A stretch of DNA of 64,000 nt from assembly GCA_913778085.1 (NCBI GenBank), contig CAJYXJ010000014.1, positions 1 to 64,000 on the forward strand, read 5' to 3'. This stretch comes from an uncultured Chryseobacterium sp. GTDB lineage: Bacteria; Bacteroidota; Bacteroidia; Flavobacteriales; Weeksellaceae. The notes under the pieces are model-generated. The model was not told the origin of the DNA and ran no database searches. It saw only the letters and a program-made list of their open reading frames with translations. The translations under genes were made by a program, and so were the position numbers. This document shows, piece by piece, positions 1 through 64,000 of the stretch; position 1 is the stretch's first letter, and every line of letters begins with the position of its first letter.

Positions 1-99
1 ATGGAAGAACTTAAAACGGAAATAAACAAAATTGTGAAAAATCTAATTACCAGAGAAATGATTATCGACCTCTGTGGATTTGATTATTTTTTTAACTAA
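1..99 (+). CDS. Short ORF or 3' end of an unknown gene at the window edge
   Basis: An open frame of 32 codons runs from the first base of the window to a TAA at 97-99. It begins with ATG at base 1, but the window starts there, so this is probably the C-terminal tail of a longer plus-strand gene. The peptide is charged at its start and ends in aromatic residues (FDYFFN). No family is recognised. It would converge on the usher-like gene that follows on the other strand. Confidence 0.25.
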   Translation: MEELKTEINKIVKNLITREMIIDLCGFDYFFN

Positions 100-152
100 A
101 AGACTATTGTATATACATAATTGGTATAAAATCATTTTTCAGAATGAATCTG

Positions 153-2948
153 TCATTCGCTTCCGAATTTTTTTACCCTGATCTTCTTTTCTTTTACTTT
201 TATGATAAAAGGTTCAAGAGTAAGTATTTTTCCGGCTTCTACATTTGCTTCAGCATCAGTACGTTCTACAAAGGTATTTGCCGGCAGTGAATTTTCATTA
301 AGCTCAATGCGGTATTTTCCGGATTCAAGAAAGAACACGAATTCACCGTTATCATCCGTAACCATCCGCTGCAGAAGCTGATCGTTTCTATAAATATTGA
401 AAATAATCCCTCCTGATTTAGGATCGAACTCCATTGCTGTTTTAGAATTGAAATCGTAAGTGATATTTCCTTTTACGGTTCCGTTCTGGTGCAGGGGAAT
501 CTGCAGGATAGAGTTATATCCGTTAAGATTTATTTCCGCTTCGTCATAATACCAGCCTTTCTGTATAATCTGTTTCAGGGTATATTTTCCGAAGGGAAGC
601 GATTTATAGTTCAGGTTTCCTTTGCTGTCGGTTCTAAATGATACGTTGTTAAGCATGACCAGATATCCTTCCGCAGCTTTATCCCCTTCATCATAAACAT
701 TGTTTGTATTGTTATCGTAATATACGAAGGCCATGATGTTCCCTTTTTTGCCGGGATCCGGATTGCTGGTTTTAAGGTTAAGGCTAACCCCGGCTTCCAC
801 AGTCAGGAGGCTATTGTTACTGCTTCGGGAAGAATAATAAAACCATGATGTATTGAGGAAAATCCCATATGTTTTTCCTGAATATTTAAGGTTGACAAAC
901 GCAGATGGCGATTTCCCGTAAAAAATATCATCGGTATAGGCAGCACCTGAAGAAACAGATAATTTCTGATTAAATAAATTTTCATTAACAAATGCTGACA
1001 GGGAAAGCTTTTTATAATTGCTGTTTTCATTAAATACTCTTGAAAAGGCATATTCAGAAAGAAAATAACTTCCGTATTGGTACATCAGATTAAAGTTAAG
1101 CCATTTGTAGCTGTAGTTCCCCAAGACTTTCAGTTGAAGCCCGGCGTTATTCCTGTCAGGATATTCTACCCGGCCGGCTTCCAGACCTACGACGGTGGAA
1201 TGCCTTGCATTGGCACTTGACCATGTCATATAATCCGTAATTCTCTGTGCCCTCAATATTTTTTTTTCCTGTCTGAGAGCGGTATTGAAAAAGTTATTAT
1301 AAGCATTTGATTTCTCATCCTGATACTGGAATCCGACTGTAGATCCTATATTCCAGATTTTAGGTAAACTGATTCCGGTATCAAACCTGAACGAATTCGA
1401 GATCAAGTTATTATCAAAAAAATAAAATTTCGGCGAAAAATTAGAGACCAGGAAATTTCCGTAAATACTGTAATTCTTATTAATATTGGTGGAAATATTC
1501 TGCTGTACCTGGAGCATACCGCGCCTGTTTCCGGGATAATAATCCGTACTGTAGAAATAATTCCCATTCAGATTTATTTTATGGAATTTTCCGGAATATT
1601 GGGATTCTGCAGCGAATGACGGTTTTGTAACCTTCGTCTCCTCGTAAATACTGAGTCCGGAATATACCTTGGCATTCATATTCCAGTCTTTGTTAAAGGC
1701 ATACTGCATGTCTGTACCTACCAGATTATGCCGGGCTTTTTCATACGGATCATCTCTGAAAACATAAGTGGCTGAAAAGCTTTTTGCCTCACTCTCCATC
1801 ATGGTTCCTCTGGCATAAAAACCATATCCAAACTCCAGAAACGCGTGCCGTTCTATTAAGCTGAAGGTCTGGTCTACGAAGCCGACTTCCAGCTTTTTAT
1901 CTTTGGCCGTAGAATTCCAGACATATTCCGCTCCCCTCCCGAACATCGACATTTCCATCATTTTACTGATATTCCCCACCGTATACTCATTATTTATATT
2001 ACGGTAAGTAACATAAGTATTGGTTATCACCGGCTCGCTCTGCCCGTTTAATGTATACATATTTCCTCTCACAAATATATATCCGGAAGGAAGATTGAAA
2101 CTTCCGGCTCCTCTCAGCTGATACATATTAAGATTTTCCCCTACCCTTCTGTATGAAGCGGTGATGCTGTTCTTTTTATAATCCGAGATTACCATGTTCT
2201 GCGGATCCTGGTACCGCTGAGACGAAGCAACATTCTGAATCGAAACGGAGGCATTCCCGAAAATTTCCTTTTCCGGATCCCTGAACCCGGCAATACTTAC
2301 ACTGAACTGTGAAGTCCTGGCCAAAGGTCCTGAAGGCATAAATCTAAAAATAAAAACCGAATCTTTCTGTACAGAAATACTTCCTTTTTTCTCAACGAAG
2401 ATATTCTCCTGAATTACTTCAGGGATCTTAAATACCACCGTGACATTCTGCTTTATATTTCCGAGATTGGAAACCCTGGCCCTCACTTCCACAGAATCCT
2501 TCATATTGTTAATATAAAGTACAGGATTTTCAGCAATGATCCTTAAGGCTGTATTTTCAGCAACTTTAAACCATACAGAATTCTCAGATACGACGTTATT
2601 CTGGAGATCGGTGAGTTTAAAAACAACTTCTTTATCTCCAGCCACCGCATTATTGCTGACGACTATTTTTACAGGAAGAAAAACCGTCTCCCCTGCATTG
2701 AGTTCAGTTGCAATTCCGTTCGCTGCAGCTACCCGGATGCCTACAGGAGTTTGGATATTGATTTTTCCTTTAAAAGGTACCTGCTTTTTATTTTTCAGCA
2801 CGACCGTAAGATCCATGATATGCCCTTCACTACGCGATTCATTCCGGATCTCCATATCTATGGCAGGACTCTGCTGTGCGGAAACCGAAATAATGGTAAC
2901 GAATATCAAAAAAACAAATATTATCTTTCTGAACAGGCTGTGGGACAT
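153..2948 (-). CDS. Usher-like outer-membrane beta-barrel protein of a chaperone-usher-type pilus
   Basis: This 931-aa protein has a signal peptide ending near SVSAQ (residue 25). Its first ~240 residues read as Ig-like beta domains. Residues ~250-730 are rich in aromatic, alternating strands typical of a large outer-membrane barrel. The C-terminal ~190 residues hold SdrD-like beta-sandwich modules with a calcium-loop pattern (DNNTNNVYDEGD) and a second carboxypeptidase-regulatory-like repeat. It is the last gene of an operon, 8 bp after the adhesin-like gene and downstream of a PapD-like chaperone. That context makes it the best candidate for the secretion and assembly pore. It does not obviously carry the classical proteobacterial usher signatures, so the role rests on position, barrel character and partners. 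Alternative: a generic surface barrel protein. Confidence 0.6.
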   Translation of the reverse strand: MSHSLFRKIIFVFLIFVTIISVSAQQSPAIDMEIRNESRSEGHIMDLTVVLKNKKQVPFKGKINIQTPVGIRVAAANGIATELNAGETVFLPVKIVVSNNAVAGDKEVVFKLTDLQNNVVSENSVWFKVAENTALRIIAENPVLYINNMKDSVEVRARVSNLGNIKQNVTVVFKIPEVIQENIFVEKKGSISVQKDSVFIFRFMPSGPLARTSQFSVSIAGFRDPEKEIFGNASVSIQNVASSQRYQDPQNMVISDYKKNSITASYRRVGENLNMYQLRGAGSFNLPSGYIFVRGNMYTLNGQSEPVITNTYVTYRNINNEYTVGNISKMMEMSMFGRGAEYVWNSTAKDKKLEVGFVDQTFSLIERHAFLEFGYGFYARGTMMESEAKSFSATYVFRDDPYEKARHNLVGTDMQYAFNKDWNMNAKVYSGLSIYEETKVTKPSFAAESQYSGKFHKINLNGNYFYSTDYYPGNRRGMLQVQQNISTNINKNYSIYGNFLVSNFSPKFYFFDNNLISNSFRFDTGISLPKIWNIGSTVGFQYQDEKSNAYNNFFNTALRQEKKILRAQRITDYMTWSSANARHSTVVGLEAGRVEYPDRNNAGLQLKVLGNYSYKWLNFNLMYQYGSYFLSEYAFSRVFNENSNYKKLSLSAFVNENLFNQKLSVSSGAAYTDDIFYGKSPSAFVNLKYSGKTYGIFLNTSWFYYSSRSSNNSLLTVEAGVSLNLKTSNPDPGKKGNIMAFVYYDNNTNNVYDEGDKAAEGYLVMLNNVSFRTDSKGNLNYKSLPFGKYTLKQIIQKGWYYDEAEINLNGYNSILQIPLHQNGTVKGNITYDFNSKTAMEFDPKSGGIIFNIYRNDQLLQRMVTDDNGEFVFFLESGKYRIELNENSLPANTFVERTDAEANVEAGKILTLEPFIIKVKEKKIRVKKFGSE

Positions 2949-2956
2949 TTTCGATT

Positions 2957-3994
2957 TTACTGGGGGGTTATCTCAAACTGTAATGTTGTGGAGTAATCTG
3001 CTGATTTTGCATTGATAAACCGCTGATCATTGGCATCGGTAGAATAATTCATATCGTAATATACATTGGAACCCTGCGTATAAGCTCCTTTGGCCACAAG
3101 CTGCGACCAGGAAGCCAGCGAAATGGGATATACCGTTGCATTATTTCCGTTAACCGGAGCAAGGGCAAACTTTACCGCATCCAGCGGAAGGGTATTTCCT
3201 GCCGCAGAAATAAAATTGTTCTGCAAAGATCTTATCTTAATCTGGTAATTTGTATTGCTCCGAACGATAAGGGCACTGGGATAAGAAACCGCTACTCCGT
3301 TTGTATAATCGTTTCTGCTCTTAAATTCCAGCAATCCGTTCACGGCATCTGCTGAAAATTTCAGCGACATTTCAGGGGTATCCGGCGGAGTTCCCGAAAG
3401 AGTACCGATCTGAAACTGAAATACGTGATCCATTCTGCCAATTACATTATTATACCGGTCATAAGCCGTAAACTGCATAGGTGCGGAAAAGGTTGTCCAT
3501 GCCGGATAATTTCCAAGATAGGCTCCTCCTGCCAGGCTAAGGCTGTATTTGATCTGAAGGTTATAATAATAACCAATAAATAGAAATGGCGAATTATATA
3601 AGGATGCATTGGACTGAGGCACCAAAAACACTTCCTGCCCATCCTGCATAATCACAGTCAGCGGCATACCGATCTGCGAAATCGTTGGCACCGCATAAGG
3701 AAAAGCATTTCCGGAGGAAGATACTGGACTGAAAGATATTTTATTGGCAGGCAATGTATAATTACCGTCTGTGGAAGTTACCGGCTGCTTAAGTTTTACA
3801 GACAGTCTCCAGTACGGAACATTGAGATAGCCATTTCCCGAAAAACTTGCGGTATAGGCATCAGGAATGGTATTTCCTCCGTAAGAACTTACCGACATAT
3901 ATCCGTTGATCCATGAGTTATAGGAAACCTGGGCCGGCCCGTATGTCCAGCATAACAGCAATACGATAAAAGATAATTTTTTCTTATTACTCAT
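2957..3994 (-). CDS. Two-domain pilus adhesin / tip subunit-like protein
   Basis: A 345-aa exported protein with a signal peptide ending near residue 22 (GPAQ). Residues ~205-345 resemble the major pilin encoded at 4885-5415: LEFKSRNDYTNGV here matches LDYNTRDDYANGV there, and both end in a beta-strand of the form TTxLxxxIxPQ. The N-terminal half (about 25-200) would be the extra, presumably binding, domain. It also echoes the C-terminal one (GNYTLPANKISFSPV versus GNTLPLDAVKFALAPV), suggesting an internal duplication. This is the layout of tip adhesins such as FimH, with a binding domain followed by a pilin domain. Its start overlaps the chaperone end by 8 bp and the usher-like gene follows after 8 bp, so translation is probably coupled. 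Confidence 0.6.
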   Translation of the reverse strand: MSNKKKLSFIVLLLCWTYGPAQVSYNSWINGYMSVSSYGGNTIPDAYTASFSGNGYLNVPYWRLSVKLKQPVTSTDGNYTLPANKISFSPVSSSGNAFPYAVPTISQIGMPLTVIMQDGQEVFLVPQSNASLYNSPFLFIGYYYNLQIKYSLSLAGGAYLGNYPAWTTFSAPMQFTAYDRYNNVIGRMDHVFQFQIGTLSGTPPDTPEMSLKFSADAVNGLLEFKSRNDYTNGVAVSYPSALIVRSNTNYQIKIRSLQNNFISAAGNTLPLDAVKFALAPVNGNNATVYPISLASWSQLVAKGAYTQGSNVYYDMNYSTDANDQRFINAKSADYSTTLQFEITPQ

Positions 3995-4790
3995 ACGTGA
4001 AGTTTAATTCTCCTAATTCGAGATTATCCCGGTCACCGTAATCTATAATAACAGAAGCCGTATATTTTCCTTTTTCCAGACCGGAGGGAAGCGGGATACT
4101 GACTTCTCTTTTATTTCCTGGCATCGTATAAAAAACAATGTTATCCAGTGTGGTTTTCTTACCGTTCTGTGTATTAACGAGATCGGTGGATATCTTACCG
4201 TCTGCCCATACATCTCCCAGATTATCAAAGGTAAGATCCAGTGTCTGTTTCGGTTTTCCGTATGCTAAATTCCGTATTTCAAGTTTTTTGTTCTTACCAG
4301 CAGGTAACTTGTGAAAAATTTTGATTCCAGAACGGATGCTTACTTTAATGTTTGCTCCCTTGCTGTCAACATCATCCACAGGGTTCATCTGGCTTACATA
4401 CAACACAGCCGTGTGTGTAAAAAGCTTATCCGCTATTGTTCCGGGAACGGTTACCGTAACCTCTATATCTTTTTTCTGGCCAGGAGCAAGGGTGAAGTAA
4501 TTATCCTCTTTTTTTACGGAAATCCACCCGGCACAGGAAGCCGGAAGAGTATTGGCAGCAGACATGATGTTTTCTCCTTTTTCATTATATTCCCAATCAC
4601 CCAGACTAACGGCAAGATCAAGAGAATTTTTAGAGCTTACATTCGTTACCGTTACCTTCTCGGTGCTGCTGTTCCCAAGACCTGATTCAAAATAGAGCCT
4701 TGGCGGCGAAACGGAAACGCCCGTCTGAGCATACAGATGACAAAAAAAACAAATAAACAGATACAGACAGATAAAAAAGAGTCGTTTCAT
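3987..4790 (-). CDS. PapD-like periplasmic pilus chaperone
   Basis: A 267-aa protein with a signal peptide ending near LYAQ (residue 22) and two Ig-like domains (about 24-150 and 155-267). It has the two anchor residues expected of PapD-type chaperones, which clamp the subunit C-terminus: Arg31 in SPPRLYF, matching PapD Arg8, and Lys157 in GIKIFHKLP, matching PapD Lys112. The family caps pilin subunits by donating a beta-strand until the usher takes them. It sits between the major pilin and the adhesin/usher genes, the usual place. The hairpin at 4815-4846 lies just upstream, so expression is probably lower than for the pilin. Chaperone fold confidence is high; subunit specificity is inferred. 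Confidence 0.8.
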   Translation of the reverse strand: MKRLFFICLYLFICFFCHLYAQTGVSVSPPRLYFESGLGNSSTEKVTVTNVSSKNSLDLAVSLGDWEYNEKGENIMSAANTLPASCAGWISVKKEDNYFTLAPGQKKDIEVTVTVPGTIADKLFTHTAVLYVSQMNPVDDVDSKGANIKVSIRSGIKIFHKLPAGKNKKLEIRNLAYGKPKQTLDLTFDNLGDVWADGKISTDLVNTQNGKKTTLDNIVFYTMPGNKREVSIPLPSGLEKGKYTASVIIDYGDRDNLELGELNFTYE

Positions 4791-4814
4791 TACTTAGATT
4801 TAATACTAAAATAC

Positions 4815-4846
4815 ATAAAAAGTGTTACAATGAATGTTGTAACACC
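4815..4846 (-). terminator. Attenuating terminator hairpin between major pilin and chaperone
   Basis: The arms GTGTTACAA (4822-4830) and TTGTAACAC (4837-4845) form a 9-bp perfect stem with a 6-nt loop. Read on the minus strand, the hairpin is followed by TTTTTATG. It lies after the pilin stop and before the chaperone, so it could stop most transcripts and set a high pilin to assembly-protein ratio. Confidence 0.6.
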
Positions 4847-4884
4847 TTAATATATTTTTAATATTTCAGTAAGTTTCCTTTATA

Positions 4885-5415
4885 TTACTGAGGAATAATG
4901 GAATAAGTAAGTTCTGTGGTATATACAGCCGGGTTTTGACCTGCTACATAGTTATCTAGATAAGCATTGGCTGCTCCTCCTTTATATTCTACACTGATTT
5001 TTTTATCAACTCCACCAGCAGTGGAAGTTACCAAGGTTATATCAGTAGCGGAAAGAGGCGCAATAGCAGAATACTGTGCTCCGTTTACCGGATCTGTTCC
5101 TGCACTGGCTTTAATCTGGATTGAACTGGCCTGAATTGTTTTGGTACCATTTACCAAATTTAAGGTAGAACCTGCACTTTTTACTTTTACCTGGAATCCT
5201 CCTGTACTGTAAATTGTTAAATGATCTGCATTGTTAGAGCTAACTCCGTTTGCATAATCATCTCTTGTGTTGTAGTCTAGGTTAACGGTTTTCTGAGCCG
5301 TAGCTACTAAAAGGGTTTGGATTGGCTTTAGTCTTACATTCAAAGTAACCGTATTCTGAGCGTTTACTGTAGCGAATCCAACAAGGGAAAACGCTCCAAA
5401 AATGAATTTTTTCAT
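4885..5415 (-). CDS. Major pilin-like subunit
   Basis: A 176-aa protein with a clear signal peptide (cleavage near NAQ, residue 20) followed by NTVTLNVRLKP, which could serve as the N-terminal donor strand. The body is a small Thr/Ser/Gly-rich beta protein. It ends in YTTELTYSIIPQ, an alternating hydrophobic strand shared in form with the adhesin (STTLQFEITPQ) and the small pilin (LNSTDLVLTLISQ), as expected of the C-terminal strand held by the chaperone. It is first in its transcription unit, with a -7 element 57 bp upstream and a hairpin after it. Both features fit an abundant structural subunit. Confidence 0.6.
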   Translation of the reverse strand: MKKFIFGAFSLVGFATVNAQNTVTLNVRLKPIQTLLVATAQKTVNLDYNTRDDYANGVSSNNADHLTIYSTGGFQVKVKSAGSTLNLVNGTKTIQASSIQIKASAGTDPVNGAQYSAIAPLSATDITLVTSTAGGVDKKISVEYKGGAANAYLDNYVAGQNPAVYTTELTYSIIPQ

Positions 5416-5740
5416 GATGGGGAATGATGTTTTTGTATTAGTTAATTATTATTTAGCTTAAATTTCTCTTGCAAAGGTATATACATTAAAAGAATGCCCA
5501 TTTGTAAAAAAATGCGCAAAATTTGCAAATATGGTTTTAGGAGAAATAATGAAAAATTTATTGCATAATCTGAAAAAATGCAAAAAGTAGAATTACATAA
5601 ATAATTATAATTGCAAATATCACAAATAAATTAACCTTATGTTAACAATAAATTAATTCATCAGGCTTATTTAACAAACAAAAAGGATATTTTTTTGTCT
5701 TTAAACCATAATTAATGATCTAATTATTTGTATCAAAAAA
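5416..5740. other. Intergenic region upstream of the major pilin
   Basis: This 325-bp stretch is very AT-rich and has no convincing gene. It holds the minus-strand -7 element at 5472-5479 and runs of A/T that may be bent DNA, with repeated TTTGCA/TGCAAA words between about 5510 and 5620 that could be regulator sites. It separates the major pilin from the small pilin and AraC genes, so the locus probably has two promoters. Confidence 0.5.
5472..5479 (-). promoter_or_regulatory. -7 element for the pilin operon
   Basis: On the minus strand this reads TACCTTTG, a perfect match to the Bacteroidota -7 consensus TAnnTTTG. It lies 57 bp before the pilin ATG. No good TTTG -33 box is visible at the right distance, which fits a promoter that needs an activator such as the neighbouring AraC protein. 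Confidence 0.55.
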
Positions 5741-6115
5741 TCATTGGGAAATTAGAGTTAAAACTAAATCAGTTGAATTTAGGGATGTATTGTCCGTTTT
5801 TTCGCGGTCTATGTTATTGCTGTAATCGACTGCAATATACTTCTGTACGGCTCCCTTTGTCGTATTAATTACATTCGTACGAACGGATTCATTGATCCTA
5901 CGATGTATGCTCACTTCAAATCCTGTTGTACTGGAGACAGCAATATATTTCTGATCTCCAGCATTTACAGATTTGCTGCTGACTTCAGCACGGTTTTCAA
6001 TGGAAAGTATCTGCACCGGATGCAGCCGCATTATAAGATGAACACCATCGATCTGCCCTGAAAGCTTGAAAAAAGCACAAAACAGAATACCTAATAAAAA
6101 AAATCTGCCCCCCAT
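5741..6115 (-). CDS. Small pilin-like secreted protein
   Basis: A 124-aa exported protein with a signal peptide ending near LSGQ (residue 21). Its mature N-terminus contains IMRLHPVQILSIEN, which parallels the major pilin's NVRLKPIQTLLVA. The end, LNSTDLVLTLISQ, matches the C-terminal strand pattern of the other two subunits. It is therefore probably a minor or anchoring subunit of the same pilus. It lies 56 bp after the AraC gene on the same strand. The ATG at 6115 was chosen because the signal peptide begins there. Confidence 0.5.
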   Translation of the reverse strand: MGGRFFLLGILFCAFFKLSGQIDGVHLIMRLHPVQILSIENRAEVSSKSVNAGDQKYIAVSSTTGFEVSIHRRINESVRTNVINTTKGAVQKYIAVDYSNNIDREKTDNTSLNSTDLVLTLISQ

Positions 6116-6171
6116 AGCAATTAATTTTCACCGATCGGTTACTTAGGTAAATGTACAATTTTTTTTCTAAA

Positions 6172-7002
6172 TTATTTCATCTCAGATGGATTTTTTCCGG
6201 TATGTTTTTTAACAAAATTGCTGAAATTTCCTTCATCACTGAAACCCAGATCGAAAGAAATTTCCGAAATGGTGAAATTCGTAAAGCTTAAAGCTTTTTT
6301 AAATTCGCTGATTACTTTTTCAATGATAATCCCCTTTGCCGTCTTGCCAAGAACGTATTCCGTCATCTCAGAAAGCCTTCTGGAAGTTATATTGAGTTCT
6401 TTTGCATAATGCGCAACTTTTTTCTCTTTTTTATAATCCCTCTGGAGAAGGATCTTAAAGCGATTTACATAGTGTAGGTAATCGAACTTTATATCTTTTT
6501 TAATTTCATCGTTCGGAACATACAGCAGAGCATCGAGAATAAGCCTTTCAATGGCATTGTGTGCTGCAGATACATACAGGTTTTCATCTTTAAGCCGGAA
6601 AGTTTCCATGTGCTGCATAAAGATAACCCTCATCTGCTCGGTATTTGTAAAAGGGGCTATGAAAAAGTCGGTATGGTAATTGAAAAACAATTGGGAATTC
6701 AGGAATAAACTGTCTTTGGACGATCTTTCGTAAAAAGAAGAAGAGAAAACTATACAAAGTACACCGGAACCGCTTTCTTCATTAAAGACAATCTGTTTCT
6801 GAGGTCCCAGGAAGCCGATATGGCCGGATGATATGGAATAGGGAATATTTTCTACTTCGACCTCTATATCTTCCATAAATATATAAATGCAATAAAATTC
6901 TAAGGTGCTGAATTGTCTGCTGAGATTATTTCTTCTGATTAACTCATCAATGCGGGTCACACTGAATCCTATATTCTTTAACTGGTCTGTTATGACGTAC
7001 AT
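6172..7002 (-). CDS. AraC-family transcriptional regulator, probable pilus regulator
   Basis: A 276-aa protein whose C-terminal ~100 residues form the two helix-turn-helix units of the AraC family. Motifs are LNITSRRLSEMTEYVLG for the first and ISEISFDLGFSDEGNFSNFVKKHTG in split form for the second, ending in the usual GxxPSEMK. The N-terminal ~170 residues are a sensor or oligomerisation domain of unknown ligand. It sits at the head of the pilus locus on the same strand, so it is the natural candidate for controlling pilus expression. No ligand or target site can be read from the sequence. Confidence 0.75.
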   Translation of the reverse strand: MYVITDQLKNIGFSVTRIDELIRRNNLSRQFSTLEFYCIYIFMEDIEVEVENIPYSISSGHIGFLGPQKQIVFNEESGSGVLCIVFSSSFYERSSKDSLFLNSQLFFNYHTDFFIAPFTNTEQMRVIFMQHMETFRLKDENLYVSAAHNAIERLILDALLYVPNDEIKKDIKFDYLHYVNRFKILLQRDYKKEKKVAHYAKELNITSRRLSEMTEYVLGKTAKGIIIEKVISEFKKALSFTNFTISEISFDLGFSDEGNFSNFVKKHTGKNPSEMK

Positions 7003-7588
7003 AATAAAACAATAATAAAATTTTCACACATCTGGTTTGTTAAGATCAAATATTTAACTATAAATCTTAATACGTAGTATTTTTTAAATAATAAAGTCTA
7101 AAAACAAACATTTTTCATACCACAAATGTATGCTATACAGGGAATGAAAAAAATAGGGAAGACCGAAAAAATGTAAAAAACCGCATTTTAAAATAACATG
7201 ATGAATTAGTAAATTTTTCACCAAATTGAAAATCAATAGTTTAATAATTTACCAATTTAGATGCAGCTGTAAAATATTATATTAAATTTTCGTAATTATA
7301 TATTAAATAACCGTTACTATGATGTAAATTTTAATATAATTACGATCAGAATCACAGATCATAGCTTTCAAAAAGCTTGAATTTTGGTTGAAATTATCAA
7401 ACTGATTATGAAAATGAAGATATGGAAAACAAAAAATTATATAATTTCATTATCATTAAATATTGAATACATAGTTGGCTCTTTAGAAAATAGCTCCGGT
7501 TAAATCATAAAAGTATGCTGAAGAATGAAAAAACAAATTGATCCCAAATTCTAAATTGCCATATATTCTCCTCAGGAAAACGATTTTG
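7003..7588. other. AT-rich intergenic region between two AraC genes
   Basis: This 586-bp stretch lies upstream of the first AraC gene and downstream of the second. It is strongly AT-rich and has no open frame of note, no strong hairpin with a T-run, and no RNA gene that can be recognised. It probably contains the promoter of the 6172-7002 gene; a near-consensus AATATTTG on the minus strand (about 7048-7055) is the only hint. Confidence 0.4.
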
Positions 7589-8461
7589 CTATTCCATAAA
7601 ATAATTGAACTCTTTCCTATATTGCGAAGGACTTTTCTTTATGTATTCCTTAAAAGTTTTATTAAAATAGCTGAAATTGTTGAAACCAGACTCAAAACAT
7701 ACCTCTGTAATACTTAAAGGTTGCTCTGCAAGTAATTTAAGCGAGTGGGTAATGCGGTATTCATTAACAAAATGAGTAAAGGTCTTATTGGTGATCTTTT
7801 TAAAATAACGGCAGAAAGACGGAACTTTCATATTGGCGAGATCCGCTACATCTTCCAGCGTAATCTGTTCCCGGAAATGGTCTTTTACATAATTGAAGAT
7901 CATATTGATCCTTTCATTGTCCTCCACCTGGGTTTGGAGATAATATTTTCCGGCATTCAGTATTCTGTAATCCTGTGTTGTGGCCAGCTCCTCCAGGATT
8001 TCCAGAAAACAGATCAGCCTTTTGAAAGAAATGGCTTCGTGCATAGCCACAATCTTTTCACCAATCTCTTTTTTTACTTTTTCGCCGAATACAATGCCGG
8101 CCTTGGATTTTTCCAGAAGCCCTGATATTTTCTGCATCTCCGGAGTTTCCCACATGGTCTCCCCTAAGAAATCAGGCTTGAACTGCAGGACCATTTCATA
8201 CTCATTGTTGGTATTTTCATTCGTCATCCCGCAATGCGGAAGGTTACTGCCGATAAGTACAAGATCGCCGTCGGAGAAATACGAAATATTACTTCCAATT
8301 TGTCTTTTCCCGGAACCTTTATAGACAAAAATCAGCTCAATCTCAGGATGATAGTGCCATACATGGGATTTAATGTTTTCATTCCTGAGAAATTTTAAAC
8401 TGGTGAAGCTGCTCCCGATATTGGGTTTTACCGCTTCAAATGCCGGATTAGAATGTTTCAT
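7589..8461 (-). CDS. AraC-family regulator with N-terminal cupin domain
   Basis: A 290-aa protein. Residues ~30-100 form a cupin sensor domain (HVWHYHPEIELIFVYKG, then DLVLIGSNLPHCG), the pattern seen in AraC regulators that bind sugars or other small molecules. Residues ~190-288 carry the AraC DNA-binding domain (ITLEDVADLANMKVPSFCRYFKK; FESGFNNFSYFNKTFKEY), ending SPSQYRKEF. The gene is divergent from the secreted protein at 8616 and shares its intergenic region, so it may control it. The ATG is 19 nt from a perfect -7 element. Confidence 0.8.
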   Translation of the reverse strand: MKHSNPAFEAVKPNIGSSFTSLKFLRNENIKSHVWHYHPEIELIFVYKGSGKRQIGSNISYFSDGDLVLIGSNLPHCGMTNENTNNEYEMVLQFKPDFLGETMWETPEMQKISGLLEKSKAGIVFGEKVKKEIGEKIVAMHEAISFKRLICFLEILEELATTQDYRILNAGKYYLQTQVEDNERINMIFNYVKDHFREQITLEDVADLANMKVPSFCRYFKKITNKTFTHFVNEYRITHSLKLLAEQPLSITEVCFESGFNNFSYFNKTFKEYIKKSPSQYRKEFNYFME

Positions 8462-8480
8462 ATATTACCTTTTACCTGTG

Positions 8481-8488
8481 CAAAATTA
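8481..8488 (-). promoter_or_regulatory. -7 element of the cupin-AraC gene
   Basis: The minus strand reads TAATTTTG, matching TAnnTTTG, 19 nt before the ATG at 8461. This leaves a short leader, as is common in Bacteroidota. Confidence 0.5.
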
Positions 8489-8576
8489 ACAATTAATATT
8501 TAATTAACATTAATAACATGTTAAAATAAGACATATATATGAAAATTATGTGGTAGAATTTAAATGTAAAGCGCTG

Positions 8577-8584
8577 TAGATTTG
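8577..8584 (+). promoter_or_regulatory. -7 element of the secreted-protein gene
   Basis: TAGATTTG matches TAnnTTTG and lies 31 nt before the ATG at 8616. It is divergent from the AraC promoter ~90 bp away. Confidence 0.5.
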
Positions 8585-8615
8585 CAGTATAAATATTAGA
8601 AACAAAAACTTATCT

Positions 8616-9209
8616 ATGACTACACTATTAAAATCCGGTTTACTTGCAGGTTTCTTATTGGTCTCCGCAAGCTTGATGAGTAAAGACAGAGACTTTTCTA
8701 TTTCGGTAGGAAATGTAACGGCAAAAACGGTAAATTTCGAAATTGCCAACGCAAAAAAAGTTTCTCTTTTTGTATATAACGATATAGAAGGTGAACTTTT
8801 TTCTGAGAAACTTGATACGGAGAATGCAGTGAAGTCATACAACCTTCAGGATCTTGCTTCAGGAACCTATTATTTGGTAGCGGAATCTGAAACAAAGGTA
8901 GAAAAATACAGAATCAGCATCGGTAATAATAATGTTGTGGAAGTTGAAAAGACTCCTGTAAGTTCTGTCAACAAGCCGGAATACAGCATTTCCGGAAATA
9001 TGGTGAAGCTTCATATGGCAGATGTAAAAAGCACAGTAAATGTTTCCGTATACGATTTTTCAAATAACCTGTTTTACAGCGCTAATAAAAACGCCAAGAA
9101 CGGTGAACTGAACATGACATTTGATCTTGATCCGAAAACTTCATCCAATTACATCATCAGGATTGAGGAAAACGGAAATGTTTTCAATAAGATTATTCCG
9201 CTGAAATAA
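8616..9209 (+). CDS. Exported protein with two beta-sandwich repeats, unknown function
   Basis: A 197-aa protein with a signal peptide (about 1-22). It has two related beta-rich parts. The first contains KKVSLFVYNDIEGELFSEKL and LASGTYYLVAESE. The second contains VNVSVYDFSNNLFYSANK and SNYIIRIEENGNVFNKIIPLK in pieces. Both resemble the DUF3244 / type IX C-terminal-domain style of module, in which a tension strand is followed by GxYxLxxxxG, although the gene lacks the large passenger domain of type IX cargo. It is transcribed alone and followed by a strong terminator. It is probably periplasmic or surface-associated. Confidence 0.5.
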   Translation: MTTLLKSGLLAGFLLVSASLMSKDRDFSISVGNVTAKTVNFEIANAKKVSLFVYNDIEGELFSEKLDTENAVKSYNLQDLASGTYYLVAESETKVEKYRISIGNNNVVEVEKTPVSSVNKPEYSISGNMVKLHMADVKSTVNVSVYDFSNNLFYSANKNAKNGELNMTFDLDPKTSSNYIIRIEENGNVFNKIIPLK

Positions 9210-9294
9210 ACCTAAATATATTATTTACATATATTCTATTTTTATATAGTGTTCCGGATAAAACCGGATAAAATTTTACGTACAGTTATTTTTT

Positions 9295-9342
9295 TGAGGC
9301 ATTTCTTTTTTGTAATCACGGAAAAAGAGGTGCCTCATTTTT
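9295..9342 (+). terminator. Rho-independent terminator after 8616-9209
   Basis: TGAGGCA (9295-9301) pairs with TGCCTCA (9331-9337), and an inner TCTTTTT/AAAAAGA stem extends it. A TTTTTAAG run follows. Confidence 0.7.
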
Positions 9343-9848
9343 AAGATTAAAGATTCAAAGTTTAAAGTTGAATACTATTTTTTTTCAGTAGCCATTCAGA
9401 ACAAAAATACCACATTATTTAACATCACTTCGATTTAAAAGCCGTCTCCTAACCTTTCCGTTTAAAAACTGAAGTTCATGAAAGGCAACTGCATCGAATG
9501 AAGCAAAAATCTCTGCTATTTTTCTGATTCTTACGCTAAACCTAAGTTGATGAGCTGTTAAAATGCTACATCTGACAAATGAGCCACTTTCAACAAGCTT
9601 AGGTAACATTGCCCAGTAGCATGGTTTGACTATTATACGTACACGGAATTTACGTTATTTAATTTATTTTCAGTCGTTTAATTTAATAAGAGATTGGAAT
9701 TTTAAATAAAGTTTTTATTGAAAAGTAACAAATGATTTACTATTCCCTTTGATTGCTATATTGACAAGAAAAACTTCCGTCATCCGGCCTTCTTCCTGTA
9801 GGCTATTAATCCGGTTTTTATTTTGTTACACTTTATTTAGTCAGATCT
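9343..9848. other. Intergenic region with a possible gene fragment
   Basis: About 500 bp with no confident gene. A minus-strand frame at 9415-9609 could encode 64 residues containing FDAVAFHELQFLNGKVRRRL. It is not recognised, has no promoter in view, and may be a relic of a larger gene. At 9341-9376 there is a simple ATTCAAAGTTTAAAG-type sequence that recurs near 49573-49610. Confidence 0.3.
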
Positions 9849-9876
9849 AAAAAAAAGCATCGTCGGTTGACGATGC
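9849..9876 (-). terminator. Terminator of the gnd-zwf-pgl operon
   Basis: AGCATCGTC and GACGATGCT (9857-9876) form a perfect 9-bp stem with a 2-4 nt loop. On the minus strand it is followed by a run of eight T. It lies just after the pgl stop codon. Confidence 0.8.
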
Positions 9877-9902
9877 TGTATGATATTTTCTGTTTCGATT
9901 TA

Positions 9903-10613
9903 TTATCCTTTTGCCTTTTCATCGGTAAAAAACACCAATCCTTCTTTCGGGCGGATCAGCTGCAGCGGATAGATTGTAGGATTGTATTTACCGTTTACCA
10001 CTTCATTCAGCGCATGTTTTTTCGATTCTCCGAAGGCTACCACCAGGATATGTTCTGCTTTGTTGATAATGGGTGCCGTAAGGGTAATTCTAAACATTTC
10101 CTGCGGTTTAAGATAGTAGGCATCAACCCACTTTTCCTTTTCTTCCAAAACTTTTTCTCCCGGAAATAAGGAAGCCGTATGGCCGTCGTCCCCCATTCCC
10201 AAAAGGATAAAATCGAAAATTCCTTCTTCACCAAGAACTCCTCTGATCTGCTGTTCATATTCTTTTGCATACACTTCAGGCTCTACTCCCTCTTTATACA
10301 TCGGAAAAATATGCTCTCCGTTTACAGGAACCCTGTGCAGAAGGGTTTCAAATGTCATTTTGGCATTGCTCTTTTCGTTATCCAACGGAACCCAACGCTC
10401 GTCAACCCAGAAAAAACAGATTTTTCCCCACTCCACTCTCTGAGAATATTTTTCGGTAGCTAAAAGGCTGAAAATTGCCTTTGGGGAAGATCCGCCGCTT
10501 AACGCGACGGTAAAACGGCCTTTTTGAGCAATTGATTTTCCGGCAAGTTCTACAAAAGCATCTGCCGCCTTTTGATATAAAGTATCTAAATCATTAAATA
10601 CGGTAATATTCAT
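9903..10613 (-). CDS. pgl: 6-phosphogluconolactonase
   Basis: A 236-aa cytoplasmic enzyme that hydrolyses 6-phosphogluconolactone to 6-phosphogluconate, the second step of the oxidative pentose phosphate pathway. It shows the family's phosphate-binding motif ALSGGSSPKAIF (about 33-44), the WVDERWVP segment and GMGDDGHTASLFPG, and it has full length. It follows zwf by 22 bp on the same strand, in the order gnd-zwf-pgl, and is closed by a terminator. Assignment is secure. Confidence 0.95.
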   Translation of the reverse strand: MNITVFNDLDTLYQKAADAFVELAGKSIAQKGRFTVALSGGSSPKAIFSLLATEKYSQRVEWGKICFFWVDERWVPLDNEKSNAKMTFETLLHRVPVNGEHIFPMYKEGVEPEVYAKEYEQQIRGVLGEEGIFDFILLGMGDDGHTASLFPGEKVLEEKEKWVDAYYLKPQEMFRITLTAPIINKAEHILVVAFGESKKHALNEVVNGKYNPTIYPLQLIRPKEGLVFFTDEKAKG

Positions 10614-10635
10614 TTTCTCTTTGTTTGATTTTTAT

Positions 10636-12117
10636 TTATACCCAGGTATGTCCCTGCCTTTCCACCAGGGTAAAACTGTCTTTCGGTCCCCATGTTCCGG
10701 CTTCGTAATTCGGGAAGAATATGTCTTTGTTATTTTCCCAGGCCTCCTGGATGGTTTTTACAACATCCCACGCTTCTTCTACCTGATCGGAACGCATAAA
10801 TAAGGTAAGGTCTCCCATCAGTGCATCCAAAAGTAAGGTTTCATATGCTTCCGGAGTATCTTCCTGGCAGGCAAAATTATCGAAGATCATCTCCACCGGT
10901 TTCAAGACCAGTGAAAGTCCCGGTTTTTTTGTCATAAACTGTAACCTGATATCCATCAATGGCTGTATATTGATGATCAGGCGGTTGGCTGAAAGATGCT
11001 GCTGACTGTCCGAAAATGTTGAATGCGGAAGCGGTTTGAACTGAATGGTAATGTAAGAATGTTTCTCCTTCATCTTCTTTCCCGTTCTTACATAGAACGG
11101 AACCCCCTGCCATCTTTCATTATCCAGATAGAATTTTACCGCAGCAAACGTTTCCGTATTGGAATTTGGTGCTATACCTTCTTCCTGGCGGTATCCTTTT
11201 ACTTCAACTCCGTTTACGGTGCCTTTACCATATTGTCCTCTTACGGCATAATGATCTACCTTATCCGGAGAAATCCGCCGGATAGATTTCAGGACATCTA
11301 CCTTCCGGTCTCTGATCTCACCGGCTTCCAGCGAAACAGGCGGCTCCATCGCTATCATGCACAGAATCTGAAGCAGGTGATTCTGGATCATATCCCGCAG
11401 AGCGCCGGTCTGCTCGTAGAAACTTCCTCTGGTTTCAACACCCACCTCCTCAGCAACCGTAATCTGTACCGATTCTATGTATTTATAATCCCACAAAGGC
11501 TCGAAAATAGAATTTCCGAATCTGAAGGCCAGGATATTCTGTACCGTTTCTTTTCCCAGATAATGATCGATACGGTAGATCTGCTCTTCTTCAAATGTTT
11601 CCGCCAGAAGACCGTTGAGCTCTATGGCCGACTGCTTGTCATGCCCGAAAGGTTTTTCGATGATGATCCTGTCCTTCTGAGGATCTGATGCCAGGGATGA
11701 GTTTTTGATATGATTGGAAATTGTAGCTACAAAATTCGGACCTATGGAAAGGTAGAACAGCCTGTTCCCTCTCATTCCATAAATTTCATCAAGGCTGTTC
11801 AGCTTTTGCTGAAGCTTCTCATAAGAACTTTCCTGATCAAGCTGATGCTGAAAGTATGTAATATGCGCCTGAAAACCGGCCCAATCCTGTGAAGTTATCT
11901 TTTTCCTGGAAAAATTCTCAAGGTTTTCCTTAATATAGCTTTTAAAATGTTCGTCGGTATTTTCAGATCTTCCCAAGGCTACAATGTTGAAGCCTTTAGG
12001 CATTCTTCCGTCGATATATAAATTATAAAAGGCAGGAAAAAGCTTTCTTTTTGCCAGGTCTCCTGTAGCACCGAAAATAATGATGGTGGTTGGCTGCAAG
12101 ATTTTATTGTCGTTCAT
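10636..12117 (-). CDS. zwf: Glucose-6-phosphate 1-dehydrogenase
   Basis: A 493-aa enzyme that oxidises glucose 6-phosphate to 6-phosphogluconolactone with NAD(P)+. The nucleotide-binding GATGDLAKRKLFPA lies near residues 15-28, and the active-site signature RIDHYLGKETVQN is present, as are EKPFGHD and the C-terminal substrate loop. Length is typical of the family. It sits 15 bp downstream of gnd and upstream of pgl, giving the complete oxidative branch in one operon that supplies NADPH and pentoses. Confidence 0.96.
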   Translation of the reverse strand: MNDNKILQPTTIIIFGATGDLAKRKLFPAFYNLYIDGRMPKGFNIVALGRSENTDEHFKSYIKENLENFSRKKITSQDWAGFQAHITYFQHQLDQESSYEKLQQKLNSLDEIYGMRGNRLFYLSIGPNFVATISNHIKNSSLASDPQKDRIIIEKPFGHDKQSAIELNGLLAETFEEEQIYRIDHYLGKETVQNILAFRFGNSIFEPLWDYKYIESVQITVAEEVGVETRGSFYEQTGALRDMIQNHLLQILCMIAMEPPVSLEAGEIRDRKVDVLKSIRRISPDKVDHYAVRGQYGKGTVNGVEVKGYRQEEGIAPNSNTETFAAVKFYLDNERWQGVPFYVRTGKKMKEKHSYITIQFKPLPHSTFSDSQQHLSANRLIINIQPLMDIRLQFMTKKPGLSLVLKPVEMIFDNFACQEDTPEAYETLLLDALMGDLTLFMRSDQVEEAWDVVKTIQEAWENNKDIFFPNYEAGTWGPKDSFTLVERQGHTWV

Positions 12118-12132
12118 TTGTCTACCTGAATT

Positions 12133-13551
12133 TTAATTAGTTGAACTCTCCCAGGATGTGTGAAAAATACCATCCCGGTCGATTCTCTGATATGTATGTG
12201 CTCCGAAATAATCGCGCTGCGCCTGAATAAGGTTTACCGGAAGGGATTCCGTCGTATAGGCGTCAAAATATCCCAGAGCCGTCTGAAGTCCGAGGCTTGA
12301 AACACCGTTGGATACGGCATACGCTGCCGTATTTCTCAATGCTTTGATTTTTGATTTTACAATTTGTGAAATTTCTTCATCCAGAAGGATGTTGCTCAAA
12401 CTGTCATTTTTGGTATAGGCCGAATAAAATTTTTCCAAGAGTAAAGAACGGATGATACAGCCGCCTCTCCAGATTTTCACGACATCCTTTAAAGGAATAT
12501 TGAAGCTGTATTCTTCGGAAGCCTTTACCAGCAGCGCAAGACCTTGTGCATAGCTGATCAAAGTTGCCAGATATAAGGCATCACCCACTTCTTTAATGAA
12601 CAATTCTTTGTTTTCCGGAATGCTGATTTCTTTTTCTGTGTACAATTGAGAGGCCTCGATTCTTTCATCCTTATAGGCTGATAAAATTCTTGAAGTAACA
12701 GCAATATCGATCGTTGGGATTGAAACACCGATTTCCATTGCCTGCTCGGACGTCCATTTTCCCGTTCCTTTGGCTCCGGCTTTGTCAAGGATATGATCTA
12801 CCAGATAGCCGTCTGCCAGATCATCTTTCTGCCGGAAGATATCTCTAGTGATTTCAATCAGGAAGGAGTTCATTTCGCCATTATTCCAGTCTCTGAAAAC
12901 TTCATAAAGTTCATCATTGCTGAGACCGGCTCCTCTTTTCAGAAGGTCATAAGCCTCGCTGATCAGTTGCATAATGGCATATTCTATACCGTTGTGAACC
13001 ATTTTTACATAGTTTCCGGCAGAGCTTTTCCCCATGTAGGCCGTACAGGCTTCACCGTCCACTTTTGCAGCGATTGCTTCCAGCATAGGCTTCAGGAGTT
13101 TAAAAGCTTCGAGATCGCCGCCCGGCATAATACTCGGTCCTTTTCTCGCTCCCTTCTCACCGCCTGAAACCCCCATTCCCATGAAATGGAGATTCTTAGA
13201 TGCCAGATCGGCAATCCGTCTTTCGGTATCCCTAAAATAAGAATTCCCTGCATCAATCACAATATCGCCCTCACTCAGAAGCGGTGTTATATTTTCCAGC
13301 ACGGCATCTACCGGCTTTCCTGCGGGAACCATTAAGATGATTTTTCTTGGAGTTTCCAGTGACGCTACGAAATCTTCCAGAGAACCTATTCCTTTAAGGT
13401 GCATGTCCGGCGTCGATCCTTCATGCAGTTCCCGTACTTTTTCCGTATCCAGATCGAATCCAGCGATTGAAAAACCGTTCTCCGCAATGTTGTAAAGAAG
13501 GTTTCTTCCCATCACTCCGAGCCCGATCATCCCGTAATTATATCTTTCCAT
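12133..13551 (-). CDS. gnd: 6-phosphogluconate dehydrogenase, decarboxylating
   Basis: A 472-aa enzyme converting 6-phosphogluconate to ribulose 5-phosphate with CO2 and NAD(P)H. The N-terminal Rossmann motif is GLGVMGRNLLYNIAENG. The substrate signature GVSGGEKGARKGPSIMPGG contains the expected catalytic loop (most homologues have GGEEGAR; here it is GGEKGAR). The helical C-terminal domain ends in the RDYFGAHTYQRID segment. It is the first gene of the gnd-zwf-pgl operon. No clear -7 consensus could be placed upstream. Confidence 0.96.
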   Translation of the reverse strand: MERYNYGMIGLGVMGRNLLYNIAENGFSIAGFDLDTEKVRELHEGSTPDMHLKGIGSLEDFVASLETPRKIILMVPAGKPVDAVLENITPLLSEGDIVIDAGNSYFRDTERRIADLASKNLHFMGMGVSGGEKGARKGPSIMPGGDLEAFKLLKPMLEAIAAKVDGEACTAYMGKSSAGNYVKMVHNGIEYAIMQLISEAYDLLKRGAGLSNDELYEVFRDWNNGEMNSFLIEITRDIFRQKDDLADGYLVDHILDKAGAKGTGKWTSEQAMEIGVSIPTIDIAVTSRILSAYKDERIEASQLYTEKEISIPENKELFIKEVGDALYLATLISYAQGLALLVKASEEYSFNIPLKDVVKIWRGGCIIRSLLLEKFYSAYTKNDSLSNILLDEEISQIVKSKIKALRNTAAYAVSNGVSSLGLQTALGYFDAYTTESLPVNLIQAQRDYFGAHTYQRIDRDGIFHTSWESSTN

Positions 13552-13938
13552 TATATCGTTATTAATATGAATTCTATTATACGGAGTATAAAATTACGCA
13601 AATGCTCTTTAGTAAAAAAATAAAAAGGGTTAAAAATTATCTGCGCTATTCGTTTAATCCTCATTTACAACAAAATACATTATTTACTTATGACAGCCTT
13701 ATCATATTTTATAAAGCAGAAAAAATTCACTATTTTACAGAATGTTTTATGACCCGCATGACGCGGCTCATAGCCCGGCAGTAAACTTTTTAATACTTTT
13801 AGAACAGAAAATCTAACCGCCTGAAGTACTATAAATTTTGGTAGCGGGTCTAAAAACTGATTGCTCTTCCTAATCTCCCGCAGATTCTGCTGACCATTCA
13901 GATTTTTTATCAGAAAATTATTTTAAGTATAAATATAA
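13552..13938. other. Divergent intergenic region between gnd and the glycosylase gene
   Basis: About 390 bp holding the promoters of gnd (minus) and the DNA glycosylase gene (plus). It is AT-rich and I see no perfect TAnnTTTG element, RNA gene or convincing ORF. Confidence 0.4.
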
Positions 13939-14556
13939 ATGAAGCGAAAACTGAATCTTTCCTACTATCAGAACCCCAACGTCGAATTCATGGCTAAAGA
14001 CCTCTTGGGTAAAGCCCTGTATACCAATAGAAATGGAGGCCTTACTGCGGGGATTATAACGGAGACAGAGGCTTATTTCGGCATTGATGATAAAGGCTCA
14101 CACGTTTATGGAAACCGCAGGACAGGCAGAACGGAAATCATCTACGGTTCCGGAGGCTTTACGTATGTCTACCTATGCTACGGAATCCATCACTTGCTGA
14201 ATATTGTTGTTTCAGGCAATGATGATCCGAAGTGTGTTTTAATAAGAGCGGTCGAGCCATTTCTGGGTAATGAAATAATAGCAGAACGAAGGAAAATGCC
14301 TGTTACGGGCATAGCCGTTTCTTCCGGCCCCGGTTCCCTCACAAAAGCCTTAGGCATTGATGCTTCCTTTAACAAAAAAGATCTGTCCGGTGATGAAATC
14401 TGGATCGAAGACGTTGGAAACAGGTATGCTCCCGAAGAAATTGCCGCAGTTCCGCGCATCGGAATTGCATATGCCGGGGAACATGCTCTACTGCCGTTAC
14501 GGTTCTATATTAAGGGTAATAGATTTGTTAGTAAAAAAGTAAAATCCGTTTTGTAA
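13939..14556 (+). CDS. DNA-3-methyladenine glycosylase (AAG/MPG family)
   Basis: A 205-aa base-excision repair enzyme that removes alkylated purines from DNA. It has the AAG family signature ITETEAYFG with the catalytic Glu, the GRRTGRTEIIYG-like loop (NRRTGRTEIIYGSGG), YVYLCYGIHHLLNIVV, and the late GPGSLTKALGI motif. Length is normal for bacterial members. It stands alone on the plus strand, with no linked repair genes. Confidence 0.92.
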   Translation: MKRKLNLSYYQNPNVEFMAKDLLGKALYTNRNGGLTAGIITETEAYFGIDDKGSHVYGNRRTGRTEIIYGSGGFTYVYLCYGIHHLLNIVVSGNDDPKCVLIRAVEPFLGNEIIAERRKMPVTGIAVSSGPGSLTKALGIDASFNKKDLSGDEIWIEDVGNRYAPEEIAAVPRIGIAYAGEHALLPLRFYIKGNRFVSKKVKSVL

Positions 14557-14728
14557 GCAGCCCATCAATAAATGAGACAACTGTTATTCACCTGCTGAAA
14601 TCTGTCATATATCCACTGTACATCTGATTAACAACAAAATATACCTGCATTTGAAAAATATTTCCCACAGTAGTGTACTCAAATTCATGAAAATTGATTA
14701 ACTTCGACAAGAACCAAATCTTATGTTT

Positions 14729-14872
14729 ATGAAAAATTTAAAAAAAGTCAACAGACAGGAAATGAAGACCATTACGGGCGGAATTAACTGCCCCGGCGGT
14801 CAGATATGTTTAATCAACGGAAAATGGCAATGCAGGCCGTACGACGGATGTGGCGGCGGAAATCAGCCTTAA
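14729..14872 (+). CDS. Small GG-leader bacteriocin-like peptide 1
   Basis: A 47-codon ORF starting MKNLKKVNRQEMKTITGG. This is a short basic leader ending in the double-glycine cleavage site (TGG at residues 16-18) used by C39-peptidase ABC exporters. The core has four Cys (NCPGG, ICLI, CRPY, GCGGG) and a Gly-rich end. It belongs in style to the small bacteriocin-like peptides common in Chryseobacterium. An in-frame ATG at 14723 would add two residues; the second ATG gives the standard MKN start. No exporter or modification gene is adjacent. Activity is not shown by sequence. Confidence 0.7.
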   Translation: MKNLKKVNRQEMKTITGGINCPGGQICLINGKWQCRPYDGCGGGNQP

Positions 14873-14897
14873 CTCATTTTAACCCAAATCCTTTATT

Positions 14898-15044
14898 ATG
14901 AAAAATTATAAAAAAATCTCAAGGAGCCAGCTGAAAGGTATCAACGGCGGGGCTTCGGGCTGTTCCGAGGCATGCTGTCCACCTCCGGGCATTAAAAGAT
15001 GTCCATGGGTAATCTGTATTATTGCTTGTCCCGTAACAAGCTAA
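14898..15044 (+). CDS. Small GG-leader bacteriocin-like peptide 2
   Basis: A 48-codon ORF starting MKNYKKISRSQLKGINGG, a leader homologous to that of the peptide 25 bp upstream (shared MKN-KK-R-x-x-K-x-I-x-GG). The core is rich in Cys (GCSEACCPP, RCPWVICIIACP), with six Cys in 30 residues, suggesting disulfides or modification. It is co-transcribed with peptide 1 and followed by a strong terminator. The leader is conserved while the cores diverge, which is typical of exported peptide families. Confidence 0.7.
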   Translation: MKNYKKISRSQLKGINGGASGCSEACCPPPGIKRCPWVICIIACPVTS

Positions 15045-15067
15045 CATGCAAAACGGTTAAGCAAAAT

Positions 15068-15108
15068 AAAATCCTGCGGAATGATTATTTCCGCAGGATT
15101 TTTATTTT
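15068..15108 (+). terminator. Terminator of the GG-peptide pair
   Basis: AAATCCTGCGGAA and TTCCGCAGGATTT pair perfectly around a short ATGATTA loop and are followed by TTTATTTTTTTT. Confidence 0.85.
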
Positions 15109-15189
15109 TTTTCTATGCGATGCGCATTTAAACAATCGAATTCTTCTCCCTTGTCCAAAATAATTTAATCCGATCCTTAAAATCCCTAT

Positions 15190-15915
15190 TTAGTCCTTTT
15201 TATTGCCATGGTTCTTTTTTGGCGGACCATTTCCTAAAAACCGGCGAGTGAAATCTTCAAACTCTTTCCTGTAACTCCGGCCGACTGGAATAGATATTTT
15301 TCCGATCAGAATTTCCTGGCTGTTGATAGAAGTAATATAGGACGAATTGACCAAAAAAGACCGGTGGATCCTAACAAACCCTTTATCATATAAAAGGCCG
15401 GCAAGTTCGGAAACGGTACTTTTGGAAACCGTAATGGATGTACCCTGAAAATAGACCTTAAGGTCATTCCCAAAGCTCTCAAAATAAAGAATCTCTTTGA
15501 TCAAAATCTTGTGGTTAAATCCGCCCGATTTGAAAATCAGGAAATCAGGCTCCGGAAAAATGTTGCTTTTTCTCATCATCCGCTGAACCGAACGGAAAAA
15601 GCGTTCAAAAGTAATAGGCTTCAAAAGATAATCGACGGCTTCCAGCTCAAAGCCCTCAACAGCGTAATCGCGGTGGGCAGTCGTGAAAATAACTGACGGC
15701 TTTTTATCGAGTGATTTAAAAAATTCAATCCCGTTCAGATCAGGCATCTGAATATCGAGAAACATCAGGTCTACCTGCTGACCCCGCAGAATTCTGTAAG
15801 CTTCCATAGCATTATTACAAGTTGCCACGATCTTCAGTTCTCCCATTTTAGAAATATGATTTTCCAGCAGGCTGATGGCCAACGGTTCGTCATCTACAAG
15901 AATACATTTAATCAT
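15190..15915 (-). CDS. LytTR-family response regulator
   Basis: A 241-aa response regulator. The receiver domain (1-~120) has DDEPLAISLLENHI, the phosphoacceptor Asp in LMFLDIQMPDLNG, the TTAH switch Thr and KPITFERFF with the conserved Lys. Residues ~130-230 form a LytTR DNA-binding domain (ILYFESFGNDLKVYF; FVRIHRSFLVNSSYI). It overlaps the kinase gene by 8 bp, so the two are co-translated. Targets are unknown; the GG-peptide genes lie next door on the other strand but no LytTR repeats could be confidently placed there. Confidence 0.9.
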   Translation of the reverse strand: MIKCILVDDEPLAISLLENHISKMGELKIVATCNNAMEAYRILRGQQVDLMFLDIQMPDLNGIEFFKSLDKKPSVIFTTAHRDYAVEGFELEAVDYLLKPITFERFFRSVQRMMRKSNIFPEPDFLIFKSGGFNHKILIKEILYFESFGNDLKVYFQGTSITVSKSTVSELAGLLYDKGFVRIHRSFLVNSSYITSINSQEILIGKISIPVGRSYRKEFEDFTRRFLGNGPPKKNHGNKKD

Positions 15916-17017
15916 TTTGCAAAGGCGTTTTAATGGTTATGAGAAAACGGTCTTTTCTCTTTTCGAGATCGAATGAATATCGGCCTGCATAATACAGCTC
16001 AAGCTGCTGCCTGACATTCTGAAGACCTATTCCAAGCCCCTCCTCCGTTTTATTTCCGGAACAGCTGTTTTCAACGTGAAATACAGCTGATTCAGGACCG
16101 GAAACAAGTGAAATAAAAATCTCAACCTTTCCCCCGGTCTTCTCCGCCCCATGCTTAAAAGCATTCTCTACCAGCGAAAGATACAACAGTGGCGGAACGG
16201 ATGCCGGAAATGGAACTTTTTCCAATACCTCAACGGTCAGGCGTTCATCATACCGCAGTTTTTCAAGTCCGATATAATCCCTTATAATTTTCATTTCTTC
16301 GGATACGCTTACCATTTTATGCTGGCCTTTTCCAAGTACATAATCCAGGATATCGGACAGGCGGCCGACGGACGGAGCCGTGGCTTCCGAATCGGACAGT
16401 GCCAATGAATAGATATTATTTAACGTATTGAATAAAAAATGAGGATTCAACTGGGATTTCAGCACTTTGAGCTCCAGTTCGGCCTTTTCCTTCTGCAGTT
16501 GAAGCCGGCTGTGCTTCTCATTTTTATACCGCAGCATAAACATGATGGAAGTAAAAATAAAAGCTCCGGAAATAATGGGAAGGATATAACAGAACAACAG
16601 GTATTGAATGTCGGTAAAAATATCGGCCAGGCTGTCTTTAGGATAATCCGCAAATAAAGGTTCTGCAAGATACACGATGAAGATGCGGTTCATGACACCC
16701 AGGATATACAGGCTCATTAAAAGAAAGACGGTACAAGCAAAGTATCTTCCCGAATCAAAATATTTCCTGACGAGTATAAAATAAATGAAATTCGCGCCTA
16801 TTACCTGAAATATCCAATGGCAGAAGTCGTAGTAAAAAAGTTCGCTGAAATCCGGATAATCATGTTCACCGTAATTCCTCGCTACCCCAAACAGCAGCAA
16901 GGCGATCCAGAAGGGGATCTGGTATCCGGCTGCTTTGCTAAATTTTGATCGTAAGGCTATATCCATGAAGTTCAAAATTACGGATTTAAAATTCTTTATC
17001 TCCTTAAAGTATTTCAA
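15908..17017 (-). CDS. LytS-like sensor histidine kinase (His_kinase family)
   Basis: A 369-aa membrane kinase. The N-terminal ~165 residues contain about four membrane segments without a recognisable sensor domain. They are followed by a coiled linker, then the His_kinase box QLNPHFLFNTLNNIYSLAL with the phosphorylated His, and a GHKL ATPase (ENAFKHGAEK; GIGLQNVRQQLELYY). It pairs with the overlapping LytTR regulator. A second in-frame Met at residue 18 (16966) is an equally possible start. Confidence 0.88.
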   Translation of the reverse strand: MKYFKEIKNFKSVILNFMDIALRSKFSKAAGYQIPFWIALLLFGVARNYGEHDYPDFSELFYYDFCHWIFQVIGANFIYFILVRKYFDSGRYFACTVFLLMSLYILGVMNRIFIVYLAEPLFADYPKDSLADIFTDIQYLLFCYILPIISGAFIFTSIMFMLRYKNEKHSRLQLQKEKAELELKVLKSQLNPHFLFNTLNNIYSLALSDSEATAPSVGRLSDILDYVLGKGQHKMVSVSEEMKIIRDYIGLEKLRYDERLTVEVLEKVPFPASVPPLLYLSLVENAFKHGAEKTGGKVEIFISLVSGPESAVFHVENSCSGNKTEEGLGIGLQNVRQQLELYYAGRYSFDLEKRKDRFLITIKTPLQND

Positions 17018-17152
17018 AGCCCTTTATACTCATGCGGACTGCTATTTTAAGCATATAAAAGCAAAACCCGGTTGCCTGTCATCATAATCCTGCTGTTGGC
17101 AGAAAGTCGTGAAATCGTATGGATAAGTAAAGGAATTTTGCAAAAAGTAATT

Positions 17153-18289
17153 ATGCAGAATACAATAAAATTTTACGGACTTGACCACCTCCGCGCTCTT
17201 GCCATTATCCTTGTCTTCATCTATCACTACAGGATGTTTCATCATCCGGAATGGATTGATACGGTTGGCTGGATCGGATGGACAGGCGTTGACTTATTTT
17301 TTGTGATCAGCGGATTTTTAATTTCCGTTCAGCTGTTCCGGGAAATCCGGGAACGCAGGACAATCGGGCTTAAGATTTTTTTTACCAAAAGGTTTTTCCG
17401 CATTATTCCGCCATACCTTTTTACACTGGCCCTGTATTTCTGCTTTCCTTTATTCCGGGAACGGGAATCGCTTCCACCTCTTTGGAAATTTATTTCCTTT
17501 ACTCAGAATTTTGGGCTGGACGTAATTCATGAGGGAACTTTTTCACATGCCTGGTCTCTGTGTATCGAAGAACAGTTCTACCTGATCCTTCCTCTGATTC
17601 TCATCGTACTGGTTACACTAAAATCAATCCGGTGGATCGTCCCCGGCACCGTTTTTATGATGACCGGATCACTCTTCTTCCGGTATTACGCCTGGACGGA
17701 AAATATTGTACCCTATATTGACGGTCCGGATTTCTGGAAAGTCTGGTACATGAATATTTATTATCCTACATACACGCGGCTTGAAGGGCTTGCTATAGGC
17801 GTACTGATTGGATATTTATTTCAGTATTACGAAAAGTTCAGGACATTTATTCACACCAAAGGGAATTTTATTTTTATAATCGGTTTTATGGTACTGGTTG
17901 TATCATTAATTTTCTGCCGGGACCAATATTCTGAGCAAGCTTCGGTTTTCGGGTTTACAATGGTAGCGGTAAGCTATGGATTAGTATTGATGGGGGCAAT
18001 CTCGACATCTTCTTTTATCAGCAGGAAAAGTAATTTTCTAACTTCCCGACTGGCAACTCTTTCTTATGCGATTTATCTTTCCCACAAAGGCATTATTCAT
18101 CTTATACAGTTGTTTTTAGCTAAATCTGAAATCCGGATCTCTGAAAACATAGTGCTGCTGATGTGTTGCGCAGGCTGTGTATCTGCCGGATTACTTTACA
18201 GATATGGCATTGAGAAACCATCGGCAGTTGTTAAGGATAAAGTTTTGAATAAAATTTCAGGAAAAAATGCTAATAATTCCGAAGGATAA
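17153..18289 (+). CDS. Acyltransferase-3 family membrane protein
   Basis: A 378-aa multi-pass membrane protein of the acyltransferase-3 (OafA/NodX) family, which transfers acyl groups to sugars of the cell surface. Diagnostic motifs are GLDHLRALAIILVFIYHY near the N-terminus with the catalytic His, GWTGVDLFFVISGFLIS, KRFFRIIPPYL, and HAWSLCIEEQFYL. An upstream in-frame ATG at 17072 would add 27 residues with no family match, so the ATG at 17153 is preferred. The substrate is unknown and no O-antigen or capsule genes are nearby. Confidence 0.85.
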   Translation: MQNTIKFYGLDHLRALAIILVFIYHYRMFHHPEWIDTVGWIGWTGVDLFFVISGFLISVQLFREIRERRTIGLKIFFTKRFFRIIPPYLFTLALYFCFPLFRERESLPPLWKFISFTQNFGLDVIHEGTFSHAWSLCIEEQFYLILPLILIVLVTLKSIRWIVPGTVFMMTGSLFFRYYAWTENIVPYIDGPDFWKVWYMNIYYPTYTRLEGLAIGVLIGYLFQYYEKFRTFIHTKGNFIFIIGFMVLVVSLIFCRDQYSEQASVFGFTMVAVSYGLVLMGAISTSSFISRKSNFLTSRLATLSYAIYLSHKGIIHLIQLFLAKSEIRISENIVLLMCCAGCVSAGLLYRYGIEKPSAVVKDKVLNKISGKNANNSEG

Positions 18290-18455
18290 TCAGCACGGAT
18301 CTTTAAAAAGTGGAAAAATCAAAGATTTCTATAAACTGTATTCTCCTTTTTCCAATGCTTGTATGCGGCAAATGACTACGCTAGAACATAACGGCTTTTA
18401 CACAATTAATATCATGCAATGCCTAGAATCAAATTTACATCGATTAATTTTATAT

Positions 18456-18953
18456 ATGAAAACCATTAGTATCACAATCTTCATGCTGTTGTCTCATTTC
18501 ACACCGGCTCAGCATTTTACCAAAGAAAAAACTGAAATTGCACAGGTTGTTCAGCAGTTCAGAAAAAGTATTATTAAAAAAGATTCGGCAACTTTTCACC
18601 GCCTGTTTCATGAACATCCGGTGGTCTGGGTCGGGGTAATTAAAAACGGATCCCAAAGGAAGCGGCTGGAAAAAGATCCCGGGAATAACAAAAATTATTT
18701 CAGTGATACCTACAAAAATTTCTTCCGCTATATCATGGAACAAGGCAGTAAAGATGAAAAATTTGAAAACATCAGGATCATCAATGACGATGTAGTAGCC
18801 AGTATTACATTTAATTACTGCTTTCTGGAAGAAAACACTATAAATAATTGGGGCAGCGAATATTGGCACCTTATAAAGGCAGAAGGAAAATGGAAGATCG
18901 TAAGTGTTATTTACTCTTATGAAAATGCAGTGTATTTTCCAAAACCTAAATGA
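18456..18953 (+). CDS. Exported NTF2/SnoaL-like protein
   Basis: A 165-aa protein starting MKTISITIFMLLSHFTPAQ, a clear signal peptide. The mature part fits the NTF2-like (SnoaL/DUF4440) fold: a helix with VVQQFRKSIIKKDSATFHRLF, a central strand, and the end WHLIKAEGKWKIVSVIYSY typical of the family. These proteins often have no known enzymatic role. The open frame continues upstream to 18267, but that part overlaps the acyltransferase end and hides the signal peptide, so 18456 is the start. Confidence 0.65.
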   Translation: MKTISITIFMLLSHFTPAQHFTKEKTEIAQVVQQFRKSIIKKDSATFHRLFHEHPVVWVGVIKNGSQRKRLEKDPGNNKNYFSDTYKNFFRYIMEQGSKDEKFENIRIINDDVVASITFNYCFLEENTINNWGSEYWHLIKAEGKWKIVSVIYSYENAVYFPKPK

Positions 18954-19288
18954 AAACGGCCAAATTATACTTCGATTATTTTGATGTTAATATTAAATTT
19001 TAAATATGTATTTCATTAACTTCAAATACATCAACGCTTTTGTTTCCCAGATAATGATTTATTATTCTGATAAATTCCCTGAGGATTATGGTGTCATTCT
19101 GCCTGATGTAAATTTAATGATTAAAACTCCCCGCTTATGGTCTTCGCCAGCTGTTGACCTCTGCTATTTATTGATCATGTAATTTAAAGATTTTAACGGT
19201 TAAATCGGCGTTATTTCATAAAATGTAAACTTTATTTTACTTTTTGTAAAAAATACATTACTTTTGAAACATTAAAAAATTTCAGATT
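18954..19288. other. Intergenic region with a small unassigned ORF
   Basis: A 335-bp stretch. A 58-codon frame at 19006-19182 (starting MYFINFKYINAF, containing SDKFPEDYGVILPDV) is open but unrecognised and may be chance or a gene relic. The 3' end carries the -7 element for the next gene. Confidence 0.25.
19259..19266 (+). promoter_or_regulatory. -7 element of the membrane protein/XRE pair
   Basis: TACTTTTG matches TAnnTTTG and lies 22 nt before the ATG at 19289. T-rich sequence upstream could supply the -33 region, but spacing is not ideal. Confidence 0.4.
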
Positions 19289-19744
19289 ATGAATAAATTA
19301 CCATTATTTCCAAATTCATTAAAAAGAATCGGATGGATTATTTTCATCCCATCGCTGATCGCCGGACTGATTTTAATTTCAGGAAAACTCGATTTCAATG
19401 AAATAACACTTCCTGTATTTTATAATTCGGGATTTCCGTTCGATGGTAGTGAAAAAGGGTTTTTCCGGACAGCTGAAGTGGATATATTCTCAAACCTCAT
19501 CGGATGTCTGATCATTATTGGTGGTATTATGGTCGGGTTTTCAAAAGAAACCTTGGAAGATGAATATATTTCCAGCTTACGATTGAAATCCGTTTTCTGG
19601 AGTCTTGCGGCAACATACAGCATTGTTTTGATATTATTCCTTACCGTATTCGGAGCTGTATTCTTCACGGTAATGGTTGTAATTATTTTTATGCCTTTAA
19701 TTTTGTACATTTTCAGATTCAATTATTTATTACTGAGAAAATGA
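19289..19744 (+). CDS. Small membrane protein paired with an XRE regulator
   Basis: A 151-aa protein with about four hydrophobic segments (near 15-30, 65-85, 105-120, 125-145) and no recognised domain. Its last codons overlap the start of the XRE gene by 4 bp (ATGA), so the two are translated together. Membrane protein plus compact HTH regulator is a recurring Bacteroidota pair in which the membrane partner's function is unknown. Confidence 0.6.
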   Translation: MNKLPLFPNSLKRIGWIIFIPSLIAGLILISGKLDFNEITLPVFYNSGFPFDGSEKGFFRTAEVDIFSNLIGCLIIIGGIMVGFSKETLEDEYISSLRLKSVFWSLAATYSIVLILFLTVFGAVFFTVMVVIIFMPLILYIFRFNYLLLRK

Positions 19745-19941
19745 AGAATACGATTAAGATAGAAAGAGCCATCAAGAACGTTACTCAGGAGGATCTCGCC
19801 AAACGTATAGGCGTTTCCAGGCAGACCATCAATGCTATGGAAAAGGGCAAATATGTCCCTTCTACTGTTTTAGCTCTTAAAATTGCAAGGTATTTCAGCA
19901 CAACCGTAGAAAATATTTTTGAGCTGGAAGATGAGGATTAA
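19741..19941 (+). CDS. Compact XRE-family HTH regulator
   Basis: A 66-aa protein that is almost entirely one Cro/C1-type helix-turn-helix: MTQEDLAKRIGVSRQTI-like sequence (VTQEDLAKRIGVSRQTINAM), KGKYVPSTVLALKIARYFS and VENIFELED. This is the YgzD/HigA-like short regulator type. It overlaps the membrane protein gene and is followed by a terminator. Confidence 0.88.
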   Translation: MKNTIKIERAIKNVTQEDLAKRIGVSRQTINAMEKGKYVPSTVLALKIARYFSTTVENIFELEDED

Positions 19942-19996
19942 TACAGATTAAGCCTCTGAGGCGGTAGGTTTTTCCTTAAAAAGTAACATGCCGAAA

Positions 19997-20071
19997 GAAA
20001 CAGAGAGTGAATCAGTAAGCTTATTTTAATAAAAGCTTAAATGTTAGCTTCCCGCACTTTCTCTGTTTTTA
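19997..20071 (+). terminator. Long hairpin terminator after the XRE gene
   Basis: AACAGAGAGTG-like sequence pairs with CACTTTCTCTGTT across an inner AAGCTTATTTTAATAAAAGCTT hairpin, and TTTTTATTTCC follows. The stem is imperfect but the T-run is good. Confidence 0.5.
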
Positions 20072-20263
20072 TTTCCCATAAGTTTGTCTTTTCTGAGAGG
20101 AGGAAAATGTAGAAATATTTTTTTTGGTGAGAAAAAATTAAACGTAAATAAAAAAATTCATTTTACAGAATTCTGATCTTGGATTGTGGTTTGCATTCAA
20201 ACTTCAGAATAATCTTAACCGTATTATGATTATTAAATAAATCCTTCCTATTCGTTATACCAA

Positions 20264-21157
20264 ATGGCCAACAATCGCAAATCAATCTACAGTGCCCTTG
20301 CCGCCAATCTGCTGATCGCGGTCACCAAGTTTACAGCCGGGGCATTTACCAACAGTTCTTCCATGATCTCGGAAGGCATCCACTCTACCGTTGACACTAC
20401 CAACCAGCTTCTGCTGCTGTACGGGATCAGAAGAAGTAAGAAATCTCCTGACGAATCACACCCTTTCGGATATGGCAAAGAACTGTATTTCTGGTCTTTT
20501 GTGGTTTCGATCCTGATCTTTGGGCTAGGTGGCGCCCTCTCTATTTATCAGGGTATCCTGCATATCATTGAGCCGGAAGTCATGAAAGATCCGTTCTGGA
20601 ACTACATTGTCCTTGTCCTTTCACTGATTTTTGAGGGAACTTCCTTGTATATATCTGTAAAAGAATTTAATAAGACCCGTAACGGTATCGGATGGTGGGA
20701 TGCGATCATCAGGAGCAAAGACCCTTCAAGCTTCTTGGTTGTTTTTGAGGACGGTGCGGCGGTGTCAGGGCTGATCGTGGTCATGATCCTGATGAGCATC
20801 AGCTACTCCTTTCATATTCCGGAACTCGACGGTGTGGCTTCGATTATCGTAGGGCTGATTCTTATTTTTGTTTCTTTAATTCTGGCCCGGGAAAGCAGAA
20901 GCCTCCTGATGGGTGAAGGTATTGCTCCTGAAACAAGGGAAAAAATTACCCTGCTGGCAGAAGAGGATTCAGCTGTGGTCAGAACAAAAAATATACTGTC
21001 CACCTACCAGTCACCGGAAGAAATCGTTTTGGTACTAATTGTGGATTTCAGGGATCATCTTGATACGGCTGAAATCACAGAAGCTGTTCAACGCATCCGT
21101 AAAAATATTAAAGAGGCTTTTCCACTCGTACGTTATGTTATCATTCAGCCGGAATGA
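20264..21157 (+). CDS. Cation diffusion facilitator family transporter
   Basis: A 297-aa inner-membrane protein of the CDF family, which exports divalent metals such as Zn or Fe in exchange for protons. Typical motifs are SSMISEGIHSTVDTTNQ (TM2, with a metal-site HSxxD arrangement), HPFGYGKELYFW, and a second metal-site helix around SIIVGLILIFVS. The C-terminal ~80 residues form the cytoplasmic dimer domain (VRTKNILSTYQSPEEIVLVL). Length is typical. Metal specificity cannot be read. It is a single gene with its own promoter. Confidence 0.9.
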   Translation: MANNRKSIYSALAANLLIAVTKFTAGAFTNSSSMISEGIHSTVDTTNQLLLLYGIRRSKKSPDESHPFGYGKELYFWSFVVSILIFGLGGALSIYQGILHIIEPEVMKDPFWNYIVLVLSLIFEGTSLYISVKEFNKTRNGIGWWDAIIRSKDPSSFLVVFEDGAAVSGLIVVMILMSISYSFHIPELDGVASIIVGLILIFVSLILARESRSLLMGEGIAPETREKITLLAEEDSAVVRTKNILSTYQSPEEIVLVLIVDFRDHLDTAEITEAVQRIRKNIKEAFPLVRYVIIQPE

Positions 21158-21345
21158 TAAGATATTGATCCTGAATAATAAATGAAAAGCAGCCCTTTAT
21201 TTTATGCCAATGTACCCAATGCAATTGTGACAGAATATAATTAAAATTCTTTTTTAAAAAAGACTGTTAAAGTGATCTTTCCCTGAATTTTTATTTATTG
21301 AAAATTAGAATAATAGCAGTATCAGAAAGGTTTTTCAAAAATATA

Positions 21346-21378
21346 TTTTGCTGATATTAAAAAATAACCCTATATTTG
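21346..21378 (+). promoter_or_regulatory. Promoter of tRNA-Ser
   Basis: TTTTG at 21346-21350 (-33 box), a 20-bp spacer and TATATTTG at 21371-21378 (-7 box) form a textbook Bacteroidota promoter, 34 bp before the tRNA. Confidence 0.75.
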
Positions 21379-21412
21379 CACCACTGAAAACAACGATAAC
21401 ATCGGAGTTTAA

Positions 21413-21500
<88 letters not shown>

Positions 21501-21520
21501 GTTGGGAAACCAAAATAAGC

Positions 21521-21560
21521 AAAAACGCTGTAAACATTAATGTTTGCAGCGTTTTTGTTT
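21521..21560 (+). terminator. Terminator of tRNA-Ser
   Basis: AAAAACGCTGTAAACAT and ATGTTTGCAGCGTTTTT form a long near-perfect stem ending in TTTTTGTTTTT. Confidence 0.85.
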
Positions 21561-21920
21561 TTGACCGGCGATCAGAAAAAGCGGCCACAATATCGGATCA
21601 GCATAGGGATGGAAATCAGATCCACATAATCAACGCTTCCGAGGATATTCGATAAGCGGAATTTTTTTCATTCATGGAAGAGCGAAAGAGCTGTTTGATT
21701 TCTATCAGAACTATTCAGTCGTGGCAAAAACCCAAAGTACTGCCGGGCAGAAAAAGATAACCAGGTAAACTACGGAATGGATTTACCTTACAGGCACCCT
21801 ATGATGCGTTCTGATTCCGGGATTAAGAAAAATTAATTTCATACTCATTTCATCTTAATAAAGCCATTATACATTTGTCATAGAAAATCAATCAAAATGT
21901 ATAATTTAAATTTTAATAAG
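21561..21920. other. Non-coding or degenerate region after tRNA-Ser
   Basis: About 360 bp without an intact gene. The composition up to ~21790 is GC-richer than ordinary intergenic DNA here and short frames change repeatedly (for example a plus-strand run with IFFIHGRAKELFDFYQNYSV from about 21660). This suggests a decayed coding sequence beside the tRNA, a common integration spot. The remainder holds the promoter of the next operon. Confidence 0.3.
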
Positions 21921-22628
21921 ATGAACAACAATGTTTTAAACCAGGGAAAAAAAATAGCAGCTGCAGTATTTTTAATGACAGCCGTAGTCGTAAACGCTCA
22001 AACCAAGCTTCCTGTTCCTCCGAAGGATCCGAAACCGGGAATGGAAAAACCAGGCCCGCGACCGGATGCACTAAGGGAGATCACCACCCTCTCCGGAACC
22101 GTTTCTAAAATGATCACTAATGATGATTTTGTATATGACGGATTCTACCTGAACAGCAACGGAGGGCAGGTTCTCGTGAAGTTTCCGCCGCATCTGGGAA
22201 GCCAGATCACTGCAATGGCCAGACAGGGAAGCGCGGTCAGCATCAAAGGTTTTGAAGATGCGGCACCCAATGGCGAAAAGGCATTCCATATGAACAGCAT
22301 TACGGCTAACGGAAAAACGGTTGAAGATACACCGCCGGCTGTTCCGCAGACACCGCCACAGGAAATTTCGGTAACCCAAAGCGGAACGATTACGGATCTT
22401 CAGAAAAACAAAGAAGGCGATGCGGTTGTTGGTATCCTTGTTGATAATACCATTCTGAGAATACCGCCGCACATCTTCCAGCAGTTAGAACAGTCGCTGG
22501 TAAAAGGAGCTAAAATCTCCTTTACAGGCTTTAAAAAGCCGGATAATTCGGGTGAAGTGGCAGAGCGGAAAGTAGACATCGTACGTGCAAGGATGATCAG
22601 CGTAAACGGTAAGGAATATTCACTTTAA
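21921..22628 (+). CDS. Exported protein with two PPH-containing repeat modules
   Basis: A 235-aa exported protein starting MNNNVLNQGKKIAAAVFLM, cleaved near NAQ. After a Pro/Lys linker come two copies of a ~75-residue beta module. The first has LSGTVSKMI, VLVKFPPHLGSQI and SVSIKGFED. The second has QSGTITDLQ, TILRIPPHIFQQL and KISFTGFKK. The same module occurs in the next gene. It looks like a small OB-type fold, but no known family is recognised. The ATG at 21921 is chosen over 21897 because the signal peptide follows it. It heads an operon with a lipoprotein, a response regulator and a sensor kinase, so it may be part of, or be controlled by, that signalling system. Confidence 0.55.
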   Translation: MNNNVLNQGKKIAAAVFLMTAVVVNAQTKLPVPPKDPKPGMEKPGPRPDALREITTLSGTVSKMITNDDFVYDGFYLNSNGGQVLVKFPPHLGSQITAMARQGSAVSIKGFEDAAPNGEKAFHMNSITANGKTVEDTPPAVPQTPPQEISVTQSGTITDLQKNKEGDAVVGILVDNTILRIPPHIFQQLEQSLVKGAKISFTGFKKPDNSGEVAERKVDIVRARMISVNGKEYSL

Positions 22629-22697
22629 AATCGAATTGAGTCAACAGTAAAACCTGATCAGATTTTCGTAATTTGCTCAGGTTTTCATTATAATGCA

Positions 22698-23363
22698 ATG
22701 GTTTTTAGACAAACAACATATCATCTATCGAAAATAATTTTTATTTTTTTTGCTTTCTGGTGCTTTGGTAGCTGCGAGAAGAGGCCACCGTTGCTACCAC
22801 CAGTGCCCCCTCAGGAAATTGAAAAACCGATACAGCTGAATGGTAAGGTGGCAGGCTATGAAACCACTCCCGAAGGCAACATTGATAAAATAATTCTGGA
22901 TGAGGGGAAACAGAAATCTGAAATCCATTTTCCGCCCCATCTGGCAAAACAGATCCTGAACATTGCACAACCCAATGCTTCCGTTCATCTGAAAGCATTT
23001 GAAAGAGATCGCGGTCTTGAACTGATCTCCATTGCATCGGAAAACGGTAAAAATACTTTTGACGTACAGGGTATACTCCCACCAAAACCCGATCCGGGAA
23101 AGGAAATCCGGATTAAAGGAGCTGTCTCCGAATTAATCAGGAACCGTCAGAATAAGACCATCGGATTTGTAATCGGACAGAAGACCGTAATGCTGAATCC
23201 TGAAGAAAGCAGAACATTGGAGCCCTTATTGATGAAGGCTCATCAGGTAGAAGTCAGCGCCTTGGAACGCAATACAAAGGATGGGACCATCAACACGCTC
23301 GATTTTCCGCCAGTGAGATTGATGGAAATTAAAATTGACAGTATTGTTTACAAAATACGCTGA
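22698..23363 (+). CDS. Lipoprotein with two PPH-type repeat modules
   Basis: A 221-aa protein with an N-terminal hydrophobic stretch ending in the lipobox FGSC (Cys about residue 26), so it is probably an outer- or inner-membrane lipoprotein. It repeats the module of the preceding gene: LNGKVAGYE ... EIHFPPHLAKQIL ... SVHLKAFERD, then IKGAVSELIRN ... TVMLNPEESRTL ... VEVSALERN. The second copy has lost the PPH motif. It is located 2 bp before the response regulator. Paralogy with the upstream gene is clear; function is unknown. Confidence 0.55.
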   Translation: MVFRQTTYHLSKIIFIFFAFWCFGSCEKRPPLLPPVPPQEIEKPIQLNGKVAGYETTPEGNIDKIILDEGKQKSEIHFPPHLAKQILNIAQPNASVHLKAFERDRGLELISIASENGKNTFDVQGILPPKPDPGKEIRIKGAVSELIRNRQNKTIGFVIGQKTVMLNPEESRTLEPLLMKAHQVEVSALERNTKDGTINTLDFPPVRLMEIKIDSIVYKIR

Positions 23364-23365
23364 TT

Positions 23366-24043
23366 ATGAAAATATTAATTGCTGAAGATGAAAAGAAACT
23401 GGCAGGTTTCATACAACAGGGACTTTCACAGGCAGGCTATCTTACTGAAGTCTGTAACGACGGTTCGGAAGCCCTCGAAATCGCAGTAAAAAATGATTTT
23501 GATCTTATCCTTCTGGATCTGATGTTACCTGGAATCAATGGTTTTGATTTTCTTAAAAATCTGCGGACTTTCGGTGCAGAAACGCCTGTGATCATCATTA
23601 GTGCCATTGCCGATTCCAAACAGGTGGTACAGGGTTTGGATCTTGGCGCAGTAGATTACATCAGGAAGCCCTTTGAATGGGAAGAACTGCTGGCAAGGAT
23701 CCGTACCGTAAGCCGTTTTACAGGGACGAACACACAGCAGAAAATTAAAATTGAAGATCTTGAAATCGATATTCCTTCCCGAAAAGTGAAACGGGGAAAT
23801 ACAGAAATTGAGCTGACTTCCAAAGAATTTGTATTGCTGGAATACCTGATAAGAAATGCCAATCTGGTCCTTACAAAAAACCAGCTACTGGAAAATGCAT
23901 GGAATATGAATTTTGATCCGGAAAGCAATATTGTGGAAGTCTATATGCATCAGCTAAGAAAAAAAATAGATAAAGGTTTTGATCAGCAGCTGATCAAAAC
24001 GGTGATCGGGGCCGGGTATATGATGAAAGGCGAAAAACAATAG
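23366..24043 (+). CDS. OmpR/PhoB-family response regulator
   Basis: A 225-aa protein. The receiver (1-~115) contains AEDEKKLAGFIQQGL, phosphoacceptor Asp in LILLDLMLPGINGFDF, IIISAIADS and YIRKPFEWEELLARI. The winged-helix DNA-binding domain (~130-222) has LTSKEFVLLEYLIRN, VEVYMHQLRKKID and VIGAGYMM. Only 2 bp separate it from the kinase gene. It resembles regulators of the CusR/CopR metal-response group in length and order, but that is only a suggestion. Confidence 0.93.
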   Translation: MKILIAEDEKKLAGFIQQGLSQAGYLTEVCNDGSEALEIAVKNDFDLILLDLMLPGINGFDFLKNLRTFGAETPVIIISAIADSKQVVQGLDLGAVDYIRKPFEWEELLARIRTVSRFTGTNTQQKIKIEDLEIDIPSRKVKRGNTEIELTSKEFVLLEYLIRNANLVLTKNQLLENAWNMNFDPESNIVEVYMHQLRKKIDKGFDQQLIKTVIGAGYMMKGEKQ

Positions 24044-24045
24044 GA

Positions 24046-25347
24046 ATGAAAAAGCAGCCGACCTCTTCCTTTTATCAGAGTCTCCGTTTTCGTTTCGGGT
24101 TATTGTTTAACTCGTTACTTTTTTTGTGCGTCAGTATTATCGTATATTCACTTTATAAAAACGCTAAAACGGAGCTGGACAAAAGTTTCTCGCTTCAGCT
24201 ATCGTCTGCGGCCAATACGGTTCTTCAGAAAACCGACATCAACCCCATTTCTGTTCCGTTGCCTAAAAACGGGGAATTTTTCAGGATTATCTATGACGAT
24301 AAGGTAAAGAAAACCCAGCTGATCAATAACCTTCCAAAGGACGTCGCGGACAAAGAAAAATGGAAGATGGTCTCCCTGAAGAAATATCCTGAAAATGGAG
24401 GCACTGTTTCAGTATATTTTGCACTTTCGGCCGAAAATTACCATTCCGGGATTCAAAAACTGCGACGGCTCCTTTACATTTATCTTCCGATTGCCTTTTT
24501 AGTTTCTTTTTCAGGCGGTTATCTGCTTTCCGGCTTTTTTCTGAGACCGCTCCGCCGGATCGTTAATAATGCCAACAAAGTGGACTTGGAGCACATCACA
24601 CTGCTTTCCAAACCACAAACCAAAGACGAATTTTACCACCTCACCGATGCGCTTAACCGAATGCTGATACGGATTGACGAACAGGTGAAACAGCAGACGG
24701 CTTTTTTCACAATGGCTTCCCACGAACTGCGGACGCCCATCAGCAATATGCTCACCGAGCTGCAGATTTTCAACCGAAAATTATTGGATCCGGTTACCGA
24801 AAAATTGTTAGATAACCAGGAGCAGGAAGTGAGGCGAATGAAAGTTCTGGTAGACAATTTTCTTTGGATGAGCCAGATAGAATCCGGAAATCTTCGTACC
24901 AGCAAGTCCGAGATTGATTTGGCAGAAATGATTTTGGAGCTTTCGCAAAGCTTTAAAAAACAAACGGTAATTAACCACCGTCCTTTCAGAATTGATCTTT
25001 CACCGCTGAATGGCGACTTCAAAATACTTGCCGACAGGAACCAGGTGGAAGTCGTCATTAATAATTTGATTACCAATGCTGTAAAATATGGGAAAAGCGA
25101 GACCACAATTGAAATTAAAATCTATCAGAATGACAAAAAAGGAATTATTATTTCCAATTTTACCGATCAGATGATAAAAAATCCGGACCACCTGAAAGGC
25201 CAGTTTCTCAGGGATACATTTCATAAAGAAGGTTTTGGCCTGGGTTTGTGGATATCCGATGTTCTGAGCAGAAAAAACAATGCAAACCTCTCACTGTACT
25301 CTTCAAATGAAAAATTTAATGCCCGGCTTGAATTTGATGAAATATAA
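24046..25347 (+). CDS. Sensor histidine kinase
   Basis: A 433-aa inner-membrane kinase. TM1 is near 20-42, a periplasmic domain spans ~45-140, TM2 is near 148-168, followed by HAMP. The HisKA box FTMASHELRTPISNMLTEL holds the phosphorylated His, followed by an N box (VEVVINNLITNAVKYGK) and a G box (GFGLGLWISDVLSRKN). It is co-transcribed with the response regulator and two PPH-module proteins, which could present the signal to its periplasmic domain. Confidence 0.92.
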   Translation: MKKQPTSSFYQSLRFRFGLLFNSLLFLCVSIIVYSLYKNAKTELDKSFSLQLSSAANTVLQKTDINPISVPLPKNGEFFRIIYDDKVKKTQLINNLPKDVADKEKWKMVSLKKYPENGGTVSVYFALSAENYHSGIQKLRRLLYIYLPIAFLVSFSGGYLLSGFFLRPLRRIVNNANKVDLEHITLLSKPQTKDEFYHLTDALNRMLIRIDEQVKQQTAFFTMASHELRTPISNMLTELQIFNRKLLDPVTEKLLDNQEQEVRRMKVLVDNFLWMSQIESGNLRTSKSEIDLAEMILELSQSFKKQTVINHRPFRIDLSPLNGDFKILADRNQVEVVINNLITNAVKYGKSETTIEIKIYQNDKKGIIISNFTDQMIKNPDHLKGQFLRDTFHKEGFGLGLWISDVLSRKNNANLSLYSSNEKFNARLEFDEI

Positions 25348-25913
25348 AATCTTCAATTCATGATCGAGTTCCTGATGAACCTCATCGCCGGAATAATACT
25401 GTTGTAAAAAAGTTACGATAAAAAATCAAACACGTTGGTTTGAAAAGAAGTGAATTTATACTTCTGACAAATAATGATAGGCCTAAATGAACCAAAGATT
25501 AAATCATAAAATAATTTTACCGGAATCTATCGTTAAAGAGTTATGTCTCCTAATCGTTACCTTCGGCTGCACTTATTACAATGTTTAATCACTATAAATT
25601 GTATCTGATCATAAAGTTCTCCTGTAATATAATTCCGGATATACACCTTGAAAAGACTTTCACTTTTTACAGTAAAAAAAATGTGGCTATCCTGAATAAA
25701 AGCCGGAATGGACTTTGTATTTTGCAAATTCATACGCCATCCCTTTTAAAATCTTATTAATTTCTTCTTCTTTCTTTATTTTATCGGTGGTAATACAATC
25801 GCACATTTCTCATTTTCCGTTGAATATCTGAATCATACAGCCCTAATCCGATCTAAAATATCTCCGTCTTTACTTAGTAAAGCTGATTTAACCTTACAAA
25901 TTAAAGCAACTTA
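25348..25913. other. Intergenic region with a possible 39-aa ORF
   Basis: About 570 bp of AT-rich sequence. A minus-strand frame at 25687-25806 encodes MCDCITTDKIKKEEEINKI and ends KVHSGFYSG. It has gene-like codon use but no recognised family and could be a small gene or a fragment. Nothing else stands out. Confidence 0.25.
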
Positions 25914-25945
25914 ATTGCATTATTGTAATTTAATACCTATTTTTG
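25914..25945 (+). promoter_or_regulatory. Promoter with imperfect palindrome upstream of the MerC-domain gene
   Basis: TTG at 25915-25917, a 20-bp spacer and TATTTTTG at 25938-25945 match the -33/-7 pattern. The -33 part lies in ATTGCATTATTGTAAT (25914-25929), an imperfect dyad of the kind bound by Fur/Zur-type regulators. The regulator assignment is a guess. Confidence 0.45.
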
Positions 25946-25986
25946 CAACACAGTTACGCTAACTACAAAATACTAAATTAACCGTT

Positions 25987-26043
25987 GTGAGCTCTTTTAA
26001 TCGTGCAATGGTGTATCGCATCCTAAATAAATTTCACTTATGA
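25987..26043 (+). pseudogene. Possible Fur-family remnant or leader ORF before the MerC-domain gene
   Basis: An 18-codon GTG-started frame overlaps the next start as ATGA. Its peptide contains RAMVYRILNKF, close to the recognition-helix motif of Fur regulators (for example RVTIYRVLNRF). Fur-like genes often sit beside MerC-domain genes in Bacteroidota, so this may be what is left after an internal deletion. It could also be a chance or translation-coupling leader ORF. Confidence 0.3.
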
Positions 26044-26384
26044 AAACAAAGATATTAGACTACATAGGAATTTCCGCAGCAGTATTATGCCTGATCCACT
26101 GCATTATATTCCCTCTACTGATGATTATTCCACTGGGAATATCGCACAGTCCGATCATTGATTTACTTTTTATGATGGTAGGTGCAATAGTCGTCTTCAG
26201 AATTACGAAAACCACCGAATCCGTTCTGCTGAAAGTTTTCTTTTGGGCTTCTATTACACTGATTGCCATTTCCATAGGACTGGATCTTATATTTAATGTC
26301 CATTCAGAACTGATATTTATTGGAGCTGCAGGACTAATCATCGCCCATATTATCAATTTTAAAAATCACAAGCATTCGGCATAA
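26040..26384 (+). CDS. MerC-domain membrane protein
   Basis: A 114-aa protein with four predicted membrane segments. The first carries the MerC-type Cys motif (AAVLCLIHCIIFPLLM, with the CxxHC pattern near residues 17-21). It ends in a short His-rich tail (FKNHKHSA). The family transports or binds thiophilic metals (mercury in the original system), but chromosomal Bacteroidota members without a mer operon probably act in zinc or copper handling. No merA or merR is nearby. The leader after the promoter is long (~90 nt) and contains the possible fur relic. Confidence 0.8.
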   Translation: MKTKILDYIGISAAVLCLIHCIIFPLLMIIPLGISHSPIIDLLFMMVGAIVVFRITKTTESVLLKVFFWASITLIAISIGLDLIFNVHSELIFIGAAGLIIAHIINFKNHKHSA

Positions 26385-26582
26385 CTCGTTCCGGCGATAT
26401 TTAATACGTAACGGAATGTAAACCTTTTATGAGCTGTTTTACTTTATCCCAATTTTACAGGAATAGAAAAGGTTAAATTTTTTAATATAAAAGTCCACTA
26501 TACGGAAACCCGTAAAAACCTCTCTTTAAATATCCATAGCTTTAGGAAAGAAAAAATTATTAATCAAAAACATGATCATTTT

Positions 26583-26753
26583 ATGGGATGGAGTTACAGA
26601 AAAAGAGTGAAACTGATGCCCGGTATTCGGCTGAACATCAGCCATAAAGGAATAAATACCACCCTAGGCAAACGGAACGCCGGAATAAATTTCAGTTCGA
26701 AAGGCACACGGATAAACAATAGCTGGGTCAGTCTTTTTAAAAAACTGTTTTAA
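26583..26753 (+). CDS. DUF4236 small protein
   Basis: A 56-aa ORF reading MGWSYRKRVKLMPGIRLNIS, then HKGINTTLGKRNAGINFS and KGTRINNSWVSLFKKLF. This is the DUF4236 pattern (MGFxxRKxxKxxPGxRxNxSxxGxxxSxG...). Function is unknown; the domain is usually found at the N-terminus of larger membrane-linked proteins or alone, as here. A hairpin follows. Confidence 0.75.
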   Translation: MGWSYRKRVKLMPGIRLNISHKGINTTLGKRNAGINFSSKGTRINNSWVSLFKKLF

Positions 26754-26770
26754 TTTTGATTTAATTTGAG

Positions 26771-26803
26771 AAAGGCCGTTTCAGATCTTATAACGGCCTT
26801 TTA
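26771..26803. terminator. Bidirectional terminator between DUF4236 and the 600-aa gene
   Basis: AAAGGCCGTT and AACGGCCTTTT pair around TCAGATCTTAT. T-rich sequence follows on the plus side and A-rich sequence precedes it, so it can serve both converging genes. Confidence 0.6.
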
Positions 26804-26837
26804 ATAATTCCTGATTTTTAACGTTTACAGCTGTTAA

Positions 26838-28640
26838 TTAAACTTTTTCGGGAATTTCAATTTCGGATAATATTAGTCTGTTATCACTTAATTGTCGCAT
26901 AATATTTAAATCTGAGGTAAAAAATTCCGTTTTGAGGAAAAGCTCCTGATAATATTCGATCCCTTTCAGAAGGTTTTCTTTAAAAGTCATCCATTTTTTT
27001 ATCTGGGAATTCGTTAATGCTCCGGAAAAATCTGCCATTTCTTTTTTAAGGTGGTCGATATACATTTTTAGCTCATTAATAAACATATGCGGCCGGTCTG
27101 TAACCCCCAGAATATTGCCGTTGCCATAAATGTGGCGTACCATCTCGAAAAGAGAAACTTCTTTGTTGAAATACGCAAGATTCGGTCCCGGACAGATCAC
27201 TACACCCTGTTTTTCGCCTTTGATCTCAAGGTTGTTTTCAAGGTAAGCAGAATTCACCAGCCCTACACAAAGACAGGCCTTCTCAATAATAAAGTCTCTC
27301 TTTTTCTCAAAAAGTTCAGGAGAAATCTCTTCTTTTTCCTTGTCAAGCTCTGCAAATTGTATATCCTGATATTTTTTGGAAGCCGTGCAGATTCCTTCTT
27401 CGGAATATTCTCTGTTCAAAGCCAGTAGCTTCTTCGGACATGAGCTTCCGAAACGGCTTTTCTTATACTTTTCCCGTCGGATAAGCTCATTGGAAGTTCC
27501 TTTTACCGTATTGAAAGGCACACCAAGCGGCGACAGGTGACTCAGATAAAAATCGTTTTCTTCAGAGACAGCCAGCAGTTTTCTGGTTTCATCATCAACG
27601 CAGGTTGCTTCCGGTACCAGCAGAAACGGGGATCCCCACCCTACACTTTCGACGGCGTATTGCTTAATCAGGAAATCATGCTCTTCTGCGGTTCCTACTC
27701 CGCCCTGGACGGTGATATTAAGGTGCAGTGGTTCTGCAATACAATGTTTCCCTTTTTCTTTCAGCGCTTTTACCATCAGTAAATGGGCAGATTGTATAAG
27801 TTCCGTTTTTCTCAGTTTAAACTCTTCCATAATCGGCCCTAACAGCAGGCCTTCTGTCGCAAAGGCGTGTCCGCCGCAGTTCAGTCCGGATTCCACCCGA
27901 TATTCCGAAACCCAGAGTCCCTTTTTGGCCAGGAAATTTCCCTGGATCATCGCCGACCGGAAATCACTTACCTTTAGGATGATCTTCTTCTTTAAGATTC
28001 TGTCTCTATCGGGAAAAAAATCGTCGAATTCTTCCAGGTAGCTGTATAACCGCGGATTCATGCCTGCTGAAAGCACGACAGAAGAAGATAATTTGCTATT
28101 GGCAAAACCCCTTAATGAAGCATGGGCATCATTATATATAACGGGAAGCGGCTTATGGTCACGGAAGTTCTCCTTATCCACCTTCGTCATAATATTAACA
28201 TCGATATTTCCCCTGACGAAATACTCATCGATGAAACCTTTAAGGGATGAAGAAATACCGCTCTTACAGCTCAAGAATTGCTGAAGTCCTTCTTTTAGCT
28301 TGGAAGTATTGGGAAGCATGTCCGTAAAGTTCTTTAAAGCCGTACTGTTACTGGAAATTTCTTCCTTGAAAGCTTCAAACTTTTCCTGCACAATGTCTTC
28401 CATCATGTTGAGATATTCAGTGATGCGCCTGGCGCGGTAATCCTCCGTCTTCGTTGAAATACGCGGATAATTCAGGCTGAATTTTTTACTGTAAAAATTT
28501 TTCATTTTTTCTACAATCTCATCATCGATTATAGAAACTACGGATGAAATACCGTATTGCGCGACACGGATAGGGCTGTCTATCGTGTACGCCAATCCCA
28601 TTACAGGAATGTGGAAATTGTGTAAAGGTTTGTTGTTCAT
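26838..28640 (-). CDS. Conserved 600-aa protein of unknown function, possibly TIM-barrel-like
   Basis: A cytoplasmic 600-aa protein without a signal peptide. The N-terminus (FHIPVMGLAYTIDSPIRVAQYGISSVVSI) and the middle (NITVQGGVGTAEEHDFLIKQ, then VGWGSPFLLVPEATCVDD) resemble FMN-dependent TIM-barrel enzymes of the nitronate monooxygenase/PfaD type, but the match is by eye and weak. Cys-containing stretches (GLNCGGHAF, RFGSSCPKK, KACLCVG) could bind metal. It is divergent from a FabH-like synthase, which suggests a lipid or secondary-metabolite role. The function is not recognised. Confidence 0.4.
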   Translation of the reverse strand: MNNKPLHNFHIPVMGLAYTIDSPIRVAQYGISSVVSIIDDEIVEKMKNFYSKKFSLNYPRISTKTEDYRARRITEYLNMMEDIVQEKFEAFKEEISSNSTALKNFTDMLPNTSKLKEGLQQFLSCKSGISSSLKGFIDEYFVRGNIDVNIMTKVDKENFRDHKPLPVIYNDAHASLRGFANSKLSSSVVLSAGMNPRLYSYLEEFDDFFPDRDRILKKKIILKVSDFRSAMIQGNFLAKKGLWVSEYRVESGLNCGGHAFATEGLLLGPIMEEFKLRKTELIQSAHLLMVKALKEKGKHCIAEPLHLNITVQGGVGTAEEHDFLIKQYAVESVGWGSPFLLVPEATCVDDETRKLLAVSEENDFYLSHLSPLGVPFNTVKGTSNELIRREKYKKSRFGSSCPKKLLALNREYSEEGICTASKKYQDIQFAELDKEKEEISPELFEKKRDFIIEKACLCVGLVNSAYLENNLEIKGEKQGVVICPGPNLAYFNKEVSLFEMVRHIYGNGNILGVTDRPHMFINELKMYIDHLKKEMADFSGALTNSQIKKWMTFKENLLKGIEYYQELFLKTEFFTSDLNIMRQLSDNRLILSEIEIPEKV

Positions 28641-28694
28641 TGTTACATGAATTAAATTATGACCTCTAAATTCCCATCAACTGATTCACTGCCG

Positions 28695-28702
28695 CAAAAA
28701 TA
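28695..28702 (-). promoter_or_regulatory. -7 element of the 600-aa gene
   Basis: The minus strand reads TATTTTTG, 54 nt before the ATG at 28640. A TTTG on the minus strand at 28725-28728 gives a 22-bp spacer. The rest of the 301-bp divergent region (28641-28941) also holds the FabH-like gene's promoter but shows nothing more. Confidence 0.5.
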
Positions 28703-28941
28703 CCGGTTTAAAACCAATTATGTAACAAATAACAAATATTTCTTTTAAACAGGATGAAAAATAAGACTCTCATACTTTTTTAATCTCCGGATCAATAGAT
28801 TTTTCATGAAAGATATTTCTTCAAATTCATTATGCAAATCCTTATTAATTTTCCGTAAAATCCATTGAAAAATATAATTTCCGTTTTATTATCATTACAT
28901 TTACATATTATTCAACCAATCAGTGCAAAAAAGACAAATGT

Positions 28942-30000
28942 ATGACAAGTAAAATCACCGGTACAGGAAACTATATTCCTTCCGAAACCATTACCAATCT
29001 GTTTTTCGACAAACACGTCTTCATGAGTGAGGACGGTGCGCTTCTAAAGGAAGACAACGCTTCCATTACCAGCAAGCTGCAGAAAATTACAGGCATTGAA
29101 GAAAGAAGATACGCAGGGCACGAACAGGTAACTTCCGATCTCGGACTAATTGCAGCACAGGCTGCGATAGAAAATTCCGGAATAGATCCTGAGACGCTGG
29201 ACTACATTATTTTTGCGCATAATTTTGGCGATGTACGGTCGGGAACGGTGCAATCGGATACGGTTCCCAGTCTTGCTGCCAGAGTAAAGCACCTGTTGAA
29301 AATAAAAAATAATTTCTGTGTGGCCTATGATGTGCTGTTCGGCTGTCCGGGATGGATCGAAGGCGTTATTCAGGGGCATGCCTTTATAAAATCAGGAATG
29401 GCTGAAAAGTGTCTGGTGATAGGAGCGGAAACCCTTTCCCGTGTGGTCGATATTCATGACAGGGACAGCATGATCTATGCCGATGGAGCCGGAGCGGTCA
29501 TTCTGGAAAGCAGTGATGACGGATCTGGAATTCTGTCTCATTTATCTGCTTCTTATACCTTTAAAGAAAAAGATTACCTGTATTTCGGAAAATCCTATAA
29601 CAACGAGAGCTGCCCGGACACCAGGTATATTAAAATGGACGGCAGAAAGATTTATGAATTTGCCTTGGTACATGTACCCGAAGCCATGAAACAGTGCCTG
29701 GATAAAAGCGGATATCCGATCGATCAGCTCAATAAGATTATCATTCACCAGGCTAATGAAAAGATGGATGAAGCCATCGTACAACGTTTCTACCAATTAT
29801 ATGGAGCCACAGCACCTGCAGACATTATGCCGATGGTCATCAATAAACTCGGAAACAGCAGCGTAGCTACAATCCCTTCCCTGCTCACTATGATTCTCAA
29901 AAATGAACTGGAAAATCATTCGATTAAAAAAGATGATGTTGTACTTTTTGCGTCGGTCGGCGCTGGTATGAACATTAATGCCATAGTTTATAAATTTTAA
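28942..30000 (+). CDS. Beta-ketoacyl-ACP synthase III (FabH-like)
   Basis: A 352-aa thiolase-fold enzyme. The catalytic triad can be seen: Cys in VLFGCPGWIEGVIQG, His in IIHQANEKMDEAIV and Asn in NKLGNSSVATIPSLL. It also has EERRYA and the GAGAVILESSDD loop. FabH condenses acetyl-CoA with malonyl-ACP to start fatty acid synthesis. This protein differs from housekeeping FabH around the Cys (DVLFGCPGW rather than the usual AACAGF), and it is not in a fab cluster. It may therefore be an alternative or specialised starter-unit enzyme. Confidence 0.85.
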   Translation: MTSKITGTGNYIPSETITNLFFDKHVFMSEDGALLKEDNASITSKLQKITGIEERRYAGHEQVTSDLGLIAAQAAIENSGIDPETLDYIIFAHNFGDVRSGTVQSDTVPSLAARVKHLLKIKNNFCVAYDVLFGCPGWIEGVIQGHAFIKSGMAEKCLVIGAETLSRVVDIHDRDSMIYADGAGAVILESSDDGSGILSHLSASYTFKEKDYLYFGKSYNNESCPDTRYIKMDGRKIYEFALVHVPEAMKQCLDKSGYPIDQLNKIIIHQANEKMDEAIVQRFYQLYGATAPADIMPMVINKLGNSSVATIPSLLTMILKNELENHSIKKDDVVLFASVGAGMNINAIVYKF

Positions 30001-30003
30001 ACT

Positions 30004-30044
30004 AAAGCCGGAATCAGTGTAGTGCTGATTCCGGCTTTGCATTT
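30004..30044 (+). terminator. Terminator of the FabH-like gene
   Basis: AAAGCCGGAATCAG and CTGATTCCGGCTTT form a perfect 14-bp stem with a 7-nt loop, followed by a T-rich run. Confidence 0.85.
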
Positions 30045-30176
30045 TCTTTTCAGGGCATTCATCAAGATTAAAAATCTTTCGTTTTAAGCTTTGATGGCCT
30101 CACCTATTTAGAAATATAAAAACTGATTTTTAAATATCTTTATGCCTTCTGTTTTTAGGATTTTACAGAAAACTGT

Positions 30177-31181
30177 CTAACTTGCCTGACTTTTTGAAGA
30201 ATACTTTGATTTTAAAAATAGGTAAGTAAGTCCCAATCCGAGTCCGGTGAGCAAAGCAATTTTCGTTTTTCTGGAAGGAACGGGAAGAATGGTTTCCCCG
30301 TAGATACGGTGCGGTGAAGATGATGGCTGCAAGACATTTCCAGAATCGGAAGGTGCTTTTTTCAGCTTCATCATTAGCCTCATTCCGGCAGAGGCGGTAT
30401 TGATTACCGGTTTAGGGAAAAATTTATACATTCCGGTGAGCACTCGGGACATCACATCCGGAAACATCTCTTTACGCGGGTTTTTAGCCAGCTCCACCAT
30501 CTTGGCAGCCGTATCCCTCGGGTCAGCCGCAAACGGAGGAATTTTAAAATCCAGTCCGGAATATTTTGCCGAATGCATATTTCCGGTAGAACGCTGGATC
30601 TGAGGGTACATATTGCAGATATAGACTTCCGGAAAATCTGAAATTTCACCGTGCAGACATTCCATCATCCCCCGGATTCCAAACTTCGTCGCTGAATATA
30701 CCGCGCTGTAAGGAGCCGGCATAAATCCACCGATTGAAATATTGTTGATTAAAATTCCGTCATTCTGCTTTTTAAAAACAGGCAGCACACTGTAGGCTCC
30801 ATGCATATAACCGAAAAGGTTGGTCCGGATGACCTGCTCATTCAAATCCATCGGAATATCTTCAAATTTCCCGCTGGCCATTACACCGGCATTATTGATC
30901 CAGATATCAATCCGTCCGTTGAACTGAAGGGCTTTATTCGCAAGGTTCTGGACCTCGCTGGCAATAGAAACATCCGTAGGCACAGCCATTGCCGAAACGC
31001 CGAGGTCGTGGCATAAAGCAACGGTTTCTTCCAGGGCTTCCTTCCCTCTGGCCGCTACAACAATATTACAGCCTTCAAGGGCAAAGGCCTCAGCAGCAGC
31101 TCTTCCTACGCCGCTGCTGCCTCCGGTAATAACCACCGTTTTTCCCTTTAGGATATGTTCTGATTGATCTTTTGATTCCAT
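30177..31181 (-). CDS. SDR-family oxidoreductase with C-terminal membrane anchor
   Basis: A 334-aa short-chain dehydrogenase. The NAD(P) motif is VITGGSSGVGRAAAEAFA (about 16-33), with NNAGVMASG, the catalytic Ser region INNISIGGF, and the active-site YSAVYSATKFGIRG (YxxxK). The SDR core ends near 250. The last ~80 residues are an extension with a hydrophobic helix (LTGLGLGLTYLFL) and a basic tail, so it is probably membrane-tethered. Substrate unknown. Confidence 0.85.
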   Translation of the reverse strand: MESKDQSEHILKGKTVVITGGSSGVGRAAAEAFALEGCNIVVAARGKEALEETVALCHDLGVSAMAVPTDVSIASEVQNLANKALQFNGRIDIWINNAGVMASGKFEDIPMDLNEQVIRTNLFGYMHGAYSVLPVFKKQNDGILINNISIGGFMPAPYSAVYSATKFGIRGMMECLHGEISDFPEVYICNMYPQIQRSTGNMHSAKYSGLDFKIPPFAADPRDTAAKMVELAKNPRKEMFPDVMSRVLTGMYKFFPKPVINTASAGMRLMMKLKKAPSDSGNVLQPSSSPHRIYGETILPVPSRKTKIALLTGLGLGLTYLFLKSKYSSKSQAS

Positions 31182-31318
31182 TTTGTGATTGGTTTTTTTT
31201 GATTAATAATCTAAAACCTACCTATTTTTATGCCAATAAACTCTTTATAAAGACTTTTAGAGTTTATATTATCTTATGAATTTTCTTTAGATTTCAATAA
31301 AACTTTCGGATCTAGGGT

Positions 31319-32947
31319 TTAAAATATATAATCCGTGCTTAGGAAATGGGAATCATGATCACGGACAATGGTATTCAGCAGGTTTTTATTGGAATCCGTA
31401 ATTTTGGCAGCGACCAGTGATCGTATCGAGAACGAACGCAACGCATCAAAAACGGATAACGTACCTTCCGCACTGTCTTTTCTTCCGGTGAACGGAAATA
31501 CATCCGGACCGCGCTGGGCCTGGCAGTTGATATTTACACGGCTTACCAGATTCACAAACGGATCAATCAGCCTTGAAACTTCCATCGGATCTTCACTGAA
31601 AATGCTTACCTGCATCCCGTGTGAAGCATGCACCTGGTAATCGATAGGCTCTTCGATATTATCAAACGGAACTACCGGAATTACCGGACCAAACTGCTCT
31701 TCATGATACAGCTTCATTTCGCTGTTGACAGGATATACCACTGCCGGAAAAACAAAGGATTCTTCAGTAAAGCCGCCCTGTTCATTCAGGACTTGTGCAC
31801 CTTTCGCTACCGCATCATCAATACATTCTTTAAGATACGACGGTTTATTGTGTTCCGGCAACGGCGTGATCTTCACATCTTTTTCCCACGGAAGACCGGC
31901 CTTCATGGAAGCTACTGCTTCCGTTAACTTTCGGGTAAATTCTTCTGCTATATCTCTCTGAACGAAAATCAGCTTCAATGCCGTACAACGCTGCCCGTTA
32001 AATGAAAGTGCACCTAAAATACATTCGTTCACCGCCACATCAAGATTCGCATGCTTGGTAACGATCGCCGCATTTTTTGCATCAAGACTCAGGATCGCCC
32101 GTAAACGGTTTACCTTGGGATGAAGCTTTTTTAGTCCGTTGGCTACTTTACTCGAACCTATAAACGCCAGGACATTTACCTTACCGCTTTCCATGATTGG
32201 CGTAATAATGTCCGCTCCTTTGCCGTATAAAGTATTAACGGTCCCCGGCGGAAAGGCTTCCTTAAATGCCTTTAACAGAGGATAATGTGCAAGAACACCA
32301 TGCTTCGGAAGCTTGAACAGGATCGTATTTCCCATGATCAGGGCAGGAATCAGGGTGGTGAAAATTTCATTTAAAGGATAATTAAATGGCCCCATGCTCA
32401 ATACAACACCGAGCGGCGCTCTTCTGATCTGCGCAATGGTACCTTCTGCCTGCTGAAACCTGGAGGATTCCCGGTCGAGGTCTTTCAGGGCATCGATGGT
32501 CTGGTTGATGTAATCCACTGTCCGGTCGAATTCTTTGGTGGAATCTGCAAGGGTCTTTCCGATTTCCCACATCAGCAGCCTGATAATCAAATCACGTTCT
32601 TTGATCATTAGGTAAACAAACTTCTGCATACACTTGATCCTTCCTTCTACCGACATGGTTGGCCACTCTCCCAGTCCATTGTCATAAGCCTTTACACATG
32701 CCTCAAGAACCTTCATGGCATCATCGGGACCGATATTCGGAATACTTCCCAATAATTTCCGCTCGAGTCCGTTTTCGGTACGGATGCAGACCGGCGAGTA
32801 AATTTCCTGCACCTCCCCGTTCCATGTTACTAATTCTCCATTTAAAAGATATTCCCGCTGATGGATTTCGGGTACTTTATATTCTTCTGGAATTTCGTTT
32901 TCAGATTTAAATATTTCGTGAGATGAAGGATTGTTTTGTGAATTCAT
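31319..32947 (-). CDS. gapN: NADP-dependent glyceraldehyde-3-phosphate dehydrogenase (non-phosphorylating)
   Basis: A 542-aa aldehyde dehydrogenase family enzyme. It oxidises glyceraldehyde 3-phosphate directly to 3-phosphoglycerate with NADP+, giving NADPH without ATP. Family hallmarks are GPFNYPLNEIFTTLIPAL, TILFKLPKHGVLAHYP, the catalytic Glu region LSLDAKNAAIV and the catalytic Cys in FNGQRCTALKLIF. FTGRKDSAEGTLSVFDAL near the C-terminus is typical of the GapN group. It is 13% longer than streptococcal GapN, mostly at the N-terminus. GapN is the most likely substrate class, but other ALDH roles cannot be excluded. Confidence 0.82.
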   Translation of the reverse strand: MNSQNNPSSHEIFKSENEIPEEYKVPEIHQREYLLNGELVTWNGEVQEIYSPVCIRTENGLERKLLGSIPNIGPDDAMKVLEACVKAYDNGLGEWPTMSVEGRIKCMQKFVYLMIKERDLIIRLLMWEIGKTLADSTKEFDRTVDYINQTIDALKDLDRESSRFQQAEGTIAQIRRAPLGVVLSMGPFNYPLNEIFTTLIPALIMGNTILFKLPKHGVLAHYPLLKAFKEAFPPGTVNTLYGKGADIITPIMESGKVNVLAFIGSSKVANGLKKLHPKVNRLRAILSLDAKNAAIVTKHANLDVAVNECILGALSFNGQRCTALKLIFVQRDIAEEFTRKLTEAVASMKAGLPWEKDVKITPLPEHNKPSYLKECIDDAVAKGAQVLNEQGGFTEESFVFPAVVYPVNSEMKLYHEEQFGPVIPVVPFDNIEEPIDYQVHASHGMQVSIFSEDPMEVSRLIDPFVNLVSRVNINCQAQRGPDVFPFTGRKDSAEGTLSVFDALRSFSIRSLVAAKITDSNKNLLNTIVRDHDSHFLSTDYIF

Positions 32948-33078
32948 AATTTTTTTATTTTAATAGTCTGATAGGATTTGAATATTAAAGGTAATTCTAA
33001 AATCTGACTTTAAAAAATGAGAGGTCATAGATTTATTCTATTTAAAAAAAGTTTAACATGACAGAACATGAAAAAGAA

Positions 33079-33086
33079 TAATTTTG
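33079..33086 (+). promoter_or_regulatory. -7 element of the thiol peroxidase gene
   Basis: TAATTTTG matches TAnnTTTG 15 nt before the ATG at 33102. It covers the TTG at 33084, so that codon cannot be the translation start. Confidence 0.55.
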
Positions 33087-33101
33087 CTTAAAAATCATTC
33101 T

Positions 33102-33674
33102 ATGTATACAAAATTTGCTTTCAGCTTCATTTTATTCTTTTCCGCCTTTGTTTTTGCCCAGAATTCCAGAACGGCCAATACCGTAATGGCAGGCGGAAAA
33201 CCGGTTCATACCTACGCCAAATTACCGGCAGTAGATAAACCGGCTCCAAAATTTACACTTACGGACATTACGATGAAAGATCAGACTTTGGATGCTTATA
33301 AAGGAAAATATTTAATTCTTAATATATTTCCGAGTGTTGATACTGGCGTTTGTTCCGCATCCGTACGTCATTTTAATGAAGATGCAGCCAATATTCCCAA
33401 TACGGTGGTATTGTGCATTTCCAAAGATCTGCCGTTTGCCCAGAAAAGATTCTGTGGCGCAGAAGGAATTAAAAACGTGGTAATGCTTTCGGATTTCCGA
33501 TCGGATTTCGGGAAAATATATGGAGTCGAAATTACGGATTCCGCGATGAAAGGACTTTTGAGCAGAGCGGTTGTGGTGATCGATCCTTCAGGAAAGATAA
33601 TTTATGAGGAGCAGGTTGCAGATATTTCCCATGAGCCGAATTATGATGCAGCTATAGGCGCAGTAAAAAAATAG
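33102..33674 (+). CDS. tpx: Exported thiol peroxidase (Tpx-type peroxiredoxin)
   Basis: A 190-aa protein with a signal peptide (MYTKFAFSFILFFSAFVFAQ), so unlike E. coli Tpx the mature enzyme should be periplasmic. The peroxiredoxin core has the peroxidatic Cys in FPSVDTGVCSASVRHF and the second Cys in QKRFCGAEGIKN, spaced as in Tpx, with SRAVVVIDPSGKI and YDAAIGAVKK at the end. It reduces hydroperoxides using a thioredoxin-like donor. A strong hairpin follows. Confidence 0.88.
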   Translation: MYTKFAFSFILFFSAFVFAQNSRTANTVMAGGKPVHTYAKLPAVDKPAPKFTLTDITMKDQTLDAYKGKYLILNIFPSVDTGVCSASVRHFNEDAANIPNTVVLCISKDLPFAQKRFCGAEGIKNVVMLSDFRSDFGKIYGVEITDSAMKGLLSRAVVVIDPSGKIIYEEQVADISHEPNYDAAIGAVKK

Positions 33675-33687
33675 ATCGCTTGTTATG

Positions 33688-33716
33688 AGAGACCGTGTAA
33701 AACGGTCTCTTTTTAT
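33688..33716 (+). terminator. Terminator of the thiol peroxidase gene
   Basis: AGAGACCGT and ACGGTCTCT form a 9-bp stem with a GTAAA loop, followed by TTTTTATTT. Confidence 0.85.
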
Positions 33717-33750
33717 TTAACTCACATCTATTAATTTTTTAAGTAAAAAT

Positions 33751-34476
33751 TTACTTTCTTTTTGTTTTGTTGTTTTTTGTTGTAACCAAAATTACTCCAT
33801 GAATTGCTTTTGCACCATATAAAGCAGTTGCATCCTTTCCTTTTAGAATATTCAGGGTTTCTATGGATTGGGGATCTGTTTCTTCAAGGACTTTTAAAGG
33901 GACTACCTTCTGGTCGACAATCAAAAGCGGCTCTCCTGAGCTCCCGGAAACAAGGCTGCCGCCACCAATCCTGATCGCATTATTTGAATCTTTAGATGGC
34001 GAATTCACCGTAACAACCTTCATCTGTTCAGCCAGCGTACTGCTTTTATCTTCTTGCTTCGCATTAATAACGTCTCCCGGAACAACCGTCCCCAGCCCGG
34101 TAACCATCGACTTTTTAACTGATTTGTAACCGGTCACCACTACTTCCTGCAGGTCTTCTGTCTTTGTAGAATCCTGAGCAGTCGTCTGTTGTGCCTTTAC
34201 AGCGATCAATCCTCCTGCCGTCAGCATAAATCCCGCTGCAAACTTCATAAAAACGGAATTAATATCGGAATACAGAAGATTGCGGTTGAGCTGTACGGTA
34301 TTGAAACGACCGCAGATATTATCTTCCGGACGCGAAAAAGCTTTCAGCACTTCCCGGTCCGAAGATGCCGTAAAATCTCTCACGGTTTTAGAGCATACGG
34401 AACAGAATCTTCCTTTTTCATCAGGGATCATGCCCTCCCAGTTCTCGTGGCACGGATTGGATACTATAATTTTCAT
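33751..34476 (-). CDS. CHENW-motif protein with TonB-plug-like C-terminal domain
   Basis: A 241-aa protein. The N-terminus has a Cys-rich knuckle, PCHENWEGMIPDEKGRFC then SVCSKTVRDFT, with three Cys and a His that could bind zinc. It is followed by a predicted membrane helix (FAAGFMLTAGGLIAV) and a TonB-dependent-receptor plug-like domain (QEVVVTGY ... GEPLLIVDQKVVP ... ILKGKDATALYGAKAIHGVILVTT in pieces). There is no barrel. Such plug-only proteins are common in Bacteroidota, but their role is not established. It lies 3 bp downstream of a paralogue, so the two are co-transcribed. Confidence 0.6.
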   Translation of the reverse strand: MKIIVSNPCHENWEGMIPDEKGRFCSVCSKTVRDFTASSDREVLKAFSRPEDNICGRFNTVQLNRNLLYSDINSVFMKFAAGFMLTAGGLIAVKAQQTTAQDSTKTEDLQEVVVTGYKSVKKSMVTGLGTVVPGDVINAKQEDKSSTLAEQMKVVTVNSPSKDSNNAIRIGGGSLVSGSSGEPLLIVDQKVVPLKVLEETDPQSIETLNILKGKDATALYGAKAIHGVILVTTKNNKTKRK

Positions 34477-34479
34477 AGA

Positions 34480-35073
34480 TTACTTTTTTGTTGTGGTATC
34501 GTCTTCCCTTCTGCTTTCGATGATAATAACTCCGTGCTCCCCGGATCTGCCATATTTCTTTTCGGCACCCTCGCCGGTAAGAATGATGACGCTTTTTACC
34601 TGTTCGGGTTTTAGCCGCTTCATCTTCGCTTCGGAAATTCTTTTATTGTTAAGTATGATCATAGGCTTTACAGACTCTTCATATTCTTCGCTCGGCATTC
34701 CCACGATAAGCGAACGGCTCAGGAGGGTGTCGTTTACCATTTCAATGCCATGGATTCCTTTTTTAAAATCTATTTTCTTCACTTCTTCCTCTTTCATCTG
34801 CTGGCCGTTCACCGTGAAAACCGCACCACTTAATGCAAATAATCCGAATGTCAGCGTACTGATCACCGAAAAGCTGAGATCTCTTCCCAACTGGCCGGCC
34901 GTAAACCTTCCGCAGCTTCCAGGATCCGATTTTATCTGATCGATAATTATCTCATCCGGAGAAGCCGTAAAATCTCTCACGGTTTTAGAGCATACGGAAC
35001 AGAATCTTCCTTTTTCGTCGACAGACATGCTGTCCCAGTTTTCATGGCATGGCGCCGGTATGGTAAGTTTCAT
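34480..35073 (-). CDS. CHENW-motif protein, paralogue of the downstream gene
   Basis: A 197-aa protein with the same N-terminal knuckle (PCHENWDSMSVDEKGRFC, SVCSKTVRDFT) and a hydrophobic helix (LFALSGAVFTVNG). The C-terminal part is shorter and only distantly plug-like (KPMIILNNKRIS ... VKSVIILTGEGAEKKYG ... HGVIIIESR). The two genes must come from a tandem duplication, since even the DNA encoding the RFCSVCSKTVRDFTAS segment is almost identical. Function unknown; a membrane-anchored sensor or scaffold is possible. Confidence 0.55.
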   Translation of the reverse strand: MKLTIPAPCHENWDSMSVDEKGRFCSVCSKTVRDFTASPDEIIIDQIKSDPGSCGRFTAGQLGRDLSFSVISTLTFGLFALSGAVFTVNGQQMKEEEVKKIDFKKGIHGIEMVNDTLLSRSLIVGMPSEEYEESVKPMIILNNKRISEAKMKRLKPEQVKSVIILTGEGAEKKYGRSGEHGVIIIESRREDDTTTKK

Positions 35074-35213
35074 AATAATCGCTTTCTATTATAGATGCAT
35101 GATCCGTAAAAAAGGTTGGAAAGAAAAGAATATTTTTTATTATTAGTCTTTTTTACCGTAAAAAATTTCCGATATTTCGGCTTGAAAAACAGTTTCCGAA
35201 CTTTATCACTACC

Positions 35214-35714
35214 ATGAAAGAAGAAAGCATACATCGTCTGAACAATATATTTTACAGTTTAAAAACGGAAGAGGAAAAAATCAGAGACGGCCTGGCCCGG
35301 AAAAAGAGCGGAGAAGATCTTTTTCTGGAAAATTTCAGGACACTCTGCAAAAACTTTATTGAACCGAAAATGCAGGAATTCCGGAGAATGCTGAAAGAAA
35401 ACAGGTTCGGAAGCAAAATATCATTTTTTGAAGAAACGGGCACAGGGAAAGCGATCCATGCACAGACCCACATCAAACTTCAGATTTCAAGAAACGTGGA
35501 ATCTAACTTCTACGCAAACGATAAGTTTCCGCACATTATGTTTGTAGCTGACAAAAATTTAAAAAGAATCGGCATTCATACCGACACTATTTTCCAGAAC
35601 GGAACCGGTACAGCTTTTCTCAAACCCGATTTCTATACTCTGGAAACATTTGATGAAGAAACTATCGAAACAGAAATTGTAGATGCCCTTGAAAAAATAC
35701 TGGTGAACCGCTAA
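35214..35714 (+). CDS. Hypothetical cytoplasmic protein
   Basis: A 166-aa charged protein with a helical N-terminal half (NNIFYSLKTEEEKIRDGLAR; FIEPKMQEFRRMLKENRFG) and a beta-containing C-terminal half (IHAQTHIKLQISRN; HIMFVADKNLKRIGIHTD). There is no signal peptide or known motif. It stands alone with gene-like codon use, so it is probably real. I do not recognise the family. Confidence 0.5.
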   Translation: MKEESIHRLNNIFYSLKTEEEKIRDGLARKKSGEDLFLENFRTLCKNFIEPKMQEFRRMLKENRFGSKISFFEETGTGKAIHAQTHIKLQISRNVESNFYANDKFPHIMFVADKNLKRIGIHTDTIFQNGTGTAFLKPDFYTLETFDEETIETEIVDALEKILVNR

Positions 35715-35871
35715 AATCTATCCATCGAAAAAAGAGCGAAATATCAAGTCGGCAGTTTATAAAAATCTCCGATTTTTATTCTTATTTGTTCCTCTTTTTT
35801 TTAAAAGTAAAATTCTTTCCGTGGCTTAGGTGTTAGATTTTTTTAACTTAAAGATAGCACAGCCATACAAT

Positions 35872-35905
35872 AAAAACAATTGGCTCTCCTGAGGAAAGCC
35901 AATTG
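35872..35905 (-). terminator. Terminator of hsp20
   Basis: CAATTGGCT and AGCCAATTG pair with an 11-nt loop. On the minus strand the stem is followed by a T-run. Confidence 0.75.
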
Positions 35906-35921
35906 CTGTAATTCTATTGAT

Positions 35922-36377
35922 TTACTTAATTTCAATAAGTCTCGGTGCCTGTTTCTTCGCTTTTTCCGTTTTCGGAATAATCAGTTTCAGAACACCGTTC
36001 TCGTACTTCGCTTCAATGTGTTCTTCATCCACCACATCCTTCGCAAGCTCGAAGCTTCGCTGGAACGACTGGTAGCTGAATTCCCTTCGGGTATAATGCT
36101 CTTTGGATTCTTCCGTTTCATTCTTTCTTGAGGATGAAATCGTCAGGAGGTTGCCGTCCAGGGTAATCCGGAAATCATCTTTCTGCATTCCCGGTGCAGC
36201 GACTTCCACCTCGAAAGAATGGTCATTTTCCTTAATATTCACCGAAGGAACGGTAGTTAAGGTAGAAGAAAAATTGGTGTTGCCCCAATTAAAAAGTTCG
36301 CGGCTGAAAAAGTCATCGAACAGGGTACGGGTGCCGGCAGGGAGCAAGCTGCCGTTGTTTCTTTTTACGATTGACAT
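35922..36377 (-). CDS. Hsp20 / alpha-crystallin small heat shock protein
   Basis: A 151-aa holdase chaperone that keeps unfolding proteins soluble. The alpha-crystallin domain spans about 45-140 (VNIKENDHSFEVEVAAPGM; FRITLDGNLLTISSSRK; ENGVLKLIIPK). The N-terminal arm starts MSIVKRNNGSLLPAGTRTLF, and the C-terminus is APRLIEIK, with a short IEI anchor. An upstream ATG at 36515 would extend the protein through the promoter, so 36377 is used. Three TTGTCA repeats and two palindromes lie upstream. Confidence 0.92.
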   Translation of the reverse strand: MSIVKRNNGSLLPAGTRTLFDDFFSRELFNWGNTNFSSTLTTVPSVNIKENDHSFEVEVAAPGMQKDDFRITLDGNLLTISSSRKNETEESKEHYTRREFSYQSFQRSFELAKDVVDEEHIEAKYENGVLKLIIPKTEKAKKQAPRLIEIK

Positions 36378-36445
36378 AACAAACGAATTTTTAAGGTTAA
36401 ACAATAATTTTAATGAACGTATTTCAATATTTCCAAAGGTCGTAC

Positions 36446-36514
36446 CAAAGCTATACAGCTGAAATCTTGTCACTTGAAGTGAAAAATTGTCATTTTTAAA
36501 TGATAAAATTGTCA
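36446..36514 (-). promoter_or_regulatory. hsp20 promoter with phased TTGTCA repeats and two palindromes
   Basis: The minus-strand -7 element is TAGCTTTG (36446-36453). The -33 position has no TTTG box but is covered by TCACTTGAAGTGA (36470-36482), followed by TCATTTTTAAATGA (36490-36503). TTGTCA occurs at 36467, 36487 and 36509, spaced 20 and 22 bp, about two helical turns. This looks like a cooperative binding site for a stress regulator. Confidence 0.5.
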
Positions 36515-36610
36515 CATCATGAAAATCTTTTTTAATGATTGCCCCTATTTTTGATATAATTTAATTAAGAAGCAAATACGCTTTACTGATTAATCAATAA
36601 CTTTATTATA

Positions 36611-37399
36611 ATGGACTTATCTGAACATCATCTTGAAGAATTACGCCAAGCGATGCAAATCCTGGAAAACCCCGGAATTGTAGCCAAAATTACCAACGTT
36701 ATCGGTCAGCCTCTGGAAAAGGCACTGGCTTTTCTTCCCAAAAATGTATATGAAAAGATTGGAAGTATCACAGAAACCGCTTTAATGAAAGCAGCAGAAA
36801 CCGCTGTTTTTACTTTAAAAGACACTCCAAACGCAAAGCCTTCAAACGGATGGCACAAATTCGGTGTGGCGGCATTCGGAGCAGTTGGCGGATTCTTCGG
36901 ACTGCCGGCTCTTGCTATTGAGCTCCCTGTTTCCACAACCCTTATGCTGCGCTCTGTTGTCGATATAGCCCGCAGCCAGGGAGAATCCATCAATGATCCT
37001 GCTGTTAAAGTGGCCTGCCTAGAAGTTTTCGCGCTGGGCGGCCGCAGCGAATCTGATGATGCAAGCGAAAGCGGATATTTTGCAGCCCGGATTGCCCTGG
37101 CGCAGACAATGGCCGAAGCGGCAAAACAGTTTACATCCAAAACGATGGCCGATGAAAGCGCATCAGTAATTGTAAAATTAATCTCAAAAATTGCTGCGCG
37201 GTTCAGCGTGCAGGTTTCTGAAAAAGTAACGGCCCAGGCTGTTCCCGCTATCGGGGCGGCAGGTGGTGCCATTATTAATACCTTATTTATTAACCATTTT
37301 CAGGATATGGCGAAAGGTCATTTTACCGTTAGGAGGCTGGAGAAAATATATGGTGCAGATACTGTAAAAGCAGCCTATGAAGATCTGCGAAGAAAATAA
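36611..37399 (+). CDS. EcsC family protein
   Basis: A 262-aa protein of the EcsC family. Diagnostic parts are FGAVGGFFGLPALAIELPVS, TTLMLRSVVDIARSQGES and VACLEVFALGG. It is alanine-rich with several amphipathic helices. The family is named after a gene beside a Bacillus ABC transporter, but its biochemical function is unknown. It is divergent from hsp20 across a 230-bp region. A 24-bp hairpin with weak T-tract (37418-37441) follows and may stop both converging transcripts. Confidence 0.8.
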   Translation: MDLSEHHLEELRQAMQILENPGIVAKITNVIGQPLEKALAFLPKNVYEKIGSITETALMKAAETAVFTLKDTPNAKPSNGWHKFGVAAFGAVGGFFGLPALAIELPVSTTLMLRSVVDIARSQGESINDPAVKVACLEVFALGGRSESDDASESGYFAARIALAQTMAEAAKQFTSKTMADESASVIVKLISKIAARFSVQVSEKVTAQAVPAIGAAGGAIINTLFINHFQDMAKGHFTVRRLEKIYGADTVKAAYEDLRRK

Positions 37400-37446
37400 A
37401 ATATCCTGCTTAAACTTTGTCAAAGACGTGTAGCTTTGACAGAGAA

Positions 37447-38205
37447 TTAATGGTGAAAATATCTCGGATCCGGATACTGAAACGTAAAATCTAACTCGGA
37501 AATCAGTTTTTCGGACGAAATGATTCTTCCTGTATCAGTCCGCGTTCCGGTATACGGCAGCCCTTTCTGGGCATTGATAACCTCTTGTTTATTTGGATGA
37601 ACAGGAGCAACCACATTGTACACTTTCGACTCCGAATGCTTGTCCAGCATTTTTTCAATCACCGAACAGATGTCTGCATAATGAATATGGTTCACCAGTT
37701 GGTCCAGGTTAGAAATGTTGTAGTTTTTCAGCAGCCTTTCACCGCCCATCAAACCGCCCAGTCTCAGGATATTGGCCTGTGGAAATTTTTTCAAGATAAA
37801 ATTTTCGCTTTCCACTTCGGTTGCAGGCAGATCATCTTCCGTAAATTCTTTTTCGGTATCCGGATAAACACCCGTTGAGCTTGTAAAAAAGACCTGTCCT
37901 TTAAAATCGCCGATAAACCGAAGCAGGTTCTGCCGTTTTCCCGTCATTGGAATCTTTGAACCTCTCAGTCCCGAAAAAGGAACAGCAATAATAAGCGCAT
38001 CCAGTTCGGGACCTATTTTCCAAGCCTCCATTTCAGTGTCTGCTTCATCAGGAAATTTTACCAGAGTCGCGTCATAGCTTTTTACTCGCAGACTCTCCAG
38101 CTTCGATTCGGTAGTCGTTGTTGCAAAAATTTCATAATTTTTAGACAGATGTTCCGCGATATGATTTCCCAACCAGCCACAGCCGATGATTCCCAGTTTT
38201 TTCAT
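37447..38205 (-). CDS. NAD(P)-binding epimerase-like protein
   Basis: A 252-aa extended-SDR protein starting MKKLGIIGCGWLGNHIAEHL with a GxxGxxG nucleotide-binding motif. It continues with TTTTESKLESLRV, FFTSSTGVYPD in the catalytic Ser/Tyr region, and ANILRLGGLMGGERLL. It matches the YeeZ-like NAD-dependent epimerase/dehydratase group. Substrate is unknown. The frame extends upstream to 38313, but that part overlaps the toxin relic in another frame and precedes the natural GCGWLG start, so 38205 is used. Confidence 0.75.
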   Translation of the reverse strand: MKKLGIIGCGWLGNHIAEHLSKNYEIFATTTTESKLESLRVKSYDATLVKFPDEADTEMEAWKIGPELDALIIAVPFSGLRGSKIPMTGKRQNLLRFIGDFKGQVFFTSSTGVYPDTEKEFTEDDLPATEVESENFILKKFPQANILRLGGLMGGERLLKNYNISNLDQLVNHIHYADICSVIEKMLDKHSESKVYNVVAPVHPNKQEVINAQKGLPYTGTRTDTGRIISSEKLISELDFTFQYPDPRYFHH

Positions 38206-38230
38206 ATTTGATTTTTGATTTAATTGAATT

Positions 38231-38531
38231 TTAAGGCCGTAACGATTTGTAATTTTCTTCAGGATCCTGATAGTTTTGAAGAATTCTATGAATGTACAAA
38301 ATATCTTCCCCATAACTGTAAATAATAGAATTATGGTTGGTTAAAAGAAATCTGTAAAACAATGTATCTTCAAATCTCTTAAATATAACTTTCTTTTCTA
38401 AGTAACATTTTTATCGCATTTTCGAACTTCTCTAAAAAGTTCTCCAGTACATTTAAATCCCATTTCTCAACAAGAAAAGATTCTATATTAAGCAGGTCTT
38501 CCTTTGCTTTCTCAGAGATTTCGTAACGCAT
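38231..38531 (-). pseudogene. Frameshifted RelE/ParE-family toxin
   Basis: Starting at ATG 38531, the frame reads MRYEISEKAKEDLLNIESFL and continues to a stop at 38379-38381 after 50 codons. Shifting by one base near 38400 restores a frame with KRFEDTLFYRFLLTNHNS, IIYSYGEDILYIHRILQ and QDPEENYKSLRP, ending at 38231. Joined, this is a ~98-aa RelE/ParE-type toxin with a typical LYIHRILQ end. The single shift disables it, unless it is a sequencing error or programmed frameshift. Its ATG overlaps the antitoxin gene by 20 bp, as in normal pairs. Confidence 0.7.
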
Positions 38532-38859
38532 TTGCCTTGTAATTTTCCAAACGTTTTCTCATATCTTCCAGAACGATCTCTCCAGGAATTCCTTTTCCAT
38601 TCCTAAAATCTTCTTCTGTCTTCTTTAAAGACTCCAAAATTTCCTCTTTGGTTTCATTGCGCCACTCCCTCACCTCTATGGTTTTTGAGATCACCAGCAA
38701 TTCTTCCGGGGTAAATCTTTTTTCTTTCAACTTCTTGAAAAACGTCGGCTTTTTAATCCCTGATTTTTCGATAATATAAGACATTTTGAAAGGTGAATTT
38801 TTAATAATCTCATCGATGTTATTCTGAATTTCGATAAATTTTTCTATTTCCGCTATCAT
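38512..38859 (-). CDS. Antitoxin-like HTH protein
   Basis: A 115-aa protein with an N-terminal helix-turn-helix-like part (FKMSYIIEKSGIKKPTFFKK, FTPEELLVISKTIE) and a charged helical C-terminus (EEDFRNGKGIPGEIVLEDMR) suited to wrapping a toxin. It is upstream of and overlapping the frameshifted toxin. The promoter and the palindromic operator directly in front of it are as expected for autoregulation. It seems intact, so an antitoxin survives a broken toxin. Confidence 0.65.
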   Translation of the reverse strand: MIAEIEKFIEIQNNIDEIIKNSPFKMSYIIEKSGIKKPTFFKKLKEKRFTPEELLVISKTIEVREWRNETKEEILESLKKTEEDFRNGKGIPGEIVLEDMRKRLENYKANALRNL

Positions 38860-38876
38860 TTTTGTTGCTTTTTAAT

Positions 38877-38899
38877 TATCATTTTATGATACAAATATA
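38877..38899 (-). promoter_or_regulatory. Toxin-antitoxin promoter and abutting operator
   Basis: On the minus strand TATATTTG (38892-38899) is a perfect -7 element 32 nt before the ATG. It directly abuts the palindrome TATCATTTTATGATA (38877-38891; 6-bp arms, 3-bp centre), which would cover the transcription start. The rest of 38860-39206 is AT-rich, with no gene. Confidence 0.6.
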
Positions 38900-39122
38900 A
38901 TAAATTATTTATCGAAGGATCACATCCGGTTATCATATAAACAAAATCTTATTATGGAAAACCGTAAATAAGATACGGATGCTTTTTGATAATTTTACAA
39001 TTCAGAAAAAATAATCAAATAATTTGAAATGATAAAACCCCATAGGCGATTTCCTCATGATTGATAATCATCCCTAAAGCATCTGAAAACCAGATTACCT
39101 TTACAATCTAAGTTAGTTTTTT

Positions 39123-39130
39123 TATATTTG
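39123..39130 (+). promoter_or_regulatory. -7 element of the DUF2130 gene
   Basis: TATATTTG matches the consensus exactly and lies 76 nt before the ATG at 39207, giving a fairly long leader. Confidence 0.5.
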
Positions 39131-39206
39131 AACAGATTACGGTTCGGATCGGGGAAAAAACTTGCCGGGCCGCAATCAAAACAAAAGATAAAGTTGAAAT
39201 TACATC

Positions 39207-40670
39207 ATGAATGATATTAAATGTCCGCACTGCCACAAAGTTTTTAAAGTTGATGAAGCGGGTTTTGCCGATATTCTCAAACAGGTAAGGGATCATCAGT
39301 TTGAGGAAGAACTGCAATCGCGGCTGGATCTTGCCGAGAAGGAAAAAGAGAATGCCATAAAGCTTACGGAAGCCACCCTCAAAAATTCCCTCCAGAATGA
39401 GCTGGCAGATAAAGAAAAAGAAATCCTGAAGATGAGGGCTGCCTATGAAAAGACTTTGGCGGAAAGGCTGGCCGAGAAAGAAAATATGCTGACGGATCTA
39501 AAAGCAAAACTTGAAAATGCAGAGACCGAAAAAAAGCTTTCGGTTTCTGAAGCCGTTAAAAATGTAGAAAAAGAAAAAGACGATAAGGAAAAAGAAATCC
39601 TCCGATTGAAAGCCGAAATCGAACGCAGCCTGACCGAACAGCTGTCTCATAAAGACATTCTGATCTCGCAGCTGCAAACGAAACTGGAGAATGCAGAGAC
39701 CGACAAAAGGCTTTCCGTAACGGAAGCCGTCCAGAAAATAGAAAAAGAGCGGGACGATTTTGCCAGTAAAGTAACCCTCAAGGAAACCGAAAAGGAACTT
39801 TTGGAAAAATCCCTCAACGAAAAACATCTGGCGGAGCTCAAAGCCAAAGAAGACATCATCCGGCATAAAGATGAAGAAATTGCCTTCCGCAAAGACATGA
39901 AGCTTAAGCTGTCCACCAAAATGCTGGGAGAAACCCTGGAGCAGCACTGCGAAATAGAATTCAACAAGCTGAGGTCCATCGCTTTCCAGAATGCCTATTT
40001 TGAAAAAGACAACGATGCGCGGTCCGGAAGTAAGGGCGACTACATTTACCGGGAAACCGATGATGCCGGGAATGAGGTGATCTCGATCATGTTCGAGATG
40101 AAAAACGAAGGCGATGAAACCGCAACCAAAAAGAAAAACGAAGACTTTTTCAGGGAACTGGATAAGGACCGGAATGATAAAAAATGTGAATATGCCGTTT
40201 TGGTAACCCTTCTGGAAGCCGACAACGAACTGTACAACGCAGGAATCGTGGATGTATCCCATAAGTACCCGAAAATGTATGTCGTACGGCCGCAGTTTTT
40301 CATCCCGATGATTACCCTGCTCAGAAATGCCGCACTGAATTCGATGAAGGTAAAAGCGGAACTGGCCTTTATTAAAAACCAGAATATCGACATTACGAAT
40401 TTTGAAGAAAACATTAATACCTTCAAGGAAGGCTTTGCGCGGAACTACGAGCTGGCCAGCAGGAAATTCAAGACCGCCATTGAGGAAATAGACAAAACCA
40501 TTATCCATCTTCAGAAAACGAAAGACGCCCTGCTTTCCTCGGAAAACAATTTACGGCTTGCCAACAATAAGGCCGACGATCTTAGCATCAAGAAGCTTAC
40601 GAAAGGAAATCCGACCATGGCCGCCAAGTTTGAAGAACTTAAAAACGGCACCGGTAACGAACTGATGTAA
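39207..40670 (+). CDS. DUF2130 domain protein
   Basis: A 487-aa protein. It begins with a small CxxC zinc-ribbon-like start ([20 protein letters not shown]). Residues ~35-240 form a long coiled coil that contains an imperfect ~70-residue repeat ([20 protein letters not shown] and [20 protein letters not shown]). The conserved DUF2130 region follows (~240-420: [56 protein letters not shown]). The region with FEMKNE has a nuclease-like look (PD-(D/E)xK resemblance), but this is only suggestive. Function unknown; it lies in an accessory stretch. Confidence 0.8.
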
Positions 40671-40904
40671 TTTCACATGACATCTTTTCGAAAAATAATC
40701 AGGTCTAAAAAACGTGAATCCTGAGTATAAATCGGGTTAAAAGGCCGGAAGAAGGATGCCCGATGCCGGATTTTTTTGTCAGCATTATTTATTACAGGTA
40801 TCAATCAAATCGTTTGTTACCTATCCCGACTCAACAGAATAAAGCTTCAATCATAAATGACTGAATAAATTAGATACAGCAAAATTCACGGTAAAAAGAT
40901 CAAA

Positions 40905-40934
40905 TAAAAAACTCAGCTCACCGCTGAGTTTTTT
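40905..40934. terminator. Bidirectional terminator between DUF2130 and DUF6261
   Basis: AAAAAACTCAGC and GCTGAGTTTTTT pair perfectly around a TCACC loop, with T-runs on both strands. Confidence 0.85.
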
Positions 40935-40937
40935 GAT

Positions 40938-41648
40938 TTAAGGATTCTTCGGAGGCTGCTTTTCGTCCTTTTTTCCCAAGACAGAATTTTTAGCGGCTTT
41001 TAACAGTTCATTGGTATCGCTGTACACCAGCTCCCATCCGGTAACGCCTTTCATAGCGGTTAACAGGCTGAGGTACGATTTCAGTTTCTTTTCAAGGTCT
41101 TTACGGATGGCTGTCGCGCTGGTCATCTGCCGGAGATCGGCGTTGGCTTCTGCCTGCTCCGCAAATACCAATTCAAAATTTTCATGCTTCGCCTTCATTT
41201 CGGCAAAGGCAGCAGTAAGGGACAGCAACATCATTCTCTGTGCATTTTCGGCAGTTTCCAGTTCTCCGATTAACTTTCCCATCTGTGCAGTCTGTGAAGA
41301 ATAGCTCAACCGGTCCAGATCCAGCCCAAAATTCTTAAAGACCGTATACAGCTCTTCTGCGGCCTGGTGGTTCGACGCGGATGGCAGCTTCCGGTATCCG
41401 TTCAGGAAAGATTTCAGATTGGAGTACGCAACATCCCTTTCATGATCGGCCATAGCCACCTCCTTCCCTTTTCCGCTATAAACCTGCTTGGCGTACACCT
41501 GGTCGTATTCCGTATAGGAATTCTGTAAAGCCGAAATGAGAGGATGATTGGTCACCGCAGGATATTTTCCCGATTGTGCGTTTGAAATAATTCTTTGAGC
41601 CAAAGTCGCAAGATCTTTGGTACTTAGTCTTGCTAATGTAATTTTCAT
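40938..41648 (-). CDS. DUF6261 family protein
   Basis: A 236-aa mostly helical cytoplasmic protein starting MKITLARLSTKDLATLAQRI, with RDVAYSNLKSFLNGYRKL, ENAQRMMLLSLTAAFAEMKA and a Lys/Pro-rich tail. The pattern fits DUF6261, a Bacteroidota family often found in multiple copies per genome and of unknown function. Its promoter's -33 box touches the long palindrome at 41724-41779, so its expression is probably controlled there. Confidence 0.65.
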   Translation of the reverse strand: MKITLARLSTKDLATLAQRIISNAQSGKYPAVTNHPLISALQNSYTEYDQVYAKQVYSGKGKEVAMADHERDVAYSNLKSFLNGYRKLPSASNHQAAEELYTVFKNFGLDLDRLSYSSQTAQMGKLIGELETAENAQRMMLLSLTAAFAEMKAKHENFELVFAEQAEANADLRQMTSATAIRKDLEKKLKSYLSLLTAMKGVTGWELVYSDTNELLKAAKNSVLGKKDEKQPPKNP

Positions 41649-41695
41649 ACGGAAAATGTGTTTTTTTTGTTATTTATTTAAAAAATTCATGAAAA

Positions 41696-41726
41696 CAAAG
41701 ATAAAAATTTAGTATTTAACAACAAA
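41696..41726 (-). promoter_or_regulatory. Promoter of the DUF6261 gene
   Basis: On the minus strand TTTG (41723-41726), a 19-bp spacer and TATCTTTG (41696-41703) match the Bacteroidota -33/-7 promoter. The leader is 47 nt. Confidence 0.65.
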
Positions 41727-41779
41727 CAATATTATTAGAAATAAAATACACTTGTATTTTATTTCTAATAATATTGTTT
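41724..41779. repeat. 56-bp perfect palindrome
   Basis: The arm at 41724-41750 (AAACAATATTATTAGAAATA then AAATACA) is the exact reverse complement of 41753-41779, around a 2-bp CT centre. With 27-bp perfect arms it can form a cruciform or hairpin. One end overlaps the -33 box of the DUF6261 promoter. The core TACACTTGTA resembles TACAATTGTA at 41831-41840. Confidence 0.9.
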
Positions 41780-41829
41780 TACAATAATGTAAAATGTATT
41801 TCTTTACAAACAGAGGTGTTTTAATTAAA

Positions 41830-41841
41830 ATACAATTGTAT
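41830..41841. promoter_or_regulatory. 12-bp palindrome with TACAnnTGTA core
   Basis: ATACAATTGTAT is perfectly palindromic and shares its core pattern with the centre of the 56-bp palindrome 80 bp away. The pair could be binding sites of one dimeric regulator. Confidence 0.45.
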
Positions 41842-41927
41842 GAGATTACAAACAACCTTGTTTGAAACAAAATACAGATGCAGAAGGTTTGTTTTAGATG
41901 TGAAAAAATTCCGTAGAAATACGCAAG

Positions 41928-41956
41928 TTGTTATATTATTTCTTTTAATATATTTG
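41928..41956 (+). promoter_or_regulatory. Promoter of the cyclase-like gene
   Basis: TTG (41928-41930), an 18-bp spacer and TATATTTG (41949-41956) match the consensus. The ATG at 41983 follows after 26 nt, which supports that start and rules out longer upstream frames. Confidence 0.65.
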
Positions 41957-41982
41957 ATAATTATAATAAACTATAGCGAAAT

Positions 41983-43104
41983 ATGGCAAAAAAAAATGAA
42001 GAAAAAGAGAGAAAAATCGAATTACCAAAAGTTACTGATTCGTTATCTGACAATTTCATATCCCTTAATACTTCAGTAAATGAAATGTATCGAACTCATG
42101 ACTTGATTAATTCTTTAGGAACATCCTTAAAAATGCATGAAAATTCAATTTACTCCACCGCAAATTTATTTAACAGTATAAATAATCCATTGTCATATCT
42201 ATCAAATAGCTTACGATCTAATAATATCGAAAAACAAATTAAGCTAGAAGAGGAGATAAATAAAATAAAATTAGAACTTAGTTTAGCTTTAAAAAAATTA
42301 GACGAAGAAAAAGATAAATCAAAACAAACAGATAAGTTACAATCATTATTAGATGAGCTAATTTCGAAACAAAAAATTAATCATATAATACCCAGAATTT
42401 GTGAAGAAGCGAGGGAAAAATTATTTTCTGATAAAGAATTTGAGTTAAAGTTTGATAATGGTAAAAAATATGATACCGTTGTAATTTCAATAGATATTCG
42501 AAGATCTACTGAATTAATGCTTAAAGCTAGAAAACCAGAGTTATTTTCAAAATTTATTACTGAACTGTCTAAAAAGTTATCAGAAATAATAATAAATAAC
42601 TTTGGGATATTTGACAAATTTACAGGTGACGGCATTTTAGCTTTTTTTCCTAAGTTTTATAGTGGAGAAAAATCAATTATTAGAGCCTTAAAAGCAGCAG
42701 AGGAATGCCATTTAACTTTTACAGAGCATTACAATTCTTCAAGAGAATGCTTCAATGTTTTTATAAAAGATGTTGGCCTCGGAATAGGAATAGATTATGG
42801 AGAAGTAACACTAGTTAATACAAGTAGTGAACTAACGGTAGTTGGAATTCCTGTTGTTTATGCTTGTAGAATGTCCGGGGCCAATGCAGGCGAAACACTT
42901 CTAAATCAACCGGCTAAAGAGGAATTAGAAATTCAATGTCCTGTAAATTTAAAAATATTAGAAACAGAAATTCAAATAAAAAATGAAGGATCAGCATTAG
43001 CATACAAAGCAGAATTTGTATCAGATGTTATGCTTAATGATGATTTTGAATGGAAAAATATTGAAAAAAGAACTATTTCAACGGATCCAAATTTAAAATC
43101 CTAA
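41983..43104 (+). CDS. Orphan class III nucleotide-cyclase-like protein
   Basis: A 373-aa soluble protein. Residues ~1-160 have no membrane segment and include a coiled coil (~85-130). Residues ~163-315 form a class III cyclase homology domain. Metal-binding Asp171 lies in VVISIDIRRSTEL, and Lys212 and Asp216 in DKFTGDGILAFFP. The substrate loop VVGIPVVYACRMSG differs from adenylate cyclases (GDxVNxAxR): the Asp is Ile289 and the Asn is Val292, while Arg296 is kept. Base specificity is therefore uncertain, and a non-adenine or even inactive enzyme is possible. Pycsar anti-phage cyclases belong to this superfamily, but no effector gene is adjacent. The gene is much more AT-rich than its neighbours, which suggests recent transfer. 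Confidence 0.7.
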   Translation: MAKKNEEKERKIELPKVTDSLSDNFISLNTSVNEMYRTHDLINSLGTSLKMHENSIYSTANLFNSINNPLSYLSNSLRSNNIEKQIKLEEEINKIKLELSLALKKLDEEKDKSKQTDKLQSLLDELISKQKINHIIPRICEEAREKLFSDKEFELKFDNGKKYDTVVISIDIRRSTELMLKARKPELFSKFITELSKKLSEIIINNFGIFDKFTGDGILAFFPKFYSGEKSIIRALKAAEECHLTFTEHYNSSRECFNVFIKDVGLGIGIDYGEVTLVNTSSELTVVGIPVVYACRMSGANAGETLLNQPAKEELEIQCPVNLKILETEIQIKNEGSALAYKAEFVSDVMLNDDFEWKNIEKRTISTDPNLKS

Positions 43105-43531
43105 GCTAATATGTTTTTCATACTACAAAAGTTATGAGGAGAATACTCAACCAATCTCGCGGATTTGTATTTCGTGATTTAGAGAAGTTTAGAATTAAAG
43201 AATAAAATATAATTTATTATTTACCACGGAAGTTTCACTATAAAAATAATAATTAACTACATACAATAAAACAAAATATTTCATTAAAGCTCATAATAAG
43301 TATTATAAAAACTGTAAAAGATCTTTTAGTTTGTATATTAAATAGTAAACAAGCTTGATAAGTTCCACATTCTGACTAGCATTATGTCACTAAAAAAAAC
43401 TTGAAAAAAAACTACCAGCTCGAGATTCGAAACTCGCACTTTCCGCAAATAAATTCACACTTAAATCTCCCTTGCCCAATCCCCCAATATTTTCTAAATT
43501 TACCCTTTACTAAACAATAAAAACACCGGTC
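43105..43531. other. AT-rich spacer with a tRNA-3'-end-like segment
   Basis: A 427-bp AT-rich gap after the cyclase-like gene with no credible gene. At 43416-43447 the sequence CGAGATTCGAAACTCG followed by CACTTTCCGC resembles a tRNA T-arm and the 3' half of an acceptor stem. This could be an integration relic. The base composition returns to normal right after it. Confidence 0.3.
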
Positions 43532-43924
43532 ATGGAACAAAAAGTACATCAGGGACGCAACGTGAAAAGATTCAGGGAAATGCTGGGCATCAAGCAGGAA
43601 GCCTTGGCTTTCGATCTAGGGGAAGAGTGGAACCAGAAGAAGATCTCAATCTTGGAACAGAAAGAGGTGGTAGAAGAAGTTTTGCTTCAAAAGATATCCG
43701 AAGTGATGAAAATACCTGTGGAGGCTTTTCAGAATTTTGATGAGGAGCAGGCGATTAATGTTATATCAAACACTTTCACAAGCAATGATACCTCAACATT
43801 AAATGCTATTAATTCCAACTGCAATTTTAATCCATTAGACAAAATGGTTGAGCTGTATGAAAGGATGCTTCAACAGCAGAGAGAAATGATCGAGAAGCTT
43901 GAGCAACTTTTACAGAATAAATAA
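43532..43924 (+). CDS. HTH protein with C-terminal coiled coil
   Basis: A 130-aa protein. Residues ~8-70 resemble a Cro/C1-type HTH (NVKRFREMLGIKQEALAFDL; WNQKKISILEQKEVVEEVLL; MKIPVEAFQNF). The middle is an Asn/Ser/Thr-rich linker. The C-terminal ~30 residues form a coiled coil (ELYERMLQQQREMIEKLEQL), likely for oligomerisation. Part of its 3' end is duplicated at 44278-44354. This helix-linker-coil layout is common for Bacteroidota orphan regulators. Confidence 0.75.
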   Translation: MEQKVHQGRNVKRFREMLGIKQEALAFDLGEEWNQKKISILEQKEVVEEVLLQKISEVMKIPVEAFQNFDEEQAINVISNTFTSNDTSTLNAINSNCNFNPLDKMVELYERMLQQQREMIEKLEQLLQNK

Positions 43925-43928
43925 TCTT

Positions 43929-43957
43929 AAACCTGCCTTAAGGCGGGTTTCTTTTTT
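43929..43957 (+). terminator. Terminator of the HTH gene
   Basis: AAACCTGCC and GGCGGGTTT pair around TTAA, followed by CTTTTTT. It allows a G-U pair. Confidence 0.75.
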
Positions 43958-44020
43958 GAAAGCTTTGGCAAAGATTTTCAAATTTGACAAAGTGTGGGTT
44001 ATCACGAGTACCGGAAGTAC

Positions 44021-44212
44021 GGAAATTCCCCTCCCGTGGAGGGGTGGCAGAAATTCTCAGAATTTCTGACGGGGTGGTTTATTGCGAAAGATAAAGTTTC
44101 TGCATTTTCCGTTTAAAAGAATAATTTGAAGGAAGTTTGTGGACCGTTATAACCACCCCGTCAAAATTTTTTTAAAATTTTGCCACCCCTCCAAGGGAGG
44201 GGAATTTTATCG
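44021..44212. repeat. REPIN-like element A (two inverted repeats around a spacer)
   Basis: The left unit (44023-44082) is CCCCTCCCGTGGAGGGG-TGGC, then AGAAATTCTCAGAATTTCT, then GACGGGGTGGTTTAT. The right unit (44148-44212) is its inverted form: ATAACCACCCCGTC, then an AAAATTTT...AAAATTTT palindrome, then GCCACCCCTCC and GGGAGGGG. Each unit holds two hairpins, and the two units can pair over a ~65-bp spacer. The tail to ~44266 recurs after element C. Confidence 0.75.
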
Positions 44213-44277
44213 TGGCTAAATTTCCCCCGCTAGACGAGTTTTAAAGTTTATCATTAAAATAAACTCTACAAAAATAA

Positions 44278-44354
44278 TTAAGCTGTATGAAAGGATGTTT
44301 CAGCAGCAGAAAGAAATGATCGAGACGCTTGAGCAACTTTTACAGGATAAATAA
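44278..44354 (+). pseudogene. Duplicated 3' fragment of the HTH gene
   Basis: The frame reads KLYERMFQQQKEMIETLEQL and LQDK before TAA. It matches the end of the HTH protein (ELYERMLQQQREMIEKLEQL) with few changes and has no start. The downstream terminator and repeat element are duplicated with it, showing a tandem duplication of about 430 bp. Confidence 0.85.
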
Positions 44355-44359
44355 CTTAT

Positions 44360-44386
44360 AACCCGCCTTAAGGCGGGTTTCTTTTT
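44360..44386 (+). terminator. Duplicated terminator copy
   Basis: AACCCGCC and GGCGGGTT pair around TTAA, followed by TCTTTTT. It is the second copy of the terminator at 43929-43957. Confidence 0.7.
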
Positions 44387-44430
44387 GAAAACTTTGGCAA
44401 AGTGTGGATATCATGAGTATAGGAAGTACG

Positions 44431-44627
44431 GAAATTCCCCCTCCAATGGAGGGGTGGCAGAATTCTCAGAATTTCTGACGGGGTGGTTTATTGCGAAGGA
44501 TAAAGCTTCTGTAATAGCTTTTTTTAGAAGTAAAGTGAGGGATTTCAAATTGCGGATCGTTTTAAACCACCCCGTCAAAATTTTTAAAAAATTTTGCCAC
44601 CCCTCCAAGGGAGGGGAATTTTTATCG
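44431..44627. repeat. REPIN-like element B
   Basis: The same structure as element A: a left unit (44435-44491) with CCCCCTCCAATGGAGGGG, a GAATTCTCAGAATTTCTGAC-type palindrome and GGGGTGGTTTA, a spacer of ~70 bp, and an inverted right unit (44561-44627) with TAAACCACCCCGTC and CCCCTCCAAGGGAGGGG. The spacer differs from that of A, although both come from the duplicated block. The DUF559 gene starts ~85 bp later. Confidence 0.75.
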
Positions 44628-44687
44628 CGGCAATTTTCATCCCTGAATCCGGTAGTGGTTTATACTTTCCACTTCCCAAAAAAAACT

Positions 44688-44695
44688 TAAATTTG
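44688..44695 (+). promoter_or_regulatory. -7 element of the DUF559 gene
   Basis: TAAATTTG matches TAnnTTTG and lies 17 nt before the ATG at 44713. Confidence 0.5.
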
Positions 44696-44712
44696 TTCAA
44701 ACTTAAACACAA

Positions 44713-45135
44713 ATGCCAGAAAAACAGACACTCACACATATACAGGGTATTATCATTTACCGCAATTTTGTCGAAAACTTACCTTATAACCCTCATCTCA
44801 AACCTTTGATAAAGGAAAAAAGAAAATTAGGTATTTTATCAGAAGTCTTGTTTTGGAAACAGGTTCGAAATAAAAACTTTCACCATATTGATTTTGACAG
44901 ACAAAGAATAATTGGTAATTATATTGTTGATTTTTATGTAAAATCGTTAGGTCTGGTTGTTGAAATTGATGGTGAAAGTCACGATTTTAAGCAGGAATAT
45001 GATTTGAAAAGGGCAAAGTTTCTGGAGAATCTGGGTTTGAAAATTTTTAGAATCACTGATTTCGATGTGAAGCAAAATCTTTCAGTAGCAATGACTGCTC
45101 TCGAGAATTTTATTATTCAACATTGGAGTGATTAA
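44713..45135 (+). CDS. DUF559 endonuclease-domain protein (Vsr-like fold)
   Basis: A 140-aa protein of the DUF559 family, related to the very-short-patch-repair endonuclease fold. Key parts are a conserved helix with Glu44 (GILSEVLFWKQVRNKNF), IGNYIVDFYVKSLG with Asp73, and VVEIDGESHDF with Glu84 and Asp86, together giving a PD-(D/E)xK-type site. The end KIFRITDFDVKQNL is typical. It is small and complete, with its own promoter. REPIN-like element B lies just upstream and a matching single repeat (C) 44 bp downstream, so the gene seems embedded in the repeat array. Function is unknown; a nicking or repeat-mobilising role is inference. Confidence 0.85.
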   Translation: MPEKQTLTHIQGIIIYRNFVENLPYNPHLKPLIKEKRKLGILSEVLFWKQVRNKNFHHIDFDRQRIIGNYIVDFYVKSLGLVVEIDGESHDFKQEYDLKRAKFLENLGLKIFRITDFDVKQNLSVAMTALENFIIQHWSD

Positions 45136-45178
45136 ATAATTGGTTATTAAAATGGGTGGATTCAGATAAAACCTGCAT

Positions 45179-45290
45179 GAACCACCCCGTCAAATTTTTT
45201 TAAAATTTTGCCACCCCTCCACGGGAGGGGAATTTTTATCGGGGCTAAATTTCCCCCGCTACACGAGTTTTAAAGTTTTATTATTAAAAT
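45179..45290. repeat. REP unit C plus shared tail
   Basis: A single right-type unit (45179-45242) with ACCACCCCGTC, an AAATTTTTTTAAAATTT palindrome and CCCCTCCACGGGAGGGG. It continues into GGCTAAATTTCCCCCGCTA, CACGAGTTTTAAAG and ATTATTAAAAT. That tail matches the one after element A (44213-44266) with few differences, so the unit and tail form one repeat. Confidence 0.75.
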
Positions 45291-45333
45291 TAACCAACCA
45301 TGCAGATAGGAGAAATAAAGAATTTCGTTGTAA

Positions 45334-45708
45334 TCAGGTTTTCTTCTGTTTGAAACCGATGATAAATACATTAATCAGAAGATAAAATAGAATCAGATTC
45401 AATATGAAATTGATATAATGAAATCTCATAATACCAATCTGTAAAAAAGCGTTTTGGTCGATTGATGATTTGCTTAACAATACAGGATGTGGAAATCCAT
45501 ACGCTTCCATTTTCCAGTCTTTATCGACCGACACTTCAGAATGTATTACACCTGATAAAACAAAAACCAATGCCAAAATTAAAGTTTTCCAGCTTCCCAG
45601 GATTTTCCAGTCCTGCTTTTTTAGCCTGATCATTACCAGACTGATAAAAAGTAAAATAACTGAAATTATTACAGAATATACAGGCGTGAATTGCTCATAG
45701 ATTTCCAT
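45334..45708 (-). CDS. Hypothetical membrane protein
   Basis: A 124-aa protein with three hydrophobic segments (near 10-28, 40-58 and 98-118) and charged loops (RLKKQDWKILGSWKT; VDKDWKMEAYGFPHP). No domain is recognised. It is isolated between the repeat array and the hutU region, and it is more AT-rich than core genes nearby. Confidence 0.45.
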   Translation of the reverse strand: MEIYEQFTPVYSVIISVILLFISLVMIRLKKQDWKILGSWKTLILALVFVLSGVIHSEVSVDKDWKMEAYGFPHPVLLSKSSIDQNAFLQIGIMRFHYINFILNLILFYLLINVFIIGFKQKKT

Positions 45709-45853
45709 GAATGAAAAGTTTAAAATGGTTTATTAATCTTATTAAATATATGAAAAATTCTGCAACTGCTTTGGTTTAAGCCAAGGGTTTCCGCAATTTG
45801 CAGGAGATTTTTGAGCAGCCAAATGAACCCCTGCAGCTAATCCTATCAAATAA

Positions 45854-45880
45854 AAAAACCTGTCTGACGGCAGGTTTTTA
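45854..45880. terminator. Terminator of the hutU-linked transcript
   Basis: AAAAACCTG and CAGGTTTTT pair around TCTGACGG, with T-runs in both directions. It lies after the 45961-46605 gene. Confidence 0.7.
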
Positions 45881-45960
45881 TTAGTTTAGTCCTTTGATAA
45901 TTTTTGAATTTGAGTTTATTTCACTTTCTAATTAATCTATCTTATTTTAACTTAAATAAA

Positions 45961-46605
45961 TTATATTGCAGAAAAGTGCTTATTTCTTATTTCTTCGGCG
46001 TATCTATTTTTCAGTATATTATAATTTTCCAAATTTTCAGCTGTTTTATTGATTTCTTTTTCATATCCCATTGCTGCAAAATATAGGGGTAGCGAAAATG
46101 AATCATAATTAGCTGTCTGTACATTTTTCAACCAATCCATATCATAATCTCTCAAATAGGTTTTTAGTTTGGTAACAATAAAATCTCTGATTTTAATTTG
46201 TTCACTTAATATTAAATACTCGGGTAGTGCGTTTAAAGTAATGGACTTTTGAAATAACAACCTTTCTTTTTCTTCTTCAGCAGTTAAATCGATATTATAA
46301 TTAAATGCAAAAATTGATACAGCTACTCCATAAATTATAAAAATAGGAAAAATAGGGACATTAAAGACATCCCACAAATATAATAATACCAAAAATACAA
46401 TTGGCAAAGATGTTAATGAATATCCTTTTAGTACATTCTTTTTACAGGGTTTCGCTTTATATGCTGCCGAATTATTTCTGTCAATAAAATAATGTCCTGT
46501 TGGAAAAACAGGGATGGCAAATACTAAAAATTTAGTAACAATTGCTTGTTGATTTAACTTTTTAGAAGCTGTAATATCAATAATTCCAATCATAAAAATT
46601 TTCAA
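45961..46605 (-). CDS. Hypothetical membrane protein overlapping hutU
   Basis: A 214-aa protein. The N-terminal part has PVFPTGHYFIDRN, a short motif that recurs in small Bacteroidota membrane proteins, followed by two membrane helices (about 68-85 and 88-105). The C-terminal ~100 residues are soluble and helical. Its ATG overlaps the hutU stop by 4 bp, so it is translated with urocanase, although it has no obvious role in histidine breakdown. It is more AT-rich than hutU and may be a later arrival. Confidence 0.5.
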   Translation of the reverse strand: MKIFMIGIIDITASKKLNQQAIVTKFLVFAIPVFPTGHYFIDRNNSAAYKAKPCKKNVLKGYSLTSLPIVFLVLLYLWDVFNVPIFPIFIIYGVAVSIFAFNYNIDLTAEEEKERLLFQKSITLNALPEYLILSEQIKIRDFIVTKLKTYLRDYDMDWLKNVQTANYDSFSLPLYFAAMGYEKEINKTAENLENYNILKNRYAEEIRNKHFSAI

Positions 46606-48590
46606 TTAAAAAGGCCTTCATCCACAAAATTCGGGAGCGTCACTTTCAGTTTCGGTTCGGCTTCCATGGCTCTTTTGATGGCGAATACGGCGCCTTCGTT
46701 TCTGGCCCAGCTTCTGCGGGAGATTCCGTTGTTGACGTCCCAGAAGAGCATGGATTTTAATCTCCGGTCGGCATCATCGCTGCCGTCGAGCAGCATCCCG
46801 AAACCGCCGTTGATGACTTCACCCCAGCCTACTCCGCCGCCATTGTGGATGGATACCCAGGTAGCGCCGCGGAAACTATCGCCGATCACATTGTGGATGG
46901 CCATGTCTGCGGTAAAACGCGAACCGTCATAAATATTGGACGTCTCGCGGTACGGCGAATCGGTTCCTGAGACATCGTGGTGGTCGCGTCCCAGAACCAC
47001 CGGTCCGATCTGCCCGTTTCGGATGGCTTTGTTGAAGGCTTCCGCAATCTTCATTCTTCCTTCGGCATCGGCATACAGGATTCTCGCCTGTGAACCTACG
47101 ACCAGTTTATTTTCCTGCGCCCCTTTGATCCACTGGATGTTGTCTTTCATCTGCTGCTGGATCTCTTCCGGGGAATTCTGCTGGATTTCTTCCAGTACCG
47201 CGCACGCAATATCATCGGTCTTCCGTAAGTCTTCCGGATTTCCGCTGGCACATACCCAACGGAACGGCCCGAACCCGTAATCGAAGCACATCGGCCCCAT
47301 GATATCCTGAACATAAGACGGGAACTTGAACTCCCTGCCCAGCGTCGGATGGTCCGCCATGACATCGGCTCCGGCCCGGGAAGCTTCCAGCAGGAAGGCA
47401 TTTCCATAGTCGAAGAAATAAGTTCCTTTTTCCGTATGTTTATTGATGGCTTCGGCATGCCTTCTCAGCGTTTCCTGGACTTTTTCTTTGAACAGTTCCG
47501 GATCTTCCGCCATCATCCGGTTGGATTCCTCAAAGCTCTGCCCGGCAGGATAATAACCTCCCGCCCAAGGATTATGCAGCGAAGTCTGATCCGAACCGAT
47601 ATCGATTCTTAAATTTTCCTGATCGAATTTCTCCCAGACCTCAACGATATTTCCCAGATACGCCAGGGAAACGGTTTCCTTATTTTCCTGGGCGGTTTTT
47701 ACCCGGGCGACCAATTCGTCGAGGTTTTCGTGGATTTCATTCACCCATTTCTGTTCATGGCGAATTTTAGTTATCTTCGGGTTTACTTCCGCACAAACCG
47801 TTACGCACCCAGCAATATTCCCGGCTTTTGGCTGCGCACCGGACATTCCGCCCAATCCTGATGTGACGAACAATCCACCTTTCGGTTCTTTATTGATCTT
47901 CCTGAAGGCATTCAGTACAGTGATGGTCGTTCCGTGCACGATGCCCTGCGGACCGATGTACATATAACTTCCCGCCGTCATCTGCCCATACTGCGTTACG
48001 CCTAAAGCATTGAATTTCTCCCAATCGTCCGGCTTGGAGTAATTCGGGATCATCATCCCGTTGGTGACCACAACCCTTGGTGCGTCTTTATGCGACGGGA
48101 ACAGCCCCATCGGATGGCCGGAATACATCACGAGCGTCTGCTCATCCGTCATTTCCGACAGGTATTTCATGGTCAAAAGATACTGGGCCCAATTGGAGAA
48201 CACCGCGCCATTTCCGCCGTAGGTAATCAGTTCATGCGGATGCTGTGCTACGGCGTAATCCAGGTTATTCTGAATCATCAGCATGATTGCCTTTGCCTGC
48301 TCGGATTTTCCCGGATATTCTGAAATCGGGCGTGCCTTCATCTCATAATCCGGACGGAAACGGTACATATAAATTCTTCCGTAAGTTTCCAGCTCTTCCC
48401 TGAATTCCGGCAGCAGTTCTGCATGAAACTGAGGCTCAAAATAACGCAGTGCATTCTTTAATGCCAATTTTTTTTCTTCCTCTCCCAAAATCTCCTTCCG
48501 CTTCGGTGCGTGGTTGATGTGCGTTTCATAAGGTTTAGGCTGTGGCAGTGTGCCCGGAATGCCCTGCTGTATCTGTTCCTGGAATGTCAT
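46602..48590 (-). CDS. hutU: Urocanate hydratase
   Basis: A 662-aa enzyme of histidine degradation that hydrates urocanate to imidazolonepropionate using a tightly bound NAD+. It has the family's NAD-site region (TSGLGGMSGAQPKAGNIAG), GSDQTSLHNPWAGGYYPAG and the Cys-bearing MGPMCFDYGFGPFRWVCASG. It is ~100 residues longer than E. coli-type urocanases, mainly by an N-terminal extension and insertions, as in the Bacteroidota form. No other hut gene is adjacent in this window. Confidence 0.93.
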   Translation of the reverse strand: MTFQEQIQQGIPGTLPQPKPYETHINHAPKRKEILGEEEKKLALKNALRYFEPQFHAELLPEFREELETYGRIYMYRFRPDYEMKARPISEYPGKSEQAKAIMLMIQNNLDYAVAQHPHELITYGGNGAVFSNWAQYLLTMKYLSEMTDEQTLVMYSGHPMGLFPSHKDAPRVVVTNGMMIPNYSKPDDWEKFNALGVTQYGQMTAGSYMYIGPQGIVHGTTITVLNAFRKINKEPKGGLFVTSGLGGMSGAQPKAGNIAGCVTVCAEVNPKITKIRHEQKWVNEIHENLDELVARVKTAQENKETVSLAYLGNIVEVWEKFDQENLRIDIGSDQTSLHNPWAGGYYPAGQSFEESNRMMAEDPELFKEKVQETLRRHAEAINKHTEKGTYFFDYGNAFLLEASRAGADVMADHPTLGREFKFPSYVQDIMGPMCFDYGFGPFRWVCASGNPEDLRKTDDIACAVLEEIQQNSPEEIQQQMKDNIQWIKGAQENKLVVGSQARILYADAEGRMKIAEAFNKAIRNGQIGPVVLGRDHHDVSGTDSPYRETSNIYDGSRFTADMAIHNVIGDSFRGATWVSIHNGGGVGWGEVINGGFGMLLDGSDDADRRLKSMLFWDVNNGISRRSWARNEGAVFAIKRAMEAEPKLKVTLPNFVDEGLFN

Positions 48591-48699
48591 ATCGTATTGA
48601 TCGTTGTTTATAATTAATGGATTTTTGTGGTTTTAAAGATATTCAAAATAAAAAATACGAAGCAAATAACGAATAAAGGAATTGCAATTAGATGTAAAT

Positions 48700-48775
48700 T
48701 ACAGATCTGCACGGATTTTCACAGGTGACTGCATTTATTTAAATGTGGCTTTTTAAAATCTTCGACTTTTAATCT
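48700..48775. repeat. Diverged copy of the 3'-window repeat
   Basis: ACAGATCTGCACGGATTTTC followed by ACAGGTGACTGCATTTATT matches the core of the 245-bp repeats at 63220-63945 (CACAGATTCGCACGGATTTT, CACAGATGATTGCGTTTATT), 14.5 kb away. It marks a dispersed repeat family. Confidence 0.6.
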
Positions 48776-48862
48776 CATGTATTCTTTCTGTTTTTAAATT
48801 GCTTCCATATCTTTCGGCAGTTCTTATTTCTTTTGGAAATAATGTACAGCTCCATTCGCTGT

Positions 48863-49558
48863 TTATGAAACCGATACCCCGAACAGATGTCCGATCAGTG
48901 CCGTAACGCCCATGGCGATGGTACCCCAGAAACAGATCCGCATGACGGCAATACCGATTTTAGCGCCTCCGGTTTTGGCTGAAACAGCCCCCAGGATCAT
49001 GAGGAAAATAATTGAAAAACCATATTGGAAATAAACCATCTGTTGAATTGGTGCCAAAAGAGAAACCGCAAACGGCAGCAAAGCCCCCAAAGCAAAAGAC
49101 CCGAATGAAGCCATTGCTGCCTGCAACGGTTTAGCCTGGGTAATTTCATTGATGCCCAGTTCGTCATGCGCATGAGCCGCCAGAGCATCATGGTTGGTAA
49201 GTTCGGTAGCGACAAGCAATGCGGTTTCCTTGCTTACACCCCGCTTTTCATAGATTTTAGCAAGTTCCTGTAATTCTACTTCCGGCATTTCCTCAAGTTC
49301 CCGTTTTTCCCTGAGGAGATCTGCTTTTTCGGTATCTTCCTGTGAGCTTACGGAAACATATTCGCCAGCTGCCATGGACATTGCTCCGGCAATCATCCCG
49401 GCAAGGGCCGCCAGGATTATTGTATTCCGGTCCGGGGAAGCGGCAGCAACACCAATGACGATACTTGTCGTGGACAAAAGGCCGTCGTTGGCCCCTAGAA
49501 CCGCTGCACGAAGCCACCCTACTCTATTGACGTAATGTTTTTCTAACTGGTGATGCAT
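48863..49558 (-). CDS. VIT1/CCC1-family metal transporter
   Basis: A 231-aa membrane protein with five predicted membrane segments. The start HYVNRVGWLRAAVLGANDGL and LSTTSIVIGVAAASPDRNTI, then GMIAGAMSMAAGEYVSVSSQ, are hallmarks of the vacuolar iron transporter family, which exports Fe(II) or Mn(II). The acidic, helical cytoplasmic domain between TM2 and TM3 (EDTEKADLLREKRELEEMPE) matches the VIT metal-binding domain. It stands alone and probably protects from iron or manganese excess. Confidence 0.9.
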   Translation of the reverse strand: MHHQLEKHYVNRVGWLRAAVLGANDGLLSTTSIVIGVAAASPDRNTIILAALAGMIAGAMSMAAGEYVSVSSQEDTEKADLLREKRELEEMPEVELQELAKIYEKRGVSKETALLVATELTNHDALAAHAHDELGINEITQAKPLQAAMASFGSFALGALLPFAVSLLAPIQQMVYFQYGFSIIFLMILGAVSAKTGGAKIGIAVMRICFWGTIAMGVTALIGHLFGVSVS

Positions 49559-49712
49559 ATGGTTAATAATTCAAGATTTTAATATTCAAAGTTCAACGTT
49601 TAAGGTTCTAAAATAGATCATTCGATGTCTGAAGGATTGGCCGGGATATACCGAGTAGAAAAATTCCACCCTCATTTTGCTTAATTTCATTTATTTTGGC
49701 TCTCATTACTTT

Positions 49713-50477
49713 TCAGAAATTTAAAACCAATCCGGCCCCTATATTTTTCGATTGCAGAACGGGATACACAAAGGTGAAGCTTTTGGAATCTTTTTTATTC
49801 AGATGCTTATTGATAAAAGGAAACAGCCAGTAAGCCAGCTCGGTGCTCAGAATGCCAAATCCGGCACCCGCAACCACATCGCCTACCCAATGTTTATCGT
49901 TAAGCGTTCTGTAGATACCGGTGAAAAGCGCCACCGGATAGCCTGAGATGGCCACCCAGAAGTTTTCGTCCTGATATTCCCGGAACAGGAACTGCGCCGA
50001 TGAAAATGCGGTCGTTGTATGCCCGGAAGGAAACGAAAGGCGGTTGGAACCGTCCGGACGTTCTTCTTTTACCAGATGTTTTAGCGGCAGGACGATAGCG
50101 GCGGAAATCAGCTGGGAGGTTCCGTAAATAATCGTGCGTTCTTTTAAATTATGTTTCCCTTTGATCCCGGCCAGATTGTAACCATATACCATTGCAGCAG
50201 GAATATATTGTGTATAATTATCCAGGGTGATGTGCTTCGGCTGATGTTCTCCAATCTCGTATTTGGTAGAATTATTGAGGTTTTTCAACGCATCGGAAGT
50301 GAGGCTCGTAATCCCAAAGGCCACGAAAACCGTGGGAACGATAACTTTCCTATATCCTGGCTTGTAGACCTTGTCTTCATATCGTAGTTCCTGCCGGACT
50401 ACAGCAGAGGAATCTGCTTCGATCTGCCCGAAAATGATATTCGAAAAGATCAAAGCAGATAGTGTGAATAATTTCAT
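49713..50477 (-). CDS. PAP2-family phosphatase
   Basis: A 254-aa exported or membrane protein with a signal peptide (near IIFGQ, residue 18). It has the full phosphatidic acid phosphatase signature in order: KHLVKEERPDGSNR, LSFPSGHTTTAFSS and GIYRTLNDKHWVGDVVAGAG, with the two catalytic His. Likely substrates are undecaprenyl pyrophosphate or other lipid phosphates. It lies 6 bp after DUF3570 in the same minus-strand run. Confidence 0.88.
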   Translation of the reverse strand: MKLFTLSALIFSNIIFGQIEADSSAVVRQELRYEDKVYKPGYRKVIVPTVFVAFGITSLTSDALKNLNNSTKYEIGEHQPKHITLDNYTQYIPAAMVYGYNLAGIKGKHNLKERTIIYGTSQLISAAIVLPLKHLVKEERPDGSNRLSFPSGHTTTAFSSAQFLFREYQDENFWVAISGYPVALFTGIYRTLNDKHWVGDVVAGAGFGILSTELAYWLFPFINKHLNKKDSKSFTFVYPVLQSKNIGAGLVLNF

Positions 50478-50483
50478 AGGCTA

Positions 50484-51674
50484 TTATTTGAACCTTAAAT
50501 TTAAGGAAATAATATCAGATTTCATCCCCACGGATTTTGTATAATGCCCATATCGTATTTCCAGCATATTCAGCCTTTCGATTCCGAAGAGCCCGTTTTT
50601 CGGATTGATCCGGATTCCGGCCCCGTAAAAATGGCTGTTGAATTTCGAGAGGTCGTAATTACTGGTATAGTAATCATCAAAAGCCGTGTGCTGCTGGTAG
50701 GGTGCAAAATATCTGGCCGCCGTCTGGGAATAATACCTGTAAAACGGACTTACGGACACAAAAGGTGAAATCTTAACCGGCGTTTCAAGGCTGAAGGTAT
50801 TGGATTTTAAACCCCAATCATCGGCATAATACCGGTAATAAGCTCTCAGAATAACCTTATCTCCGAGAAAATAATTCGCACGGATGCCTACAGGAATTTT
50901 AAACCTGCGATCCGGCAGAGTTTCCTGGTGCACCGAGCCGTCCGTAAAATAAACTCGGTGAAATGGCAGGCTTAGGTAACCGGTCTGCTGAACACCGTCT
51001 GCAAGAAATTCAACCTGAAAATTCTGATTGATGATCTGGGAATAAGCCAATGATAAAGCAAACGTATTTCTTCCGCTGGTGCCATAACCTTCGTGTTCGC
51101 CACCCGTGCTGCCATTTGTTCTCAGCTCGATGGGAGTTACCAGTTTTACCTGGTCGATGTAAGCCTGGAATTTTGCAGTAAATTCGCCCATCTTATCCGC
51201 TGTTTTTTTAGCAAACCCGATATTGGCACCTACCGACTGATAATCGAATTCCGTGGAAAACATCGCACCGGCCATCAGCGTCGTACCTTTGGCATCATTT
51301 TCCCTGCTCCAGCTGAGAGCGGGATAGATCCGCGTATCGGCGTGGGAAGCTGATGAATTGGCTTTCAAGTCGATCATATCGGAAGAAGCCGACGTATAAT
51401 GATCGATCCCCACACTCAGTCCGAATTTATTTTTCCGGTCTTTTTTATCGTATTTCACCACCGTTACGTCGATGGCATTGGAAATATCGGTCAGTTTTTC
51501 CGTTCCGATACCGCCGGTTACCGCCGAATTGTTTCCATCCTGTTTATAATAGCTTGATACCAGATTAACTTCGTCGAGGCTCAGCTTCTTAGATGCCCCG
51601 GTATCTGTATTTTCCTGTGCTTTTGCACTAAAGATCCCGAAAAGAGCCGTAATGCTTACGATTATTTTTTTCAT
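50484..51674 (-). CDS. DUF3570 outer-membrane protein
   Basis: A 396-aa protein with a signal peptide (end near FSAKAQ, residue 19) and a mature part rich in aromatic strands (IRANYFLGDKVILRAYYRYY; FVSVSPFYRYYSQTAARYFA), ending in LNLRFK with the terminal aromatic segment typical of outer-membrane barrels. It matches DUF3570, which in many Bacteroidota and Proteobacteria sits beside DUF4266, ApbE and thioredoxin genes, exactly as here. Function is unknown; the grouping suggests a redox-linked envelope system. Confidence 0.8.
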   Translation of the reverse strand: MKKIIVSITALFGIFSAKAQENTDTGASKKLSLDEVNLVSSYYKQDGNNSAVTGGIGTEKLTDISNAIDVTVVKYDKKDRKNKFGLSVGIDHYTSASSDMIDLKANSSASHADTRIYPALSWSRENDAKGTTLMAGAMFSTEFDYQSVGANIGFAKKTADKMGEFTAKFQAYIDQVKLVTPIELRTNGSTGGEHEGYGTSGRNTFALSLAYSQIINQNFQVEFLADGVQQTGYLSLPFHRVYFTDGSVHQETLPDRRFKIPVGIRANYFLGDKVILRAYYRYYADDWGLKSNTFSLETPVKISPFVSVSPFYRYYSQTAARYFAPYQQHTAFDDYYTSNYDLSKFNSHFYGAGIRINPKNGLFGIERLNMLEIRYGHYTKSVGMKSDIISLNLRFK

Positions 51675-51709
51675 TTTAAATCACATTTACATCTTACAAT
51701 TTATTATTC

Positions 51710-52066
51710 TTAATTGCAGCCGCAGCCGCCGCCTACTTTTCCCGCATTGGCTCCGGAAGAACCTTCGCGGTAAGACTGGAAGCTGAGTTCCGTTTTTTCG
51801 ATCGTCCGGTTCCCGAGAACCATTTCGGCGTCGTTAAGCTTGTTTTTTTCGTACTCTTTTACGGGGGTACACGAGTTCAAAATCGGAATTGCCAGTATTG
51901 AGAGAACAGCTATGGTTTTGTAATTTAAAGCGTTGAATCTTCGCAGCCCGGCTTGAACGGAGCTCTTTTTGTGAGGAACGAGCAAAAAAGCGGGAGTGGA
52001 AGACGGATAAAGCTGCCCAAATAAATATTGGAGAAGCTTTTGACTGTTTTTTATAAGGTTTTTCAT
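51710..52066 (-). CDS. DUF4266 lipoprotein
   Basis: A 118-aa protein. The C-terminal ~55 residues are DUF4266: VKEYEKNKLNDAEMVLGNRT, ELSFQSYREGSSGAN and the GGGCGCN end. They are preceded by a lipobox (LAIPILNSC, Cys about 66). Ahead of it is an unusual ~55-residue basic extension absent from ordinary DUF4266 lipoproteins, which makes the annotated start doubtful; a non-ATG start nearer the hydrophobic segment is possible. The start overlaps apbE by 4 bp. Confidence 0.7.
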   Translation of the reverse strand: MKNLIKNSQKLLQYLFGQLYPSSTPAFLLVPHKKSSVQAGLRRFNALNYKTIAVLSILAIPILNSCTPVKEYEKNKLNDAEMVLGNRTIEKTELSFQSYREGSSGANAGKVGGGCGCN

Positions 52067-52989
52067 TTTAGATTAATGTTTTGAGATGAATAAATTTTAT
52101 CCTGATCATCAATGATGATGCATTCCAGATGATTGATCTGGTTGACCATATTGAGTGCCGCACCGATCCCCATAATACTGACGGGAGTGGCCATCGCATC
52201 GGCAATTTCGGCGTTGGGACAAAAGACGGTTACACTTTTTATTCCTGAAACCGGCATCCCTGTTTTCGGATTGATGGTGTGGGAATATTTCTTACCGTCG
52301 ATGACCACAAATTTTTCGTAATTCCCGGACGTCGCTACTGCCATATCGGTGATGTTCATATAAGAAAACGGCTTTCCGGCGTTGTCAGGATCAGCGATTC
52401 CCACTGTCCACGGTTTTCCGTCCGCCTGGTTTCCCCATGTCGTCAGGTCACCCGAAGCATTCACGATTCCGGAACCTACCCCTCTTTCCAGGAGAATCCG
52501 TTTCGCCATTTCTGCGGCATATCCTTTTCCGATTCCGCCGAAACCGATCCGCATTCCCCTTTCTTTAAGGAAAACCGTCTGCCGGTCGCGATCAAGAATG
52601 ATATTCTGATAATTGACGAGTTTCAGGTGATCTTTAATCATTTCAGCATCCGGGAGCGCTTTCATTTCCCGGTCGAAATTCCAGAAGCTTTTATCGATCC
52701 CGCCATAAGAGATGTCAAAATACCCATCCGTTATCCTGCTGATGCGGAGGCTTCTTTCAATGAGGTCAAAGATTTCCCGGTCTACCTTTACAGGCCTCAC
52801 ACCGGCATTCCGGTTGATAAGGTTGGTCTGGCTTTCTTCATGGTAAGTCGTGAGAAGTTTTTCGATTCTCCGGATTTCATCAATGGCAGCATCAATATGA
52901 CCGTTCGCAGTATTTTCATCATCCGATACGACGGTAATTTCAAAAGCATTCCCCATGAGTTTCTGAGGCCTTTTGAATTCTTTCAGCAT
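52063..52989 (-). CDS. apbE: FAD:protein FMN transferase
   Basis: A 308-aa ApbE-family enzyme that attaches FMN to Thr/Ser of target proteins. It carries MGNAFEITVVSDDE, FGGIGKGYAAEMAKRILLER (FAD/Mg site), NASGDLTTWG and SHTINPKTGMPVSGIKSV with the conserved His, then ADAMATPVSIMG. No signal peptide or lipobox is evident, unlike many ApbE proteins. It starts 3 bp after the thioredoxin-like gene. No flavinylation target such as NqrC is nearby in this window. Confidence 0.92.
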   Translation of the reverse strand: MLKEFKRPQKLMGNAFEITVVSDDENTANGHIDAAIDEIRRIEKLLTTYHEESQTNLINRNAGVRPVKVDREIFDLIERSLRISRITDGYFDISYGGIDKSFWNFDREMKALPDAEMIKDHLKLVNYQNIILDRDRQTVFLKERGMRIGFGGIGKGYAAEMAKRILLERGVGSGIVNASGDLTTWGNQADGKPWTVGIADPDNAGKPFSYMNITDMAVATSGNYEKFVVIDGKKYSHTINPKTGMPVSGIKSVTVFCPNAEIADAMATPVSIMGIGAALNMVNQINHLECIIIDDQDKIYSSQNINLK

Positions 52990-52992
52990 GGT

Positions 52993-53439
52993 CTATGGTT
53001 TTTGATTGTCTTTTATCTCTTTGACTTCCCGGGTAAAAGCCAGCGCATCTTCCGAAGGCAGCCCCTCCCAGCTTTTCAGGATCTTCCCTTGTGCATCCAT
53101 CAGAAGGGTGTACGGAAAAATTCCTTTCGGATTGTACTGGTCGGCAAGTGAAGCATTTTCTTTTTTGAGTTCTGCAGACAGCTGGTTCTTTTTGTTTCTG
53201 GGGAAATCCGCATTGATGTAGACGATCACATTTTCAGACTCCAGTTTTTTGAAATCTTCGGTTTCAATGATGTTTTTGTGAAGCTTGATGCACGGAATAC
53301 ACCAGTCTGATCCCGAAAAGTTCAGCAGGATCAGCTCTTTGTTTTCGGCAGCGGTTTTTCTTGCGGTTTCCATTCGGGTCTGTGCATGGGATACTATGGA
53401 GAATACAGCCATCATGATGGCTGAAAACAGTGTTTTCAT
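52993..53439 (-). CDS. Exported thioredoxin-family protein
   Basis: A 148-aa protein with a signal peptide (end near SHAQ, residue 19) and a thioredoxin fold with the active site SGSDWCIPCIKLHKNI (CxxC). It has NADFPRNKKNQLS and FPYTLLMDAQGKIL. It probably acts as a periplasmic disulfide reductase for the ApbE/DUF4266/DUF3570 group that follows it in the operon. The DUF4266 tail with paired Cys (GGCGCN) is a possible partner. Confidence 0.85.
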   Translation of the reverse strand: MKTLFSAIMMAVFSIVSHAQTRMETARKTAAENKELILLNFSGSDWCIPCIKLHKNIIETEDFKKLESENVIVYINADFPRNKKNQLSAELKKENASLADQYNPKGIFPYTLLMDAQGKILKSWEGLPSEDALAFTREVKEIKDNQKP

Positions 53440-53519
53440 TATTTTAAATTTTTAAGAATAACTTTTTAGAGTATAAAAACAGCTCTGATTACTGTTACCT
53501 AATCAGATATAAATGAGAA

Positions 53520-53909
53520 TTATACGGTGAAAGCTCTCGGAGGTTCCCAGACGGACCCGCCGAAGCCTTTGAAGCAGTGATCTTCATCCCTTGAAGGGAT
53601 TTTATGGGAATAGGATTTCCTTAAATTTTCCTTTGTGAAATCCATTTGTAATTCATCCCCGATGGTAAAAATCAGATTCAGCGGTTTTGCGTGGATGATA
53701 AACGGTAATTTCTGATCTTTTCCATAGTCGCCGTCTTTTACCGGATGCTCATAATGGGCCTTCAGAAAAGCGATCAGCGGCATATCGGGATTCATCCGCT
53801 TATGCTCGAAATAATGTTCTACGAGATCCGGAAGTTTCAATAGCTGATAGAGTTCGGTAGTCGACACCAAAAATAAAGATAATAACAGTATAGCAATCAG
53901 CTTTTTCAC
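53520..53909 (-). CDS. Small exported protein, Czc-linked paralogue 1
   Basis: A 129-aa exported protein started by GTG (VKKLIAILLLSLFLVSTTELYQ). The mature part has LPDLVEHYFEHKRMNPDMPL, HYEHPVKDGDYGKDQKLPF and a C-terminal WEPPRAF. Several His residues sit in conserved places, so metal binding is possible. A paralogue with the same plan lies at 59693-60076; the two bracket the Czc-type efflux genes. No family name is recognised. A -7 element lies only 4 nt ahead of the start codon. Confidence 0.6.
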   Translation of the reverse strand: MKKLIAILLLSLFLVSTTELYQLLKLPDLVEHYFEHKRMNPDMPLIAFLKAHYEHPVKDGDYGKDQKLPFIIHAKPLNLIFTIGDELQMDFTKENLRKSYSHKIPSRDEDHCFKGFGGSVWEPPRAFTV

Positions 53910-53913
53910 AGTT

Positions 53914-53955
53914 CAAAACTATAAAATATTTTGTTAAGAATGATTTTAAATTGAT
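53914..53955 (-). promoter_or_regulatory. Near-leaderless promoter of Czc-linked paralogue 1
   Basis: The minus strand reads ATTTTATAGTTTTG, with the -7 element TAGTTTTG at 53914-53921 and the GTG codon 4 nt downstream. The ~45 bp upstream (CATTCTTAACAAAATATTTT) are conserved in front of paralogue 2, which indicates a shared promoter and operator. Confidence 0.6.
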
Positions 53956-53996
53956 AAAATTAAAAACGCAAAAACTACCGGAAATGATATCCGCAT

Positions 53997-55136
53997 TTAT
54001 TCTTCTTCCTCCGTATTTTTCAGTTTCATTAAAAGCGTATAGGCATTTTTGGTAACGATCTTCTTATTCTTAAAATCATCAAAATTGAGAATCTGGATAA
54101 ACCCGTTTTCGATTTCTCCCAACGTTACAGGTGTTAATCGGTAGATCTGTTTTTTCACCTCAACGAACACAAAATCTTTGCCTTCAAAATTAACGATGCT
54201 TTCTTCCGGAACCGCATTGGAAAAAGAGGTGCTGGTTTCAATTTCGGCATTCATATACATTCCCGGAACCAGGCTGTGATCGTATTTATCGAAATGACAA
54301 TGTACTTCCGCCAGACCGCCCTGGCTGATATCTTTGCTGATGAGAAGAATTTCGCCGTAATATTTCCTGGCCGGATCTGCATTGGTATAAGCCGCAAAAC
54401 GCTGTCCTTTTTTCAGGTTTTCCAGATCCTTTTCGTATACTTTAAGATTCAGGTGGATGTCATCGGGATTAATAAGCTCGAAAAGCACATCCGAAGGGTT
54501 TACATATTTCCCGATATTCACATTTACTTTGCTTACAAAACCGTTGATCGAGCTGTACACAGGAACACTTTTGGTAATACTTCCGGATTTTAAGGATTCC
54601 GGATTGATATTGATCAGTCTGAGCTGTTGTGCCAGGGAATTCATCAGAATTCTCTGGCTGTTCATTTCAGATTGAGCAAGCTGCATCGCTTTATCACTGC
54701 TTGCCTGGCTTTGGTTCAGGGTTTTCTGACGGTTATAATCCAATTCCGCAAAATGTGCTTTGGATCTTGCCATTAAATAATCCTGCTGAAGCTGAATGAA
54801 CTGCGGATTTTCAATCACAGCAATCACCTGACCTCTGGAAACAGGCATTCCCGGAAGAAGATTGCTGGATTTCAGATAACCTCCTAGAGGAATACTTACT
54901 GAAACCAGATTTTGGGGCGGAACATCGATCATTCCGTTTAATTTCAGGGTGGAAGCGATATTCTGTAATGAAAGCGTGGTTGTTTCTATCGGTGCATTTC
55001 TTAACTGTGCATCGGTTAAAGTCACTACATTTTCGTCTTTCGGGAGACTTTTTTCCTGCTTCGGAGCTTCTTCTTTTTTACATTGAATGAATACAAAAAA
55101 GCTGATTAATAAGGTATATATTGAAATTGATTTCAT
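53997..55136 (-). CDS. RND efflux periplasmic adaptor lipoprotein (CzcB/CusB-like)
   Basis: A 379-aa membrane-fusion protein. It is a lipoprotein (lipobox region FFVFIQC, Cys 19), with a lipoyl/barrel-sandwich part (LNGMIDVPPQNLVSVSIPLG, GYLKSSNLLPGMPVSRGQVI), a long helical hairpin (~110-175) and a beta-barrel domain (HLNLKVYEKDLENLKKGQRF). It links the inner-membrane pump to the TolC-like channel. It lies 3 bp after the TolC-family gene. Confidence 0.9.
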   Translation of the reverse strand: MKSISIYTLLISFFVFIQCKKEEAPKQEKSLPKDENVVTLTDAQLRNAPIETTTLSLQNIASTLKLNGMIDVPPQNLVSVSIPLGGYLKSSNLLPGMPVSRGQVIAVIENPQFIQLQQDYLMARSKAHFAELDYNRQKTLNQSQASSDKAMQLAQSEMNSQRILMNSLAQQLRLININPESLKSGSITKSVPVYSSINGFVSKVNVNIGKYVNPSDVLFELINPDDIHLNLKVYEKDLENLKKGQRFAAYTNADPARKYYGEILLISKDISQGGLAEVHCHFDKYDHSLVPGMYMNAEIETSTSFSNAVPEESIVNFEGKDFVFVEVKKQIYRLTPVTLGEIENGFIQILNFDDFKNKKIVTKNAYTLLMKLKNTEEEE

Positions 55137-55139
55137 TTT

Positions 55140-56366
55140 TTACGGATTTAAAGTAAGGTATTCCAGTTCAATGGCACTTTGGTTAAGTTTCCAGACGGCA
55201 TCGGTGTAATTGTTTTTAAGCTGTACCGCCTGGTTAACGAGGATTACAAATTCAAGATAATTGATCTCACCGCCGATGAATTGTCTTTTCGCCGTTTCGG
55301 TAATGACATCTGCATTTTTCAGGTCGGAAGTTTCATATTTTGAAACAATTTCCAGATTGGACTGATAGATTTCTCTGGCTTTTTTAAGCTGATTCTGCAA
55401 ATTGAATTCAGCATTTTTCAGTTCACTTTCAGCGACAGACTGCGCCACTTTTGCGGCTTCAATTCTCGCTTTCTGACCTCCGGAAAACATCGGAAGCGAA
55501 ACACCCACCTGAACTGAGTGAAACTGAGGCGTTGCATTATACAGTTTATCATCCGGACCTAATCCTTGAAAACTGTTCAGGTTGTACGCCAATTGCAGAC
55601 CGGGAAGCATTTTCGCTTTTTCCAGTGCGATCTGTTCTGCGGAAATATTTTTCTGCTGTTCCCAGATTTTCAGCAAAGGATGCTCCGTTAGTTTTTCGTT
55701 TAAAGAATTGGCAAAAGATTTTGAATCTTCGGGAATGAAATCGGTTTCCGTATTCAAAAGCCACTGAAACTGGATCTTTAAGACCGCCAGTTCCTGCTGC
55801 AATTGTTTTAACTGAATTTCGATCGCCGATTTCTGGCTTGAAGCGGTTGTTTTTTCAAGAATATTGCTCTCCCCGGCTTTAAGTCTAAGGTTCGCTTTAT
55901 CGGAAAAGTCGGTGTACAGTTGCAGGATTTCATTCAACAGTTTTTCTTTTTCTTTCCAGTAAAGAATATCGTAGAAAGTAAGACTCACTGCCTTTTTAAG
56001 TTCATACTCTTTCAGGGAAACATTCAGCAAAGATTTTTTCCATTCTTCGGTGTACACATTTTTCTGTTTTTTATACACGGTCGGAAAAGCAATGTTTTGG
56101 GAAACGCCAAATTTCATATCGTTGTAGGCACTGTTAATCTGTCCGTAGTCGAACGTTACACCAGTCTGCGGAATATCATTGGCAGATTTTATCAAAGCTT
56201 TGGAATATTCGGATTTCAGCTTTTCGTTTTTAAGATTCCTGTTGTTTTCCAGTGCGGTATTAATCGCCGTCTGAAGGTTGATAGGCGTTTGTGCCTTCAG
56301 TCCGAATCCTGCAAAGCTGAATAGCAAAATGAATACAGCTGTTATATTTTTATGATTATTTTTCAT
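55140..56366 (-). CDS. TolC-family outer-membrane efflux protein (CzcC-like)
   Basis: A 408-aa outer-membrane channel with a signal peptide (end near LKAQ, residue 26) and the two repeated helical hairpins of the TolC family (TAINTALENNRNLKNEKLKS; VGVSLPMFSGGQKARIEAAK; AKRQFIGGEINYLEFVILVN). It is the exit duct of the tripartite metal pump encoded with the adaptor and RND genes on either side. Confidence 0.92.
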   Translation of the reverse strand: MKNNHKNITAVFILLFSFAGFGLKAQTPINLQTAINTALENNRNLKNEKLKSEYSKALIKSANDIPQTGVTFDYGQINSAYNDMKFGVSQNIAFPTVYKKQKNVYTEEWKKSLLNVSLKEYELKKAVSLTFYDILYWKEKEKLLNEILQLYTDFSDKANLRLKAGESNILEKTTASSQKSAIEIQLKQLQQELAVLKIQFQWLLNTETDFIPEDSKSFANSLNEKLTEHPLLKIWEQQKNISAEQIALEKAKMLPGLQLAYNLNSFQGLGPDDKLYNATPQFHSVQVGVSLPMFSGGQKARIEAAKVAQSVAESELKNAEFNLQNQLKKAREIYQSNLEIVSKYETSDLKNADVITETAKRQFIGGEINYLEFVILVNQAVQLKNNYTDAVWKLNQSAIELEYLTLNP

Positions 56367-56414
56367 ATGTAGATATTTATTATTTTTTAAAGGTCATATG
56401 TAATCGCGTTTTCT

Positions 56415-59400
56415 TCATAGGCGTTTGTGTTTTACAAATGATGGCGATTTCATTTTAAATCCTTTTTCAATGGTCACATAAAGAAGCGGCAGTATAAAAA
56501 GCGTAAGGAAGGTTGCAACGAGCAGACCTCCGATCACTACGGTTGCCAACGGACGCTGAACTTCCGCTCCTGCTCCGTTGCTTAATGCCATCGGAATAAA
56601 GCCTAAAGATGCTACGAAAGCCGTCATCAGAACCGGACGAAGCCTGGATTCTCCGCCATCAATTACAATCCTCACGATATTACGGATCCCGCTTTTGTAT
56701 AATCTGTTGAATTCTGAGATAAGAACGATTCCGTTGAGAACCGCCACTCCGAAAAGAGCGATAAAGCCTACTCCTGCACTGATGCTGAAAGGCATTCCTC
56801 TTAAAGCCAGAAGAAATACGCCGCCAATAATTGACAGTGGAATCGCGGTGTAAATCAGCAGGCTTTCTTTCACCGAGCCGAATGCTAAAAACAGCATCAC
56901 AAAAATAAGCGCCAAAGCAACCGGAACGGCAATCATCAGACGCTGTTTTGCATTGTTCAGGTTTTCAAAAGAACCTCCGTAAGTCATGTAATAACCTGTC
57001 GGAAGTTTTATCTCTTTGTTGACTTTGGCCTGAAGTTCTTCCACGATGCTCTGAACGTCTCTTCCTTTGATGTTAAAGCCAACCACAATTCTTCGTTGTG
57101 CGTTTTCTCTCTGAATCTGATTCGGACCGTTTTTCACCTCGACTTTTGCAAGCTGGGAAAGCGGAATCTGGTTTCCGAAAGGGGTCGGAACGAGCAGATT
57201 TTTAATATCATCCACATTTTTACGGACTTTGGAATCGAGACGAACGACCATATCGAAACGTTTTTCGCCTTCAAAAACGAGACCCGTACTCTGCCCTGCG
57301 AATGCGGCGTTTACAATCCGGTTGATGTCTGAAATGGATAAATGATACTGTGCAATAACAGGACGGTTGTATTCTATGGTTACCTGCGGCATTCCTGAAA
57401 TCGGCTCAATGTAAAGATTCTGTGCTCCGTCAACGGTTTCAATAATTTTCCCGAGCTTTTGGGCATTTCGGGAAAGAACGTCCAGATCATCCCCGAAAAT
57501 CTTTACTACTACATCCTGTCTTGCACCGGTCATCAGCTCATTAAAACGCATCTGTACCGGAAACTGAAAACTTACTGTCACTCCAGGAACATCCTGCAGT
57601 TCTTTGCTCATTTTATCTGCCAGTTCAGGGAATGTGGAGGCAGAAGTCCATTCCTTTTTATCTTTCAGAATAATCATTATATCGGCAGCATCCATCGGCA
57701 TCGGATCTGTAGGCACTTCCCCGCTCCCGATTTTTGTCACGACTTTTTGTACTTCGGGAAACCTGGATTTCAGTATATGAGCGGCTTTCTGGGTACTTTC
57801 AATGGTTGTATTAAGATTACTCCCCGGCAGAACCCTCGTTTCTACTGCAAAATCTCCTTCTTCAAGGGAAGGAATAAACTCCCCTCCCATTCTGCTGAGA
57901 ATGAAAATTGCCAATACGAAAAGTACAGCCACGATGGAGAATACCATTTTCGGAACTCTTAAAATTTTAAGTAATGTTTTCAGATAGATCTTCTCTACTT
58001 TTTTCATCATCCGGTCTGATAAGGTTGGCTTTGAATTTCTTTTTCTCAACAGCAAAGAACTCATCATCGGAATGTAGGTTAACGAAAGTAAAAATGCGCC
58101 TAATAAAGCAAAAGCCACCGTCTGAGCCATTGGCTTGAACATTTTTCCTTCAATTCCCTGTAAGGTAAGAATGGGAAGATAAACAATAAGGATGATGATC
58201 TGACCGAAGACAGCACTGTTCATCATTTTTCCGGCAGAATCGGTAACAATGGTGTCCATTTCCTCTTTTCCGACGGAGAATATTTTTTTGAATTTTGAAT
58301 TATGACTGAACTGATGCAGGACGGATTCTACAATAATCACCGCACCGTCGATAATCAATCCAAAATCCAGTGCACCGAGACTCATCAGGTTTCCGCTGAC
58401 TCCGAAAAGATTCATCATACAGATGGCAAAAAGCATAGCGAGAGGAATTACGGAAGCCACGAGCAATCCCGCGCGTACATTTCCGAGGAACAGAACCAGT
58501 ACAAAAACAACGATCAATGCGCCTTCTGTAAGGTTTTTCTCAACGGTTCCGATGGCGTTGTTTACCATTTTGGTACGATCGAGGAACGGTTCTATCACTA
58601 CTCCTTTCGGAAGGGTTTTCTGGATTTGTGCGATTTTTTCTTTTACATTTTTAATGACCTGATTGCTGTTTTCGCCTTTCAGCATCATCACTACTGCACC
58701 GGAAACTTCTCCCTGATCATTGAAGGTCATTGCGCCATAGCGCGTTGCAAAGCTGGTTTTCACCTCTGCAACGTCTCTTATAAACAGCGGGATTTCATTG
58801 GTTTTGGAAGCGATCGCAATATTTTTGATGTCTTCGATATTTCCGATCAGACCTTCGCTCCGGATGTATAAAACGGTGGGGCCTTTTTCGATATAAGCAC
58901 CTCCTGTGTTCTGGTTATTGGTGTTCAGGGCATCGAAAACATCATTGATGGTGATTCCGTAAGCATTTAACCTGTCGGGGTTTACGGCAATTTCATACTG
59001 TTTCAGTTTTCCTCCGAAACTGCTGACTTCGGCAACGCCTTTTACGCCAAGAAGCTGTCTCCTCACAATCCAGTCCTGAATGGTGCGCAGTTCTGTGATG
59101 TCGTATTTTTTCTCGTAGCCTTTTTCGGGACGGATCACATATTGGAAAATTTCGCCTAACCCTGTTGAAATAGGTCCCAATTCGGGGGTTCCGATCCCCT
59201 GCGGAATCTGGGTCTGAACCTGCTGCAGCCGTTCTGCCACCTGCTGTCTTGCCCAGTAGACATCTACATCATCTTCGAAAACGATGGTTACGAGCGATAA
59301 CCCGAATCGTGAAAAACTGCGGATCTCTTTTAATCCTGAAATATTATTGTTTGCCTGTTCTATGGGGAATGTCACGAGTCTTTCGATGTCTGTTGCTCCA

Positions 59401-59567
59401 AATGAGGGAGCAATGGTGATGACCTGCACCTGATTGTTGGTGATATCCGGAACCGCGTCGATCGGAAGTTTGGTTACCTGATAGGAGCCAATGCCTATCA
59501 ATCCCAAAACCAACAGCGCAATGATGAGTTTATTCTTTACAGAAAACTCAATGATTTTTGTAAGCAT
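56415..59567 (-). CDS. Heavy-metal RND efflux pump (CzcA/CusA family)
   Basis: A 1050-aa inner-membrane proton-driven pump with 12 membrane segments and two large periplasmic loops. The start MLTKIIEFSVKNKLIIALLV is typical. TM4 carries GALDFGLIIDGAVIIVESVL. The DFGxxxDGAxxxVE pattern is that of the Zn/Co/Cd/Ni (CzcA/CnrA) groups, not the copper/silver group, so divalent cations are the likely substrates. It is the first of the three pump genes, 48 bp before the TolC gene. Confidence 0.94.
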   Translation of the reverse strand: MLTKIIEFSVKNKLIIALLVLGLIGIGSYQVTKLPIDAVPDITNNQVQVITIAPSFGATDIERLVTFPIEQANNNISGLKEIRSFSRFGLSLVTIVFEDDVDVYWARQQVAERLQQVQTQIPQGIGTPELGPISTGLGEIFQYVIRPEKGYEKKYDITELRTIQDWIVRRQLLGVKGVAEVSSFGGKLKQYEIAVNPDRLNAYGITINDVFDALNTNNQNTGGAYIEKGPTVLYIRSEGLIGNIEDIKNIAIASKTNEIPLFIRDVAEVKTSFATRYGAMTFNDQGEVSGAVVMMLKGENSNQVIKNVKEKIAQIQKTLPKGVVIEPFLDRTKMVNNAIGTVEKNLTEGALIVVFVLVLFLGNVRAGLLVASVIPLAMLFAICMMNLFGVSGNLMSLGALDFGLIIDGAVIIVESVLHQFSHNSKFKKIFSVGKEEMDTIVTDSAGKMMNSAVFGQIIILIVYLPILTLQGIEGKMFKPMAQTVAFALLGAFLLSLTYIPMMSSLLLRKRNSKPTLSDRMMKKVEKIYLKTLLKILRVPKMVFSIVAVLFVLAIFILSRMGGEFIPSLEEGDFAVETRVLPGSNLNTTIESTQKAAHILKSRFPEVQKVVTKIGSGEVPTDPMPMDAADIMIILKDKKEWTSASTFPELADKMSKELQDVPGVTVSFQFPVQMRFNELMTGARQDVVVKIFGDDLDVLSRNAQKLGKIIETVDGAQNLYIEPISGMPQVTIEYNRPVIAQYHLSISDINRIVNAAFAGQSTGLVFEGEKRFDMVVRLDSKVRKNVDDIKNLLVPTPFGNQIPLSQLAKVEVKNGPNQIQRENAQRRIVVGFNIKGRDVQSIVEELQAKVNKEIKLPTGYYMTYGGSFENLNNAKQRLMIAVPVALALIFVMLFLAFGSVKESLLIYTAIPLSIIGGVFLLALRGMPFSISAGVGFIALFGVAVLNGIVLISEFNRLYKSGIRNIVRIVIDGGESRLRPVLMTAFVASLGFIPMALSNGAGAEVQRPLATVVIGGLLVATFLTLFILPLLYVTIEKGFKMKSPSFVKHKRL

Positions 59568-59692
59568 AATGATTTGTTGAGCTTATTATGAATAAATAAG
59601 GAATGGTCTGATATCAATTAATAGCTGTTTTGTGTATTAATTTAATAGCAGAAGTTGCTCAAAGTAATTTTTGAGCGTAATTCATAAAAAAA

Positions 59693-60076
59693 TCAACAGG
59701 ATTTCGGCGGCTGCCAGATGGAATTGAGAATATCTTTATTGTAAAAGATGCTTTTGTAAAAAGTCTGTTTTAATTTAATAATCGGATTGGATTCTTTGCC
59801 GGAAAGCTGAAAACTGAAGGGCGTCGCAGGGGTACATACGACTACAAGATGCGTTGCGTGTGAAGCAAACGGAAGCTGCTGGTCTTTATTGTAATCCGAA
59901 TCCTTTACCGGATTGTCATAATGGATTCTGAAGAATGAACCGATGGTGATCGCCGGATTTTCCGCCTTATGTTCCAGATAATGCTCAATAAGTGCAGGAA
60001 TTTTCAAAAACTGATAGAGCTCGGTTGTAGAAACCAAGTATAAACTAAGCAATAGTATCGAGATCAGTTTTTTCAC
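59693..60076 (-). CDS. Small exported protein, Czc-linked paralogue 2
   Basis: A 127-aa exported protein (VKKLISILLLSLYLVSTTEL start). It shares with paralogue 1 the pattern ELYQFLKIPALIEHYLEHK, IHYDNPVKDSDYNKDQQLPF and a C-terminal WQPP. The end here is WQPPKSC, adding a terminal Cys. The frame opens with another GTG at 60082, but that base belongs to the -7 element, so the start is taken at 60076. It is upstream of the pump genes, and its partner is downstream, suggesting a role in metal binding or delivery. Confidence 0.6.
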   Translation of the reverse strand: MKKLISILLLSLYLVSTTELYQFLKIPALIEHYLEHKAENPAITIGSFFRIHYDNPVKDSDYNKDQQLPFASHATHLVVVCTPATPFSFQLSGKESNPIIKLKQTFYKSIFYNKDILNSIWQPPKSC

Positions 60077-60125
60077 TGCCACAAAATTATAAAATGTTTC
60101 ATTAAGAATGAATTTAAATTAAAAG
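60077..60125 (-). promoter_or_regulatory. Near-leaderless promoter of Czc-linked paralogue 2
   Basis: The minus strand reads ATTTTATAATTTTG, with -7 element TAATTTTG at 60082-60089 and the GTG at 60076 five nt later. Upstream, TTCATTCTTAATGAA (perfect 6-bp arms) may be a metal-regulator operator. The block is conserved with 53914-53955. Confidence 0.6.
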
Positions 60126-60528
60126 ATTTCCTATGTTCTAAGAATTTGTTAAAAGTCAAAGATTCTGATTCCAAAAGTTCTGAATATTAACTTACAGATG
60201 ATCTCTTTTGTAAGTCCCTGTGTAAAAGCTGACCTTTTTTTTAAAGATACTGACGATGAACCAACTGCTTTTCCTGCCACATCCCGTATTGCCGGGCATA
60301 CTAAAAATTTGCGGATTTCAAAATCACCTTTACCATACATCAGCATCCTGCCCTACCCTGCTATTTCAAATTATTAATATGACCACGATCATATTGGAAT
60401 GGTTTTTGGCAGGGTTAGAAAATTAGCTTAATACACAAAATTAAAGAGTAAACCGGTTAATCTGCGAATCTCAGATTTTACGAGATGGTTTTTCTTTTAC
60501 ATCAAACACAATTAATACTGAGGTATCT
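60126..60528. other. Intergenic region upstream of the MFS gene
   Basis: About 400 bp without a recognised gene. A 65-codon minus-strand frame (60149-60346, with YGKGDFEIRKFLVCPAIRDV) is open but has no promoter or known match. It may be decayed coding sequence. The rest should hold the MFS promoter, with no perfect consensus. Confidence 0.3.
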
Positions 60529-61758
60529 ATGAAAAAAACGACTTATGCCGGACAGCGTACTTTGGGCGCCCTGAAGGCCCTTAATTTCTTCATGGCCGAT
60601 ATGCAGGCCGGTATCGGTCCTTTTTTAGGGATCTTCCTACTTTCCAAAGGATGGCAGAGCGGGCCCATCGGAACCGTCATGTCCCTGGGTGGAGTTGCGG
60701 GAATGCTGATGACAACGCCTGCCGGTGCCGTAATCGATTCCACAAACCATAAGCGGAGATTCGTCATTATCCCCGGAATTTTTACCGTCATTGCTTCCGC
60801 TCTTATCCTGCTTTCCCAGAACTTCTGGGTAGTAAGCCTTTCACAGGTTGCCACGGCAATTGCAGGAGCAGCAATAGGACCTGCGGTTGTGGGAATTACA
60901 TTGGGTATTGTAAAGCAGAAAGGATTCAACCGGCAGAACGGACTCAACCAGGCTTTCAATCATGCAGGAAATGTGGTTGGTGCAGCCTTGTCAGGTTATC
61001 TCGGACTGAAATGGGGAATGACTGCCGTTGTGCTGCTTGCTGCTCTTTTCGGTATTTTAACCATCATCAGCGTATTGATGATTCCGGCAGACAGTATTGA
61101 CAATAAAGCAGCACGAGGAATGAAAGCCGATGCAGAAGAGAATGAGAAGGCCAGCGGATTGGATGTACTGCTGAAATGTAAACCTCTGCTGATCCTCGCA
61201 GGTGCACTCGCCTGTTTCCATCTCGGTAACGGCGCTTTACTTCCTCTGTACGGAATGGCCGCAGCCTCTAAAATGCAGGAAAATGCCTATATGTTTGTCG
61301 CCTTAACGGTAATTATCGCCCAAGTGGTTATGATCCTTACTTCCATTGCAGGAATGAAGATCGCCGAAAAAAAAGGATACTGGTTGATTATGCTGGTTTC
61401 TTTTCTATCTCTACCGCTGAGAGGCTTAATTGCTTCCCAGATGATCAGTGAGGTCGGTTTATATCCTGTGCAGATCCTGGATGGCATCGGGGCCGGATTG
61501 CAGAGTGTGGCCGTACCGGGACTGGTGGCGCATATTCTCAACGGAACCGGCCGGATCAATATCGGGCAGGGCGCAGTGATGACGGTGCAGGGAGTCGGTG
61601 CTGCATTAAGCCCGGCAATAGGCGGATGGATTGCCCAGCAGATGGGATACAGCCCGGCATTTCTTATTTTGGGAAGCATTGCCGTGATTTCCATTGCGCT
61701 GTGGATCATCAATGCCAAAACCATGAAGAAAGAATGTGCACCTTCAGAAGCGTCTTAA
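60529..61758 (+). CDS. MFS transporter
   Basis: A 409-aa major facilitator with 12 predicted membrane segments. The first half has FMADMQAGIGPFLGIFLLSK and GVAGMLMTTPAGAVIDSTNH followed by KRR, which is the DRxGRR-like loop of the family. The central charged loop is at ~195-215. The substrate cannot be read; the group resembles putative drug or metabolite exporters. It is 200 bp upstream of an ArsB/NhaD-type permease on the same strand, so joint expression is possible. Confidence 0.88.
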   Translation: MKKTTYAGQRTLGALKALNFFMADMQAGIGPFLGIFLLSKGWQSGPIGTVMSLGGVAGMLMTTPAGAVIDSTNHKRRFVIIPGIFTVIASALILLSQNFWVVSLSQVATAIAGAAIGPAVVGITLGIVKQKGFNRQNGLNQAFNHAGNVVGAALSGYLGLKWGMTAVVLLAALFGILTIISVLMIPADSIDNKAARGMKADAEENEKASGLDVLLKCKPLLILAGALACFHLGNGALLPLYGMAAASKMQENAYMFVALTVIIAQVVMILTSIAGMKIAEKKGYWLIMLVSFLSLPLRGLIASQMISEVGLYPVQILDGIGAGLQSVAVPGLVAHILNGTGRINIGQGAVMTVQGVGAALSPAIGGWIAQQMGYSPAFLILGSIAVISIALWIINAKTMKKECAPSEAS

Positions 61759-61959
61759 AAAATAAAATTTTAAAATTCGTTATCAATTTAATCTTATTTT
61801 TGAATGCTATAGCCATATGCAGCATCAGCAGATTTTATTTGAATTTATCTTTACTAATTTAGCATAGTCTTCAGGAGCTCATAGCAGCTTCACCTCTATT
61901 TAAATTTTTAAGATCATTTTACCATTTAACCATCAAATAAAGATTATTTCCTCCTTATC

Positions 61960-63207
61960 ATGAACACTGAGTTTTTCATCTATTTTATTGCTTTTATTAC
62001 CATTGCCGGTGTGATCATCAGACCTTATAAAATCCAGGAAGCAGTTTGGGCTGTTGCCGGAGCTTTGCTGCTGCTCGCTTTCGGATTGATTTCTTTGCAG
62101 GATGCGTGGACAGGAATAGGAAAAGGGCTTGACGTCTATCTTTTCCTGATCGGAATGATGACTTTGGCTGAAACGGCACGCCGGGAAGGACTTTTTGACT
62201 GGCTGGCGGGTTACGCGATCCGGTTTTCCAGCGGTTCTTCATTCAGGCTTTTTGTGCTGATTTATCTGGTAGGACTGGTTGTAACTACTTTTATGTCGAA
62301 TGATGCCACCGCTGTGGTCCTTACCCCTGCGGTTGCCGTGGCCGTAAGCCGTGCAAAAGTTAAAAATGCACTGCCCTATCTGCTGATCTGCGCTTTCATT
62401 GCCAATGCAGCTTCTTTCATTCTGCCTATTTCCAATCCCGCCAACCTGGTAATTTACGGAAAGGAAATGCCGGCACTAGGTGTATGGTTCAGTACTTATC
62501 TGCTACCGTCACTGTTTTCAGTGGGAATTACTTTTTTAATGCTTTTCCTGACTCAGAAAAGATTATTGCATGAAACTATTGATTCGGACATTGAAGTGGA
62601 ACCTTTACTTCCCGGAGGAAAAATGGCTCTGGCCGGCATTATTTTAACGACCCTGCTTCTACTTTCAGCTTCGGCCATGAACTGGGATCTCGGGTTACCA
62701 ACTGCCATTGCAGGGGTAAGTACTACCATTTTGGTTTTAATAGCCGGACGAAAAAGTCCTGTGGAGTTTGCCAGGCATATTTCATGGTCTGTGATTCCCC
62801 TGGTTGCCGGTCTGTTTGTTTTAGTAGAAGCGGTTCAGCAGACAGGGATCATTGGTTCCCTTTCACAAAAGCTTTCGGAAGAAGCTCATCATGCTACAGA
62901 AACAACATCCTGGCTGGCCGGCCTGGCGGTGGCTTTTGGGAGCAACCTTATCAATAACCTGCCGGCCGGACTTATTGCCGGTTCAACGGTTTCCGCCATT
63001 CACCTGCCGGAAGCGGTACGGAGTGCTATCCTCGTCGGTATTGATCTCGGACCCAATCTTTCGATTACCGGCTCTTTGGCGACCATTTTATGGCTGAAGG
63101 AGCTGAGAAAAAACGGTTACGACATGAGCGGATGGGCGTTTTTGAAACTGGGAACAATTGTCATGATTCCTGCATTGATCGCGGCTTTGCTGGCATTGGG
63201 ATTTTAG
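61960..63207 (+). CDS. ArsB/NhaD-superfamily permease
   Basis: A 415-aa membrane protein with about 11-12 segments. TTFMSNDATAVVLTPAVAVA in the first half and FGSNLINNLPAGLIAGSTVS in the second are the paired half-helix motifs of the ion-transporter superfamily, and ILPISNPANLVIYGKEMP is typical of ArsB. It is most like arsenite export permeases, but no arsR, arsC or arsA is adjacent, so another anion or Na+/H+ exchange cannot be excluded. Confidence 0.82.
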   Translation: MNTEFFIYFIAFITIAGVIIRPYKIQEAVWAVAGALLLLAFGLISLQDAWTGIGKGLDVYLFLIGMMTLAETARREGLFDWLAGYAIRFSSGSSFRLFVLIYLVGLVVTTFMSNDATAVVLTPAVAVAVSRAKVKNALPYLLICAFIANAASFILPISNPANLVIYGKEMPALGVWFSTYLLPSLFSVGITFLMLFLTQKRLLHETIDSDIEVEPLLPGGKMALAGIILTTLLLLSASAMNWDLGLPTAIAGVSTTILVLIAGRKSPVEFARHISWSVIPLVAGLFVLVEAVQQTGIIGSLSQKLSEEAHHATETTSWLAGLAVAFGSNLINNLPAGLIAGSTVSAIHLPEAVRSAILVGIDLGPNLSITGSLATILWLKELRKNGYDMSGWAFLKLGTIVMIPALIAALLALGF

Positions 63208-63219
63208 GTTTAATAGATA

Positions 63220-63945
63220 ATGGGTTTCAAACGCAGTAATTACAGGAGGATTTAAACCACAGATTCGCGCGGATTTGCACAGATGATTGCGTTTATTCAA
63301 ATTGACAGCTAAATCTCTGGACTTAATTTTTAAGATTGGTCTACTTCTTCCAGTACACCTCTAATACTATGTTTAGATCCCCTGCGGGATGACAGGCGGT
63401 GTGTTTAATCATCTGTGAAAACGGCGCAGGTCTCTGGTCAAATTCAGGGATTGAATGAGATGATGGGTTTTAAACACTGTAATTATAGTAGGATTTAAAC
63501 CACAGATTCGCACGGATTTTCACAGATGATTGCGTTTATTCAAATTGACAGCTAAATCTCTGGACTTTAATTTTTAAGATAAGTCCACTTCTTCCAGTAC
63601 ACCTCTAATACTATGTTTAGATCCCCTACGGAGATGACAAGCGGTGTTTTTAATCATCTTTGAAAGCGGCGCAGGTCTCTGGACGAATTCAGGGATTAAA
63701 TGAGATGGATGGGTTTTAAACACAGTAATTATAATAGGATTTAAACCACAGATTCACACGGATTTTCACAGATGATTGCGTTTATTCAAATTGACAGCTA
63801 AATCTCTGGACTTTAATTTTTAAGATTGGTTTACTTCTTCCAGTTTACCTATAATACTATATTTAGATCCCCTGCGGGGATTACAAGCGGTGTGTTCAAT
63901 CATCTGTGAAAACGGCGCAGGTCTCTGGTCGATTTTAACGATTGA
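63220..63945. repeat. Three tandem copies of a ~245-bp repeat
   Basis: Units begin at 63220, 63463 and 63709 (periods 243 and 246 bp), each starting ATGGGTTT, then TAATTA, AACCACAGATTCGCACGGAT, CAGATGATTGCGTTTATTC, TAGATCCCCTGCGGGA and GGCGCAGGTCTCTGG. The copies differ by scattered substitutions, so the array is not new. No ORF crosses it. A diverged single core lies at 48700-48775. Confidence 0.9.
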
Positions 63946-63962
63946 GTGTTATCCGGAAATCA

Positions 63963-63993
63963 AATAAAAAACAGTGGTCTAAAAAAACCACTG
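63963..63993 (-). terminator. Terminator of a minus-strand gene beyond the window
   Basis: CAGTGGT and ACCACTG pair around CTAAAAAA. On the minus strand the stem is followed by TTTTTTATTTG. Confidence 0.6.
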
Positions 63994-64000
63994 CTTTCAT

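Follow-up and report, generated by a model that had tools for sequence, protein, structure and literature searches.

Does the AraC-linked gene cluster on the minus strand of the window (the whole 64,000-nucleotide stretch of DNA analysed here) encode a chaperone-usher pilus in a member of the Bacteroidota, and if so, of what kind? The initial annotation proposed a divergent chaperone-usher system. That proposal is supported by the alignment of the chaperone to those of E. coli K-12, the FimD/PapC folds found for the barrel, and the pilin fold. We conclude that this is a chaperone-usher-like system with a separate usher lineage, and consider it likely that the product of the locus is a pilus, assembled through a chaperone-usher-type pathway belonging to a Bacteroidota lineage. 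The locus is a candidate for the complete pilus locus originally described.

Layout and conservation of the locus

The features are as follows.

7002-153, minus strand: the locus as a whole (AraC, mini-pilin, major pilin, chaperone, tip, barrel)
6172..7002, minus strand: AraC-type regulator, 276 aa (HTH_18, E 1.7e-14)
5741..6115, minus strand: 124-aa mini-pilin (pilin profile A9 matches its orthologues)
5472..5479, minus strand: TACCTTTG, a -7 promoter-like element 64 nt upstream of the major pilin start
4885..5415, minus strand: 176-aa major pilin (AF2 and Foldseek)
4820..4847, minus strand: hairpin and T-run between the pilin and chaperone genes, a putative terminator-like attenuator
3987..4790, minus strand: 267-aa PapD-like periplasmic chaperone (hhalign against nine K-12 chaperones)
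4698..4700, minus strand: Arg31 codon, aligned with the Arg of FimC 'TR', which seven classical K-12 chaperones have without exception
4320..4322, minus strand: Lys157 codon, aligned with the Lys of FimC 'RIK', likewise invariant in those seven
2957..3994, minus strand: 345-aa candidate two-domain tip adhesin (pilin profile A9)
153..2948, minus strand: 931-aa predicted usher-like outer-membrane barrel (AF2 model and Foldseek)
2232..2861, minus strand: usher residues 30-239, a tandem chaperone-like Ig pair (model and profile)
777..2168, minus strand: usher residues 261-724, a beta-barrel with 26 strands listed by DSSP (model)
195..746, minus strand: usher residues 735-918, two C-terminal beta domains, SdrD_B / prealbumin-like (Pfam SdrD_B, E 1.1e-7)

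All of the open reading frames were found where they had been annotated, all on the minus strand. The chaperone gene overlaps the 345-aa gene by 8 bp, and an 8-bp gap separates the 345-aa and 931-aa genes, both as first described. The AraC gene is present (6172-7002), but lies just beyond the range 153..6115 originally given for the locus. The "three small exported subunits" of the initial annotation hold for the 124-aa and 176-aa proteins, but the third is the two-domain protein of 345 aa; "exported" here means a signal-peptide-like N-terminus judged by eye.

Gene order and overlap recur more than chance would allow. The order chaperone, tip, usher was found in 19/19 main-type loci measured (window counted in), with a chaperone/tip overlap of 8 bp in 18 of the 19 and 11 bp in the remaining one, and a tip-to-usher gap of 2-14 bp. 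Divergence of the chaperone and of the usher are correlated across 28 loci (Mantel r 0.94; 0/2000 permutations as high), a value that shared ancestry alone would also be expected to produce. An ORF of the same length as the AraC gene, matched by length alone, directly precedes the pilin genes in L028-L032, L034-L036 and L048-L050, and none was seen there in L044-L047 or L122. The genome from which the window comes holds one copy of the locus by single-sequence search, and profiles add two further chaperone loci.

The chaperone

When the chaperone profile was compared with nine E. coli K-12 chaperones by hhalign, the probability was 97.5 (E 8.1e-12) over 204 columns, and the alignment spanned both domains. 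The best of 60 column-shuffled controls reached E 0.11, and the reversed-profile control returned 0.2. The seven classical K-12 chaperones alone gave 94.1 (E 1.2e-7); EcpB and EcpE, a set of two sequences only, gave 16.1. In FimC, the Arg and Lys at the positions of Arg31 and Lys157 are the anchors of the subunit C-terminus. The Arg31 position is Arg in 27/31 family chaperones, and the Lys157 position is Lys in just 21/31. For Caf1M, an excerpt of PMC4654587 gives the anchor residues as Arg20 and Lys139; for CsuC, it has pilin recovery reduced by mutation of the anchors. With both residues present and the K-12 alignment in hand, the PapD-like chaperone that had been annotated is borne out. Its signal is in part a general PapD-like Ig signal, since the usher N-terminus also matches the K-12 chaperones weakly (78.1%, E 1.8e-5).

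The system is missed by standard models. The HMM search that had been suggested came back empty, as no PapD or Usher model of Pfam or NCBIfam matches the window proteins (neither Usher nor PapD_N of Pfam is found in the window), PF00345 is absent from the genome itself, and PF00577 (Usher) is above its cut-off in 0/247 genomes of the phylum. Searching Pfam, NCBIfam and the PDB with single sequences likewise gave no chaperone-usher name for the window proteins.

The usher-like barrel

AF2 models cover the usher and the major pilin, each as a single chain. The usher model (pLDDT 82, pTM 0.51) was built on a 28-row alignment, so the relative placement of its domains is unreliable. Ranks 1-10 of its 1231 Foldseek matches in the PDB are all FimD or PapC, with a best E of 1.7e-14 over 790 columns and low TM-scores to FimD (0.28/0.36). 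These ten matches uphold the usher-like barrel of the initial annotation. Profile comparison of K-12 ushers with the window-family usher failed, both whole and by sub-region.

The model differs from a classical usher at two places. No plug domain is inserted into the barrel, either in the model or in any of the 28/28 aligned ushers; barrel length is 448-472 residues in all 28, leaving no space for an inserted domain. The canonical usher N-terminal domain was not found either, as residues 1-240 scored 0.1% against K-12 ushers. The Ig pair stands there instead, and the chaperone profile matches it with a probability of 96.0 (E 4.9e-9, 197 columns). At the other end, the two C-terminal beta domains sit in the model where ushers carry CTD1 and CTD2, and are not alignable to those of K-12 ushers (2.2%). 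Structure prediction, as had been suggested, yielded the FimD/PapC-like barrel but neither the plug nor the canonical N-terminal domain. A barrel with no plug was one part of what the initial annotation would have taken as evidence against its proposal; we read the lack of a plug as a difference in the usher rather than as a sign that the pathway is missing. The new usher lineage also proposed there is supported.

Pilins and tip

The predicted structure of the major pilin (pLDDT 92, pTM 0.80) resembles donor-strand pilins, and those of chaperone-usher systems weakly. Its Foldseek matches in the PDB are TLP-1a and TLP-1b (1.7e-5, 8.1e-5) and the archaeal bundling pili of Pyrobaculum (6.5e-4), with CfaB, the P pilus, the FimH pilin domain, CS20, PapK, PapA, CsuA/B and PapG at E 0.007-0.16. 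The protein has no Cys and no lipobox. Across 13 K-12 pilins C44 is fully conserved and C84 almost so, whereas the window pilin is without this Cys pair. Comparison of the pilin profile with the K-12 pilins failed.

Residues 222-345 of the candidate tip match pilin profile A9, which was built without tip proteins (E 3.2e-12), and the match starts at model position 49. The tip carries the same domain as the pilins, minus the N-terminal segment. The same profile matches the three mini-pilin orthologues tried (L047, E 1.3e-8; L036, 6.2e-8; L028, 1.5e-5), and the mini-pilin of the window is not among its matches. The mini-pilin is perhaps a short pilin relative serving as a base, terminator or minor subunit.

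Relatives in the phylum and the TLP filaments

Sets of pilin, chaperone and usher genes occur elsewhere in the Bacteroidota. Usher profile A2 matches 44 genomes. In 8 of them the match is full-length, and in 3 (G061, G375, G328) it is partial and falls in an ORF next to a chaperone. In the remaining 33/44 it is limited to the region of the SdrD_B-like domain, at about positions 690-890 of the model, and we did not take these as ushers of the window type; some of these matches sit in f37-type ushers. L043/L146 (G015) was dropped as an usher locus because its A2 match is confined to the SdrD_B-like domain.

The f37-type family is a chaperone-usher family of the same phylum (L139-L143, L173, L177, L178). 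Its chaperone is homologous to the window chaperone family (probability 98.4), and its C-terminal usher pair to that of the window type (97.7, 181 columns). The f37 usher itself, at 994-1460 aa, is unlike the 931-aa window usher, and one stretch of it aligns weakly with the plug and the beginning of the barrel of FimD (9.4%, the value of f37 against K-12 ushers). Bridging through f37 linked the C-terminal pair only, and not the barrel.

A second connection runs to the filaments TLP-1a and TLP-1b (PDB 9ikj, 9ikk; chains named TLP-1 and TLP-2). TLP presumably stands for Tsinghua Lotus Pond, and the filaments reportedly belong to CryoSeek (PNAS 2024). Pilins of a deeper branch of the family are homologous to these cryo-EM filaments (L124, E 4.9e-9), and the 8/8 loci that a TLP fragment retrieved all have the pilin gene in a cluster with this chaperone and usher. 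The TLP matches of profile A9 hang on the two L124 pilins in its alignment; with these removed the E values are 0.16 and 0.45, in the same register and as the sole two PDB matches. The window pilin alone has no TLP match in a sequence search; TLP-1a/1b are its best fold match, and their chains are longer (236-237 aa) than its 176 aa. The link of window-type pilins to TLP rests on fold and on the deeper L124 branch, and the maker of the TLP filaments may belong to this bacterial group.

Comparison with known systems and alternative explanations

Like the classical Fim and Pap systems of E. coli, the locus has a PapD-like chaperone that carries the two anchor residues, pilins whose predicted fold is of the donor-strand type, a two-domain tip, and a large barrel with two beta domains C-terminal to it. 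Unlike them, its usher is without plug and canonical N-terminal domain and has tandem chaperone-like Ig domains in that place, its pilin is without Cys, its usher and pilins are unrecognisable by profile, and its phylum is Bacteroidota. With the archaic pathway (Csu, CupE) it shares occurrence outside the beta- and gamma-proteobacteria, and CsuA/B is among the fold matches of its pilin (E 0.11, TMt 0.48).

The system could be an ordinary one whose plug and canonical N-terminal domain are present and were missed by the model and profiles. The ten FimD/PapC folds would fit, as would the f37 ushers, which lie beside a homologous chaperone and in two genomes show weak PF00577 matches that stay under the cut-off (E 5.4e-5 and 7.4e-4). 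We find this very unlikely given barrels of 448-472 residues throughout the 28 ushers, a model free of any inserted domain, and an N-terminus at 0.1% against K-12 ushers. The locus might instead encode a surface-anchored adhesion complex with no fibre, of a WxL-like kind, with the two-Ig protein serving as anchor or linker and the small proteins held one at a time. By sequence, the chaperone profile has its closest PDB relative not in PapD but in such a two-Ig protein, the Gram-positive WxL-interacting protein EfmWxLIP1 (PDB 9i1y; E 8.3e-8), and WxLIP_PGBD matches 14/31 family chaperones (best 5.5e-8), though not the window one. We know of no barrel partner for a WxL-interacting protein, and here an usher-like barrel follows in 19/19 main-type loci. 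WxL-interacting proteins are described in part of PMC10599100 as Gram-positive surface proteins that bind WxL proteins; no WxL domain was found, and the 124-, 176- and 345-aa proteins contain 0 Pfam families. The N-terminal segment of the pilins is missing from the tip, and the deeper pilin branch is homologous to the filament-forming TLP, which is also the best fold match. We find an adhesion complex of this sort quite unlikely.

Type V (FimA/Mfa1) pili and the T9SS are the usual surface systems of the Bacteroidota, and this speaks for one of them here. By a simple pattern there is no lipobox in the five locus proteins, P_gingi_FimA (PF06321) is absent from the genome itself and was detected in a control Bacteroides genome, and no sorting domain was found in the five proteins with Pfam or NCBIfam. 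Either system is scarcely credible for this locus, and type V pili, T9SS cargo and the WxL-type complex were all rejected.

Proposed mechanism and significance

From gene order, chaperone homology, predicted domain layout, fold matches, the promoter-like site and the hairpin, all seen by computation, we infer an export route, donor-strand exchange, gating, an order of assembly and adhesion. Subunits would be exported by Sec, and the G1 strand of the 267-aa chaperone would complete the incomplete Ig fold of each pilin in the periplasm while Arg31 and Lys157 hold the subunit C-terminus. The 345-aa tip, without a donor strand of its own, would enter first, and later subunits would join by donor-strand exchange, for which the 176-aa pilin offers its N-terminal TVTLNVRLKPIQTL segment. 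The fibre would be secreted through the plugless 931-aa barrel, whose tandem chaperone-like Ig domains are probably the recruiting site for complexes of chaperone and subunit and may also gate the pore. The two C-terminal beta domains would hold the base of the fibre.

More tentatively, the system may be a further chaperone-usher class, widespread in Bacteroidota, in which a plugless usher docks and gates by its Ig pair and some members assemble TLP filaments. We lowered our estimate for this fuller reading from a little under even to somewhat further below it because the TLP matches depend on L124 and the window pilin alone has none.

Passages of PMC4654587 restrict classical and alternative systems to beta- and gamma-proteobacteria and extend archaic ones to alpha- and delta-proteobacteria, Cyanobacteria and Deinococcus-Thermus, with Bacteroidota not named there; an excerpt of PMC9452303 puts archaic systems in a wide range of phyla. 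Among the matches listed from the open-licence PMC literature, judged by titles and abstract openings, none was a paper on Bacteroidota chaperone-usher pili. A chaperone with classical anchors paired with a plugless usher would raise the questions of how a large pore is kept shut and of the age of the classical chaperone type. For a filament whose structure was solved ahead of its source, the TLP link gives an answer, open to test, as to the bacteria that make it and the machine they use.

Expression signals

The major pilin would be made in excess, as its gene has its own putative promoter and a putative attenuator after it. The promoter-like element matches TAnnTTTG, which we take to be the Bacteroidota-type -7 consensus. 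This motif occurs within 130 nt upstream of the pilin in 15/17 main-type loci, a count that leaves out L033 and L129, compared with a mean of 1.91 and a maximum of 6/17 in 300 rounds of dinucleotide shuffling. In L030 and L050 it falls inside an over-long ORF call, ahead of the likely true ATG.

Across 17 loci, 96.8% of cells in the 11-bp stem of the hairpin are paired, versus 30-55% in slid controls. Sixteen cells changed on both sides (0/500 shuffles as high), as did 6 pairs (31/500); further pair types were not above shuffles (257/500). The fold z-score of the hairpin is -4.63.

A probable chaperone-usher locus of mixed membership

The minus-strand locus quite probably works like a chaperone-usher system, and its membership of that class is mixed. 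Its chaperone, anchor residues, predicted barrel and gene order are those of such systems, whereas it differs from them in that the usher is predicted to have no plug and no canonical N-terminal domain and goes unmatched by Pfam's Usher model, and in that a Cys pair is absent from the pilin. The initial annotation had placed the genes on the minus strand, and ORFs were found at those places:

6172-7002, AraC-type gene, ahead of the pilus genes
5741-6115, minus strand, gene for the 124-aa mini-pilin
4885-5415, minus strand, gene for the 176-aa major pilin
3987-4790, minus strand, gene for the 267-aa chaperone
2957-3994, minus strand, gene for the 345-aa tip
153-2948, minus strand, gene for the 931-aa usher-like barrel

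The 8-bp overlap and 8-bp gap described among the last three genes are both there. The AraC gene counted as part of the locus is indeed present upstream, but just beyond the range first assigned. None of the five locus proteins has a lipobox, and neither the 176-aa pilin nor the usher contains Cys. The genome containing the window comprises 4.63 Mb in 82 contigs.

Chaperone and usher

A profile of 31 family chaperones matched nine K-12 chaperones over both domains (probability 97.5, E 8.1e-12, 204 columns), while the best of sixty column-shuffled versions reached E 0.11 and the reversed profile 0.2. In the alignments to FimC, 'SPPRLYF' pairs with 'GATRVIY' and 'RSGIKIFHK' with 'ISRIKLYYR'. Arg31 and Lys157 thereby coincide with the Arg and Lys invariant in seven classical K-12 chaperones. 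Arg31 is conserved in 27/31 family members and Lys157 in 21/31, the latter otherwise being His (6), Gln (3) or Tyr (1). A set of 21 chaperones, every one with both residues, matched the seven classical chaperones at 94.1 (E 1.2e-7) and EcpB/EcpE, two target sequences only, at 16.1.

Other results count against PapD kinship. The best PDB sequence match of the chaperone family (profile A5) is a Gram-positive WxL-interacting protein, WxLIP (9i1y, E 8.3e-8); PapD_N matched 5 of the 31 chaperones, at best at 0.0015; and the usher N-terminus also matched K-12 chaperones (78.1%, E 1.8e-5). The chaperone signal is therefore partly a general PapD-like Ig signal; what remains rests on match length together with the gap in E-value and the positions of the anchors. 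The sequence relation of A5 family chaperones to WxL-interacting proteins extends to Pfam WxLIP_HBD (2.4e-9, best of 4 members).

The usher was modelled with AF2 on an alignment of 28 ushers (pLDDT 82, pTM 0.51). A signal-peptide-like helix is followed by beta-sandwich domains at residues 30-129 and 135-239, a low-confidence linker (242-258), a barrel (261-724) in which DSSP lists 26 strands, and two predicted beta domains (735-918). Barrel length is 448-472 residues across all 28 aligned ushers, whereas in FimD the transmembrane and plug part takes up residues 140-665 (PMC12122975). The predicted barrel has no inserted plug. In a Foldseek comparison with the PDB, FimD and PapC took ranks 1-10 of 1231 (best 9fy9_D, E 1.7e-14, 790 columns), above axonemal and protease Ig strings, LptD, BtuB and further folds. 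The TM-scores were low, 0.28 by query and 0.36 by target, and by sequence the usher was unalignable with K-12 ushers, whole or in parts.

Usher residues 30-239 (window 2232-2861) matched the locus's own chaperone family (probability 96.0, E 4.9e-9) and may thus be a chaperone-like module for docking that arose by fusion or duplication.

Pilins and the TLP filaments

The predicted fold of the 176-aa pilin (pLDDT 92) had just three PDB matches to E 0.001: the cryo-EM filaments TLP-1a (1.7e-5) and TLP-1b (8.1e-5), and Pyrobaculum bundling pili (6.5e-4). CfaB, the P pilus rod, the FimH pilin domain, CS20, PapK, PapA, CsuA/B and PapG followed at 0.007-0.16, and unrelated folds, GH123 enzymes for instance, ranked among them. 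Comparison of the pilin profile with 13 K-12 pilins gave no match. Built without tips, the profile matched residues 222-345 of the 345-aa protein (E 3.2e-12) from model position 49, and this tip thus has no N-terminal segment, the putative donor strand. Two ~477-aa tips tested also end in a pilin domain, matched from model positions 19 and 22. Three of three orthologues of the 124-aa protein tried were matched by the pilin profile; the window protein itself was not.

TLP, which we take to be the pond-water filaments of CryoSeek, is the top fold match of the window pilin and was not found with that pilin as lone query. L124 represents a branch that lies deeper in the family, and its chaperone and usher are homologues of the window's. 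A single L124 pilin matched the TLP chains in the PDB at E 4.9e-9 and 3.1e-8. Pilin profile A9, which includes two L124 pilins, matched them at 2.6e-5 and 7.9e-5; without L124 it reached only 0.16 and 0.45, though these remained its sole matches in the PDB, with the register unchanged. What ties window-type pilins to TLP is thus their fold, together with the L124 branch.

An 87-residue TLP-2 fragment matched 8 of 341 genomes of L124's order, six at E 6e-8 or better and two at 2e-4 to 4e-4. All eight matches were clustered with a chaperone and usher of the window family, recognized by profiles that included L124 and none of the other seven; because the scan covered one order, picked for holding L124, this count is uninformative on TLP relatives elsewhere. 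At 37-41% over 59-78 residues for the six best matches, homology suggests a source of TLP and does not identify it.

Distribution and locus types

As a single query, the 931-aa protein had matches in 23/60 genomes: its own, 22/36 others of the genus and 0/23 from other families. Close copies (44-86% identity) occur in 18 of the 22, that of G021 split over two contig pieces; three more have a distant full-length match only (22-24%) and one a C-terminal domain match only. Nine named relatives of the barrel comprise eight Chryseobacterium records and one Weeksellaceae MAG, which makes Chryseobacterium the most probable genus of the window. Chaperone profile A1 matched 65/197 genomes in the family and the wider A5 71/345 phylum genomes; in at least four of these (G060, G079, G168, G238) the match is confined to a small part of a longer ORF. 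Usher profile A2 matched 44/345, 8 full-length.

Profile A5 found three chaperone loci in the window's own genome (the window locus, C80 and C47), and three locus organizations were seen in Chryseobacterium. The first is the window type, with the order chaperone-tip-usher in 19/19 loci measured, an overlap of 8 bp in 18 and 11 bp in one, and a next gap of 2-14 bp. The second (L037-L041) has 3-5 tandem ~181-aa pilins, chaperone, usher and a 474-478-aa tip; near contig ends, one pilin is visible in L110 and none in L042. The third, more distant type (L126-L128, L175; C47 in the own genome) has a ~192-aa pilin, a 266-277-aa chaperone, a 911-918-aa ORF in the usher's place, recognized by the usher profile in L127 and L128 only, and two small genes. 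The chaperones of L126-L128 have Thr and Gln at the Arg and Lys positions.

PF00577 scored above cut-off in 0/247 phylum genomes; its two matches at E below 0.001 are both in genomes of f37, another family of the phylum. There a 994-1460-aa usher adjoins a chaperone homologous to the window family (probability 98.4) and has a C-terminal domain pair in common with the window usher (97.7, 181 columns). Within the phylum these loci (L139-L143, L173, L177, L178; L177 from one other family) make up another chaperone-usher-like family, with chaperones of 274-291 aa and long C-terminal extensions on some ushers.

Putative expression signals and neighboring genes

A site of the form TAnnTTTG, the -7 promoter consensus of Bacteroidota, lies within 130 nt upstream of the main pilin in 15/17 main-type loci (300 dinucleotide shuffles: mean 1.91, maximum 6); in the other two it falls inside an over-long ORF call, ahead of the likely true start. 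Downstream of the main pilin gene is a hairpin with a T-run. Across 17 loci, 96.8% of cells in its 11-bp stem are paired, against 30-55% in slid controls. Both sides changed in 16 cells (0/500 shuffles as high) and in 6 pairs (31/500); further pair types were no more numerous than in shuffles (257/500). The window hairpin region has a fold z of -4.63. A pilus would need pilin in excess over chaperone and usher.

A second AraC-type gene lies nearby (window 7589-8461). By ORF length and position, a 290-aa ORF ahead of the first AraC-type gene recurs in L028, L030 and L031; L032 and L034 have one too, there separated from that gene by two other ORFs. At 8616-9209, plus strand, a 197-aa protein matches T9SS sorting domains above curated cut-offs (29.4 vs 27 bits, Pfam; 27 vs 23, NCBIfam), its best stretch being internal (residues 42-96) rather than at the C-terminal end.
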